The position numbers were made by a program, and so were the translations under genes. The notes under the pieces were generated by a model that ran no database searches, was not told where the DNA came from, and worked only from the letters and a program-made list of their open reading frames with translations. A stretch of DNA of 45,155 nucleotides from Candidatus Peregrinibacteria bacterium (GTDB lineage: Bacteria; Patescibacteriota; Gracilibacteria; UBA1369; LOWO2-01-FULL-3). The first letter of the stretch is position 1. Each line of letters opens with the position of its first letter. The DNA lies in the NCBI GenBank assembly GCA_016206505.1, contig JACQRJ010000001.1, positions 1-45,155 on the forward strand. The letters are read 5' to 3'. This document shows, piece by piece, positions 1 to 45,155 of the stretch.

Positions 1-506
1 CAGCGAGAATGGATGCCTTTCCCATTTTCCCCTTTTTTTATTAAGCCCGATCCTTTGGCAATAATTCCCCCATGAAAAATTCTATTTTTAAGAATTGTAC
101 AAAACGCAATATCTTGAGTTTTTTTATTTGGCTTTCCCAATTCAGTTTTTGCATTTTCATGAGTTAGATCAAAGTTTAGTATTTTATTTGCAAGCCACTG
201 GTTTTTACCATTGAGTATTACTTCCCAAACTGCTGCAACTTCTTCATCAAGTTCACACATTGTTATATGTTCTGCCAGATTTTCAAAAGCTGCTGTTAAA
301 CCTACGATGCCACCACCGGCAAAGGGCTCAATCAAAAGAGGTGCATTTTTATTTTGTAATAACCAATTTCTAACAGTTGGAATAAGCCAAGTTTTACCCC
401 CCGGATAACGAAAAGGACTTCGTTGAGGCACAGATGCGACATTTACAATAGTAGAAGTTCGCTCCTCTGCATTTTCTACACCAAAATTTGCAAATTGCGT
501 TTGCAT
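1..506 (-). CDS. D12-class (Dam-like) adenine-specific DNA methyltransferase, partial (3' end outside window)
   Basis: Minus-strand translation from ATG at 506: MQTQFANFGVENAEERTSTIVNVASVPQRSPFRYPGGKTWLIPTVRNWLL...LIEPFAGGGIVGLTAAFENLAEHITMCELDEEVAAVW; FRYPGGK and EPFAGGG motifs typical of D12 methyltransferases. Confidence 0.85.
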   Translation of the reverse strand, partial: MQTQFANFGVENAEERTSTIVNVASVPQRSPFRYPGGKTWLIPTVRNWLLQNKNAPLLIEPFAGGGIVGLTAAFENLAEHITMCELDEEVAAVWEVILNGKNQWLANKILNFDLTHENAKTELGKPNKKTQDIAFCTILKNRIFHGGIIAKGSGLIKKGENGKGIHSR

Positions 507-510
507 ATAT

Positions 511-1389
511 TTATCCGGTTACAATATCATTTAATGTGGGAGCTTCAGGTGGGCTACTCTCTAGCCTCTCGTCTAATCTATCTTGTAAAACGCCTATAAA
601 GTCTTCAATGTTGCCTGGTTCCGGTGTTGTTACGCGGAGCAGTGCAGGTTCAAATTCTGTGTAAACTGTTTCTACTAGCGTGAGGTTATAGTGCTTATTA
701 TTTTTGTCTGGAATTAGGTCGTAGAGAAACCAAGCTATATCTGCTTTTTCTTTATTTACAGTTGGCAAATTTGGCAAAGTATCAAAAAATGATTTCTGTA
801 GTGCAACGCCTTGTTTTTTATTCCAAGATTTTAATATTCCACCCTTATAAAGCATCTGTGGTATTAGTCGCTTTCTTGATGAAGAAAGATAATCAGGTTT
901 GGGATAATTATATCCTACTGGCCAAATGAATTTAGAAGATTGTTTTTCAATATAAGTGTCAAATGGGTTCCGAATGTTACCAGAGATGTATACTCCTTGT
1001 ACTTCCAATGATGCAAAACCAGTTAATTGCCCTTTTTCATTGTAGGAAACTAAAACAAAATCGATGTTGCCTGTAGATTCTCCATTTTGATCTAGCAACT
1101 TAATTTCTGTCAGCGAAGTCCATTTTTCCTTTTCATCGAAAAAGAATTTTGCTGCATTTTCAATAATAAACCAATCTTCTCTAAAACGAATTGGACAGGT
1201 GATAATAGCTGCTCCGTTGTGGTGTACACTACAAACACCTAACGGATTGTTGGCCTTATCCTTGGTGCAATTAGGGACTTTATTATTAAAAGGGCAAAGC
1301 TTTTTCTCTCTATATCTTTTTGCTTTTTTTGAATTATTTGATATGGGAAATCCAAAGACTTCGGCTAGAGGATTTGTTTTTTTGCTCAT
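511..1389 (-). CDS. Type II restriction endonuclease, NotI family
   Basis: 292 aa with LCPFNNKVPNCTKDKANNPLGVCSVHH...ITCPIRFREDW...GNIDFVLVSYN...LEVQGVYISGNIRNPF, resembling the NotI-type restriction enzyme family; immediately upstream of the methyltransferase. Confidence 0.8.
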   Translation of the reverse strand: MSKKTNPLAEVFGFPISNNSKKAKRYREKKLCPFNNKVPNCTKDKANNPLGVCSVHHNGAAIITCPIRFREDWFIIENAAKFFFDEKEKWTSLTEIKLLDQNGESTGNIDFVLVSYNEKGQLTGFASLEVQGVYISGNIRNPFDTYIEKQSSKFIWPVGYNYPKPDYLSSSRKRLIPQMLYKGGILKSWNKKQGVALQKSFFDTLPNLPTVNKEKADIAWFLYDLIPDKNNKHYNLTLVETVYTEFEPALLRVTTPEPGNIEDFIGVLQDRLDERLESSPPEAPTLNDIVTG

Positions 1390-1475
1390 AGTAATGTTGT
1401 TATGTGGAGATTATATCCAAAATGTGCTTACTGCTCTAGCCTAAGGCTTTACGGTAATGACTCAGTTGAAGAAAG

Positions 1476-1498
1476 GAAATCGTGCTTTGCACGATTTC
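1476..1498. repeat. Perfect hairpin GAAATCGTGC-TTT-GCACGATTTC (dispersed hairpin family, copy 1)
   Basis: 10-bp perfect inverted repeat, 3-nt loop, 2 nt past the stop of the 1501..2286 gene; related to 12119-12141 and 38277-38300. Confidence 0.85.
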
Positions 1499-1500
1499 TG

Positions 1501-2286
1501 CTAATTATGCCTCAAGAAATCGGCACCTTTTTCATCTTGTGCTTTTGGAGCTTCTTCCTGCTCCTCTTCCACTTCCTGGCCGTAGTCTTTGCCGTAAACG
1601 GTACTGGTCGCCAAAAAATCTTTGTCATAGGTGCGGGCAAACCAGGAATAGATCATGGTGACGATGCTTTGCATGAAACCGATTGAGCCCCAAACGATTG
1701 GAAGTGCAATAAATAGCAATATTTGCGGACTTGCGATTATTCCGGAAAGTCCAAAAATGATTGCGGCACTTACCAGAATCGAGAAAGTAACTCCATAGAG
1801 TCCGACCAAAGCGTATTTGTAATTGGAAACTATTTCCAGGATCAGCGCGCTTAGCTGTGCGGTTAATATGACGTGTAAGCCGATTGCGTAAGCAACAATA
1901 CTGATATCAATTGACGCGGTGATGAAGTAAACAGGCACCATCAGGATAAACATGATGATGCTGACGATAAAAATCTGATAAATCGCTGAAGAAACACGTT
2001 TGTAGCGTTGTCTTTCGGTCAAGGAAAGTAAAAAAGTGCTCAGCAAATTGCCTGCCGTGGTTGAGAGAAAAATCATTACCATCAAAAGGAAAACAAAAAT
2101 CGGACTGATATAAGTTTCGGTCTGGCTTTCGGTCAGTGGTGCTAAAACTGATGAAGAAACCAGAAAAATCACAATCAAAATCACTGCACCAAATACGCCA
2201 CCGCCGATTGAAGCAAGTATTTTCAAAAGAAAAGTCGCGAAAGAAATTTGCGGCGGGCCCTGGTCCAGATTTTCGTTATCTTCCAT
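1501..2286 (-). CDS. Hypothetical multi-pass membrane protein
   Basis: Several hydrophobic segments; likely start MEDNENLDQG just inside the lspA 3' end. Confidence 0.7.
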   Translation of the reverse strand: MEDNENLDQGPPQISFATFLLKILASIGGGVFGAVILIVIFLVSSSVLAPLTESQTETYISPIFVFLLMVMIFLSTTAGNLLSTFLLSLTERQRYKRVSSAIYQIFIVSIIMFILMVPVYFITASIDISIVAYAIGLHVILTAQLSALILEIVSNYKYALVGLYGVTFSILVSAAIIFGLSGIIASPQILLFIALPIVWGSIGFMQSIVTMIYSWFARTYDKDFLATSTVYGKDYGQEVEEEQEEAPKAQDEKGADFLRHN

Positions 2287-2710
2287 GTTTATTTTTCTTA
2301 ATTTTAGCATAAAAGAGCAAAATCAGCAATACGCCGACAAAAATGTAAGCATCGGCCAGATTGAAATCGGGATAGCGGAAAATTTTAAAATCCAGACTGA
2401 TAAAATCAACGACAAAGCCGCGAGTGAGGCGATCATAGAGGTTGCTCAAGCCGCCGGCGAGGATCAGGCTTAAAGAAAGTTGTGTCAGGCGTGAAGACAT
2501 TTGAAACTCGCGCAGGGAGAGAAAAATGATCAAAATGAGCAATGCTATGGTGAGGCTGATAATGAGAAATTGCGGCAGAGCGATGCCAAAAGCAATGCCT
2601 GGATTTTTTGTAAACGCCATGTTTTCCACGACGCTACGCTTGCTGATTTGGTCACCTAAAGCAAAAATGGCCGTTAAAAGTGCAATAGGAATAAAGTATA
2701 TTTTGGACAT
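2276..2710 (-). CDS. lspA: Lipoprotein signal peptidase (signal peptidase II)
   Basis: NPGIAFGI, GGLSNLYDRLTRGFVVDFI and FNLADAYI motifs; four hydrophobic segments. Confidence 0.92.
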   Translation of the reverse strand: MSKIYFIPIALLTAIFALGDQISKRSVVENMAFTKNPGIAFGIALPQFLIISLTIALLILIIFLSLREFQMSSRLTQLSLSLILAGGLSNLYDRLTRGFVVDFISLDFKIFRYPDFNLADAYIFVGVLLILLFYAKIKKNKHGR

Positions 2711-2790
2711 GTTGAAAAACTACCATCCGCATTGTTGGTGGTCAAATTTTCGAGTATGGTATTTTCGCAGAGTTTTGTAAAGTTAAGCCT

Positions 2791-4008
2791 ATGCAATCCC
2801 TAAAAAAAGCCTTCAGTTTTGATAATGTGTTGGCGCTTTGCGTCCTTTTTTTGCTGATTTTCGGTTTGATAATGATTACCAGTATCGGTGTGCCAAAATC
2901 AATTTCCTTATCGGCGCCGGACGTGCTTTATCCAAACTGTAGCGATGCTGGAGTGGATTGTTATCTGCTTTTCAAAAAACATTTGTTTCGTCTGGGGATG
3001 GCGCTTCTGGCTTTTTTGATCGCTTTGAAATTGCCTTCAAAATTTTGGCGAAAAACTGCGCCGTTTTTGTACGTGGCAGTGGTTGTTTTGCTCTTTGTCG
3101 TCCTGATTTTCGGTAAAAGTTTCGGAACGATTGCCACAAACTGGCTAGTGATTTTCAATACTTCGCTGCAACCTTCGGAATTTGCCAAGCTGGCGATTAT
3201 CATTTATCTGGCTTATTGGCTTTCCAAAAAGCAAAAGTCCATAGAGAGTTTTTCCTATGGTTTTGTGCCGTTTGCGATTATCGCTGGTATCATGGTTTTT
3301 CCCATAGTGCTGCAAAATGATTACGGCTCCACATTTGTGATAGGTGTTATTTCCGGTGTGATGTTTTTTGTGGCGGGAGCGAAACTGAAACATCTGGCTC
3401 TTGGGGTGCTATTGGCTTTTTTGGCAACTGTGATTATCGTTGCGGCTGTGCCTCATGTGAGAGAGCGTTTTGCGGGTTTTACACGTGTAAATGAAGAATG
3501 TCTGGAAGATTATTGCTGGCAGTCGCAACAGGCAAATATCGCCGTTGGAAGCGGCGGGCTTTGGGGAAAAGGTTTGACTCAAGGAGTGCAAAAGTCCTAT
3601 TGGCTTCCACAGGCTTCGGATGATTTTATTTTTGCGGCTTCGGCGGAAGAGCTGGGATTTTTGAGAATTATTTTTGTGGTTCTGGCTTATTTTGTGATTG
3701 CATATAGAGGTTATAAAATCGCCAATCGCGCGCAGAGTACTTTTGATATGTTACTTGCAATTGGCATTACGACGTGGCTTGTTTCCCAGGCTTTTACCAA
3801 TATTGCGGTCAATACCGCTCTTGCACCGGTCACAGGAATCACTTTACCGTTTATCAGTTATGGTGGATCTTCTCTGGTGGCTTCGCTTATTGCCGTTGCG
3901 ATTTTGTTACATATTTCGGAAAATACAAATTACTATGAGAATAGTTCTAACAGGTGGCGGGACCGCCGGTCACGTCATACCAAACCTGGCCGTTATCGAA
4001 GAGCTTAA
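2791..4008 (+). CDS. ftsW: FtsW/RodA/SpoVE family peptidoglycan polymerase
   Basis: Polytopic; QPSEFAKLAIIIYLA, QASDDFIFAASAEELGF, LPFISYGGSSL motifs. Confidence 0.93.
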   Translation: MQSLKKAFSFDNVLALCVLFLLIFGLIMITSIGVPKSISLSAPDVLYPNCSDAGVDCYLLFKKHLFRLGMALLAFLIALKLPSKFWRKTAPFLYVAVVVLLFVVLIFGKSFGTIATNWLVIFNTSLQPSEFAKLAIIIYLAYWLSKKQKSIESFSYGFVPFAIIAGIMVFPIVLQNDYGSTFVIGVISGVMFFVAGAKLKHLALGVLLAFLATVIIVAAVPHVRERFAGFTRVNEECLEDYCWQSQQANIAVGSGGLWGKGLTQGVQKSYWLPQASDDFIFAASAEELGFLRIIFVVLAYFVIAYRGYKIANRAQSTFDMLLAIGITTWLVSQAFTNIAVNTALAPVTGITLPFISYGGSSLVASLIAVAILLHISENTNYYENSSNRWRDRRSRHTKPGRYRRA

Positions 4009-4978
4009 AGAGCGCGGAATTGCCGAGATTTTGTATATCGGCTCTTGTGAGGGGCCGGAGGGCAAAATGGCAACAAAAGCCGGTGTGCGATTTGAAGCGG
4101 TAAAATGTGGAAAATTGCGCAGATATTTCAGCTTTGCGAATTTTGTGGATTTTTTTAAGGTTCCGGTGGGATTTTTTCAGGCAAGGAAAATTTTAAAAAG
4201 TTTTGCGCCGGATAAAGTTTTCAGCAAAGGCGGATATGTGAGTTTGCCGGTTGTGATGGCTGCAAAATCTCTTGGTATCAAGACATTTGTCCACGAATCA
4301 GATGTTTCTGTGGGGCTGGCAAATAAGCTTTGTTTTCGTTTTGCAAATAAGGTTTTGCTGAGTTTTGAAGAGAGTAAAAGTTATCTGGTCAGAAAAATTG
4401 CAGGGAAAGCGTTTGTTGTTGGCAATCCTGTGAGAAAAAATCTTGTTTTGGGGGACAGCGAGCGCGGTCGGAAGTTTTTGGGGTTTGATAAGCATCGTCC
4501 GGTTTTGTTGATTATTGGCGGCAGTCAGGGCGCAAGGCAAATAAATGAACTTGTTTTTGCGTGTATAGATGAGCTTTTGAAAAAATTTCAAGTGGTTCAT
4601 GTGGTAGGACGCGGGAATATCAATATCGGCATGTATCGCCATCATTATGTCCAATGCGAATATCTGGATGAGCAGATGCCCGATGTCTATGCGATTTGTG
4701 ATGTGGTGGTGAGTCGCGGAGGAGCGAACAGTTTGGCCGAATTGGCTTTTTTGAATAAAAAAGTTTTGGTTATACCGCTTGAAGGTGCGGGAAGTCGCGG
4801 TGAGCAGGGAGTAAATGGCCGTCTTTTTGCCAGAAAATATGGCTGGAGTATTTTGTCTGGGGAGATTGCGGCGGAGCAGTTTATTGATGGAATTGAGATG
4901 GCTTTTGACAATACTTTGCCGAAAATCAAATTTGAAAACGGACTGAAAAAAATTGTCGATTTATTGATGAAAACTTGA
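3935..4978 (+). CDS. murG: UDP-N-acetylglucosamine--N-acetylmuramyl-(pentapeptide) pyrophosphoryl-undecaprenol N-acetylglucosamine transferase
   Basis: MRIVLTGGGTAGHVIPNLAVIEEL start; GGSQGARQINE, SRGGANSLAELA motifs; internal ATG preferred over the ORF-track start at 3698. Confidence 0.94.
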   Translation: MRIVLTGGGTAGHVIPNLAVIEELKERGIAEILYIGSCEGPEGKMATKAGVRFEAVKCGKLRRYFSFANFVDFFKVPVGFFQARKILKSFAPDKVFSKGGYVSLPVVMAAKSLGIKTFVHESDVSVGLANKLCFRFANKVLLSFEESKSYLVRKIAGKAFVVGNPVRKNLVLGDSERGRKFLGFDKHRPVLLIIGGSQGARQINELVFACIDELLKKFQVVHVVGRGNINIGMYRHHYVQCEYLDEQMPDVYAICDVVVSRGGANSLAELAFLNKKVLVIPLEGAGSRGEQGVNGRLFARKYGWSILSGEIAAEQFIDGIEMAFDNTLPKIKFENGLKKIVDLLMKT

Positions 4979-4990
4979 TACTTTAAGCTT

Positions 4991-5524
4991 ATGGATCTTA
5001 CAAATGCGTTACTTATAGGCAGTTTAATCCTGGTGGTTGCGCTGTTTTGGATCATTGTCGGGATCAGACATCTGAAGACGCTTACGCATGAGACTGTTTT
5101 GAAATGGCAGCTTTTGGACAAAGACTTGCGAAAAAGGCAGGATCTTGTGCCTATTTTGATCGAGGTTGTGCGCAAATATATTACAAATAAAGAGGAATTG
5201 ATTGAAAAAGTGATCGCGATGAGGATGAAAGCATGCAAAGAATATAATGTTTCTTTAAAAAAGATTGAATTTGAACATGATCTGACTGCGGCGATTAATT
5301 GGCTTTTTGATTTGAAAAAAGAAAGTGTCGAATTAAAACAGGATGTTTATTTTCAGGAATTGAAAAGGGAAATGGATCATCTGGAGAAGAGAATTGCCGG
5401 AGGGACGGAGGAGTACAATAAAATTGTGAGGTTTCACAATAAGCATCGAAAAAGTTTTATTTTATTGCCACTGGCTGCTTTGATGAAGTACAAGCCGGTA
5501 GATATTTTTGAATTTGAATTATGA
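4991..5524 (+). CDS. LemA family protein
   Basis: N-terminal TM segment followed by DLRKRQDLVPILIEVVRKYITNKEELIEKV, LemA-like. Confidence 0.75.
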   Translation: MDLTNALLIGSLILVVALFWIIVGIRHLKTLTHETVLKWQLLDKDLRKRQDLVPILIEVVRKYITNKEELIEKVIAMRMKACKEYNVSLKKIEFEHDLTAAINWLFDLKKESVELKQDVYFQELKREMDHLEKRIAGGTEEYNKIVRFHNKHRKSFILLPLAALMKYKPVDIFEFEL

Positions 5525-6138
5525 GAGGACTTTGCAAAAGTTTTGGAGTTTACGCGGAAACGGAGATGAGGCTTTTTATGGGGCCGATTCATGCCTTTAA
5601 AACCCGTGTTTTTAAGCCGTTGATGAGGCTGTTTGATTTTCTGGGATTTACGGCGGACGGGCTGAGTATTTTCGGTGCGATTATTGCTTTGGCGGGTTTT
5701 GTTTTAAGTTTTCTGCTGGACGATGCGTTTTATTTTTTCATTGGGGTCTGGCTGCACATGTTGCTTGATGGATTTGACGGAACTTTGGCGCGGTTTCAGG
5801 GAAATGTCCAATTAAAGGGATCTTTTGTCGATGTGCTGGCCGATCACTTCGTGATTATTTTGGCGAGTATTTTTGTTTACTATTTTAACGGAGCGGATTT
5901 TTTGGGAGTTTTGCTTTATACCGTTTTTTATACTTTCATTCAGTTTGCGGCTTTTATTTTGAATTATACCGATCAGCCTTATGAAGTGCTTTTTAGGCCA
6001 CGGTTGTATTTATATCTGGGATTTTCAGTCGATTTGATTTTTGGCACGGATAGCGTAAATGTGTTTCTTTACACGATGACTTTGGTGATGTTGATTTTTG
6101 TGGTGCAGGGAGTTGCGAAGTTGAAGAAAGTGATTTAA
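5521..6138 (+). CDS. CDP-alcohol phosphatidyltransferase family protein
   Basis: DGFDGTLARFQGNVQLKGSFVDVLAD matches DGx2ARx8Gx3Dx3D motif. Confidence 0.85.
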   Translation: MRGLCKSFGVYAETEMRLFMGPIHAFKTRVFKPLMRLFDFLGFTADGLSIFGAIIALAGFVLSFLLDDAFYFFIGVWLHMLLDGFDGTLARFQGNVQLKGSFVDVLADHFVIILASIFVYYFNGADFLGVLLYTVFYTFIQFAAFILNYTDQPYEVLFRPRLYLYLGFSVDLIFGTDSVNVFLYTMTLVMLIFVVQGVAKLKKVI

Positions 6139-7337
6139 GGAACCTTTCCGATTGTTTCTGAAGTAATCAATCCCATTACAGCCTTGGGGTAATATTCTTT
6201 AAAAGTGGTAAAAGCTTTTGGATTTTTGCTATTTGAATATTTGGCTTCAATGGCTTTTATACTTGTCCCTTCCTCAACAATAAAATCAATTTCAGTTTGA
6301 TTCGTTGTTCTCCAAAAATGATAATGTTTAAGCTTATAGACATCCTGATTGTAGAGTTCAAGAAAAACCATATTTTCGAATAAAGCACCTTGATCACTGC
6401 GCAATGCAAGTTGTTGCCAATTGGCCAGAAGTAGGTTGCGTAAGCCAAGATCCATAAAATAAACCTTTGGCGTTTTACTGATTTCCTTTTTGTAATTTTT
6501 AAAAAATGGATATAGACGCTTAATAATGAAAGTCCCTTCCAGGATGTCGAGATAATCCGCTATTTTCTGAGCGGAAACACGCAAAGTTTTTGATAAATGA
6601 TGGACGTTTAGTAAAGAACCAATTTGTGCAGCAAGCAAAATTAACAATTTATTAAAAGCATCAATATTTTCGATTTTCGCAAAGTCCGCAATATCTTTTT
6701 GAAGATAAGTTTGATAAATATCATTAAGCAGCAGTTTTTTTTCTTCAATATTATCCTGCTTGGCAATTTCCGGGTAGGAACCGTACAGCATCATATTTTC
6801 CAGAACTGATTTTTTTGGAGTATTTGGCAAGAGATTCAGCATTTCGGAATATGTTAATCGGGGAATTTCGATTTGCCTCAGTCGTCCAACCAAAAATTCT
6901 TTTAATTTAGCTCTCAATTCCAGTTGAGATGAGCCACTGACAATGATTTTGAGATTCAAATTGAGATCATGAATGGATTTCAAAAATAGTCCCGGATTGT
7001 CCAATCTTTGAACTTCATCAATAAAAACATATTTTGTTTCGCGATCAGCCTGAATGTATTGCAAAAAGCTATCGGCTGAAGAAAAGAGATTTCTTAATTC
7101 GAAATCATCAAGGTTAAAATAGAAAATATTGTGCGATTTGACTGTTTTCAAAAGATGACCGATCAGGAGGTACATTAATGAGGTTTTGCCCACTTGCCGG
7201 CTCCCTAAAAGAGCAATAATCTTGTCATTTGAAAGATTCTTGATAAGCTCGGGAAGTACGCTTCTTGAGAAAATTCCAAATTTAAAAGCTTTATTTTCCC
7301 ACCAGGGATTTTGCTTTTTCAGGATAGTTTCGAGCAT
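6135..7337 (-). CDS. AAA family ATPase with DUF4143-type C-terminus
   Basis: LGSRQVGKTSLMYLLIGHLL Walker A, YVFIDEVQRL Walker B, C-terminal FWRTTNQTEIDFIVEE nuclease-like segment. Confidence 0.85.
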   Translation of the reverse strand: MLETILKKQNPWWENKAFKFGIFSRSVLPELIKNLSNDKIIALLGSRQVGKTSLMYLLIGHLLKTVKSHNIFYFNLDDFELRNLFSSADSFLQYIQADRETKYVFIDEVQRLDNPGLFLKSIHDLNLNLKIIVSGSSQLELRAKLKEFLVGRLRQIEIPRLTYSEMLNLLPNTPKKSVLENMMLYGSYPEIAKQDNIEEKKLLLNDIYQTYLQKDIADFAKIENIDAFNKLLILLAAQIGSLLNVHHLSKTLRVSAQKIADYLDILEGTFIIKRLYPFFKNYKKEISKTPKVYFMDLGLRNLLLANWQQLALRSDQGALFENMVFLELYNQDVYKLKHYHFWRTTNQTEIDFIVEEGTSIKAIEAKYSNSKNPKAFTTFKEYYPKAVMGLITSETIGKVP

Positions 7338-7392
7338 ATTAACTAGTTTATTTATGTGCGCTTCTAGATATTAACTAGTTTATTTATGTGCG
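7336..7392. repeat. 25-bp direct repeat ATATTAACTAGTTTATTTATGTGCG, two copies (7336-7360 and 7368-7392)
   Basis: Exact duplication with 7-nt spacer immediately 5' of, and touching, the ATPase start codon. Confidence 0.9.
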
Positions 7393-7408
7393 TCAAGGCG
7401 GATTTCAA

Positions 7409-8770
7409 CTATGTACCCGCGCTCTCCCCCGCTAATTTGCCTGTGGCCCAGGAAGCCTGGAGATTGAAGCCGCCGGTAAAGCCATCGATGTCCAAAATTT
7501 CGCCTGCGAAATAAAGTCCGGGGCAGATTTTTGACTGCATGGTTTTGCTGTCGACTTCATTGAGATTGACGCCGCCGGCAGTGACAAATTCGTCACCGGA
7601 TTCGCGATCAATGACTTTTAAGGGAAGGTTTTTTATTAAGTGGGAGACGCTTTGTGTGTCCTTTTTGCTAAGCTCACAGTTTCGCTTTTCCTCGGGAATT
7701 TTCAATTGGCTTAGAAGTTCGGTGATCAGAGATCTGGGCAGAAATGCGTGAATGTTATTTTGAATTGTGCGTTTCGGATTTTCCCTGATTTCTTTAAGGA
7801 TTTCGGCTTCAAATTCCATCGCTGTGAGATCAGGAACAAGGTCAATATAAATCTGCAAAGGATGATTTTTGTCGTAATCTTCAAAAGCCACCAGAGAGGA
7901 AAGCGCAAAAACCGCCGGTCCGGAAATTCCTTTATGGGTAAACAAAAAAGGCCCGGTGAATTTGTATTTCTTATCACGATCAGCGCGGATAGCGGCCTTT
8001 TGCATGCTCACACCTGCGAGATTTTTGGGCCAGGTTTCCAGGGTAATAAAAGAATTCAAACTGGGCGCAAGTTTAGTAATAGTGTGTCCCAAATTTTCCG
8101 CAAAATCATAACCATCGCCGCTCGATCCGGTAAAACGGTAGGCCTGGCCGCCGGTGGTAATGATCACTTTATCTACTTGGATTTTTTCGCCGTTCTTAAG
8201 GACATGCTGAAAAACGCGCAATGCTTTGTCGTCTTCGGAGTTTCCTATTCGCCGTATAGTTTCATACGTCTCAGACGGAAGCTCCTCGCCTCCTCGCATT
8301 GCATCGTTTTTCAGCATGTCCCTAAATTCGATGATGAACTTGCCGTTTTCATGAGAAATCTGTTTCACGTCATGCTTAAGCAAAATTTCGGCATTGGCTT
8401 CGTGGAGGATTTTACCGAAAACCTTCACAACATCCTGACCGTCATTGGATTTCGGAAAAACCCTGAGATCATTCTCGGTTTTGAGCGGCACGCCATGACT
8501 TTCAAACCATTCATAAACTTTTTCCGGAGGAAAATTGGTCATGGCGGAAATCAGAAATTTGTCTCCTCTGGGATAGCTTTCCAAAACTTTCGGTACGGCT
8601 TTGAGCCCTGTAGTCACATTGCAACGACCTCCGCCCGAAATAATCACTTTTCTGCCCAAAATCGTATTTTTCTCAATCAGGAAAATTTCCACATCAGGCT
8701 GATTTTCCGCAATAGTGGCCGCTGCCATCATGCCCGCCGCTCCACCGCCGATAATTGCGACTTTCATCAT
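7409..8770 (-). CDS. NAD(P)/FAD-dependent oxidoreductase, HI0933/BaiN-like flavoprotein
   Basis: MKVAIIGGGAAGMMAAATIAENQPDVEIFLIEKN, GRKVIISGGGRCNVTT, TGGQAYRFTGSSGDGYDFAENLGH, AGEILDIDGFTGGFNLQASWATGKLAG. Confidence 0.9.
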   Translation of the reverse strand: MMKVAIIGGGAAGMMAAATIAENQPDVEIFLIEKNTILGRKVIISGGGRCNVTTGLKAVPKVLESYPRGDKFLISAMTNFPPEKVYEWFESHGVPLKTENDLRVFPKSNDGQDVVKVFGKILHEANAEILLKHDVKQISHENGKFIIEFRDMLKNDAMRGGEELPSETYETIRRIGNSEDDKALRVFQHVLKNGEKIQVDKVIITTGGQAYRFTGSSGDGYDFAENLGHTITKLAPSLNSFITLETWPKNLAGVSMQKAAIRADRDKKYKFTGPFLFTHKGISGPAVFALSSLVAFEDYDKNHPLQIYIDLVPDLTAMEFEAEILKEIRENPKRTIQNNIHAFLPRSLITELLSQLKIPEEKRNCELSKKDTQSVSHLIKNLPLKVIDRESGDEFVTAGGVNLNEVDSKTMQSKICPGLYFAGEILDIDGFTGGFNLQASWATGKLAGESAGT

Positions 8771-8924
8771 AGTGGCACTTTTATATAAAATATGCCCGAA
8801 GAAGGCAATATCCATGATCACTAAAATTAAAGGCCACTTCAATTCTAGTATCAAAAATGAGTTTATTTAAGTCCCCGAAGCAAGTGTGGTTTACGCATCT
8901 CCTTTTTATGCTCTATTCTTGCAA

Positions 8925-10103
8925 CTATACCCTGTTTTTTCTCACCCCGACGCGCACGCCAAAGATCGCGATGGACAGATCGTCCGCACAGTTCCCGCCC
9001 GCGTAGAACAGCCCAGGGTTGGGGGTGTTGGTATGCCAGTAAAACGCGGGAACCTCGCCAGTCCTTGACCTGCCTGGAATGCATGTTTCCGGCGCCAAGG
9101 CCACTCTAGAATTTTCCGGATTTTCATAGTCAAAATAATCAGGAACCCATCCTTCCATTTCTAAACAATTGATTATATATGCGAGTGCCTGTTTAGCGTC
9201 TTGTGCTCTAACGCCTTCTGGAAGTACTCCTTTTATGGCGGTGTACCAATCTCTGCCACTCATTTGAGGTAGTTTCGCATCTTTGAGCATAATGAGCCGA
9301 TCACGTTCCATGCGTAGTACCCCCCCTGTTTCCCTTTCAATACCTTCCAATGCGTCAAGCATTTCCTCTTCTGTTTGGCCGCCGTGTTTTTTCGAATTAA
9401 GGTTTTTTGGGTTATAAATAATACCCGGTTTTTTGTAGCGTTCCACTTGAAAGAAAATTTCTTCCAGGTCGATTTGATCTGCGGTAAAAACTTTTTTATC
9501 AGGGCCGACCAATAAAGTGTTTGGTGCTTTTCCTCCCGCTGTGCCGGAATAGGCTTTTTTTAAGGCTTCTTCCAAGAGTTTAAAGTAAGTTAGAGTCTTC
9601 GGGTTTCTGGAAGCAATAGGAACGTCTTCAGGAGCCCAAACGACCCTACCATAACCTCCATCGAAATATTTATTGGATACGCACATTTTATTAGTGTCGT
9701 CTGCGCCGAATAGAGCTTTGTAGTCTTTCCTAAAATTTGGTTTGCGATAACCGCGTCTCTCTCTTGCTTCCGTAAAAAGTCCAGCCTTTTCCCACGTCCT
9801 GACACTTACCTTAAAACTTTCTCTTATAAATTCATATTTGGCCCTATTTACTCTTCTTTCCAACCGGTCAAAAAATCTGGTTATATCAACTCTCAAGGCA
9901 GCTCCCGCTGTATCTACCGTCTCGCCATTTTCGCCATCTTCGGCGAATTTGGTCTCCGGATAGCTTAAATCAGCGGGCATACGTTCTTTAAAACGTTCTT
10001 TTACAGTGAGTCCTATTTGCTGCTCTCTTGTATAAAGTCCCTGTATGCGACCGGCGGAGCGTCTTTCTTCGCCATCCCAGGGTGTTGATATTTCTGCAGA
10101 CAT
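8925..10103 (-). CDS. Hypothetical protein with candidate DGR-type variable C-terminus
   Basis: 392 aa ORF; last about 180 nt about 61% GC against 27% in the adjacent 60 nt; C-terminus FYWHTNTPNPGLFYAGGNCADDLSIAIFGVRVGVR. Confidence 0.7.
   Translation of the reverse strand: MSAEISTPWDGEERRSAGRIQGLYTREQQIGLTVKERFKERMPADLSYPETKFAEDGENGETVDTAGAALRVDITRFFDRLERRVNRAKYEFIRESFKVSVRTWEKAGLFTEARERRGYRKPNFRKDYKALFGADDTNKMCVSNKYFDGGYGRVVWAPEDVPIASRNPKTLTYFKLLEEALKKAYSGTAGGKAPNTLLVGPDKKVFTADQIDLEEIFFQVERYKKPGIIYNPKNLNSKKHGGQTEEEMLDALEGIERETGGVLRMERDRLIMLKDAKLPQMSGRDWYTAIKGVLPEGVRAQDAKQALAYIINCLEMEGWVPDYFDYENPENSRVALAPETCIPGRSRTGEVPAFYWHTNTPNPGLFYAGGNCADDLSIAIFGVRVGVRKNRV
8935..9040 (-). other. Candidate diversity-generating variable region (approximate bounds)
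   Basis: Coding strand codons ...CTG TTC TAC GCG GGC GGG AAC TGT GCG GAC GAT CTG TCC ATC GCG ATC TTT GGC GTG CGC GTC GGG GTG: NNY codons interspersed with invariant-looking GCG/GGG/CTG codons, GC-rich 3' end. Confidence 0.4.
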
Positions 10104-10168
10104 AGACGAATAGTTAAAATCGGTTTTTAGTCTTGTTGCTTTATTCTATTTTGTCAACAGCATATTAC

Positions 10169-10197
10169 TTGACGGTGAGCGCGTACTCACCTAATAT
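10169..10197 (+). promoter_or_regulatory. Sigma70-like promoter of lexA (TTGACG-N17-TAATAT)
   Basis: TTGACG 10169-10174, TAATAT 10192-10197, 17-nt spacer. Confidence 0.8.
10174..10191. promoter_or_regulatory. Candidate LexA operator 1: GGTGAGCGCGTACTCACC
   Basis: Inverted repeat GGTGAG-N6-CTCACC filling the lexA promoter spacer. Confidence 0.75.
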
Positions 10198-10215
10198 GGT
10201 GAGCGTACACTTACC
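10198..10215. promoter_or_regulatory. Candidate LexA operator 2: GGTGAGCGTACACTTACC
   Basis: Second copy directly after the -10 box, one half-site mismatch. Confidence 0.75.
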
Positions 10216-10230
10216 TTTTAAAAAAAGCCT

Positions 10231-10854
10231 ATGAGCGATGCATTAACAGAAAAACAGGAAGCCGTATTGAAATTTATTGAAGAATATCAAATGGCTTATG
10301 GCAAATCGCCGACTTTGCGCGAGATGCGTGAGCATTTTCAGGTCAGTTCCGACAATAGTGTTCTAAAGCATCTAAAGGCGCTGGAGGAAAAGGGCTTTAT
10401 CAGCAAAGATGATACGCCGCGCGGTATTGGCTTGTTGAATGCGGTTAAGGAGAAACTTTCTGCTGGAATTTCTTCCGTGAGATTGCCAATTTTGGGAGCC
10501 ATTCCCGCCGGCGGACCGGTTTTATCCGAGGAATATGTGCAGGGCTATATGAATGTCGGTGAAGATTTGGCGGCAAATGAAAAAGATTTCTTTTTGTTAC
10601 AGGTCACAGGTAACAGCATGATTGATGCAGGAATTTTTGAAGGCGACCTGGTTATAGTAGATATGAAAAAAGAGCCGCGTGACGGCGACATTGTTGTAGC
10701 TTTGGTGGATGGCGAAAATACTTTGAAAAGATTTGTGAAAAAAGGCGGCGCAGTTCATTTGAAAGCTGAGAATCCTGCTTATAAAGATATATATGCCAAA
10801 GATGAGTTATTGATTCAGGGGGTTATCAGAACTTTGATACGACAATATGGGTAA
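10231..10854 (+). CDS. lexA: LexA repressor
   Basis: N-terminal wHTH; LGAIPAGG cleavage region; GNSMIDAGI Ser and NTLKRF Lys catalytic motifs. Confidence 0.95.
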   Translation: MSDALTEKQEAVLKFIEEYQMAYGKSPTLREMREHFQVSSDNSVLKHLKALEEKGFISKDDTPRGIGLLNAVKEKLSAGISSVRLPILGAIPAGGPVLSEEYVQGYMNVGEDLAANEKDFFLLQVTGNSMIDAGIFEGDLVIVDMKKEPRDGDIVVALVDGENTLKRFVKKGGAVHLKAENPAYKDIYAKDELLIQGVIRTLIRQYG

Positions 10855-10963
10855 AAGCTGATTGATAGCTTTGCAGAGCTGAAAACTGAAAAATTTAAAA
10901 CCAACTTGCTGGCCGTTTTAGGACAGCGCTTATTTACTAACTTTATTCATAACCAAAAACACT

Positions 10964-11164
10964 ATGTTTATCACACTCACTATCGACACACATGCAATCA
11001 AGAAACCTATTGTGCGCATGCAAAAGAACAGGTTCGATGCTTCCAAGGGCTGGAGAAAAGAAATTCATGCCAAAAAAAGAAGCTTGATTCAGAAATTTCA
11101 GGGCTGGAAAAAATCATTGAAGGCCCCGCAGTACAAAGTGAACGGGCAAATTTCGGCATTTTGA
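10964..11164 (+). CDS. Small basic hypothetical protein (66 aa)
   Basis: MFITLTIDTHAIKKPIVRMQKNRFDASKGWRKEIHAKKRSLIQ...; short ORF only. Confidence 0.35.
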   Translation: MFITLTIDTHAIKKPIVRMQKNRFDASKGWRKEIHAKKRSLIQKFQGWKKSLKAPQYKVNGQISAF

Positions 11165-11198
11165 AGGCTGAGTCAGGATGTAAGACTCATTGAGAACG

Positions 11199-11229
11199 GT
11201 AGTAAAGTATGATATCCTTACTTTACTAC
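11199..11229. promoter_or_regulatory. Palindromic operator candidate GTAGTAAAGTA-N9-TACTTTACTAC
   Basis: 11-bp perfect inverted repeat 16 nt upstream of the AbrB-like antitoxin start. Confidence 0.75.
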
Positions 11230-11244
11230 TTAACTACCACAAAT

Positions 11245-11490
11245 ATGAATGCAAAAGTTGTGAGAGCTACAACCAAAGGGCAAATCACTTTGCCAAAGGC
11301 TTGGAGAGAACAATTTAAAACTGATAATTATATGATGACTATCAAAACTGAGGGACTTATTATTAAGCCGGTTAAAATCGAGGAACTTGAGGAAGAAGTA
11401 CTTTTTGACGCAGAAAGGGATAATGATGGCAAGGGTGTGCCTATAGATGAGGCGATTGCATTTTTAGAAAAATTACAAAAAAATGGATAA
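11245..11490 (+). CDS. AbrB/MazE-type (SpoVT-AbrB) antitoxin
   Basis: MNAKVVRATTKGQITLPKAWREQF; overlaps the downstream RelE-like gene. Confidence 0.85.
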   Translation: MNAKVVRATTKGQITLPKAWREQFKTDNYMMTIKTEGLIIKPVKIEELEEEVLFDAERDNDGKGVPIDEAIAFLEKLQKNG

Positions 11491-11731
11491 ATTTCAAAAA
11501 TTTTTAATCAAATTGCCTAAGAATTATAGAAAATTGGTACTTTTGATTTTGCGTCAAATAAAATTGGATTATACCAAAGTACCAGGGATCAAGCGGATTG
11601 CAGATTCAGATAATTTATTCATAGTTAGAGTTGGTAGATATAGAATAATTTTCAGAATTGCTGCAGATGGCGAAATAACCATTGTGAAAGGTGCCAAACG
11701 AGACGATCAGACATATGAAAATTTGAAATGA
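11483..11731 (+). CDS. RelE/ParE superfamily toxin
   Basis: RELE-like fold residues: LPKNYRKLVLLILRQIKLDY...VRVGRYRIIFRIAADGEITIVKGAKRDDQTYENL. Confidence 0.85.
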   Translation: MDKFQKFLIKLPKNYRKLVLLILRQIKLDYTKVPGIKRIADSDNLFIVRVGRYRIIFRIAADGEITIVKGAKRDDQTYENLK

Positions 11732-13042
11732 ATGTTTGATATTCATTTGCATCAGAGGCAGCGTCATATTTTGCACATTGATGCGGATGCGTTTTTTGCA
11801 TCGGTGGAGCAGATTTTGAATCCGGCGCTTCGGGGCAAGGCGGTTTTGGTTGGCGGGCCGACAGATACCAACGGCATAGTATCGGCGGCAAGCTATGAAG
11901 CCCGAAAATTCGGCATAAAATCAGGAATGGCGATGTATCTGGCTAAGCGAAAATGTCCTGGCGCGATTGTTGTACATGGGAATTTTGATGCTTATCGCAA
12001 TTTTTCACGGAGGATGTATAAAATCTTTTGTGAATTTACGCCGGATGTGGAAATGGCGTCGATTGATGAGGCATATTTGGATATTACGGGATGCTGCAGA
12101 GGAGAAGGCTGGGCAATGGAAACCGTGCAAAGCACGGTTTCTGGCCGAATTTCTGTCACCGGTGATACTTTTTGCGATCATGACAATCACGAGGCGGAAA
12201 CTTTGGCACGCAGAATTTTGATGGAGATTTACAAGAAGCTGGGACTATCTGTTTCCTGTGGCATGGCCAGCAGTAAAATGGTGGCAAAAGTTGCATCCAG
12301 TACATATAAACCTCACAAATTGAGCATTGTCCCCTATGGAAAGGAGCGAGATTTTTTGGCTCCGCTACAACTTCGAGCGATGCCTGGAATCGGACCGAAG
12401 ACTTTTGAAGTTTTGTCGAGAGTGGGACTTACGACTTTGGGGAATTTGAGCAGTATGAAGATGACAGAGGTGATTGATAAATTGGGCGTAGGCGCCGTGG
12501 GCCTTTGGAAAAGAGCTTGCGGTGTTGATAACAGCGAGGTGATTTCGACTCAGGCTTTGCCAAAATCAATTTCCAAAGAACATACTTTTTATCAGCGGGA
12601 AACGAGTAAGAAGAATTTACTAAGGGAATTAAAAAATCTTTCGGTGATGGTTTTTGAAAAACTGAGGAAATACAGGATGAAAGCTTCGACTATTTGTATA
12701 AAAATACGATATTTCAGAGAAGGGGCGAGTAGCCAATGGCATCGTGATAATGCGCAAATTGAGAATTTAAAGCCTAACATATTCCAGGATTTTTCTTTCC
12801 AAAAGCATCTGGATTTTCCGACGTGCAGCGATAAGAAACTTTTCATGTTTGCCAAAAATTTATTTTTGGAAAATCTCGCGGATGAGCCGGTGCGCTTGAT
12901 AGGCATTGGAGTAAGCGGCCTTAAGCAAAATTACAATCTAACGATTTTTGAGCGCGATGAGGAGGAAGAAGGGCTTTTTTATTCGATTGATAAAATCCGC
13001 CAGGCGTATGGTGAGGATGCTTTGAAATATGGCGTGGATTAG
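11732..13042 (+). CDS. dinB: DNA polymerase IV (Y-family)
   Basis: HIDADAFFASVEQ, SYEARKFGIKSGM, SIDEAYLDITG, MPGIGPKTFEVL; starts directly at the toxin stop codon. Confidence 0.93.
   Translation: MFDIHLHQRQRHILHIDADAFFASVEQILNPALRGKAVLVGGPTDTNGIVSAASYEARKFGIKSGMAMYLAKRKCPGAIVVHGNFDAYRNFSRRMYKIFCEFTPDVEMASIDEAYLDITGCCRGEGWAMETVQSTVSGRISVTGDTFCDHDNHEAETLARRILMEIYKKLGLSVSCGMASSKMVAKVASSTYKPHKLSIVPYGKERDFLAPLQLRAMPGIGPKTFEVLSRVGLTTLGNLSSMKMTEVIDKLGVGAVGLWKRACGVDNSEVISTQALPKSISKEHTFYQRETSKKNLLRELKNLSVMVFEKLRKYRMKASTICIKIRYFREGASSQWHRDNAQIENLKPNIFQDFSFQKHLDFPTCSDKKLFMFAKNLFLENLADEPVRLIGIGVSGLKQNYNLTIFERDEEEEGLFYSIDKIRQAYGEDALKYGVD
12119..12141. repeat. Perfect hairpin GAAACCGTGC-AAA-GCACGGTTTC (dispersed hairpin family, copy 2)
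   Basis: 10-bp perfect inverted repeat inside dinB, in an apparent extra loop. Confidence 0.85.
12156..12165. repeat. TCACCGGTGA palindromic element in dinB (encodes SVTGDTF)
   Basis: GTCACCGGTGATACTTTTTGC; same core as 42791, 43488 and 44502. Confidence 0.8.
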
Positions 13043-13116
13043 GCTATAAATAGTTCCATATGAATGGTTATCAAAATTTTCAGGTAAAAGTTTTTAATTT
13101 TTGGTAGCATCAGTGG

Positions 13117-13563
13117 ATGAATAAATACAAATTACACTTAGCATCGATAAAAAAATTGCGACTTTATAGAGAGATAAAGAAAGTTATACTGACAAAAATG
13201 AGAAGCAATATGGTTACTTGCGACGAAGCCGAAGCTCTTATGAATAAAGTCAAAAAAGATCTCAAAGTTCTTTCCTCAAAATCCGGGATAATTGAATATT
13301 GTAATATGTTGCCACAGCTTCATCCGATGTTTATGCAATTGAAGCTCCGTTTCGATTATGAGGTGGGAGAAAAAATTGACAGGGTACTATCAGAGCTGGT
13401 GGACAAAGTTGTTCATAAGGGAAATTTTGATTTGGCTGAAAAAATTATGTCAGAAATTGAAACGATGTATGCATCAGGTGCTATTACACTGGAAGAGATA
13501 CGCAACGCCAGTCCAGATGACTTTGATGTTGCACTTGAAAAAGTAAGGCGAAAGTATAAATGA
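13117..13563 (+). CDS. Hypothetical alpha-helical protein
   Basis: 148 aa uninterrupted ORF, charged and helical. Confidence 0.6.
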   Translation: MNKYKLHLASIKKLRLYREIKKVILTKMRSNMVTCDEAEALMNKVKKDLKVLSSKSGIIEYCNMLPQLHPMFMQLKLRFDYEVGEKIDRVLSELVDKVVHKGNFDLAEKIMSEIETMYASGAITLEEIRNASPDDFDVALEKVRRKYK

Positions 13564-13592
13564 CCGGCTCAGTTTGTTCCGGTTTATAATCC

Positions 13593-14063
13593 TTATATCT
13601 TACCCGCGGAATAAAGGGTTTTTAGATGATTATACAATTCAGTCGTATCTTTAAACATTTGCCATGGTTCATCATTAGCCTTAGTTCCGGTTTTGAGAGC
13701 GATGTCACCGCCACCGTTATCATATCTAAGCCTAAAACCATTACGGTTATTATGCATAAAAACGGTGCCGCTATCCAAAATACTGTCAGACTCATTTGCC
13801 GGGCAGGCGGTTCCATATCCCAATTCCTGGAATGCTCTTTCAATAAATTTGATTCCACCTTTGTTTTCATTTGCTTCAATATTCTGGTCATCAGCAGCAA
13901 GTTGTTTTTCATACTTGTCATCGCCACTATCCAGCTTTGCAGCCATTTTCTCCACTTCGTTTCCACCTGAAAGTAATTTTTCATCAATAGATTCAGGCCC
14001 TTTTTTGTCCTGTATTTCTTGAAACAGAAATCTATTCGTATGAAGTAAACTTGTTTTTTTCAT
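13593..14063 (-). CDS. Hypothetical protein
   Basis: 156 aa ORF, convergent to the previous gene. Confidence 0.6.
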   Translation of the reverse strand: MKKTSLLHTNRFLFQEIQDKKGPESIDEKLLSGGNEVEKMAAKLDSGDDKYEKQLAADDQNIEANENKGGIKFIERAFQELGYGTACPANESDSILDSGTVFMHNNRNGFRLRYDNGGGDIALKTGTKANDEPWQMFKDTTELYNHLKTLYSAGKI

Positions 14064-14180
14064 ATTTAATGCATGGTTATAAATAAATGCGAGTACATTG
14101 TAACATATTTACGACAAACGCGCAAGGACACTGTGATTTTCTGGTGTCCGTTATTTGTAATTTCTTGTTAGGATTTTAGC

Positions 14181-15440
14181 GTGGGACTTAAATTTGATGG
14201 AAATTTCAATTTCATAGAAGAATTTCGCAAACTCGATCTGGCTTCACCAAAATGCGGATCGTGGACACGTGCCAGTGAAAATTGTGATTATGGCGATATC
14301 ACTACGGCATCGCGCGATTGCTATATGTGCTTCAACAGCGGAAATTGTCAGAATGCTTACTTTTGCGAGGATAGTCGCGGACTTAAAGATTGCAGCGATT
14401 GTGCTTTATGCGAAAACCTGGAGCTTTGTTATGAGTGCATTGTCTGCGACAGCTTGTACAACAGCAACTATTGCCAGGACTGCAGTAATTGCAACGACAT
14501 ACATTTTTGTTTTGATCTGAAGCGATGCAAAGATTGCATTGGTTGCAGCGGTCTGCGCAACAAGCAATATTGCATTTTCAATGAACAATTCAGCAAAGAA
14601 GATTATGAAGCGAAAAGTGGGAAATTAAATCTAAATGATGAGGCGGGATTAAAATTTATCCGTCAAAAACTGGAAGAGTTGAAAGCAAAAACTCCCAGAA
14701 TGTATGTTCATCAACTGGATACGACAAATTGCACAGGAGATTATGTTTATCACAGTAAAAATTGTCATTTCTGTTTTGATACGCGCCATACCGAGGACAG
14801 CGGTTATATCTATCAGGCAAATTTGGATATGGGTACTCGCGACAGCTATGATTGCGGACCGATTCCGACGGGGATGGATCTGTGTTACGACATTTCATAC
14901 GCGCATTATTTGTTTAACTGTAAGCATATTTACTGGTGTGGGAATCTCAAGGACTCAAAGTATTGCATCAACTGTCTGGAGTCCGAACATCTTTTTGGCT
15001 GTAATTATCTGAAAAATAAGCAGGGTGGATTTTATATTTTGAACCGGAAGGTTGATGAGGATTTTTACTGGAAGAGGACTGAGGAAATTGAGAGGGAGCT
15101 TGAGGGAAAAGGCATTTATACGATTTGGGATCTTTTGTACAAGGATTTGAGCAAGTCGGCGGTACGGGTTTTAGATGACGTTTTGCAGCGCGGGTGTCAA
15201 ATCTGTAATGAGTCATTTGAGCTTTGCGAAGCGGAAATTGCTTTTTACAAGAAAATGAAAATCATTTATCCGGTTTATTGTCCGGAATGCAGAAACAAGC
15301 AGCGCGTAAGTCTGCGAAATGAGCGAAAAATGTATAAAAGAAAATGCAGTTCCTGTGAAAAAACGTTGATTACGACTTATCCGCCAGAGAGTCCGTACAA
15401 AGTCGTTTGTCTTCCATGTTATTGGAAAAATATCGGGTAA
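14181..15440 (+). CDS. Cys-rich zinc-ribbon/solenoid-like paralog 1
   Basis: Dense CxxC repeats (DCSDCALCENLELCYECIVCDSLYNSNYCQDCSNC), GLRNKQYCIFNEQFSKEDYE, C-terminal zinc ribbon. Confidence 0.8.
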   Translation: MGLKFDGNFNFIEEFRKLDLASPKCGSWTRASENCDYGDITTASRDCYMCFNSGNCQNAYFCEDSRGLKDCSDCALCENLELCYECIVCDSLYNSNYCQDCSNCNDIHFCFDLKRCKDCIGCSGLRNKQYCIFNEQFSKEDYEAKSGKLNLNDEAGLKFIRQKLEELKAKTPRMYVHQLDTTNCTGDYVYHSKNCHFCFDTRHTEDSGYIYQANLDMGTRDSYDCGPIPTGMDLCYDISYAHYLFNCKHIYWCGNLKDSKYCINCLESEHLFGCNYLKNKQGGFYILNRKVDEDFYWKRTEEIERELEGKGIYTIWDLLYKDLSKSAVRVLDDVLQRGCQICNESFELCEAEIAFYKKMKIIYPVYCPECRNKQRVSLRNERKMYKRKCSSCEKTLITTYPPESPYKVVCLPCYWKNIG

Positions 15441-15453
15441 AATTTAAGTATTA

Positions 15454-15723
15454 GTGCGAAAATTTATGACAAAAAATTGTAAAAAATGCGGGAAAGAATT
15501 TTTGATCGCCAAACAGGAAGCGCTTTTTTATGAGAAAAAATCATTGCCGGAACCTTTTGAATGTCCCGAGTGCCGAAGGAACAGGCGAAGCGGCATGCGT
15601 AATGTCAGAAAGCTTTATCCACGTCGGTGTGACAAATGCGGAATTGAGCTTCAAAGCAGCTATCCAGAGGGCGTAAGCTTCGCGGTTTATTGCGAGAAGT
15701 GTTATTTTGAGGAGGTTTCCTAG
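15454..15723 (+). CDS. Stand-alone zinc-ribbon module of the Cys-rich family (89 aa)
   Basis: NCKKCGKEF...FECPECRRNRRSGMRNVRKLYPRRCDKCGIEL...VYCEKCYFEEV, same as C-terminal module of neighbours. Confidence 0.75.
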   Translation: MRKFMTKNCKKCGKEFLIAKQEALFYEKKSLPEPFECPECRRNRRSGMRNVRKLYPRRCDKCGIELQSSYPEGVSFAVYCEKCYFEEVS

Positions 15724-15740
15724 GGTGGTAAAATGCAGCC

Positions 15741-17384
15741 ATGATGAAAAAAATTTGTGCCGTTTCAGGAGTGGAATTTGAGATTTCAGATCGGGATATT
15801 GCTTATTATGAGAAAGTCGGCGTGCCTTTGCCGAGTTTGTGTCCGCCTGAGCGAGTACGTAGACGTATGGCTTATCGCAATGAGAGAAATTTATATAAAT
15901 CAAAATGTGCGTTTTCGGGTGAGCAGCTTTTGTCGATGTATCATCCCGATGACGGCTACACGATTTATGAAAAAGATATCTGGATTTCCGACAAGTGGGA
16001 TGGAGTGAGTTTTGGGCGGGAGTTTGATTTTGGGAAGGGATTTTTTGGGCAGTTTCGGGAGCTTTCAAAGGTTGTGCCGCGGGCAAATCTGGCGATTTTT
16101 GTAAACAATGAAAATTCAGAGTATTGCAATTATGTGGGCGATGTGAAGAATTCATATCTTTGTTTTGGGTCAATTTTTATTGAAGACTGCATGTATGGAA
16201 ATCCGTATTATTCCAAAAATTGTGTAGACTGTTTTTTGATCAGAAAGTCCGAGCTTTGCTATGAATGTATCGACTGCGAAGGGCTTTATAACTGCCTTTT
16301 TTTGCAGGACTCTCTGGAATGCAGGGATTGCAGTTTTGGTTTTGACTTAAAAGGCTGCAATAATTGTGTCGGCTGCGTGGGACTTCGCAATAAGCAATAT
16401 CAGATTTTCAACAAACAATATTCGCGCGAGGATTATGAGAAATTCGTGGGCCAATTTTCCTTTTGCGATAAAGAGAAAGTGGCATTTGTTTTGGGCAAAC
16501 TTGAGGAATTGAAAATGCAGCATCCACATCGCGGAGTTGTTTCCGTGAATTGCGAAAATGTGACAGGAAATTTCTTGTTTAATTCCAAGAATTGCTTCGA
16601 TTGTTTCCAGGTGATGGAGAACGAGGACTGTTCATACAATATTCAGACCACTACGAGCAAAGATTGTTATGATATGAATTTTACAGAGGAGAATGAGCTT
16701 TGTTATGAATATCTGGGAAATTATCGCAATTACAAAGCTGTGTTTTGCTTGTTACCTTATGGCTGTAATGACATTTGGTATAGCGAGTATCTCACCAATT
16801 GCAAAAATTGCTTTGGCTGCGTGGGCTTAAAAAATAAGCAGTTTTGCATTTTGGACAAGCAATATTCCGAGAGCGAGTATCATGAAATGGTAGGGCGAAT
16901 TATTAATTTAATGAAAGAACAGGGGGAATTTGGCGAATTTTTCCCGGTGAAAAATTCGCCTTTTTGTTACAATGAAACAGTGGCTTTTGATTATTTTTCT
17001 TTGTCAAAGGAGGAAGCTTTGGCGCGCGGTTATCGATGGAGAGAAGACGGCGAAGCGGATTTCAGGTCGGCGACAATTTCAGAGGTGGCTGATCGAATCG
17101 AAGATGTGACGGATTCTATTTTGAACGAAATTTTGGCCTGCGAAGTGAGCGGCAGGAATTACAAAATCGCTCCGGCTGAATTGAAATTTTACAGAAGAAT
17201 GGGGTTGCCGATTCCGAAAAAGCATTTTTTTGAAAGACTGAAAGTGCGCCTGGCGAAGAGATTGCCGTATGCGCTTTTCGCGAGGAAATGCGACAAATGC
17301 GGCGCGGATATGCAGACTCCGTACAGTGGTATACGTCTGGAGAAGGTATATTGCGAGCAGTGTTATTTAAAAGAAGTTTATTGA
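15741..17384 (+). CDS. Cys-rich zinc-ribbon/solenoid-like paralog 2
   Basis: N-terminal ribbon, WISDKWDGVSFGREFDF, CYECIDCEGLYNC..., NCENVTGNFLFNSKNC, two NKQY motifs, C-terminal CEQCYLKEVY. Confidence 0.85.
   Translation: MMKKICAVSGVEFEISDRDIAYYEKVGVPLPSLCPPERVRRRMAYRNERNLYKSKCAFSGEQLLSMYHPDDGYTIYEKDIWISDKWDGVSFGREFDFGKGFFGQFRELSKVVPRANLAIFVNNENSEYCNYVGDVKNSYLCFGSIFIEDCMYGNPYYSKNCVDCFLIRKSELCYECIDCEGLYNCLFLQDSLECRDCSFGFDLKGCNNCVGCVGLRNKQYQIFNKQYSREDYEKFVGQFSFCDKEKVAFVLGKLEELKMQHPHRGVVSVNCENVTGNFLFNSKNCFDCFQVMENEDCSYNIQTTTSKDCYDMNFTEENELCYEYLGNYRNYKAVFCLLPYGCNDIWYSEYLTNCKNCFGCVGLKNKQFCILDKQYSESEYHEMVGRIINLMKEQGEFGEFFPVKNSPFCYNETVAFDYFSLSKEEALARGYRWREDGEADFRSATISEVADRIEDVTDSILNEILACEVSGRNYKIAPAELKFYRRMGLPIPKKHFFERLKVRLAKRLPYALFARKCDKCGADMQTPYSGIRLEKVYCEQCYLKEVY
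16932..16960. repeat. Intragenic hairpin GGCGAATTTTT-CCCGGTG-AAAAATTCGCC followed by TTTTT
   Basis: 11-bp perfect stem, 7-nt loop, T-tract on + strand, inside paralog 2. Confidence 0.75.
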
Positions 17385-17390
17385 TAACAT

Positions 17391-19088
17391 ATGGCCGAGC
17401 TTAAATCCTGCAAAATCTGTAAATTAAATTATCAAGTCACCGATGATGATTTGAAATTTTATGAAAGCGTTTCGCCGGTTTTCAATGGGAAAAAATATTT
17501 TATTCCATCTCCAACACTTTGTCCCAATTGCAGGCAGCAAAGACGTTTGAGCTTTTGCAATGAATTCAATCTGTATCCGGGCGAGTGCGGTATGTGTAAA
17601 AAGCGCACTTTGACCGAGCATCCGCCGCATGCAAATCAGCCGATTTACTGCAAAGAATGTTGGCACAGCGATAAATGGGAACCGAGGGATTTTGGTAGAG
17701 AAGTGGATTTTGGCAGGCCGTTTTTTGACCAGGTTCATGATCTAAAAAGCTCTGTGCCCGCTCAAGCTTTGACTATCGACGGTGAGAATTTGAATTGCGA
17801 TTATATGCATTATGCCGGTTCATCAAAAAATTGTTATCTGATAATGCATGCTGATTTTTGCGAAAATTGTTCTTATGGCTATGGTTTTAAGAAAGTAATT
17901 TCCTGCGTGGACGGATTTTATAATCTGCACTCCGAGCTTTGCTATGACTGTGTGGATGTCTATAAATGTTATGGACTGAAAGGCTGTCAGGATTGTGTAA
18001 ACTGCAGTTCTTCGGCTTTTTTGCGCGACTGTATCGGATGCCAAAATTGTTTTTTGTCTGTTGGACTGCGCAACAAACAGTATTATTTTCAAAGCAAACA
18101 ATTGAGCAAAGAAGAATATGAAAGCAAAATGCGTGAAATCGATCTAGGATCTTATACTCAATATCAAAAGTGCCATGCGCGCTTAAAGGAGCTTGAAAAA
18201 GATTATTGTTTTAAACAGTTTCATACTACAAACGTGCAAAATTGCTCCGGAGATTATTTGAAAAACTGTAAAGATGTACAGTTTGGTTTTGATTGTGAGG
18301 ATGTAGAAGGCGGGAAGTATCTTTTTCAGATGGTTTTGGGTTCAAAAAATGTTTATGACATTTACCAATATGGCACGAATTTGCAGGCTTCTTATGAGTG
18401 CTGCATTTCGGGCGCCAACGGTTACGGGCTTGTTTTCACTCTGGATGGCCATATGAGTAGCAAAAATTTGGCTTATTGCTGGTATATAGAGCATGGTGAA
18501 AATTTATTCGGCTGCGTAAGTATGCATCATCGGTCGTACTGCATTTTGAATAAGCAATATACGCAAGAAGAGTATGAGGCGCTGGTTCCGAAGGTAATTG
18601 AGCATATGCAAAAGAGTAATGAATGGGGCGAATTTTTTGATTCAAAAATCGCACTTTTTGGCTATAATAAGACAACAGCACAAATGTGGTTTCCGATGAA
18701 AAAAGAAGACGTTTTGACGCGCGGGTGGAAATGGGATGAATATGAAAGTGAGCGGCCAAATGTTGTAAGTGTAATCAAAGCGGCTGATTTGCCGGATAAT
18801 ATTTCTGATGTTGATGACGAGATTTTGCAGGCGGCGATCGAATGTGAAGAAAGCGGAAAACTTTTTAAACTAACTCCTTTCGAGCTGAGTTTTTATCGCG
18901 ATAATCGTTTGCCATTGCCGAGAAAAGCTTTTTATCAGCGTAATTTAGCAAGATTTGCTCGGAGAAATCCGCGGAAATTCTATAAAAGAAGTTGTGAAAA
19001 GTGCAGCAAAGAAATCTTAACTACATACACCAAGGAACTTGCAGCAAAAGTGTGCTGTGAAGAGTGCTATATGAAAGCAGTTTATTGA
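17391..19088 (+). CDS. Cys-rich zinc-ribbon/solenoid-like paralog 3
   Basis: Same architecture; ...SELCYDCVDVYKCYGLKGCQDCVNC..., GLRNKQYYFQSKQLSKEEYE, C-terminal CEECYMKAVY. Confidence 0.85.
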   Translation: MAELKSCKICKLNYQVTDDDLKFYESVSPVFNGKKYFIPSPTLCPNCRQQRRLSFCNEFNLYPGECGMCKKRTLTEHPPHANQPIYCKECWHSDKWEPRDFGREVDFGRPFFDQVHDLKSSVPAQALTIDGENLNCDYMHYAGSSKNCYLIMHADFCENCSYGYGFKKVISCVDGFYNLHSELCYDCVDVYKCYGLKGCQDCVNCSSSAFLRDCIGCQNCFLSVGLRNKQYYFQSKQLSKEEYESKMREIDLGSYTQYQKCHARLKELEKDYCFKQFHTTNVQNCSGDYLKNCKDVQFGFDCEDVEGGKYLFQMVLGSKNVYDIYQYGTNLQASYECCISGANGYGLVFTLDGHMSSKNLAYCWYIEHGENLFGCVSMHHRSYCILNKQYTQEEYEALVPKVIEHMQKSNEWGEFFDSKIALFGYNKTTAQMWFPMKKEDVLTRGWKWDEYESERPNVVSVIKAADLPDNISDVDDEILQAAIECEESGKLFKLTPFELSFYRDNRLPLPRKAFYQRNLARFARRNPRKFYKRSCEKCSKEILTTYTKELAAKVCCEECYMKAVY

Positions 19089-19097
19089 TTTCTATAA

Positions 19098-19460
19098 TCA
19101 CTTCCTATCTTTTATCTTTGGTGCCGTTGAAACAAACAGCGCTAAAGTAGCTCCGAGTAAGCCAATGTCTCTTACGGTAATTGTCGTGATGCCCGTTGTA
19201 GCCAGGACGATAATTAGATGCATTGCCCCAAGAGCTGCCGCTACCCAAATCAATACATCAATCAATAAAAAGAAGCCGATTACAATATCCAATACGGCTG
19301 TTGATAGCATTGCTGTTTTCAAGGGAACCGGTAATAAATTTAGCGCCCAGGGCTGGATCAGTCCTCCCCATGCTTCAGGACTCTGAAAAATTAAAATGCC
19401 GACCCAGAGAAAATTGATTGCAAGGGCAACTCTTGCAATATGATAAGCGGTTTTATTCAT
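19098..19460 (-). CDS. DoxX-like small membrane protein
   Basis: MNKTAYHIARVALAINFLWVGILIFQSPEAWGG...; four hydrophobic segments; ATGA overlap with the VKOR gene. Confidence 0.55.
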   Translation of the reverse strand: MNKTAYHIARVALAINFLWVGILIFQSPEAWGGLIQPWALNLLPVPLKTAMLSTAVLDIVIGFFLLIDVLIWVAAALGAMHLIIVLATTGITTITVRDIGLLGATLALFVSTAPKIKDRK

Positions 19461-19867
19461 ACCAAATTGGTTAATAAAATTATTAAAGTCATGAGCCAGA
19501 TTGTTATTGCCGACAATAAGCACCAAAAACACCAGGCTTTGATGACAAATTTTTGTAAATAAACCAGTACGATTGAAAAAATTGCGGCTGAGAAAATTGA
19601 CGCCCTGGCAAGCATATCCAAAACCTGCAAAGGCTCTATCCCTACAACGATTAATCCCAATATTAAGCTCAAAACAAAATAAAAGAAGAAACCCAAAATG
19701 TCGTTGTGTATGCCAAAGATTTTGTTGTATTTACTCTCAAGTACAACCTGACAACTGCCGCCGATAAAACAATGTGGAGCGCTATCGGCTTTTCTTTTTT
19801 TAATGAGGTAACTTGTTTCACTGAGGCCTATGGCAGCTAATGTGAAAAGCAGGGCGTGAATAGTCAT
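19457..19867 (-). CDS. Vitamin K epoxide reductase (VKOR) family protein
   Basis: Four TM segments, paired Cys, C-terminal AWCFWCLLSA redox CxxC. Confidence 0.8.
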   Translation of the reverse strand: MTIHALLFTLAAIGLSETSYLIKKRKADSAPHCFIGGSCQVVLESKYNKIFGIHNDILGFFFYFVLSLILGLIVVGIEPLQVLDMLARASIFSAAIFSIVLVYLQKFVIKAWCFWCLLSAITIWLMTLIILLTNLV

Positions 19868-19877
19868 AAAAAAAAAT

Positions 19878-20249
19878 TTATTCAACTATTAAGCTGCCTT
19901 CCATGCCAAAGTCTCTATGTCCGGCAACCGAGCAATATATGGCATACGTTCCGGCCTTTTCCGGAGTAAACAAAAAACTATCTTCTTCATTTGGCCCGAT
20001 CTGTTTCGTTTTCTGCTCAGTTCTCTCGATGACCAAATCATGCACAAACTTGCCCTGATTTTTGAAAACTATCTTTACGGTTTCGCCCGCTTTCAAATTC
20101 ACAGTATTGGGCTGAAAGCTGAATTCATTGCCGGTAAATATCACTTCTTTCGTTTCTGTTGCCGTTGAAACCGGCTTTTGTTCAGCTTTATTACAAGCAG
20201 TCAGAAGCACTAGGGCGGTAACAACGATGATTAAAAATTTCTTTTTCAT
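19878..20249 (-). CDS. Cupredoxin-domain lipoprotein
   Basis: MKKKFLIIVVTALVLLTAC lipobox; copper-ligand pattern H..(C)SVAGHRDFGM. Confidence 0.85.
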   Translation of the reverse strand: MKKKFLIIVVTALVLLTACNKAEQKPVSTATETKEVIFTGNEFSFQPNTVNLKAGETVKIVFKNQGKFVHDLVIERTEQKTKQIGPNEEDSFLFTPEKAGTYAIYCSVAGHRDFGMEGSLIVE

Positions 20250-20351
20250 TTTTGTTGAGGTTAAGATTTTTTCTTTGCACATAGTAGCATAAACCTTGCA
20301 CATTTTGGTAAAGCATGAAAAAATTCAGCCTCGGGATTTAAGGGCAATTGC

Positions 20352-22892
20352 ATGGGAACACTGACGCCAATGATGGCGCAATACAAAAAGATAAAAGAAC
20401 AATATCAGGACTGCATTTTGATGTTTCGCCTGGGGGATTTTTACGAAATGTTTTTTGAGGATGCTCTTGAGGCAAGCAGGATTTTGCAGATTACACTCAC
20501 TGCGCGCGGCAAAGGGGGCGAAAACGAGACGCCGATGTGCGGAATCCCCTATCATGCTCTGGATGGTTATCTTTATAAACTGACAAAGGCGAGGAAGAAA
20601 GTGGCGATTTGCGATCAGATGACTGCGCCGGATGGCAAAGGAATCGTAGAGAGAGATGTGACAAAAGTCGTGACGCCGGGGACAACTTTCAACGAAAATA
20701 TTCTTGAAACAAAAGCGAATAATTACGTGGCGGCGATTTTTTGCGACGGTAAAAAGTTTGCTCTCGCTTACTGCGATATTACAACCGGAGAATTTAAGGT
20801 TTCGGAATTTTTGAGCCGTAAGGATCTGGAGGCGGAAATCACTAAAATTGCCCCTGCGGAGTGCATTGGTGAGGAAAGTTTTTTGCAGGAATTTGCGGTA
20901 TTTTTTAAGTCGATGGAAATTTGCAGATTTCCATTTTTGTATCGTTTGGATGCTGAGAAAGAACTGAAAAATCATTTTCAAATTCAAAATTTGCAAAGTT
21001 TTGGCCTGGAAAATAAACCGTTTGCGGTTTATTGCTGCGGTATGCTTTTTGAATATCTGAAACAGACGCAAAAATCGGATCTGCAACATATTCAAAAAAT
21101 TGTTTTTTACGAGGCGTCTGAATTTATGCGTCTTGATGAAGCTTTGATTTTTAATCTGGAATTGTTTTTTACCGGTCGGGAAGGGAAAAGAGAGGGCAGC
21201 CTGATTTGGGTTTTGGATCAGACTGTGACCTGTATGGGAGGGCGTTTGATAAGAAACTGGCTGAAAAATCCACTGTTGAATCTTGAAGCAATTTCGGAAA
21301 GGCAAAGGAAGGTGGAATTTTTTGTGCGGGATTCAAATTTGCTGAGAGAAATGAGGGAAACCTTGCAGGGCTTATATGACATCGAAAGGTTGCTTGGTCG
21401 TTTGAGTCTGGGCAGTGGCAATGCGCGAGATTTGATTGCGATGAAAGAGTCGTTGAAGAAAATTCCGGAGATCAAAAATCTTGCGAATGAGCTTGGAGAA
21501 AATCTTTGTGTTTTCGAAAATCTTGTTGATTTGATCGAGAAAGCGATTGACGAAAATGCACCTTTGAGCGTGCGGGATGGCAATATGATTCGCGGTGGAT
21601 ACAATGATGAACTTGATGAACTGCGGTCTTTGCTTAGCGAAGGCAAAACTTTCATAAAAAATATGCAGGAAAGAGAAATAAAAAGGACTGGAATCTCTTC
21701 TCTGAAAGTAAAATTCAATAAAGTTTTCGGTTATTATATTGAGATTTCCAAGGCGAATTTGGATGCTGTGCCATCAGATTATTTCCGCAAACAAACTTTG
21801 GTAAATGCGGAAAGATTTATTACGCCGGAGCTCAAAGAATATGAAGAAAAAGTTTTGCATGCGGAAGAAAAAATTCGCGAATTGGAATATGAACTTTTTT
21901 ATCAAGTTCGCATGGAGGTGATTAAGGAAATTCTGCAAATTCAGCAGACTGCAAAAGCTTTGGCGGAGATAGATGTATTTAGCAATTTCGCATTTATTGC
22001 GGAAAAGTTCGGCTACTGCAAGCCGGAAATAAGTGAAACTGGCGAAGTTGAAATAATCGAAGGCAGACATCCGGTAATAGAAAGAATCGTTTCCGATTTT
22101 GTGCCGAATGATTGTATTTTTGAAGATACGAGAAAATTTTTGTTAATTACAGGGCCAAATATGGGTGGTAAATCGACATATTTGAGGCAGGTTGCTTTGA
22201 TTTGCCTGATGGCGCAATTGGGCAGTTTTGTGCCGGCAAAAACTGCAAAACTCTCTGTGGTTGATAGGATTTTCACCAGAGTCGGCGCATCGGATAATCT
22301 TTCCAGAGGGCAAAGTACTTTTATGGTGGAGATGCAGGAAGCCGCTTATATTTTAAATCAGGCGACTTCTCAAAGTTTGATTATTCTTGATGAAATCGGG
22401 CGCGGCACTTCGACTTATGACGGCGTAAGTATCGCGTGGGCGATTATGGAATATCTGCATGATCGCGTGGGTGCAAAAACCTTGTTTGCAACGCATTATC
22501 ATGAACTGATCGAGCTGGCGGAAGGCTTAAAAGAAGCCGTAAATTTGAGCGTATTGGTGAGAGAAACCGGTGCCGAGGGAGTTGTGTTTTTGTATCGGGT
22601 TGTAGAAGGTGCTGTTGATAAAAGTTATGGAATCGAGGTGGCAAAACTGGCGGGGCTTCCTGTTGATGTCGTTGGGCGAGCACGTGGGGTTTTGAGAGAA
22701 TTGGAAACGAAACATATTAAAAAAAGTGCTGTCAGTCCCGATCAAACTTCAATTTTCGAAAGAGAGTCCAAAGGCTTGAGTGCAGGGCAAAAACTACTTT
22801 TTGAAGACTTGAATGCCGTGAATATTGATAAAATGACACCGCTTGAAGCTTTGAAAAAGCTTTCGGATATGAAGGCAAGGTCTAAAAAGTAG
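20352..22892 (+). CDS. mutS: DNA mismatch repair protein MutS
   Basis: MFRLGDFYEMFFEDA, TGPNMGGKSTYLRQVALI, DEIGRGTSTYDGVSIAWA, ATHYHEL. Confidence 0.97.
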   Translation: MGTLTPMMAQYKKIKEQYQDCILMFRLGDFYEMFFEDALEASRILQITLTARGKGGENETPMCGIPYHALDGYLYKLTKARKKVAICDQMTAPDGKGIVERDVTKVVTPGTTFNENILETKANNYVAAIFCDGKKFALAYCDITTGEFKVSEFLSRKDLEAEITKIAPAECIGEESFLQEFAVFFKSMEICRFPFLYRLDAEKELKNHFQIQNLQSFGLENKPFAVYCCGMLFEYLKQTQKSDLQHIQKIVFYEASEFMRLDEALIFNLELFFTGREGKREGSLIWVLDQTVTCMGGRLIRNWLKNPLLNLEAISERQRKVEFFVRDSNLLREMRETLQGLYDIERLLGRLSLGSGNARDLIAMKESLKKIPEIKNLANELGENLCVFENLVDLIEKAIDENAPLSVRDGNMIRGGYNDELDELRSLLSEGKTFIKNMQEREIKRTGISSLKVKFNKVFGYYIEISKANLDAVPSDYFRKQTLVNAERFITPELKEYEEKVLHAEEKIRELEYELFYQVRMEVIKEILQIQQTAKALAEIDVFSNFAFIAEKFGYCKPEISETGEVEIIEGRHPVIERIVSDFVPNDCIFEDTRKFLLITGPNMGGKSTYLRQVALICLMAQLGSFVPAKTAKLSVVDRIFTRVGASDNLSRGQSTFMVEMQEAAYILNQATSQSLIILDEIGRGTSTYDGVSIAWAIMEYLHDRVGAKTLFATHYHELIELAEGLKEAVNLSVLVRETGAEGVVFLYRVVEGAVDKSYGIEVAKLAGLPVDVVGRARGVLRELETKHIKKSAVSPDQTSIFERESKGLSAGQKLLFEDLNAVNIDKMTPLEALKKLSDMKARSKK

Positions 22893-22928
22893 AGATGTGC
22901 TATATTCGAACTGTTTACTAAAAAAAAA

Positions 22929-24041
22929 TTGCTTATGAAAAAGTTTCTAAAATCCGGTTTTATAGTTTTTGTGGCTTTGTTTTTGTTGGCCGGATGCCAG
23001 AGCAAAGATGGTGCGCAGGATCAGCGCGAGGAGCCGGAACGGAATAAAAATGAAGATCAGTATAAAGAGCAAATTGATGAATTGTTAACGAAAGTTGATG
23101 AACTTGAAGATCAATTGGAGGAAAAAGAAGTTCAGAATGATGAAGATTTGGAAGATGAAGATAGTCAAGAAGGTGATGGCGAAGTGGAAGTTGAAGTGGA
23201 AAATGATCCTGATGACACTTTCTTTGCTTTACAAAGTGGTATCGAAGATGGCGATACACTCTGGAATTTGCCGGTAATTTTCAAAGGTACGGTTTCGTCC
23301 GATGCGGAAAAGGTTGTTGTAACCGCAAAGGGCTACGATAATGCCCACAACAAAGGCTACAAAGATGTTTACACTTTGAAAGATTTCAAAAAAGGTGATG
23401 GAACATTTACGTATCGTGCAAAGCCTGAATGGAAAAATATGAATATTGGTAGGAACGATTATGAATTTGAAGTTTTTTTCGAGGATGGGAGTTCGAGAAC
23501 TGCGGAAATTGCGATTAATTATATTTATGACGGTGAAGGTGAAATCGCTTTTGATGGATGCGGAGATGCGAAGAATTATAAAGATTATGTCTGGTTCGAT
23601 GATTTGGCTGATAGATACAATAAACTTGGTTTAACAAAATATGAGAAAAAAATGACTCTTGATGGCGTGACAGGTGAAGGGGCTGTAGCAGGCGAAAAAG
23701 TGATAGAAGAGATGTGCTTTGCAAAAAATGGCCGTGTTGCCGTATTTATTTCTTCCGGTTCATATTGCGATAGTGGTTATATTTATAGATATTTTACGGA
23801 GACCAACACTTTGGAACAGGCAAAAATGAATCTGGAAGAAGGTTGCAATGCGACATTTATCGAATTTTTGAAACGCACTGGAAATATAATTCCCGTTAAG
23901 GCCGGCTTGGCAGACGCAGGGTGTTTTTCGGAAGATTATTTTGATTATGATTTTATAAAAAACAATTTAATCAGAAAAAAGACGTTTTTCGATTGTATAG
24001 ATGATGGTGAAGAAGGCGAATGGGAAATTATTAATAATTGA
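22929..24041 (+). CDS. Acidic hypothetical lipoprotein
   Basis: Signal sequence with LLAGC lipobox followed by Glu/Asp-rich linker; sits between mutS and mutL. Confidence 0.7.
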   Translation: MLMKKFLKSGFIVFVALFLLAGCQSKDGAQDQREEPERNKNEDQYKEQIDELLTKVDELEDQLEEKEVQNDEDLEDEDSQEGDGEVEVEVENDPDDTFFALQSGIEDGDTLWNLPVIFKGTVSSDAEKVVVTAKGYDNAHNKGYKDVYTLKDFKKGDGTFTYRAKPEWKNMNIGRNDYEFEVFFEDGSSRTAEIAINYIYDGEGEIAFDGCGDAKNYKDYVWFDDLADRYNKLGLTKYEKKMTLDGVTGEGAVAGEKVIEEMCFAKNGRVAVFISSGSYCDSGYIYRYFTETNTLEQAKMNLEEGCNATFIEFLKRTGNIIPVKAGLADAGCFSEDYFDYDFIKNNLIRKKTFFDCIDDGEEGEWEIINN

Positions 24042-24049
24042 TTTTTACG

Positions 24050-25834
24050 ATGTCGATTATCAAAATTTTGCCGGAAAATCTGGTAAATCAGATTGCTGCC
24101 GGTGAAGTCATTGAAAGGCCAGCTTCCGCCGTCAAAGAACTGATTGAAAACAGTCTGGATGCTGGGGCAACCGAGATTTGTGTTGAGCTAAAGGATGGCG
24201 GAAAAACTTTTATCAAAGTTAGCGATAATGGCTGCGGGATTTCCAAAGAAGATTTGGGAATATCCGTTTTGCGGCATGCAACAAGCAAGATTTCCGTGGA
24301 AGCGGATTTATGGAAAATTGCGACTATGGGGTTTCGCGGGGAAGCATTGTCGAGCATTGCGGGAATTTCCAAGTTTGTGATACGCAGTCGAAAAGAAGGT
24401 GAAAATGTCGGCAATATGCTCGAACTTGAGGGAGGTGAAAACCGAATTTTAAAAGAAGTTGGAATGAGTGTCGGCACTGCTGTTGAAGTTTATGATCTTT
24501 TTTTCAATACACCGGCGCGAAGAAAGTATTTGAAAAGTGAAGCGACCGAACTTGGTCATATTACTGCCGCCGTAAGCAGTATCGCGCTGGCTCATCCTGA
24601 AGTTAATTTCAAGCTGATTCATAATGAAAAAATTATTAACGATCTGCCGAAAGTGACCGAACTTTTGGCTCGTATTTCCGATATTTTTGGCAAATCAACT
24701 TCGGAAATGATGTTGCCGATTTTTTATGGAGGGAGCGAGTTTCAAATAGATGGTTATATCGCCAAGCCGGTGTTGAGCCGCAGCAGTTCTCAGCATCAAT
24801 ATTTTTTCGTAAATGGCAGAGCGATTACCGATCATCTTTTGGCAAATAGAGTGAAGGTTGCTTATCACTCTATGTTGATGGAACATAAAAAACCGATTTT
24901 TGTTATTAATATTAAAATTGATCCGGCACTGATCGATGTAAATGTGCATCCGCGCAAACTGGAGATCAGATTTGAAGATCAGCAAGGGATGATTAAAGCG
25001 ATTTATGGCTGCGTAAAATCTGCACTGGAGAAGCAAAGTCTGATGCCAAAGGGAGGCAGCGAGACACAAAGATATATGAGTGATGGGAAAATAGGGCAAA
25101 GTTTTGAGAAGGATTTTGTCGGCGGCAGTTTTGGACGCGTGGCTGGTAGAGGAAGGCTTGGCAGTGAAGCTGCAGATGCCATAAGGTTTACTGAAAAATT
25201 TTCGCAGAAATCCATTTTTTCTGAGCGGGAAAATCGTGATTTGGAGCCCGGAAATGACTTTGCGATCAAACCGGTGATGCAGATTATGAATTCATATATC
25301 GTCGCCGAAAGTGAAGGAGGTATCACTTTGATCGATCAGCATGCCGCGCATGAAAGAGTGCGCTTTGAAACTTTGATGGCGCAATTTGAGAAAGAGAATA
25401 AGGAAATTCAGCCCCTGCTTATGCCGTTTTCGCTGGAATTAACGAGCAACGAAGTGCTTTTATTGCAGGAAAATATGCAGATTTTTGAAGGCCTGGGTTT
25501 TGAAATCGAACATTTCGGCGGGCAAAGTTTTGTAATCCAGAGTGTGCCATCCGTGCTTGCAAGTCAGGATCTCCATGACGTAATTAAAGGCGTTTTGGAT
25601 GATTTACTGGAGGGCAAAATGGCGACAAAGATGCAGGGGAAAATGGAAGAAATTTTGACTTATATGTCTTGTCGCAGCGCTATAAAATTTGGTCAAAAAC
25701 TTTCGATTATGGAAATGGAATCTCTGGTTTTGCAGCTTCAAAAATGCACTCATCCATACACCTGTCCACATGGGAGGCCGACTATGGTGAAATTGACAGT
25801 CGATGAAATGGCGCGAATGTTCGGGCGGAAATAA
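24050..25834 (+). CDS. mutL: DNA mismatch repair protein MutL
   Basis: MSIIKILPENLVNQIAAGEVIERPASAVKELIENSLDAGA; DNGCGI; GFRGEALSSI; CPHGRPTMV. Confidence 0.97.
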   Translation: MSIIKILPENLVNQIAAGEVIERPASAVKELIENSLDAGATEICVELKDGGKTFIKVSDNGCGISKEDLGISVLRHATSKISVEADLWKIATMGFRGEALSSIAGISKFVIRSRKEGENVGNMLELEGGENRILKEVGMSVGTAVEVYDLFFNTPARRKYLKSEATELGHITAAVSSIALAHPEVNFKLIHNEKIINDLPKVTELLARISDIFGKSTSEMMLPIFYGGSEFQIDGYIAKPVLSRSSSQHQYFFVNGRAITDHLLANRVKVAYHSMLMEHKKPIFVINIKIDPALIDVNVHPRKLEIRFEDQQGMIKAIYGCVKSALEKQSLMPKGGSETQRYMSDGKIGQSFEKDFVGGSFGRVAGRGRLGSEAADAIRFTEKFSQKSIFSERENRDLEPGNDFAIKPVMQIMNSYIVAESEGGITLIDQHAAHERVRFETLMAQFEKENKEIQPLLMPFSLELTSNEVLLLQENMQIFEGLGFEIEHFGGQSFVIQSVPSVLASQDLHDVIKGVLDDLLEGKMATKMQGKMEEILTYMSCRSAIKFGQKLSIMEMESLVLQLQKCTHPYTCPHGRPTMVKLTVDEMARMFGRK

Positions 25835-25845
25835 AAAATTTCCGC
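25825..25845. terminator. Bidirectional intrinsic-terminator-like hairpin GCGGAAAT-AAAAA-ATTTCCGC
   Basis: 8-bp perfect stem spanning the mutL stop and abutting the convergent Cys-rich gene stop. Confidence 0.55.
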
Positions 25846-27264
25846 TAATTAATCTCTTTGAGATAACAATTTTCGCAATATATTTTCTCGGGGCGACTTT
25901 GTGAGTATGTCGTCAATATCTCGGCTTTACACTGGGAACATTCCCGAGGATAAAGACGCCTTGGGTTTCTCAATTTCTTACGATCGCTGTGGCGACAGTT
26001 GAAGCATTTGCGTGGGATGGCAATGCTTTTTTGCCGATAGAAGCGCAGTTCCTTCTCACCAATCTTGTAATTTTTGGCACAATCACTGCAGGCAAGCAGC
26101 TCATTGATTATCGTGTCCGGGACGTCATCAAGATTATCAGGAATTGCATATTGACTGGGCTTAAATTCGCGCAGATCTTTTGATTTCCATTTATAACCTT
26201 TCGCCTTGGCTTCTTCCTCTGTAAGCGGAAAATAATCCTGAGCCACAGTCTCGTTGTAGCCGAATTGTGACATTTGAATCGGAAAAAATTCTCCCCATTC
26301 ACCCGTTTTTTTCAGATGCTCAATTATTTTTGGCAATAAAGCTTCGTATTCTTCTTTGGCGTACTGCTTGTTTAAAATACAATATTGCTTTTGTATAAGC
26401 CCGGTTGAGCCAAAAATATTGTGACAATTTTTGTAACAATAGGCGCTATGAAAAACATTGGACACGCCGAGAACGGCATAGAAACTGCCAATTACATTTT
26501 CGGAGCCGGCACCGCAGCAAGCAGAGTCATAGCAACGTTGCATATTGTCACCCCAAATATCGATATCGTAACAGTCGCTGGCGTCCATCATCGTATTGGT
26601 GCAAAATTTGCAGTCACGAAGATTTCTACAGTCGAAGCAAAAAAAAGAATCTTTGGAATTATCAATATTGTCACCGGTGACGTTTTCATTTTGCACAATT
26701 CACACATTCATAACAAAACTCGGATTCTGTGAGATAGAAAAAATCAATACAGCTCTTGATAATGGCAAAAGTTTCTCCATAAAGACAGTCCAGACCCTGC
26801 TCTCCGTCAAATACCAGATAGCAGTTTTTTAGTTTGTAATTGTCATTGGTGTATTCGCTGTTGTCGTTGTCGCCCAGAACTATCAGGCCTATTTTTGGAA
26901 CTTCCAAAAAAAGATCCCCGAATTGGTCAAAAAAAGTACGATTAAAATCGAATTGGCGGCCATAGCTTAGCGCGTCCCATTTATCGCCATACCACTGCAT
27001 GTGGCCGAAAACTTTGTAAGGCTTGCCAGGTGAATAAATGGAAATAATTTCTTTCCCCGTCAGGTCGCATTTACGCTTGTAAAGGTTGATTTCATTGCGC
27101 CAGGAAAGCCGACGGCGCTGCCTCTCATCGGGGCAAAGAGTGGGCGGATTTACTCCCATCTTTTCATAGAAAGAAAAATCCTCCTGAGAAATTGCAAAGT
27201 TTTCTCCGCTGACGGCACAATTTTTTCCGCTAGTCCTCAATGAGGGCGGTAAAATATCGATCAT
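25845..27264 (-). pseudogene. Cys-rich family paralog 4 split into two frames (25845..26696 and 26686..27264), internal deletion plus frameshift
   Basis: Upstream ORF stops at CYECVNCAK*, downstream frame resumes at NENVTGDNIDNSKD; about 90 aa present between these motifs in paralog 2 is missing. Confidence 0.7.
26671..26680. repeat. TCACCGGTGA palindrome at the Cys-rich pseudogene junction
   Basis: GAAAACGTCACCGGTGA shared exactly with the HNH gene copy at 43488. Confidence 0.6.
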
Positions 27265-29353
27265 AGTTTAAAATTGTCGAATAATTTACGGTATTATCAA
27301 GATTTAACTTTACTTCAGAAGGAGCGACTGTTGCAATTTTTAGCTCCTCTGCAATTTCCAGTGTTTTATTAAAAATGCTGCCGATTGATCCCGGCTGCTT
27401 CTGGATAATCAGTTTATATTGACTGGTTAAATCCTCAGTATCCAAATTGAAAGGCAATTGATATTCGATCCAGATTTCTTTGCTGTTTCCCGCCTTTACT
27501 TCCATCTGCGTAAAGAAATAAGTTTTTTTCAGATCTTTATCAAATTTTGTCATGACATCCGAGCCGTTGGTTTTTAACAAAACGGAGCCTTCGGGAACAT
27601 AAATGCGCATGGAAACTCTGTTTTTTCCGCGACCGAGAATATCAATCAACCGATCCGGCATTTCATCAAAACCATAGGATTCAATAATTTTTTTCCATTG
27701 GTAGTAAATATCGTCGGTGAAAAGATGTGATCTTTTCACAGTTACGCGGTCAATGACGTTTCCGAATTCATCGATTTTTGTATGATGCTGAATTTTTTCC
27801 TCAATGAATTGTTCAGACTTGGTGCCGCCAGTAGCGATATTGATTACGCTGAGATAATCCTCGTTTTTAGCTGTTTTGTACACTTCGCCGGTTGCTCCGA
27901 TACTCTGAAAAAGGCCCTGAATTTCTTCATCGGCGGAATACATGAGGAGATGCTTTTTTTGAATGGCTGCAAGCAGTTTGTTGCCGAGCGCAGCGATATT
28001 TTCTTCTTTTAAGATAGCTTCTTTGAAAGCCGGAATGAATATTTTGAGAATATGCTTTGGATCTTCTGGTCCCCAAATTTTACCTTCAATAATATAACTG
28101 AGAAGCAAATTGTAATTTGAAGAATCCAGTTTGCCGAAATTGCCGACCTGTACGGGACCGGTGATTTCAAGCAAATCTTTGAGCAGTCCCTGATTGATGG
28201 CGATTACTGTATCTACACTGGGCCCACCCTCTTTTTCTAAAAACCATCTGGCTTTTTTGGAAGATGTAGGAAAATCCTGAGAATAATTACTATCGCGGAA
28301 GCGCCAATTGCTGGTAAAAGCCTTAAACTCCTCAGGCGGTTCAATAATGCCGCCATATGATCCGTCGATATCATAAACATCATTAACGGTCAGATTTTCG
28401 ATATAACCTTCATTTACATCAATCAGAGCATAGCTTCCGATAAATCCTCCGCTCGGTCTGATTTCATTATTATTTTGGAGCAAAACAAGGTAACGATGTG
28501 GATAACGATCGCCGAGGAGTTTCAGTAAAGCGGGAAAATTTTTGGAAATTGCCTGCAAGGTTAGGGAGACTTCCTGAATGAAATTTTTGGCAAGCTTTAC
28601 GCGGGCGGAAAGTTCCGGAGGCAAAGTGTCTTCGTTTATATTTTCCATTTTCCCTGCGGCTTTTTTGATTTCCGCAAAAGCTTTTTCGGCATCATTTAGT
28701 CCGACTTTTAAAGTATCAGTAAGAGATGGCTGGTTTAAATTATCAGGCTTATTTTTGGCAACAAAATAAAGCGGCAATTTATTAAATTCCTCCAAAGTCT
28801 TTAAAAAATATTGTCCTGCAATTGAGACATGCTGTCCACTCTCGAGCAGACTTTTCACTGCATTGCCCAGATTGTTGTCCTTTGAATAGAGCGATTTGTC
28901 TTCATTTAGAAACCAAAGATTATTTTCGGCGAATTTAAAATTTTCCACAGCTTTATTGAAAGACAGAAGCGCATTATCGAATTCGATTTGAGTCGCATTT
29001 TTGCCCCCGGAAATTAAAAAATCGTAACCTTTATGCGCGAACTGTGAGAGTTCTTTTTCAATATTTTTTCCAATCGCAATGACGTTTAAGGCATTGAAAA
29101 CAAATAAAATAATGAAACCAACGAAAAAAATTTTAAGAAGATTATCAAAATGTTTCGGGGGATTTAACTTCTTACCTTTGATGTAAAGAAAGTGAGTGGC
29201 GTCGGCTGTTTGCAGATCCTTAATTTCCTTAATCGGGCTTGTGCGCTTGTATATTGCCTTAATTCTTCTTATCGGTTTTAACTTTTTTTGGCCACGAAGA
29301 TTTAGCTTACTCTTTTCAGCATCTTTTTTTAGATCACGCATTTTTCCGGACAT
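27230..29353 (-). CDS. DUF4012 domain-containing protein
   Basis: YLVLLQNNNEIRPSGGFIGSYALIDVNEGYIENLTVNDVYDIDG; N-terminal basic region plus single TM. Confidence 0.85.
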   Translation of the reverse strand: MSGKMRDLKKDAEKSKLNLRGQKKLKPIRRIKAIYKRTSPIKEIKDLQTADATHFLYIKGKKLNPPKHFDNLLKIFFVGFIILFVFNALNVIAIGKNIEKELSQFAHKGYDFLISGGKNATQIEFDNALLSFNKAVENFKFAENNLWFLNEDKSLYSKDNNLGNAVKSLLESGQHVSIAGQYFLKTLEEFNKLPLYFVAKNKPDNLNQPSLTDTLKVGLNDAEKAFAEIKKAAGKMENINEDTLPPELSARVKLAKNFIQEVSLTLQAISKNFPALLKLLGDRYPHRYLVLLQNNNEIRPSGGFIGSYALIDVNEGYIENLTVNDVYDIDGSYGGIIEPPEEFKAFTSNWRFRDSNYSQDFPTSSKKARWFLEKEGGPSVDTVIAINQGLLKDLLEITGPVQVGNFGKLDSSNYNLLLSYIIEGKIWGPEDPKHILKIFIPAFKEAILKEENIAALGNKLLAAIQKKHLLMYSADEEIQGLFQSIGATGEVYKTAKNEDYLSVINIATGGTKSEQFIEEKIQHHTKIDEFGNVIDRVTVKRSHLFTDDIYYQWKKIIESYGFDEMPDRLIDILGRGKNRVSMRIYVPEGSVLLKTNGSDVMTKFDKDLKKTYFFTQMEVKAGNSKEIWIEYQLPFNLDTEDLTSQYKLIIQKQPGSIGSIFNKTLEIAEELKIATVAPSEVKLNLDNTVNYSTILNYDRYFTALIED

Positions 29354-29354
29354 A

Positions 29355-31064
29355 TCAATTGATATCCAAATAATTGATTGTGGTCACACCATCCTGAAAA
29401 TAATTTTTACCTGAAGTCAGTGATGAAAGCGGCAATAAATACTTCGGCACCTTCCCGCCTTTGAAAATCAGAGGCATAAGTTTGTCGAAATTGAGATAAC
29501 TCACTTCGTCGGAACTGCTCAAAATATGAGTGATCAATTCCTGAAAGTCTTTTGAAAGGCGTAACGACTTGCCGCCATTTTTGATCATATTTACTGCATT
29601 TTTCATGGTGTCGAAATTATCCGTTACAATGGCGTAGCGATCAATAACGGCGTAAAAAATGTTGCTGTTTTTCTGGCCGATAGTTAATTCAAAAATATCG
29701 TAATCGTCAATTTGCAATTTTTGGCGTCTAATATTTTCCGGCACCGCCATAATCTCTTTGCCGACTGTACCATCCGCCATTGTGAAGGTGACAATCTTCT
29801 TTTCGTAAACAGAACCCACTTTGGCAAAATTATCAAAAATATCATGCAATTCTTCCAGAGCTTTTTCGCTATTGTTGATTTTGAGTAGAAGTTTGTAAGT
29901 CAATTTTTTATCGTACTCTTCAATTGCGAGGGCAAATTCGTTTTTGAATAGCGGTAAAATATCCAGGCTCAAAGTTATTTCCGGCCCGAAATAGCGATTG
30001 GTATAATTTTGAAGAACGGTATCAAAAATCTGCATCGAATCTTTGTCTCCTCCGGACATGGCCAAGATCAGTCTTCTTAATTGATTTTCCAGATTATTGC
30101 CGCCCCAAAAAATAAGCGCATCTTCTTTCACATATGCCGCAAGATCAGCCTGATATTTCTCCTGATTTTCCAAAAAATCCATATTTTCGATTTCTTCCCC
30201 GCTTAAATTCAAAAAGCTTTGAAGAGCAAATTTTTCATCCATGGCAACGAGTGCAAGCCCTTCGGAATCGAAAAATTTTAAAAACGGTTTAATGCTTTCA
30301 AATGCAGTTAAAGAATCGTCATTGATGTTTTTGAAATTGATAAAAGCAAAAGCAATGTAATTGAAAGGCAGATTGTTTTTGGCTCTTAGGTACCTGCTTG
30401 AATCAAAAAGAGCATCTTCGTCAGAATTGCTAAAATCAATCAGTTCCTTGAGGCTTTGATCTTTTTCACTCAAAAAAAGATATTCATCAATCAAAGTCAG
30501 CCTTGCACCATTTTGCAAAAGGAAGATTTCCCGATTGTTGTAAGGCTGTGCCGAAGCGCTTTGCCTGAGCCATTTTTCGGCCTGGGCTTTATCCTTTGTT
30601 TCTAAAAAGTAAACCGTGAAAGTTTCTCCTGGCGTATTTTTTGAATTTAAAATACTGAGACCAAGATTTTTCCCAAGCCAAGGATTGATTTGCGTTTCGA
30701 AATTGGTCTGCAATTTTTGTGTAAGAAAATCCTTGAGTGCCTGTGCAGAATAATATGGATACTTTTCAAGAATTTTGGCCGTTTTGGAAAACTGACTGTG
30801 TTCAGGATTATAGTTTAATTCAACAGTAAAAACAGTCTGCTTCTCAGGTAAAAACCTGGCAATTTCTGTTGAGCGAAAAGCTCTCTGAAAAATCAAATAA
30901 CCCGCGGAAATCAAAATAGAAATCATAATAATGACCAAAATGGCGCCGTAAATTTGATGTTTCTGAATTTTCAGGCGAAAATTAATTTTTCGACTTTGCG
31001 CTTTGGGGTGTTTTTCCTTCGTTAGTTCTCTTACTATTTTTTTTGTGGAAGATTTGCGTCCCAT
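29355..31064 (-). CDS. DUF3352-like domain-containing membrane-anchored protein
   Basis: N-terminal TM; ARFLPEKQTVFTVELN...; long soluble domain. Confidence 0.65.
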   Translation of the reverse strand: MGRKSSTKKIVRELTKEKHPKAQSRKINFRLKIQKHQIYGAILVIIMISILISAGYLIFQRAFRSTEIARFLPEKQTVFTVELNYNPEHSQFSKTAKILEKYPYYSAQALKDFLTQKLQTNFETQINPWLGKNLGLSILNSKNTPGETFTVYFLETKDKAQAEKWLRQSASAQPYNNREIFLLQNGARLTLIDEYLFLSEKDQSLKELIDFSNSDEDALFDSSRYLRAKNNLPFNYIAFAFINFKNINDDSLTAFESIKPFLKFFDSEGLALVAMDEKFALQSFLNLSGEEIENMDFLENQEKYQADLAAYVKEDALIFWGGNNLENQLRRLILAMSGGDKDSMQIFDTVLQNYTNRYFGPEITLSLDILPLFKNEFALAIEEYDKKLTYKLLLKINNSEKALEELHDIFDNFAKVGSVYEKKIVTFTMADGTVGKEIMAVPENIRRQKLQIDDYDIFELTIGQKNSNIFYAVIDRYAIVTDNFDTMKNAVNMIKNGGKSLRLSKDFQELITHILSSSDEVSYLNFDKLMPLIFKGGKVPKYLLPLSSLTSGKNYFQDGVTTINYLDIN

Positions 31065-31190
31065 TTTTGAGGTTTATTTTACTTATGGATTTTGGCATAT
31101 TCCGGTTTTTTTTCACAGGTAAAAATAAGCATGTGTATGAGGGCGGCCATGAACTTGCCATTTGCCGATGTTTTTCGTAGAATGTGCGTC

Positions 31191-33029
31191 ATGACTGCAA
31201 ACCAATTAAGAAAATTATATATCGATTTTTTTGTAAAAAAATATGCGCATGCGGAGATTAAAGGTTCCTCATTGATTCCCGATAATGATCCGACTGTGCT
31301 TTTTACGACTGCGGGGATGCATCCTTTGGTGCCGTTTTTGATGGGAGAGCGGCATCCGGCGGGCAAAAGGCTTGTTGATGTGCAAAAATGTATCAGAACC
31401 GGAGATATTGATGAAGTGGGTGACAGTACGCATCTGACTTTTTTCGAGATGCTGGGAAACTGGTCTTTGGGCGACTATTTCAAGGAAGGTGCGATTAAAA
31501 TGAGCTTTGAATTTTTGACTTCCGCACAAGAAGATGGCGGACTTGGATTGCCTTTGAGCCGGCTTGCTTTCAGTTGTTTTGAGGGTGATAGTGACGCGCC
31601 GAAAGATGTGGAATCTTGCGAAATATGGCGCAGTTTTGGTGTCAGTGAGGGCAGGATCGCTTTTTTGCCCAAAAAAGATAATTGGTGGGGCCCGGCCGGA
31701 AAGACAGGGCCGTGCGGTCCGGATACGGAGATGTTTTACTGGAACGGAGATGTGGATGCTCCCGATCATTTCGATACTGAAGATAAGCGCTGGGTGGAAA
31801 TTTGGAATGACGTTTTCATGCAATACAACAAAAAGGAAGACGGCACTTTTGAGCCATTGAAACAGCAAAATGTCGATACGGGTATGGGATTGGAGCGTGT
31901 TTTGGCGGTTTTTGGCGGTTTTTCTTCAGTATATGATACGGGACTTTTCGTTGATGCGATAAAAGAAATACGACTTTTGGCAGGCTATGGAGTTCCTGAT
32001 CAACAGCAGGTTATTTCCGAACGAATTATTGCAGATCATTTGCGCAGTGCGACATTTATTTTGGGGGATAAACTTGGCGTCTCTCCATCAAATAACGATC
32101 AGGGCTATGTTTTGCGCAGATTAATACGGAGAGCAATCAGGCATGGAAGAAAACTCGAAATCGAAGGAGCGTTTGCTGCCAAGATAGCTTTGATTTATGT
32201 AAAACAATATGGAGATTTTTATACGGAGCTTTTGGAAAATGAAGAAAGAATTTTGAAAGAAATGAGTATTGAAGAGGAGAGATTCGGCAAAGCTTTAAAC
32301 AAAGGAATTGGTCTTTTGCATAAGGAAATGAAAAAATTACAACCGATGCGTGAGCAGGGACTTAGGGCTTTTTCGGATGATTTCTTTTTTGAAATGTTTG
32401 CAACTTATGGCTTTCCGGTGGAAATGATGATTGAGGAGCTGCGTGAACATGGCTGGATTGAAGATCAGGCGGGTGTTGATCTTGTGATGGCAAAATATGA
32501 AGAATATTTCCAAAAACATCAGGAATTATCCAGAGCCGGTGCCGAGAAAAAATTTGCAGGAGGTCTGGCCGATCATAGCGAAGAGGTAACGCGTTTGCAC
32601 ACGGCTACACATTTATTGCATCAATCTTTGAAGCATATTTTGGGAAATCATGTAGAGCAGCACGGCTCAAATATTACAGCGGAGAGACTTCGTTTTGATT
32701 TCAATCATCCCGATAAAATGATGCCGGAACAGATCAACGCTGTTGAAGAGATGGTAAATGAACAAATTCAAAAATCTTTGCCCGTGAGTTTTTCCGAGAT
32801 GTCTGTGGCTGAAGCAAAGGCAAAAGGTGCGATCGGACTTTTTGAATCGAAATACGGAGACCGAGTAAAAGTTTATCAAATGGGAGAAGGAGGTGACAGG
32901 TTTAGCATGGAAATTTGCGGCGGGCCGCATGTAAAAAACACTTCTGAACTGGGGAAATTTAAAATCACCAAAGAGGAAAGTTGCGGAAGCGGGATGAGGA
33001 GAATAAAGGCGGTGCTTGTGAAGAATTAG
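31191..33029 (+). CDS. alaS: Alanine--tRNA ligase, short form lacking the C-terminal (DHHA1/C-Ala) domain
   Basis: MTANQLRKLYIDFF; TTAGMHPLVPFLMG; TFFEMLGNWSLGDYFKEGAI; editing-domain TRLHTATHLLHQSL and CGGPHVKNTSELGKFKI; stops right after SAD. Confidence 0.92.
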   Translation: MTANQLRKLYIDFFVKKYAHAEIKGSSLIPDNDPTVLFTTAGMHPLVPFLMGERHPAGKRLVDVQKCIRTGDIDEVGDSTHLTFFEMLGNWSLGDYFKEGAIKMSFEFLTSAQEDGGLGLPLSRLAFSCFEGDSDAPKDVESCEIWRSFGVSEGRIAFLPKKDNWWGPAGKTGPCGPDTEMFYWNGDVDAPDHFDTEDKRWVEIWNDVFMQYNKKEDGTFEPLKQQNVDTGMGLERVLAVFGGFSSVYDTGLFVDAIKEIRLLAGYGVPDQQQVISERIIADHLRSATFILGDKLGVSPSNNDQGYVLRRLIRRAIRHGRKLEIEGAFAAKIALIYVKQYGDFYTELLENEERILKEMSIEEERFGKALNKGIGLLHKEMKKLQPMREQGLRAFSDDFFFEMFATYGFPVEMMIEELREHGWIEDQAGVDLVMAKYEEYFQKHQELSRAGAEKKFAGGLADHSEEVTRLHTATHLLHQSLKHILGNHVEQHGSNITAERLRFDFNHPDKMMPEQINAVEEMVNEQIQKSLPVSFSEMSVAEAKAKGAIGLFESKYGDRVKVYQMGEGGDRFSMEICGGPHVKNTSELGKFKITKEESCGSGMRRIKAVLVKN

Positions 33030-34396
33030 ACCAATTCACCTTCGAGAAGTATTTCCCTGGCCCTGGTGATTTTTACCGGGACTATTTGGCCGAGTAATTT
33101 TCGGCCGGAATTAAACTGTACGGCTTTGAAATGCTCGCTTCTGCCCATGCAGGTTTTGCCGTTTTGGTTTTCCACAAGGACATTGACTGTTTTATTCAGG
33201 AAACGTTTGTATCCTCTTTCAGCCATTTTGACCAATAAAAAATTCAGCTTATGCCAGCGTTGTTTTTTAACTTTTTGCGGAATGTCATCTTTCATAAACC
33301 TATCTGCTGTGGTGCCACGTCTTTGCGAATACTGGGCGATATATGCGTGTTCAAAAGCCATTTCTTCGTAAAATTTCAGGGTTTTTTCAAATTCTTCGTC
33401 TGTTTCCCCGCAAAATCCCACGATAATATCGGTGGAAATTGAAATATCGGGAATTTTTGCACGTAATTTTTTGATAATTTCGCGATACTGCTCGATTGTG
33501 TAAGTCCGATTCATGCGCTTGAGAGTGCGATTATCTCCTGACTGGACAGGAAGATGCAGATATGGCATTTGAGTTTTTAAAACAGCCATTGCTTCGATCA
33601 ATTGGTCCGACATATCTTGCGGATGTGGTGAAGTAAACCGTACACGCTCCAGGCCTTTTTCATGGAGAAGATCAAGCTTTTCCAAAAGGGCGACAAAAGG
33701 CTCTTTTTCTTTCAAATTAGCGAATTTCCCGCTTTCCTCATCGGCTTTGCCGAGACCATAGGAATTTACCGTTTGTCCAATCAAAGTGATCTCTTTCACT
33801 CCAATTTCAACCAATTTTTCGCATTCGGCAATGATATCTTCCATTTTGCGGGATTTTTCGCGACCGCGGCTATAAGGCACGATGCAGTAAGTGCAAAATT
33901 TGTCGCAGCCGTTGGAAATAGCCACAAATGCCTGAGTTTTGGCTTCATGGCTGCTATGGCTGGCATTGATTTGAAAATAATCCTCAAGAGATTCCTCTTC
34001 GATCGCTTCAATGTCTAAAGCCGGCTGGATTTCACGCATTAGAGAAGCCAGGCTTGGCAATTCGTCAATTCTGAGGGCAATGTCCAATGCAGCCATACGG
34101 GGAAAAAGCGCATCCCGCTCTGTGCTATAACGTGAGCTGGATTTGCGAATCATACAACCGGTCACAACGACCAGCAGATCTTTTTTCTTTTTCTTCAATT
34201 GTTCCACTTTGTAAATCTCGCTGAAAACACGATCTTCGGCTTTTTGCCTGATAGAACAAGTGTTGAAAATAATAAGATCTGCGGTTTTGTAATCTTTGCA
34301 TGGAGAAAGTCCGAGGGCCTGAAGATAAGTTTCCATGCGCTCGGAATCCGAATAATTCATCTGACAGCCGTAGGTTTTGATGTGATAGGTTTTCAT
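33026..34396 (-). CDS. miaB: tRNA-2-methylthio-N6-dimethylallyladenosine synthase
   Basis: YHIKTYGCQMNYSDSERM; CDKFCTYCIVPYSRGREKSR radical SAM; TRAM-like C-terminus. Confidence 0.93.
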   Translation of the reverse strand: MKTYHIKTYGCQMNYSDSERMETYLQALGLSPCKDYKTADLIIFNTCSIRQKAEDRVFSEIYKVEQLKKKKKDLLVVVTGCMIRKSSSRYSTERDALFPRMAALDIALRIDELPSLASLMREIQPALDIEAIEEESLEDYFQINASHSSHEAKTQAFVAISNGCDKFCTYCIVPYSRGREKSRKMEDIIAECEKLVEIGVKEITLIGQTVNSYGLGKADEESGKFANLKEKEPFVALLEKLDLLHEKGLERVRFTSPHPQDMSDQLIEAMAVLKTQMPYLHLPVQSGDNRTLKRMNRTYTIEQYREIIKKLRAKIPDISISTDIIVGFCGETDEEFEKTLKFYEEMAFEHAYIAQYSQRRGTTADRFMKDDIPQKVKKQRWHKLNFLLVKMAERGYKRFLNKTVNVLVENQNGKTCMGRSEHFKAVQFNSGRKLLGQIVPVKITRAREILLEGELV

Positions 34397-34501
34397 TGGC
34401 TTGTTTTGTGAAACGCATGGGCGATTTTAATGTTTTTGGTCATCTGCGTCTAGCTTTTGGATTTGTTTTGTGCTATAATAATTAGATTTATTTACAAAAA
34501 C

Positions 34502-34807
34502 ATGAGCGAAGATTTTAAAATTATCATAGAAAAAGCGGCGTTTTTAGCGCCTGCGGAAAAACAAAAATATCTTTTGATTTTTGATTATCTGGATGAAGGG
34601 AAAAAAGCTCAATTGTCTAAAATAATTGCCGATGCCGTGAATGGAGCACAATTGATTAACGACGAAGCGAAATTGGCAAAGTCGGATGCTATTAAGGCTT
34701 TTATTGCGGCTTGTGATCAGGCGATAAAAACCGAAGCAAATGCAGCTATGGATGAAGAGGAAGCGTCATACAAAGATGAGGCTGATAAATTATTGAATAA
34801 TCTTTGA
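34502..34807 (+). CDS. Small hypothetical protein
   Basis: MSEDFKIIIEKAAFLAPAEKQKYLLIFDYLDEGKKAQ...; stop overlaps the start region of the next gene. Confidence 0.6.
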   Translation: MSEDFKIIIEKAAFLAPAEKQKYLLIFDYLDEGKKAQLSKIIADAVNGAQLINDEAKLAKSDAIKAFIAACDQAIKTEANAAMDEEEASYKDEADKLLNNL

Positions 34808-34809
34808 AT

Positions 34810-37800
34810 ATGGGTGCAGAAAAAGGGCCGGAAAAATTGAGCGTACCGTACGGGCAAAAGGAGCAAGCTGTCCAGAAGTTCAAGGAAGCTGAAAATGAAA
34901 AAGCAAAAGCCGAAGGAAAGGAGCAAGTTCATGCGAATCCGAAAGCTGATTTTCTGAATGAGCAGGCACTTGATACTGAAACCGACAAAATTACTACACA
35001 AATAGAAGCAGCTGGTAATGCATTAGCGCCTAAATATGCGAACAAATTGACTGCGAAATTGAAGGGAGTAATTGATGGTGAAAAGACGAAGCTTAATTCG
35101 CAACTTGCAAAAATAAATAAGGATTCCGAGGGGAAACTTGTCAGTCTGGCAGCGGATTCGATGACAAAACTGGGGGCTTTTAATGAAATTCCCGATGTAA
35201 AATTGATCTACGAACTCGTGGCAGCCAAAGACGCAATAGCCGGTATTTCAGAAATGCAAATAACTTCTTATGCCAAAAACAGCGGTTACTATAAAGTCAT
35301 AAATCCAAAGTTTGAAACAGCCGTTGGTGCCGGAAAAATACAGGCTGTGCAAAAATTATTGGGTGTTACTGCTGACGGGAAGGTAGGGCCGGAAACTATG
35401 AAGGCTCTTTCCGCGATGCTTGGGCTGGGATTAAAAGTTGAATTTGGGGGGAAAACAATTTTGGCCGATGGAAAAACCGAAGTTGATGCGGATGGGAATG
35501 TAGTGGAGCCGCCAAAAGCCGAGGAGCCTGTGCCAGCCGAGCCCGGGAAGCCGGCCGAGCCTGCACCTGCGGCACCAGCTGAACCTCAGCCTACCGAGCC
35601 GCCGAAAGCGGGGGAGTCTGCGCCTACGGAACCAGCTGCGCCTACTGAGCCCGATGCGCCCGGGCCCGAGGAGCCTAAGGAAACCCCTGAGCAAATTTCA
35701 ACCGCGGTTTTTGATCAAGTACAGAGTTATATAGCGCAACTTGAGGGTAATAAACTGTATGAGCTTTGCGAATTTGAGACAGTTAAAAACGGCAATGCAA
35801 TCAAAATAACGATTGGCAAAAATGCTGGAGCGCACACCGTATGTGAAATAAAAGTTGATGAAAATGGGGCAATTAAATTTGCAGGTAACAATGCCGATAT
35901 TGCACGCGAGGGCATAGATGCTGCAGTGAAAGGCAAAATTGATGCATATGTACTTGACCGAAACTTTTTTGACGAAAATGAAACCGGCGATGGCTATCTT
36001 ATAAAATTTGCCGGCGAAATGCAGTTAAAGGAGTATAAAATCGAAGCCAGAGGCCAAGGCGTCAAGCTTACACATTCGGCAAACCCTAAAGGAAATGGTG
36101 TGTTGGAAATAATTATTCACAAGGATGGAGGTGGACTGATCGGTACAGCTACAATTACAAAAGACGGAATAAAGGTAGCGGTTGATGCCGAATCGCCTTT
36201 TCCTATGGGCGTTGAAGGTAGTAATGTTGTTATCAAAGCTGCACCGGTTTTTGACGTTAATTCTGAAAATGGGGCAGCAGATAAAATAACTGTATGGCGT
36301 TCCGAAGATGGAAATGGAGCAAAGACAGAATTCAGTTTTGCAGGCAGAGAGCCTCAAAGCGGCGATTACAAGAAAATGCATGATGCTACAGATAAAGAAA
36401 CATATGATCTGTATAAATTTCAGGAAGGAAAATGGTGGCTCGTGGCTACGGTTCACACGCCTGTCATGGAAGATCATGTGCCTGTGCCTGCGCCTGCAGA
36501 GCCGCCAGAAAAGTCAGCGCCTCCAGTACCAGATGCACCTACGCAACCAGCGGAGGAGCCAAAGCCGGCTGAGCCAACGCAACCAGTTGAGCCGCCGAAA
36601 GCGGAGGAGCCAAAGCCGGCTGAGCCAACGCCCGAAGCAAGCGATACAGCACCTGAAATGCAGGCTGTGAAAGCCAGGATTGGAGTTTTGCGCGGTGATT
36701 TGGAGGCGCAAAAAGTCGAATTTACCGGTGAAAAGCTGAAAGCAAAGGTAATTGATAAACTGACAACAAAAGATACTCCGCAGGCAATCAAAGATGCATT
36801 AAGTACAAAAATCAATGGTTCGGGCTTTGATACTGCGATGGCGGCGATGGTCGCGAATCTGGAGCGAGATTTAAGCAATGCTGATGATGCTGCAGATCCG
36901 GCTCTAGCTGAACAAATGTTGGTCGATGCCGAAGGTGCCTTGCAAGGCCTGAATGTGGATCATTATGTGGAAAGTCGCGAAGTAAGCGTGTTTGTAGAGA
37001 GGCTAGCGGGACCGATAAAGGCTGCGGATGAATTGATGGCAAAGATCGATACGCAAGTTGATGAATATGATGAAACCACAGGGAATTCTGTGCCAAAGGC
37101 ATTAGTAAAATCATTGGGGGCAAAAAATGCTTTGATAGCGGCAATGGTAAATTTTATCACCGGTGATGAAGCACAGTTTGATCTGGCTTTTCATGAGGCT
37201 GCGATCATTAAGGCAAAAGAAGAGGATATGAATTTGACGGAAGATGCTGCTGCTGATTTGGAAAAGGCCTCGAGAGTGGAAAAATGGCATGAAAAAAGCA
37301 ATAAAATTGACGGGGCAGTTCTATACAGCAGGAAAGGATCGAATTATAAGGCCGGCGATTATAAACTTGTGCCAGATAACATGAGTGGCACCGGTGATAG
37401 ATATGGTCTTTGGAAATATGATGATGGAGCCCGCGAGGAAGATGGAGTGGTGTTGCGTTATGAACAGCCTGGCTGGAAATTTGTTGCTCATTGTTCGAAA
37501 ATGGTGCTTGATGATAAGGCAGCCAAAAACGAGCAATTGGAGAAAACTCATGAAGATGTCAATGGAGCAGTTTCGAGTGCTTATGAAAATTTGAAGAAAA
37601 CAAGCAATGTATATGGAGATTTTAAAGTTACAAATCAGGGTTTAGATGGGGGTGTTGACTTTACGCATGAACATCCTGTGGAGCATGCAAGCACTGCCGT
37701 ATGTCATTTTCAGGTTGATGAAGAGACAGGGAAGATTTTTTATACCCCTTTGAAGGGAAAAAAGCAGGAAATATCATTAGCCGCTATTCCAGCAAAAATG

Positions 37801-38247
37801 CGTGAAGCCGGAGATGCTCATATAAGAGGACTCGAATATGTTAAGCCTCCCGATTCTGATACCAGTCCTCTTTATGTGAAATATAAAGGCGTGATGCAAG
37901 CGTATAAATTTGAGTTTGATGACGCCAAGTCAGGTGGCGCAGTGCGAGGTATTCCGAAAAAAGTGGGAGATTTGGTTTCTGTTGGATATAAGTATCAAAA
38001 ACATCTAAATGATGGCACGGTCAGACAGGTTTCTCTGGCAACTTTTACGATTAACAATAACGGCACTGTTACCGTCAAGTTAAATCCAACTTATAAAGAT
38101 AAATTTGAGGCGAAGGTTGAAAATGGAAAGATTGTTTTGAAAGAAAAAGAGAGAAAAGAAAAAACTGAAGGATGCAAAGCTGACAGCGACTGTCCAGGGG
38201 ATGAAATTTGCGTAGATGGCCGATGCGTAACTGTACCATCTGATTAG
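34810..38247 (+). CDS. Large modular protein with peptidoglycan-binding-like repeat, Pro/Glu/Ala-rich linkers and C-terminal Cys-rich motif
   Basis: VQKLLGVTADGKVGPETMKALSAMLGL (PG_binding_1-like); two PAEPxxPAEP linkers; CKADSDCPGDEICVDGRCV tail. Confidence 0.75.
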   Translation: MGAEKGPEKLSVPYGQKEQAVQKFKEAENEKAKAEGKEQVHANPKADFLNEQALDTETDKITTQIEAAGNALAPKYANKLTAKLKGVIDGEKTKLNSQLAKINKDSEGKLVSLAADSMTKLGAFNEIPDVKLIYELVAAKDAIAGISEMQITSYAKNSGYYKVINPKFETAVGAGKIQAVQKLLGVTADGKVGPETMKALSAMLGLGLKVEFGGKTILADGKTEVDADGNVVEPPKAEEPVPAEPGKPAEPAPAAPAEPQPTEPPKAGESAPTEPAAPTEPDAPGPEEPKETPEQISTAVFDQVQSYIAQLEGNKLYELCEFETVKNGNAIKITIGKNAGAHTVCEIKVDENGAIKFAGNNADIAREGIDAAVKGKIDAYVLDRNFFDENETGDGYLIKFAGEMQLKEYKIEARGQGVKLTHSANPKGNGVLEIIIHKDGGGLIGTATITKDGIKVAVDAESPFPMGVEGSNVVIKAAPVFDVNSENGAADKITVWRSEDGNGAKTEFSFAGREPQSGDYKKMHDATDKETYDLYKFQEGKWWLVATVHTPVMEDHVPVPAPAEPPEKSAPPVPDAPTQPAEEPKPAEPTQPVEPPKAEEPKPAEPTPEASDTAPEMQAVKARIGVLRGDLEAQKVEFTGEKLKAKVIDKLTTKDTPQAIKDALSTKINGSGFDTAMAAMVANLERDLSNADDAADPALAEQMLVDAEGALQGLNVDHYVESREVSVFVERLAGPIKAADELMAKIDTQVDEYDETTGNSVPKALVKSLGAKNALIAAMVNFITGDEAQFDLAFHEAAIIKAKEEDMNLTEDAAADLEKASRVEKWHEKSNKIDGAVLYSRKGSNYKAGDYKLVPDNMSGTGDRYGLWKYDDGAREEDGVVLRYEQPGWKFVAHCSKMVLDDKAAKNEQLEKTHEDVNGAVSSAYENLKKTSNVYGDFKVTNQGLDGGVDFTHEHPVEHASTAVCHFQVDEETGKIFYTPLKGKKQEISLAAIPAKMREAGDAHIRGLEYVKPPDSDTSPLYVKYKGVMQAYKFEFDDAKSGGAVRGIPKKVGDLVSVGYKYQKHLNDGTVRQVSLATFTINNNGTVTVKLNPTYKDKFEAKVENGKIVLKEKERKEKTEGCKADSDCPGDEICVDGRCVTVPSD
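36550..36631 (+). repeat. 31-bp direct repeat GCGGAGGAGCCAAAGCCGGCTGAGCCAACGC, two copies with 51-bp period
   Basis: 36550-36580 and 36601-36631 exact, encodes AEEPKPAEPT. Confidence 0.9.
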
Positions 38248-38276
38248 GGACATGCTGAAGAGCGGCAAGCTGCAGG

Positions 38277-38300
38277 GAAATTTTGCTGGTGCAAAATTTC
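38277..38300. repeat. Perfect hairpin GAAATTTTGC-TGGT-GCAAAATTTC (dispersed hairpin family, copy 3)
   Basis: 10-bp stem, 4-nt loop, GGGAAA...TTTCTTC flanks like copies at 1476 and 12119. Confidence 0.75.
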
Positions 38301-38318
38301 TTCAATAGGAATTTGCTG

Positions 38319-38369
38319 AACTTTCTACTCAAAATGCTGCACATTCGTTGGCATTTTGCTTGAAAGTTC
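38319..38369. repeat. Long imperfect inverted repeat AACTTTC-CAAAATGC...GCATTTTG-GAAAGTT
   Basis: 7 bp + 8 bp stem with an internal loop between them. Confidence 0.7.
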
Positions 38370-38438
38370 TCCTGCGCCTTTGGGCACGCTAAATTCGCGC
38401 GCCGCTTCGGCTTCGGACCTAAAAATCTCGCTATTCTG

Positions 38439-38513
38439 TGGTGTCCCCGGCGGGAATTGAACCTGCATTTAAGGTTTAGGAAACCTCCGTTCTATCCATT
38501 GAACTACAGGGAC
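38439..38513 (-). tRNA. tRNA-Arg (anticodon CCU)
   Basis: Minus strand GTCCCTGTAGTTCAATGGATAGAACGGAGGTTTCCTAAACCTTAAATGCAGGTTCAATTCCCGCCGGGGACACCA folds as cloverleaf, loop TTCCTAA, encoded CCA. Confidence 0.92.
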
Positions 38514-38644
38514 GTAGTTTGGGATGATTTTAGACTTATTGATTTGCAAATTCCAGAGCTTTTTGTATTGGAAATGAATCAAAAACGGCTTTACTACTGA
38601 GAAATATATCTGTATATTGATAGTAGAATTTAACTATAAATAAT

Positions 38645-38908
38645 ATGTTCTCCGCTGGTGTTCTTGCAAAGGAAAAAATCATTTCTCTTTCCCAATTACA
38701 AAAAAATCCGGCAAAAGCTTTGGATGGCAAAATTGTGCGCATAACAAAAAATGGCCAGGAAATTGGTATTTACATGAGTAAAGAAGAATTTGAAGATTTT
38801 CTTGAGGAAAGTATGGCATTAAAAAGTTCATTTAAGGATGAATTAGCCGATGCTCTAAAGAAAGCCAAAGTAAGCAAAAATCACAAAAAGCTTGAAGATA
38901 TTTTGTAA
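38645..38908 (+). CDS. Phd/YefM-like type II antitoxin
   Basis: IISLSQLQKNPAKALDGKIVRITKNGQEIGIYMSKEEFEDFLE; adjacent toxin. Confidence 0.7.
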   Translation: MFSAGVLAKEKIISLSQLQKNPAKALDGKIVRITKNGQEIGIYMSKEEFEDFLEESMALKSSFKDELADALKKAKVSKNHKKLEDIL

Positions 38909-38919
38909 ATTTTCCGTTT

Positions 38920-39177
38920 ATGTTCAGTTTTGCAGTTACTGATGATTTTATTAAGAGTTTAAATAAGCTTGATAAGTCCGTTGCGACTGATGTTAAGGCA
39001 AAATTGGAAAAACTTGCGGCTTACGAAAACCCTCTGATTTTTGCCAAAAAACTGCAGGGATATAAAGATCTGTTTCGTTTCAGACAGGGGGACTACAGAA
39101 TTGTTTTTCAATTACAGTGTAAGGAAATCCTCCTGCTGCTGGTAAAGCACAGAAAGGATGTTTATGAAGGCTTATAG
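38920..39177 (+). CDS. RelE/ParE family toxin
   Basis: FAVTDDFIKSLNKLDKSVATDVKAKLEKLA...LFRFRQGDYRIVFQLQCKEILLLLVKHRKDVYEGL. Confidence 0.88.
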   Translation: MFSFAVTDDFIKSLNKLDKSVATDVKAKLEKLAAYENPLIFAKKLQGYKDLFRFRQGDYRIVFQLQCKEILLLLVKHRKDVYEGL

Positions 39178-39184
39178 ATTTTGT

Positions 39185-39784
39185 TTAAACTTTTTCTAAA
39201 AGGAAATAAGTACGTTTATCGACCGGCAGGTCTGTTGCCGATTTCAGAGTGATTTTTTGCTCGGTTTTGATATCCGGCGCACCCAGCTCTTTCAACAATC
39301 CAAAAAAGCCACCTTCGCCCATAGGAATCAGCGCTTTAGGTTCGATAGCTTCAATAACTTCCAGCGATTTTTTCGCGCTTAGATTACCGTTTGTGCCGGC
39401 ATCAATGAATAAAACATCCACATCCCCTATTTTATTGACCATTTCGCTGGTCAGCACATGTCCGAGTCCGCCAAGATGGCAGAATTTGATGCTGTCAATT
39501 TTGAAATAAAAAATTATTGTCTCCTCGCCTTTTTCACCCTTTTCTTCACTGGATTTTCCGCTTGTCCAGGCCTGAAATCCTGCAATTGCCACTTCTTTGA
39601 TTTCGTATTCTCCGGGCCAATCTATGATCCTTGAAACACCTTTGACATCTTTTGTTTCGCTTCCTGAACTGTTTAAAACGATGTCTGCTGATAAATTTTC
39701 CGCATCGGGCTGCGGATTTATAATGAGAGAAGCTTTTTTGCCTTTGAATTTAAAGCATTGGTTGCCGTGCCAGGTGATTTCCAT
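39185..39784 (-). CDS. MBL-fold metallo-hydrolase
   Basis: [24 protein letters not shown]..., [28 protein letters not shown]. Confidence 0.75.
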
Positions 39785-39884
39785 AGTAATTTCGTTAATT
39801 TGCGGGCTTGAGGATACTGGAAACGGGTTGCTTAATCAAGCCGCTGTAGTTAATCTATGCGTTGTTAAATTTAACACTTTCAAA

Positions 39885-41195
39885 ATGGCAAAAATCATAT
39901 CTGTGCATGCGCGGGAAGTCCTGGATTCCAGGGGAAATCCCACTGTGGAAGTTGAAGTGACAACTGAAAAAGCTGTCGGGCGGGCGATTGTACCCAGCGG
40001 AGCTTCTACGGGTGTTCATGAAGCGGTGGAACTTCGTGATGGAGACAAGGCCAGATATGGCGGCAAAGGCGTTCTGAAAGCTGTAAAAAATGTTGATGAA
40101 ATTTTGGGAAAAGCGGTGATTGGCATGGATAGTGACGACCAGGAAGTTTTGGACCGCAAAATGATTGAACTTGACGGTACTGAAAATAAAGGAAATCTCG
40201 GAGCGAATGCGATTTTGGGCGTGTCGATGGCGGCAGCAAGAGCGAGTGCAAATGGGCGCGGTGAGGATTTGTATGAGTATCTGAATCCGCGGGCGAGTTT
40301 ACTGCCGCTGCCGATGATGAATATAATCAACGGAGGAGCGCATGCGGATAACGGTTTGAATATTCAGGAATTTATGATTTTGCCAGTGGGCGGGAAAAAT
40401 TTTGTCGAAGCTTTGAGAATGGGCGCGGAAATTTTCCATGTTCTAAAAAAATTGCTGAAGGAAAAAGGTTTCAATACGGGAGTGGGCGATGAAGGCGGTT
40501 TTGCGCCGAATTTAAGCGGCAATGAAGAAGCTTTGGAATTTGTGGTAAAGGCGATTGAAACTGCAGGATATAAGCCCTGGAATGACGTGATGATCGGTCT
40601 GGACAGCGCTGCGAGCGAGTTTTATGATGGGAAAAATGCCGTTTATAATATGAAAATTGATGGCAAACCTGAGCAGTTGAAAAGCGGTGATCTGACTTCA
40701 TATTATGATGTTCTGCTGCGTAAATTTCCGATTATTTCCATCGAAGATCCTTTTGCCGAAGATGATTTTGAGGGTTTTGTAAAAATGATGAAAAGTGTAG
40801 AAGGCAAAATTCAAATTGTCGGTGACGATTTATTGGTAACAAATGTAAAACGGCTTCAAAAAGCGATAGATGAGCAAGCATGCAATAGTATTTTGATTAA
40901 AGTAAATCAGATCGGGACATTATCCGAAACTTTTGCCGCAATTGAAATGGCCAAAAAAGCAAAGTGGACAACAGTGATTTCTCATCGCAGCGGCGAAACT
41001 GAAGATACAACAATAGCGGACATCGCAGTAGCAATGGAAACGGGACAGATAAAAACCGGCTCACTTTCGCGTACAGATCGCATTTGCAAATACAATCAAT
41101 TACTGCGTATTGAGGAAAAACTTGGCGATAAAGCTCGTTTCGCCGGAGGAAAAGCATTTTATAACCTGGAAGCATCCTATGCTGACCGAAATTAA
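39885..41195 (+). CDS. eno: Enolase
   Basis: [54 protein letters not shown]. Confidence 0.97.
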
Positions 41196-42030
41196 AAGCA
41201 GCGCGGTGAAAAAGCTTATGCCAAAACGCCGCATAGATTCTCACAAAGGTCAAAACGGACGGGTTTTGATTGTGGGAGGAAGTAAAGACTATTATGGCGC
41301 GCCGGTTTTAGCGGCTTTGGGAGCGCTTTATTCCGGCTGTGATCTGGTTTATCTGTTTGTGCCGGAATGTAATTTTGATTGTACGCGCAGCATTTCTCCC
41401 GATTTTGTAGTGCGCAGTTACAAGGGCGATTATTTGAATATGGAAGGGGCGGATGAAGTGATTGCGTTTGGGAAAAATAAAGCTTCGAGCGTGCTTTTGG
41501 GTCCGGGTTTGACCGATAGAACTTCCGTACTTGAGGCAGTCGAAAAAATTGTTAAAAATTTGCATGTGCCGACAATTCTGGATGCCGATGCTATAGAGGT
41601 TTTGAAAAAAATCGACAAATTCCCATTACAGCAAAAAATCGCAATCACTCCGCATATGAACGAGTTTCGCAATCTCGTGGATCGCGATGTTGCGGTTGAT
41701 GAAAATGATCCTAAATCCGTAATTTTGCTGCGCTCGATCGCGATGGATCTGCATGTAAATATTTTACTGAAAGGCCACAAAGATTATGTAGTTTCCGATG
41801 AAGGCCATGTGGAGGTCAATAAAACCGGAAATCCGGGAATGACTGTCGGTGGCAGTGGTGATGTATTGGCAGGCTGTCTGGCATCTTTTGCGGCTCAGGG
41901 AGTGGATTTGTTTGATGCGGCAAAGATTGCGGCATATTCTGTAGGAAGGGCGGGAGATCTGCTTTTCAAGGAGAAGGGTTACGGTTTTTTGGCAAGCGAA
42001 ATTGCGATGAAAATTCCTTATGCAATTTGA
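41179..42030 (+). CDS. NAD(P)H-hydrate dehydratase (ADP/ATP-dependent, NnrD-like)
   Basis: [62 protein letters not shown]. Confidence 0.85.
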
Positions 42031-42757
42031 GATTTTTAAAAAGTACGATTTTGCGATGCGGCACGCATTTTCCGACAGGACTGGCGGAGTTAGCAGCGGT
42101 CCTTATTCGAGTTTAAACTTAGGTTTTGAGATAGGTGATAGCGAAGAAAATGTTAAAGAAAATTATCGGCGATTTTTAAAACCGACCGGAATTTCTTTGA
42201 ATCGGTTATGTACTTCCAAACAGGTTCATGGAGACAAAATTTTTGTTGTTCGCGGGGATTTTGATTTTGAAGAAACTTTATCTGGATATGATGCTTTGAT
42301 TACCGCTGAAAAAGATTTTCCCCTGTTGGTGCGCTTTGCCGATTGCCAGGGAGTTTTGATGTTTGATCCGGTGAAGCATGTTATCGCCGCTGTACATTGC
42401 GGCTGGAGAGGCAATGTTTTGGACATTCTCGGAAAAACGGTTTTGGAAATGGAGATTGATTTTGATTGCAATCATGCAGATTTACTTGTCGGCATTTCCC
42501 CTTCACTTGGCCCATGTTGCGCAAAATTTACCGATCCGCTGAGTGAGTTGCCGGAATTTATGCAGCAATATGTCGATGGCAAAAGCTGCGTTGATCTATG
42601 GCAATGCAGTCTGGATCAATTGAAAAATGCAGGCGTTTTGGAAAAAAATATCGAAATTGTCAAAATCTGTACCTGCTGCAACAAAGATCGATTTTTCTCT
42701 CACAGAAGGGACAAAGGCGTGACCGGACGCATGGCGGCGGTGATTGAGTTGCTGTAA
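42020..42757 (+). CDS. pgeF: Laccase-domain / peptidoglycan editing factor PgeF-like protein
   Basis: TGGVSSGPYSSLNLG, ADCQGVLMFDP, AAVHCGWRG, GPCCAKF. Confidence 0.88.
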   Translation: MQFEIFKKYDFAMRHAFSDRTGGVSSGPYSSLNLGFEIGDSEENVKENYRRFLKPTGISLNRLCTSKQVHGDKIFVVRGDFDFEETLSGYDALITAEKDFPLLVRFADCQGVLMFDPVKHVIAAVHCGWRGNVLDILGKTVLEMEIDFDCNHADLLVGISPSLGPCCAKFTDPLSELPEFMQQYVDGKSCVDLWQCSLDQLKNAGVLEKNIEIVKICTCCNKDRFFSHRRDKGVTGRMAAVIELL

Positions 42758-42762
42758 TATGA

Positions 42763-43014
42763 TTATTTGGCAATGGATTTTTCAAGAGTATCACCGGTGA
42801 TACTTTTTTGTTCCTGTTTTTTCACTATTTCAATTAAGTTGCAAGTTATTCTCACAAAAAGCCGTATCCAGTAAATTATAAGCCACCAAAACAAAATTGC
42901 CAGTAATGTATTGCCTGCAATATCATGCTCAAAGCCCAATTCAGTGAAAAACTGAACTGGAATTTCCAATAAAATCATTAACATCAACAAAATATATGCA
43001 TCTATGATATTCAT
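42763..43014 (-). CDS. Small membrane protein ending in KSITGDTLEKSIAK
   Basis: Two hydrophobic segments; C-terminal tail is the palindromic-repeat peptide. Confidence 0.55.
   Translation of the reverse strand: MNIIDAYILLMLMILLEIPVQFFTELGFEHDIAGNTLLAILFWWLIIYWIRLFVRITCNLIEIVKKQEQKSITGDTLEKSIAK
42791..42800. repeat. TCACCGGTGA palindromic element (AGTATCACCGGTGATACTTTTTT)
   Basis: 14+ bp palindrome followed by T-tract on + strand, downstream of pgeF. Confidence 0.85.
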
Positions 43015-43114
43015 AAACGACAGTTGAATTTTGAAAATATGGTTTTCATAGCAATTATCACAATATCAAAGCATTGGTCATTCCAACAAGAAAATATCGA
43101 ATGCGCAAAATTCT

Positions 43115-44110
43115 TCAGTGCTGCAGTGCCCTGCTTCTGCATTTGCGATACAGAAGATCAGCTTTTGCGAGGATGGGATTTATATTTCCATTTTTGCCGC
43201 TATTTGGCGAATCCAAAATTGTTCCGACATTCAGCCGCCACTTCTCCTGCGGCTCTTTTTCATTGGAGATCAGGCCATTGTGGGCAAATTCGTGATGAAT
43301 TTTGCAAAATGGGACGATAGAATCATGACTTTTGCTTTCGCTATAGCGGTCAATGTGATGGATCACCTGATACGGATTGTTGCAATTCGGATATGAACAT
43401 TTGCCGTTTGTTTCGGCTATGACCTGGCGTTTTCGTGCGACTTTTATATGGCGCGGCTCATTTGGCGGCGAATTATTTGCAAAAGTATCACCGGTGACGT
43501 TTTCTTGCATTTTCACAGGCACTTTTTTCTGCGCAAATTCCTTCTCCACCTTTTCTTTCAGCATCGCCTTCAAAAACTCCTTGTCGCTCATGTTTTTGCC
43601 CAATTTTTCCTTCAATTTCATGAACAGAAAAGTAGCTTCTTCATCGAGTTCGATTTTTGCCCTGCGGGCGACGGCTTTGCAAAACGGTTGCGCCGCCAAC
43701 TCCAACTGCTCACCGCTCAGCAAAACACCCATTTCCCCCGCCCTCACTTCCTTCGACAAAGTCTGCACCGCGCCCTTGCTCATATTTGAAATAGTATCGG
43801 CAAAAAACTGATCGGTTTCGGGAGTCACAACTTTCGCCAACATCGCGACCTTGTGCACGCCGATTTCCCGAATCGCCGCTTTCAAACAAGGCTTATCATG
43901 CAGATTTTCCTCCAGTCTCAGCCTTTTTATCACTGTTGTTTTGGCGATGTCACCGAATTTTCCCGCGTATTCCACAATCGAACCGGCATATTTTTGATAA
44001 ATTCCGCTGCGATATATTTCCGGCAAAATCAAAAGCATTTCATTTTTCAATTTATGACGATATGAACCCAGTCTGACAAATTCCCGATGCAATTTTTCCG
44101 CTTCAATCAT
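43115..44110 (-). CDS. HNH endonuclease-domain protein
   Basis: CSYPNCNNPYQVIHHIDRYSESKSHDSIVPFCKIHHEFAHNGLI. Confidence 0.85.
   Translation of the reverse strand: MIEAEKLHREFVRLGSYRHKLKNEMLLILPEIYRSGIYQKYAGSIVEYAGKFGDIAKTTVIKRLRLEENLHDKPCLKAAIREIGVHKVAMLAKVVTPETDQFFADTISNMSKGAVQTLSKEVRAGEMGVLLSGEQLELAAQPFCKAVARRAKIELDEEATFLFMKLKEKLGKNMSDKEFLKAMLKEKVEKEFAQKKVPVKMQENVTGDTFANNSPPNEPRHIKVARKRQVIAETNGKCSYPNCNNPYQVIHHIDRYSESKSHDSIVPFCKIHHEFAHNGLISNEKEPQEKWRLNVGTILDSPNSGKNGNINPILAKADLLYRKCRSRALQH
43488..43497. repeat. TCACCGGTGA palindromic element in the HNH gene linker (encodes QENVTGDTFANN)
   Basis: GAAAACGTCACCGGTGATACTTTTGC on minus strand. Confidence 0.85.
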
Positions 44111-44501
44111 GGCATGTTTTGTTAAGGGATTTTCCGTGTTTTTATTCTGACAAATCCACGCTCGAAAACAAGCAAAAAACGGCTCGCAAATGCTATTTCA
44201 ACACATTTTTATTTGAAAATTTAGTACGCCCAATGCAAGCCTTCAAAAAGCCGCAAAATCGAGTTCGCATTTCGTGCCAAAAACTCGTCAAGTCGAAGTT
44301 TCGGGGAAGGGGGATGATGTATGAGGCGGCGAAAATTGCTGTAAAAATAGTATTTCCGGAACAGATCTGAGGCGGGTTGGAAGGCGAATGATGGATGGTG
44401 TGGTAGGAAGTTTGGCTGCAAAAGTCCTAGAAATCCGCTGGAAGCTTGATAACATCTTGGTGTTTTTGTTCGGTACAAGTTTGGCACTCTTGTAAAAAGT
44501 T

Positions 44502-44511
44502 TCACCGGTGA
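44502..44511. repeat. TCACCGGTGA palindromic element 3' of a glycosyltransferase gene
   Basis: Minus strand AAAAGTGTCACCGGTGAAACTTTTTACAAGAGTGCCAAA; would encode KSVTGETFYKSAK. Confidence 0.85.
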
Positions 44512-44541
44512 CACTTTTGCGTTTAGGCAGCAGTTTGCGGC

Positions 44542-45155
44542 TCAGGGCGCATACGAAGATTTTGACCGGAACCATTTTCCCATTTCACGCGCATTGATTC
44601 GCTTGTTTTTCATGATGATTTTGCGCTTTTTGAGGATTTGTGGCAGTTGTTTGAAATAAGCAAAATATGCTTTGAATAAATATGGCTCGTGCAAAAGCAC
44701 ATAAAAAGGCCGGAAGATTTTTTTGAGCATTATCGGGAAAAAATCGATCAAAAATCCGGCGGGAAGCTCGTTTTTGCGTTCCATCAGAAGCTGATTTTTG
44801 AAAGAATAATGTTTCTGAAAACGGCTTAGATTTTTGCGATTTTTGAAAATTTCGCCAATCGTGAAGCGTTTATAAATGCCGGTACCGCGCCCGTGATAGG
44901 CGATGGCCTTGGGATAATAGAGAGATTTCCAGCCGTAAAGTAAAAAGCGCCAGGAAATATCCACATCCTCCTTGTACATAAAAAAATCATCATCCAGATA
45001 TTCGCCCATTATTTTCACATCTTCCAAAGCTTCTTTGCGATAAAGCGGGCAAGCCCCGGAAATGCCGAAAATAAAGCGTTCTTTTTCAAACTGGCCACAA
45101 TCCCTCATTCCCTGCCCGTCGTCGGCGATACGGCGGTTTTTGTAAGCTGCGAGAC
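44542..45155 (-). CDS. Family 2-like glycosyltransferase, partial (5' end outside window)
   Basis: LAAYKNRRIADDGQGMRDCGQFEKERFIFGISGACPLYRKEALEDVKIMGEYLDDDFFMYKEDVDISWRFLLYGWKSLYYPKAIAYHGRG. Confidence 0.88.
   Translation of the reverse strand, partial: LAAYKNRRIADDGQGMRDCGQFEKERFIFGISGACPLYRKEALEDVKIMGEYLDDDFFMYKEDVDISWRFLLYGWKSLYYPKAIAYHGRGTGIYKRFTIGEIFKNRKNLSRFQKHYSFKNQLLMERKNELPAGFLIDFFPIMLKKIFRPFYVLLHEPYLFKAYFAYFKQLPQILKKRKIIMKNKRINAREMGKWFRSKSSYAP

Follow-up and report, generated by a model that had tools for sequence, protein, structure and literature searches.

A short palindrome that flanks, lies within and co-varies with HNH-type nuclease genes in Peribacteria

A 22–26 bp palindrome dispersed in the genome of a groundwater bacterium of the Peregrinibacteria was found to represent one variant in a palindrome family that flanks, sits in and co-evolves with a multi-copy family of nuclease genes. 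The palindrome is probably the cognate site of this nuclease family (helical bundle, RHH-like segment and HNH domain), which would spread it in Peribacteria. The window, i.e., the whole stretch of DNA that was analyzed, is 45,155 nt long; its own genome, referred to here as G000, is tiny and 84% complete, and the relatives used for comparison are Candidatus Peregrinibacteria/Peribacteria. The genomes in this analysis are metagenome-assembled.

The core sequence TCACCGGTGA occurs six times in the window, where 0.03 copies were expected from shuffles (the maximum in a shuffle was 1), and 17 times genome-wide versus once for a reversed-pattern control. The six exact sites and their excess over expectation had been reported in the initial annotation of this DNA, and both were confirmed. 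According to the flank alignment, the full unit is a near-perfect palindrome of 22–26 bp, AAAGTNTC[A/C]CCGG[T/G]GANACTTT, of which TCACCGGTGA is the core and whose arms end in AAAA/TTTT. The unit is larger than proposed earlier, and it is a symmetric DNA palindrome and not a one-sided consensus. Among the six window copies, the full palindrome is present at 42791 (22-mer, 1 mismatch), 43488 (2 mismatches) and 44502. The palindromes of the window are as follows:

42785–42806, no strand assigned: palindrome copy AGAGTATCACCGGTGATACTTT in the downstream flank of the HNH cassette, encoding the KSITGDTL C-terminus of a small membrane ORF
43482–43503, no strand assigned: palindrome copy AAAGTATCACCGGTGACGTTTT in the HNH gene, encoding residues 203–210 (ENVTGDTF) of the linker that precedes the HNH domain
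44496–44517, no strand assigned: palindrome copy AAAGTTTCACCGGTGACACTTT in the upstream flank of the HNH gene
12150–12171, no strand assigned: copy with a single arm in the DinB gene, encoding ISVTGDTF (residues 140–147)
26671–26680, no strand assigned: partial copy, consisting of the core and part of one arm
37157–37166, no strand assigned: core alone, inside a large ORF, which may be due to chance
12119–12141, no strand assigned: palindrome GAAACCGTGCAAAGCACGGTTTC of a second family, in the same DinB insertion as the copy at 12150–12171

When up to 3 mismatches were allowed, the extended palindrome was found 21 times in G000 and not at all in the reversed control. A sister core, TCCCCGGGGA, does not occur in the window, yet it is equally common elsewhere in G000, and the pattern TCMCCGGKGA was counted 41 times in the whole genome versus once for the control. 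Twelve of 20 copies in G000 are intergenic, in a genome whose coding fraction is 0.89, and several lie just 3′ of genes. Among the relatives the distribution of the 22-mer is patchy: counts of 0, 1 and 24 were obtained within one genus, with 24 copies in G027 (99% complete) and none in G012. The second palindromic family, GAAAN4GC-NNN-GCN4TTTC, whose arms show compensatory changes, was observed at 1476–1498, 12119–12141 and 38277–38300 of the window and also at L095:12805–14792; GCTGCATG/GCTGCAGG often stands just before it, and several times it abuts the first palindrome directly.

The interval 42786–44530, to which the initial annotation had drawn attention, does contain a cluster of palindromes, but that these belong to the gene of a multi-copy nuclease, two flanking it and a third one inside, had been missed. 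The locus comprises the following features:

43115–44110, minus strand: nuclease gene of 331 aa, with a helical bundle (residues 1–131), an RHH-like segment (~149–192), a linker and a C-terminal HNH domain (224–300)
44161–44303, minus strand: conserved leader, which blastn also found before other HNH genes; it has a hairpin of the GCAAGCC..GGCTTG type with T residues after it
42763–43014, minus strand: membrane ORF of 83 aa beside the cassette; by tblastn, two further palindrome sites, C6 and C68, have relatives of it

The HNH domain was recognized by PF01844, which scored above the cut-off in one member of the family, by PHROG HNH matches and by a match to the IscB HNH profile (1.6e-6). In the family alignment, C238 and C243 (CXXXXC) are invariant and the HH..H..C..HH pattern is near-invariant, so both the zinc cysteines and the catalytic histidines of an HNH domain are present in the sequence. 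The ribbon-helix-helix assignment is a putative one, based on the sequence pattern together with weak matches to antitoxin profiles (BrnA antitoxin, 0.007, in one member). An AlphaFold2 monomer model (pLDDT 88) contains two helices (157–170 and 176–191) but no strand in this segment; its sole segment with pLDDT below 50, residues 205–210, overlaps the palindrome-encoded residues 203–210. A Foldseek search with the whole model returned nothing significant, and no real Rfam match was found in the cassette, leader included. The family had 16 matches in the genome of the window and up to 41 in one relative, with no match in 14 of the 59 relatives searched. A leader of ~140–180 bp with a hairpin and T run was seen upstream of many HNH genes and is possibly a promoter plus attenuator. 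Relatives of the membrane ORF at 42763–43014 were located at L106:5815–5979 and L098:17–250.

The palindromes are linked to the nuclease genes across Peribacteria. An internal loop-free palindrome was found in 43 of 96 nuclease ORFs (none was detectable in over half of them), whereas synonymous-codon shuffles gave 2.9 on average and never more than 6; since related ORFs are not independent, such ORF counts overstate the independent evidence. Thirty-five of 47 internal palindromes lie within two linkers around the RHH-like segment, which, generously bounded, make up 16% of the protein, and most of them cluster in two narrow zones, one on each side of that segment, at residues 129–141 and 189–212. 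Because at least 20 different cores are represented among them, the thing that recurs is palindromic symmetry at that place and not one sequence. The flanking palindromes are mostly situated ~150–500 bp upstream of the nuclease ORF. When flanking and internal palindromes were compared, the cores were the same in 7 of 8 independent loci, representing five distinct cores (permutation p = 5e-4), and the sole mismatch was a CG simple repeat; the L058 pair, an overlap artefact, was excluded from this comparison, and a duplicate in G025 entered it once. Moreover, on a nuclease tree from which the linker columns had been left out, the core required 28 changes versus at least 36 in 300 shuffles. The core thus co-varies with the nuclease lineage, an agreement that may owe something to gene and site being inherited together. 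Genes of the TCACCGGTGA clade come from G000, G027, G029 and G040, and related genes in genomes of different families share a core, while close paralogues in one genome may differ in theirs (e.g., GGGATATCCC versus GGACCGGTCC). By core, the nuclease types include TCACC in the window, TCCTCGAGGA in G025 and CTGCCCGGGCAG in G027.

The same association was observed at the genome scale, with composition statistics taken from sampled stretches and pattern counts from whole genomes. In the sampled DNA, the top over-represented 10-bp palindromes of G000 are the nuclease cores TCCCCGGGGA, TCACCGGTGA and TTCCCGGGAA, and those of G025 (TCCTCGAGGA) and G035 (TGCCCGGGCA) are their own nuclease cores, whereas two nuclease-free genomes showed no over-represented core palindromes; the stretches of G000, G027 and G035 had partly been chosen for holding sites, and those of G025 and the controls mostly had not. 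Over-representation of a given core was confined to genomes that have the matching nuclease. In whole-genome counts, TCCTCGAGGA occurs 14 times in G025, 10 times in G002 and not in G000, and the control gave 0 in both G025 and G002. According to the whole-genome lists, 11 of the 14 TCCTCGAGGA sites in G025 lie within 600 bp of a nuclease match (p = 3e-12), as do 10 of the 24 extended sites counted in G027 (p = 1e-8); most copies in G000 are solitary and far from nuclease genes. Palindrome counts, which range from 0 to 44 among relatives, were correlated with the number of nuclease matches (rho 0.40, p = 0.0015, kinship among genomes ignored), and the control was uncorrelated.

Traces of copying were also noted. 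Paralogues within one genome are alike over the leader and coding region only, which fits the copying of a gene-sized unit. A single case in G035 hints that nuclease activity and repair spread palindromes and sometimes parts of the gene: there, a segment from inside the gene is copied exactly over 67 bp, up to the palindrome core and no further. Short solitary fragments of HNH genes that carry a palindrome were seen in G035 at L211:6803–6869, near 7573 in L212 and near 3256 in L215, including the one that terminates exactly at the core.

The reading frames given in the initial annotation, namely SVTGDTF in DinB, NVTGDTF in the HNH linker and SITGDTL at the C-terminus of the membrane ORF, are right. 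The in-frame VTGDTF reading holds for several copies, but most of the 20 copies are intergenic, and the PheA copy is read in a different frame (EKYPRGHF). The commonest peptide encoded by the palindrome is K-S-x-T/P-G-x-T-F/L. VTGDTF was rejected as a functional peptide motif, because a large share of the copies is intergenic, the reading in PheA differs and the same linkers also hold cores that encode other peptides. As shown by comparison with solved homologues, the NadB, PheA and DinB copies fall in variable regions, linkers or insertions; the DinB copy lies in an insertion of ~30 residues relative to solved DinB proteins. In PurL and LysA, the palindrome was gained in frame at orthologous sites that are empty in relatives. 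The PurL loop contains the palindrome in G022, G027 and G029, and the same loop is empty in G012 and G000 (PurL of G000 has a degenerate copy elsewhere, at residues 48–55). LysA of G029 has ~99 extra bases containing the palindrome, an insert longer than the palindrome itself, and LysA of G012, G022 and G000 is without it. The reading frame is preserved by the inserts in both genes.

Of the ideas raised in the initial annotation, that of a protein-binding site agrees best with the data, but its probable partner, a cognate family of HNH nucleases with the site in their own genes, had been missed. In the mechanism we propose, a dimer of the nuclease would recognize its own palindrome via the RHH-like segment, the HNH domain would nick or cut at the palindrome, and repair or strand transfer would copy it, alone or with the gene. 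The outcome would be palindromes flanking the gene, in the interdomain linkers and scattered elsewhere, with the scattered copies surviving between genes or, in frame, within protein linkers. It is from the genomic pattern that we infer recognition and nuclease-driven spread, and binding and cutting likewise. It is paradoxical that the gene of a double-strand endonuclease should contain its own cut site in intact form; nicking instead of cutting, self-limitation, or domain exchange via the site are possibilities. A wider reading, which we put forward only tentatively, is that of a new minimal mobile system, in which the dimer of a protein-guided nuclease reads a lineage-specific palindrome kept between its own domains and spreads ~24-bp copies in frame, with a recognition specificity that changes quickly from one sister paralogue to the next.

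In-frame insertion in unrelated proteins, insertion sites that are intergenic or in linkers, and the distance of most G000 copies from nuclease genes would also be given by a miniature element of the RPE or CGTC-REP kind moved in trans by another enzyme, with the nuclease linkers as a tolerant and frequent landing place. Mere landing sites, however, need not match the flanking core or follow the nuclease phylogeny, the palindromes found in excess in each genome correspond precisely to its nuclease cores, and a Y1 transposase was not found in G000, G027 and G029; we consider this explanation unlikely. Palindromic operators are commonly bound by RHH proteins, and the RHH-like protein might repress its own gene via the upstream palindrome and regulate others via the dispersed copies, the HNH domain being secondary. 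The location of the upstream palindromes ~150–500 bp before the ORF, near the conserved leader, would suit such an operator network, which is nevertheless slightly less likely still: copies are also found downstream of genes and within unrelated coding regions, and the presence or absence at orthologous sites, together with counts of 0 to 44 among relatives, resembles mobile DNA and not a regulon.

That the palindromes are bidirectional intrinsic terminators sharing their sequence by chance appears very improbable. The intergenic copies (12 of 20), several of them just 3′ of genes, and the AAAA/TTTT ends of the arms would be expected of terminators, but these do not need loop-free DNA symmetry, a true terminator-like hairpin of this genome reaches −22.5 kcal/mol, compared with −8 to −10 kcal/mol for the weak RNA hairpin of the palindrome, copies lie inside genes and the core co-varies with the nuclease. 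A DNA-uptake signal, also raised in the initial annotation, would likewise be a short motif dispersed in coding and non-coding DNA; this idea has next to no probability, given that genomes hold tens, not hundreds, of copies, nearly always full palindromes, that single half-sites are not abundant in the window and that some relatives of the same genus lack the motif (0 copies in G012).

Matches to the 22-mer were also found beyond Peribacteria, in Kineosporia, sphingomonads, Caulobacter, Parasutterella and phage contigs, and were rejected as the same element. Since the HNH family is absent from these hosts and several of the proteobacterial matches adjoin repABC-like ORFs, they probably represent convergent palindromes, for instance parS-like sites. 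The sequence GAAAGTTTCCCCGGGGAAACTTTC, often in two or more copies, was seen in sphingomonads, Haematobacter and Caulobacter (L036, L038, L040, L042 and L056); in L038 and L056 it adjoins ORFs resembling repABC partition genes and is likely a parS-like site. Kineosporia mesophila has intergenic palindromes of ~40 bp, TGATCATGCAAAGTNTCCCCGGGGANACTTTGCATGATCA (L035, L049, L050, L052, L057 and L059), and viral contigs L060–L064 have AAAGTTTCACCGGTGAAACTTT within a coding gene, adjoining a DNA methylase-like gene.

To our knowledge, no enzyme is known for the movement of protein-coding palindromes such as RPEs and CGTC-REPs. Here, both statistics and phylogeny tie a specific nuclease family to its own palindromes, so that the enzyme–target hypothesis is directly testable. 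The naturally diverged protein–palindrome pairs, at least 20 in number, could reveal a specificity code; a gene with its recognition site built into an interdomain linker would be organized in a new way; and proteins of the reduced Patescibacteria genomes would be shown to be shaped by in-frame DNA insertion. In the literature searched, no paper was found that links Peregrinibacteria, palindromes and HNH genes or that discusses the palindrome sequence.

Several known systems resemble parts of this arrangement. Like the present family, the REP13E12/DUF222-HNH genes of Mycobacterium are chromosomal and multi-copy and encode a helical domain at the N-terminus and an HNH domain at the C-terminus; the nuclease family differs in having no match to DUF222, and we know of no report of cognate palindromes for 13E12. 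REP13E12/HNH/DUF222 is among the listed repetitive elements (PMC10589994). TIGR-Tas (TasH) has a Nop domain, an N-terminal HNH domain and a tandem guide array beside the gene (PMC12045711); it was rejected on two features, as the HNH domain here is C-terminal and the window HNH locus has no tandem repeats. HNH homing endonucleases resemble the family in having HNH nuclease genes that seem site-specific and spread in multiple copies. Insertion of a homing gene normally destroys the target site, whereas here intact palindromes flank and lie within the nuclease genes; in addition, the sites are true palindromes, many of them in unrelated loci.

Rickettsia palindromic elements (RPEs), the precedent favored in the initial annotation, are ~150 bp long (PMC10969869) and CGTC-tagged (PMC3733652), and RPEs and CGTC-tagged REPs insert in frame into unrelated genes, with no classical transposase assigned (PMC10969869, PMC3733652). 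The likeness holds for in-frame palindromic insertion into protein genes (PurL, LysA, DinB, PheA and NadB) and for the empty orthologous sites of PurL and LysA, but the element here was not classed as an RPE because it is 22–26 bp long and has no CGTC tag; it also has an associated nuclease family. REPs with their RAYT genes are short dispersed palindromes with a flanked gene, lineage-specific cognate pairs, clusters and some copies in genes (PMC3733652), and the present palindromes resemble them in all of these respects. Identity with REP-RAYT was rejected because the Y1 transposase PF01797 is absent in G000 (84% complete), G027 (99% complete, 24 copies) and G029, where positive controls were detected; the aligned copies with their flanks also contain no GTAG tetranucleotide. 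The partner here is an HNH-family nuclease, the site is also found inside the partner gene, and the palindrome is loop-free. Taken together, the ties between palindromes and nuclease genes suggest an undescribed nuclease-and-target-site mobile system, with a REP/RAYT-like logic and a Rickettsia-like in-frame insertion.
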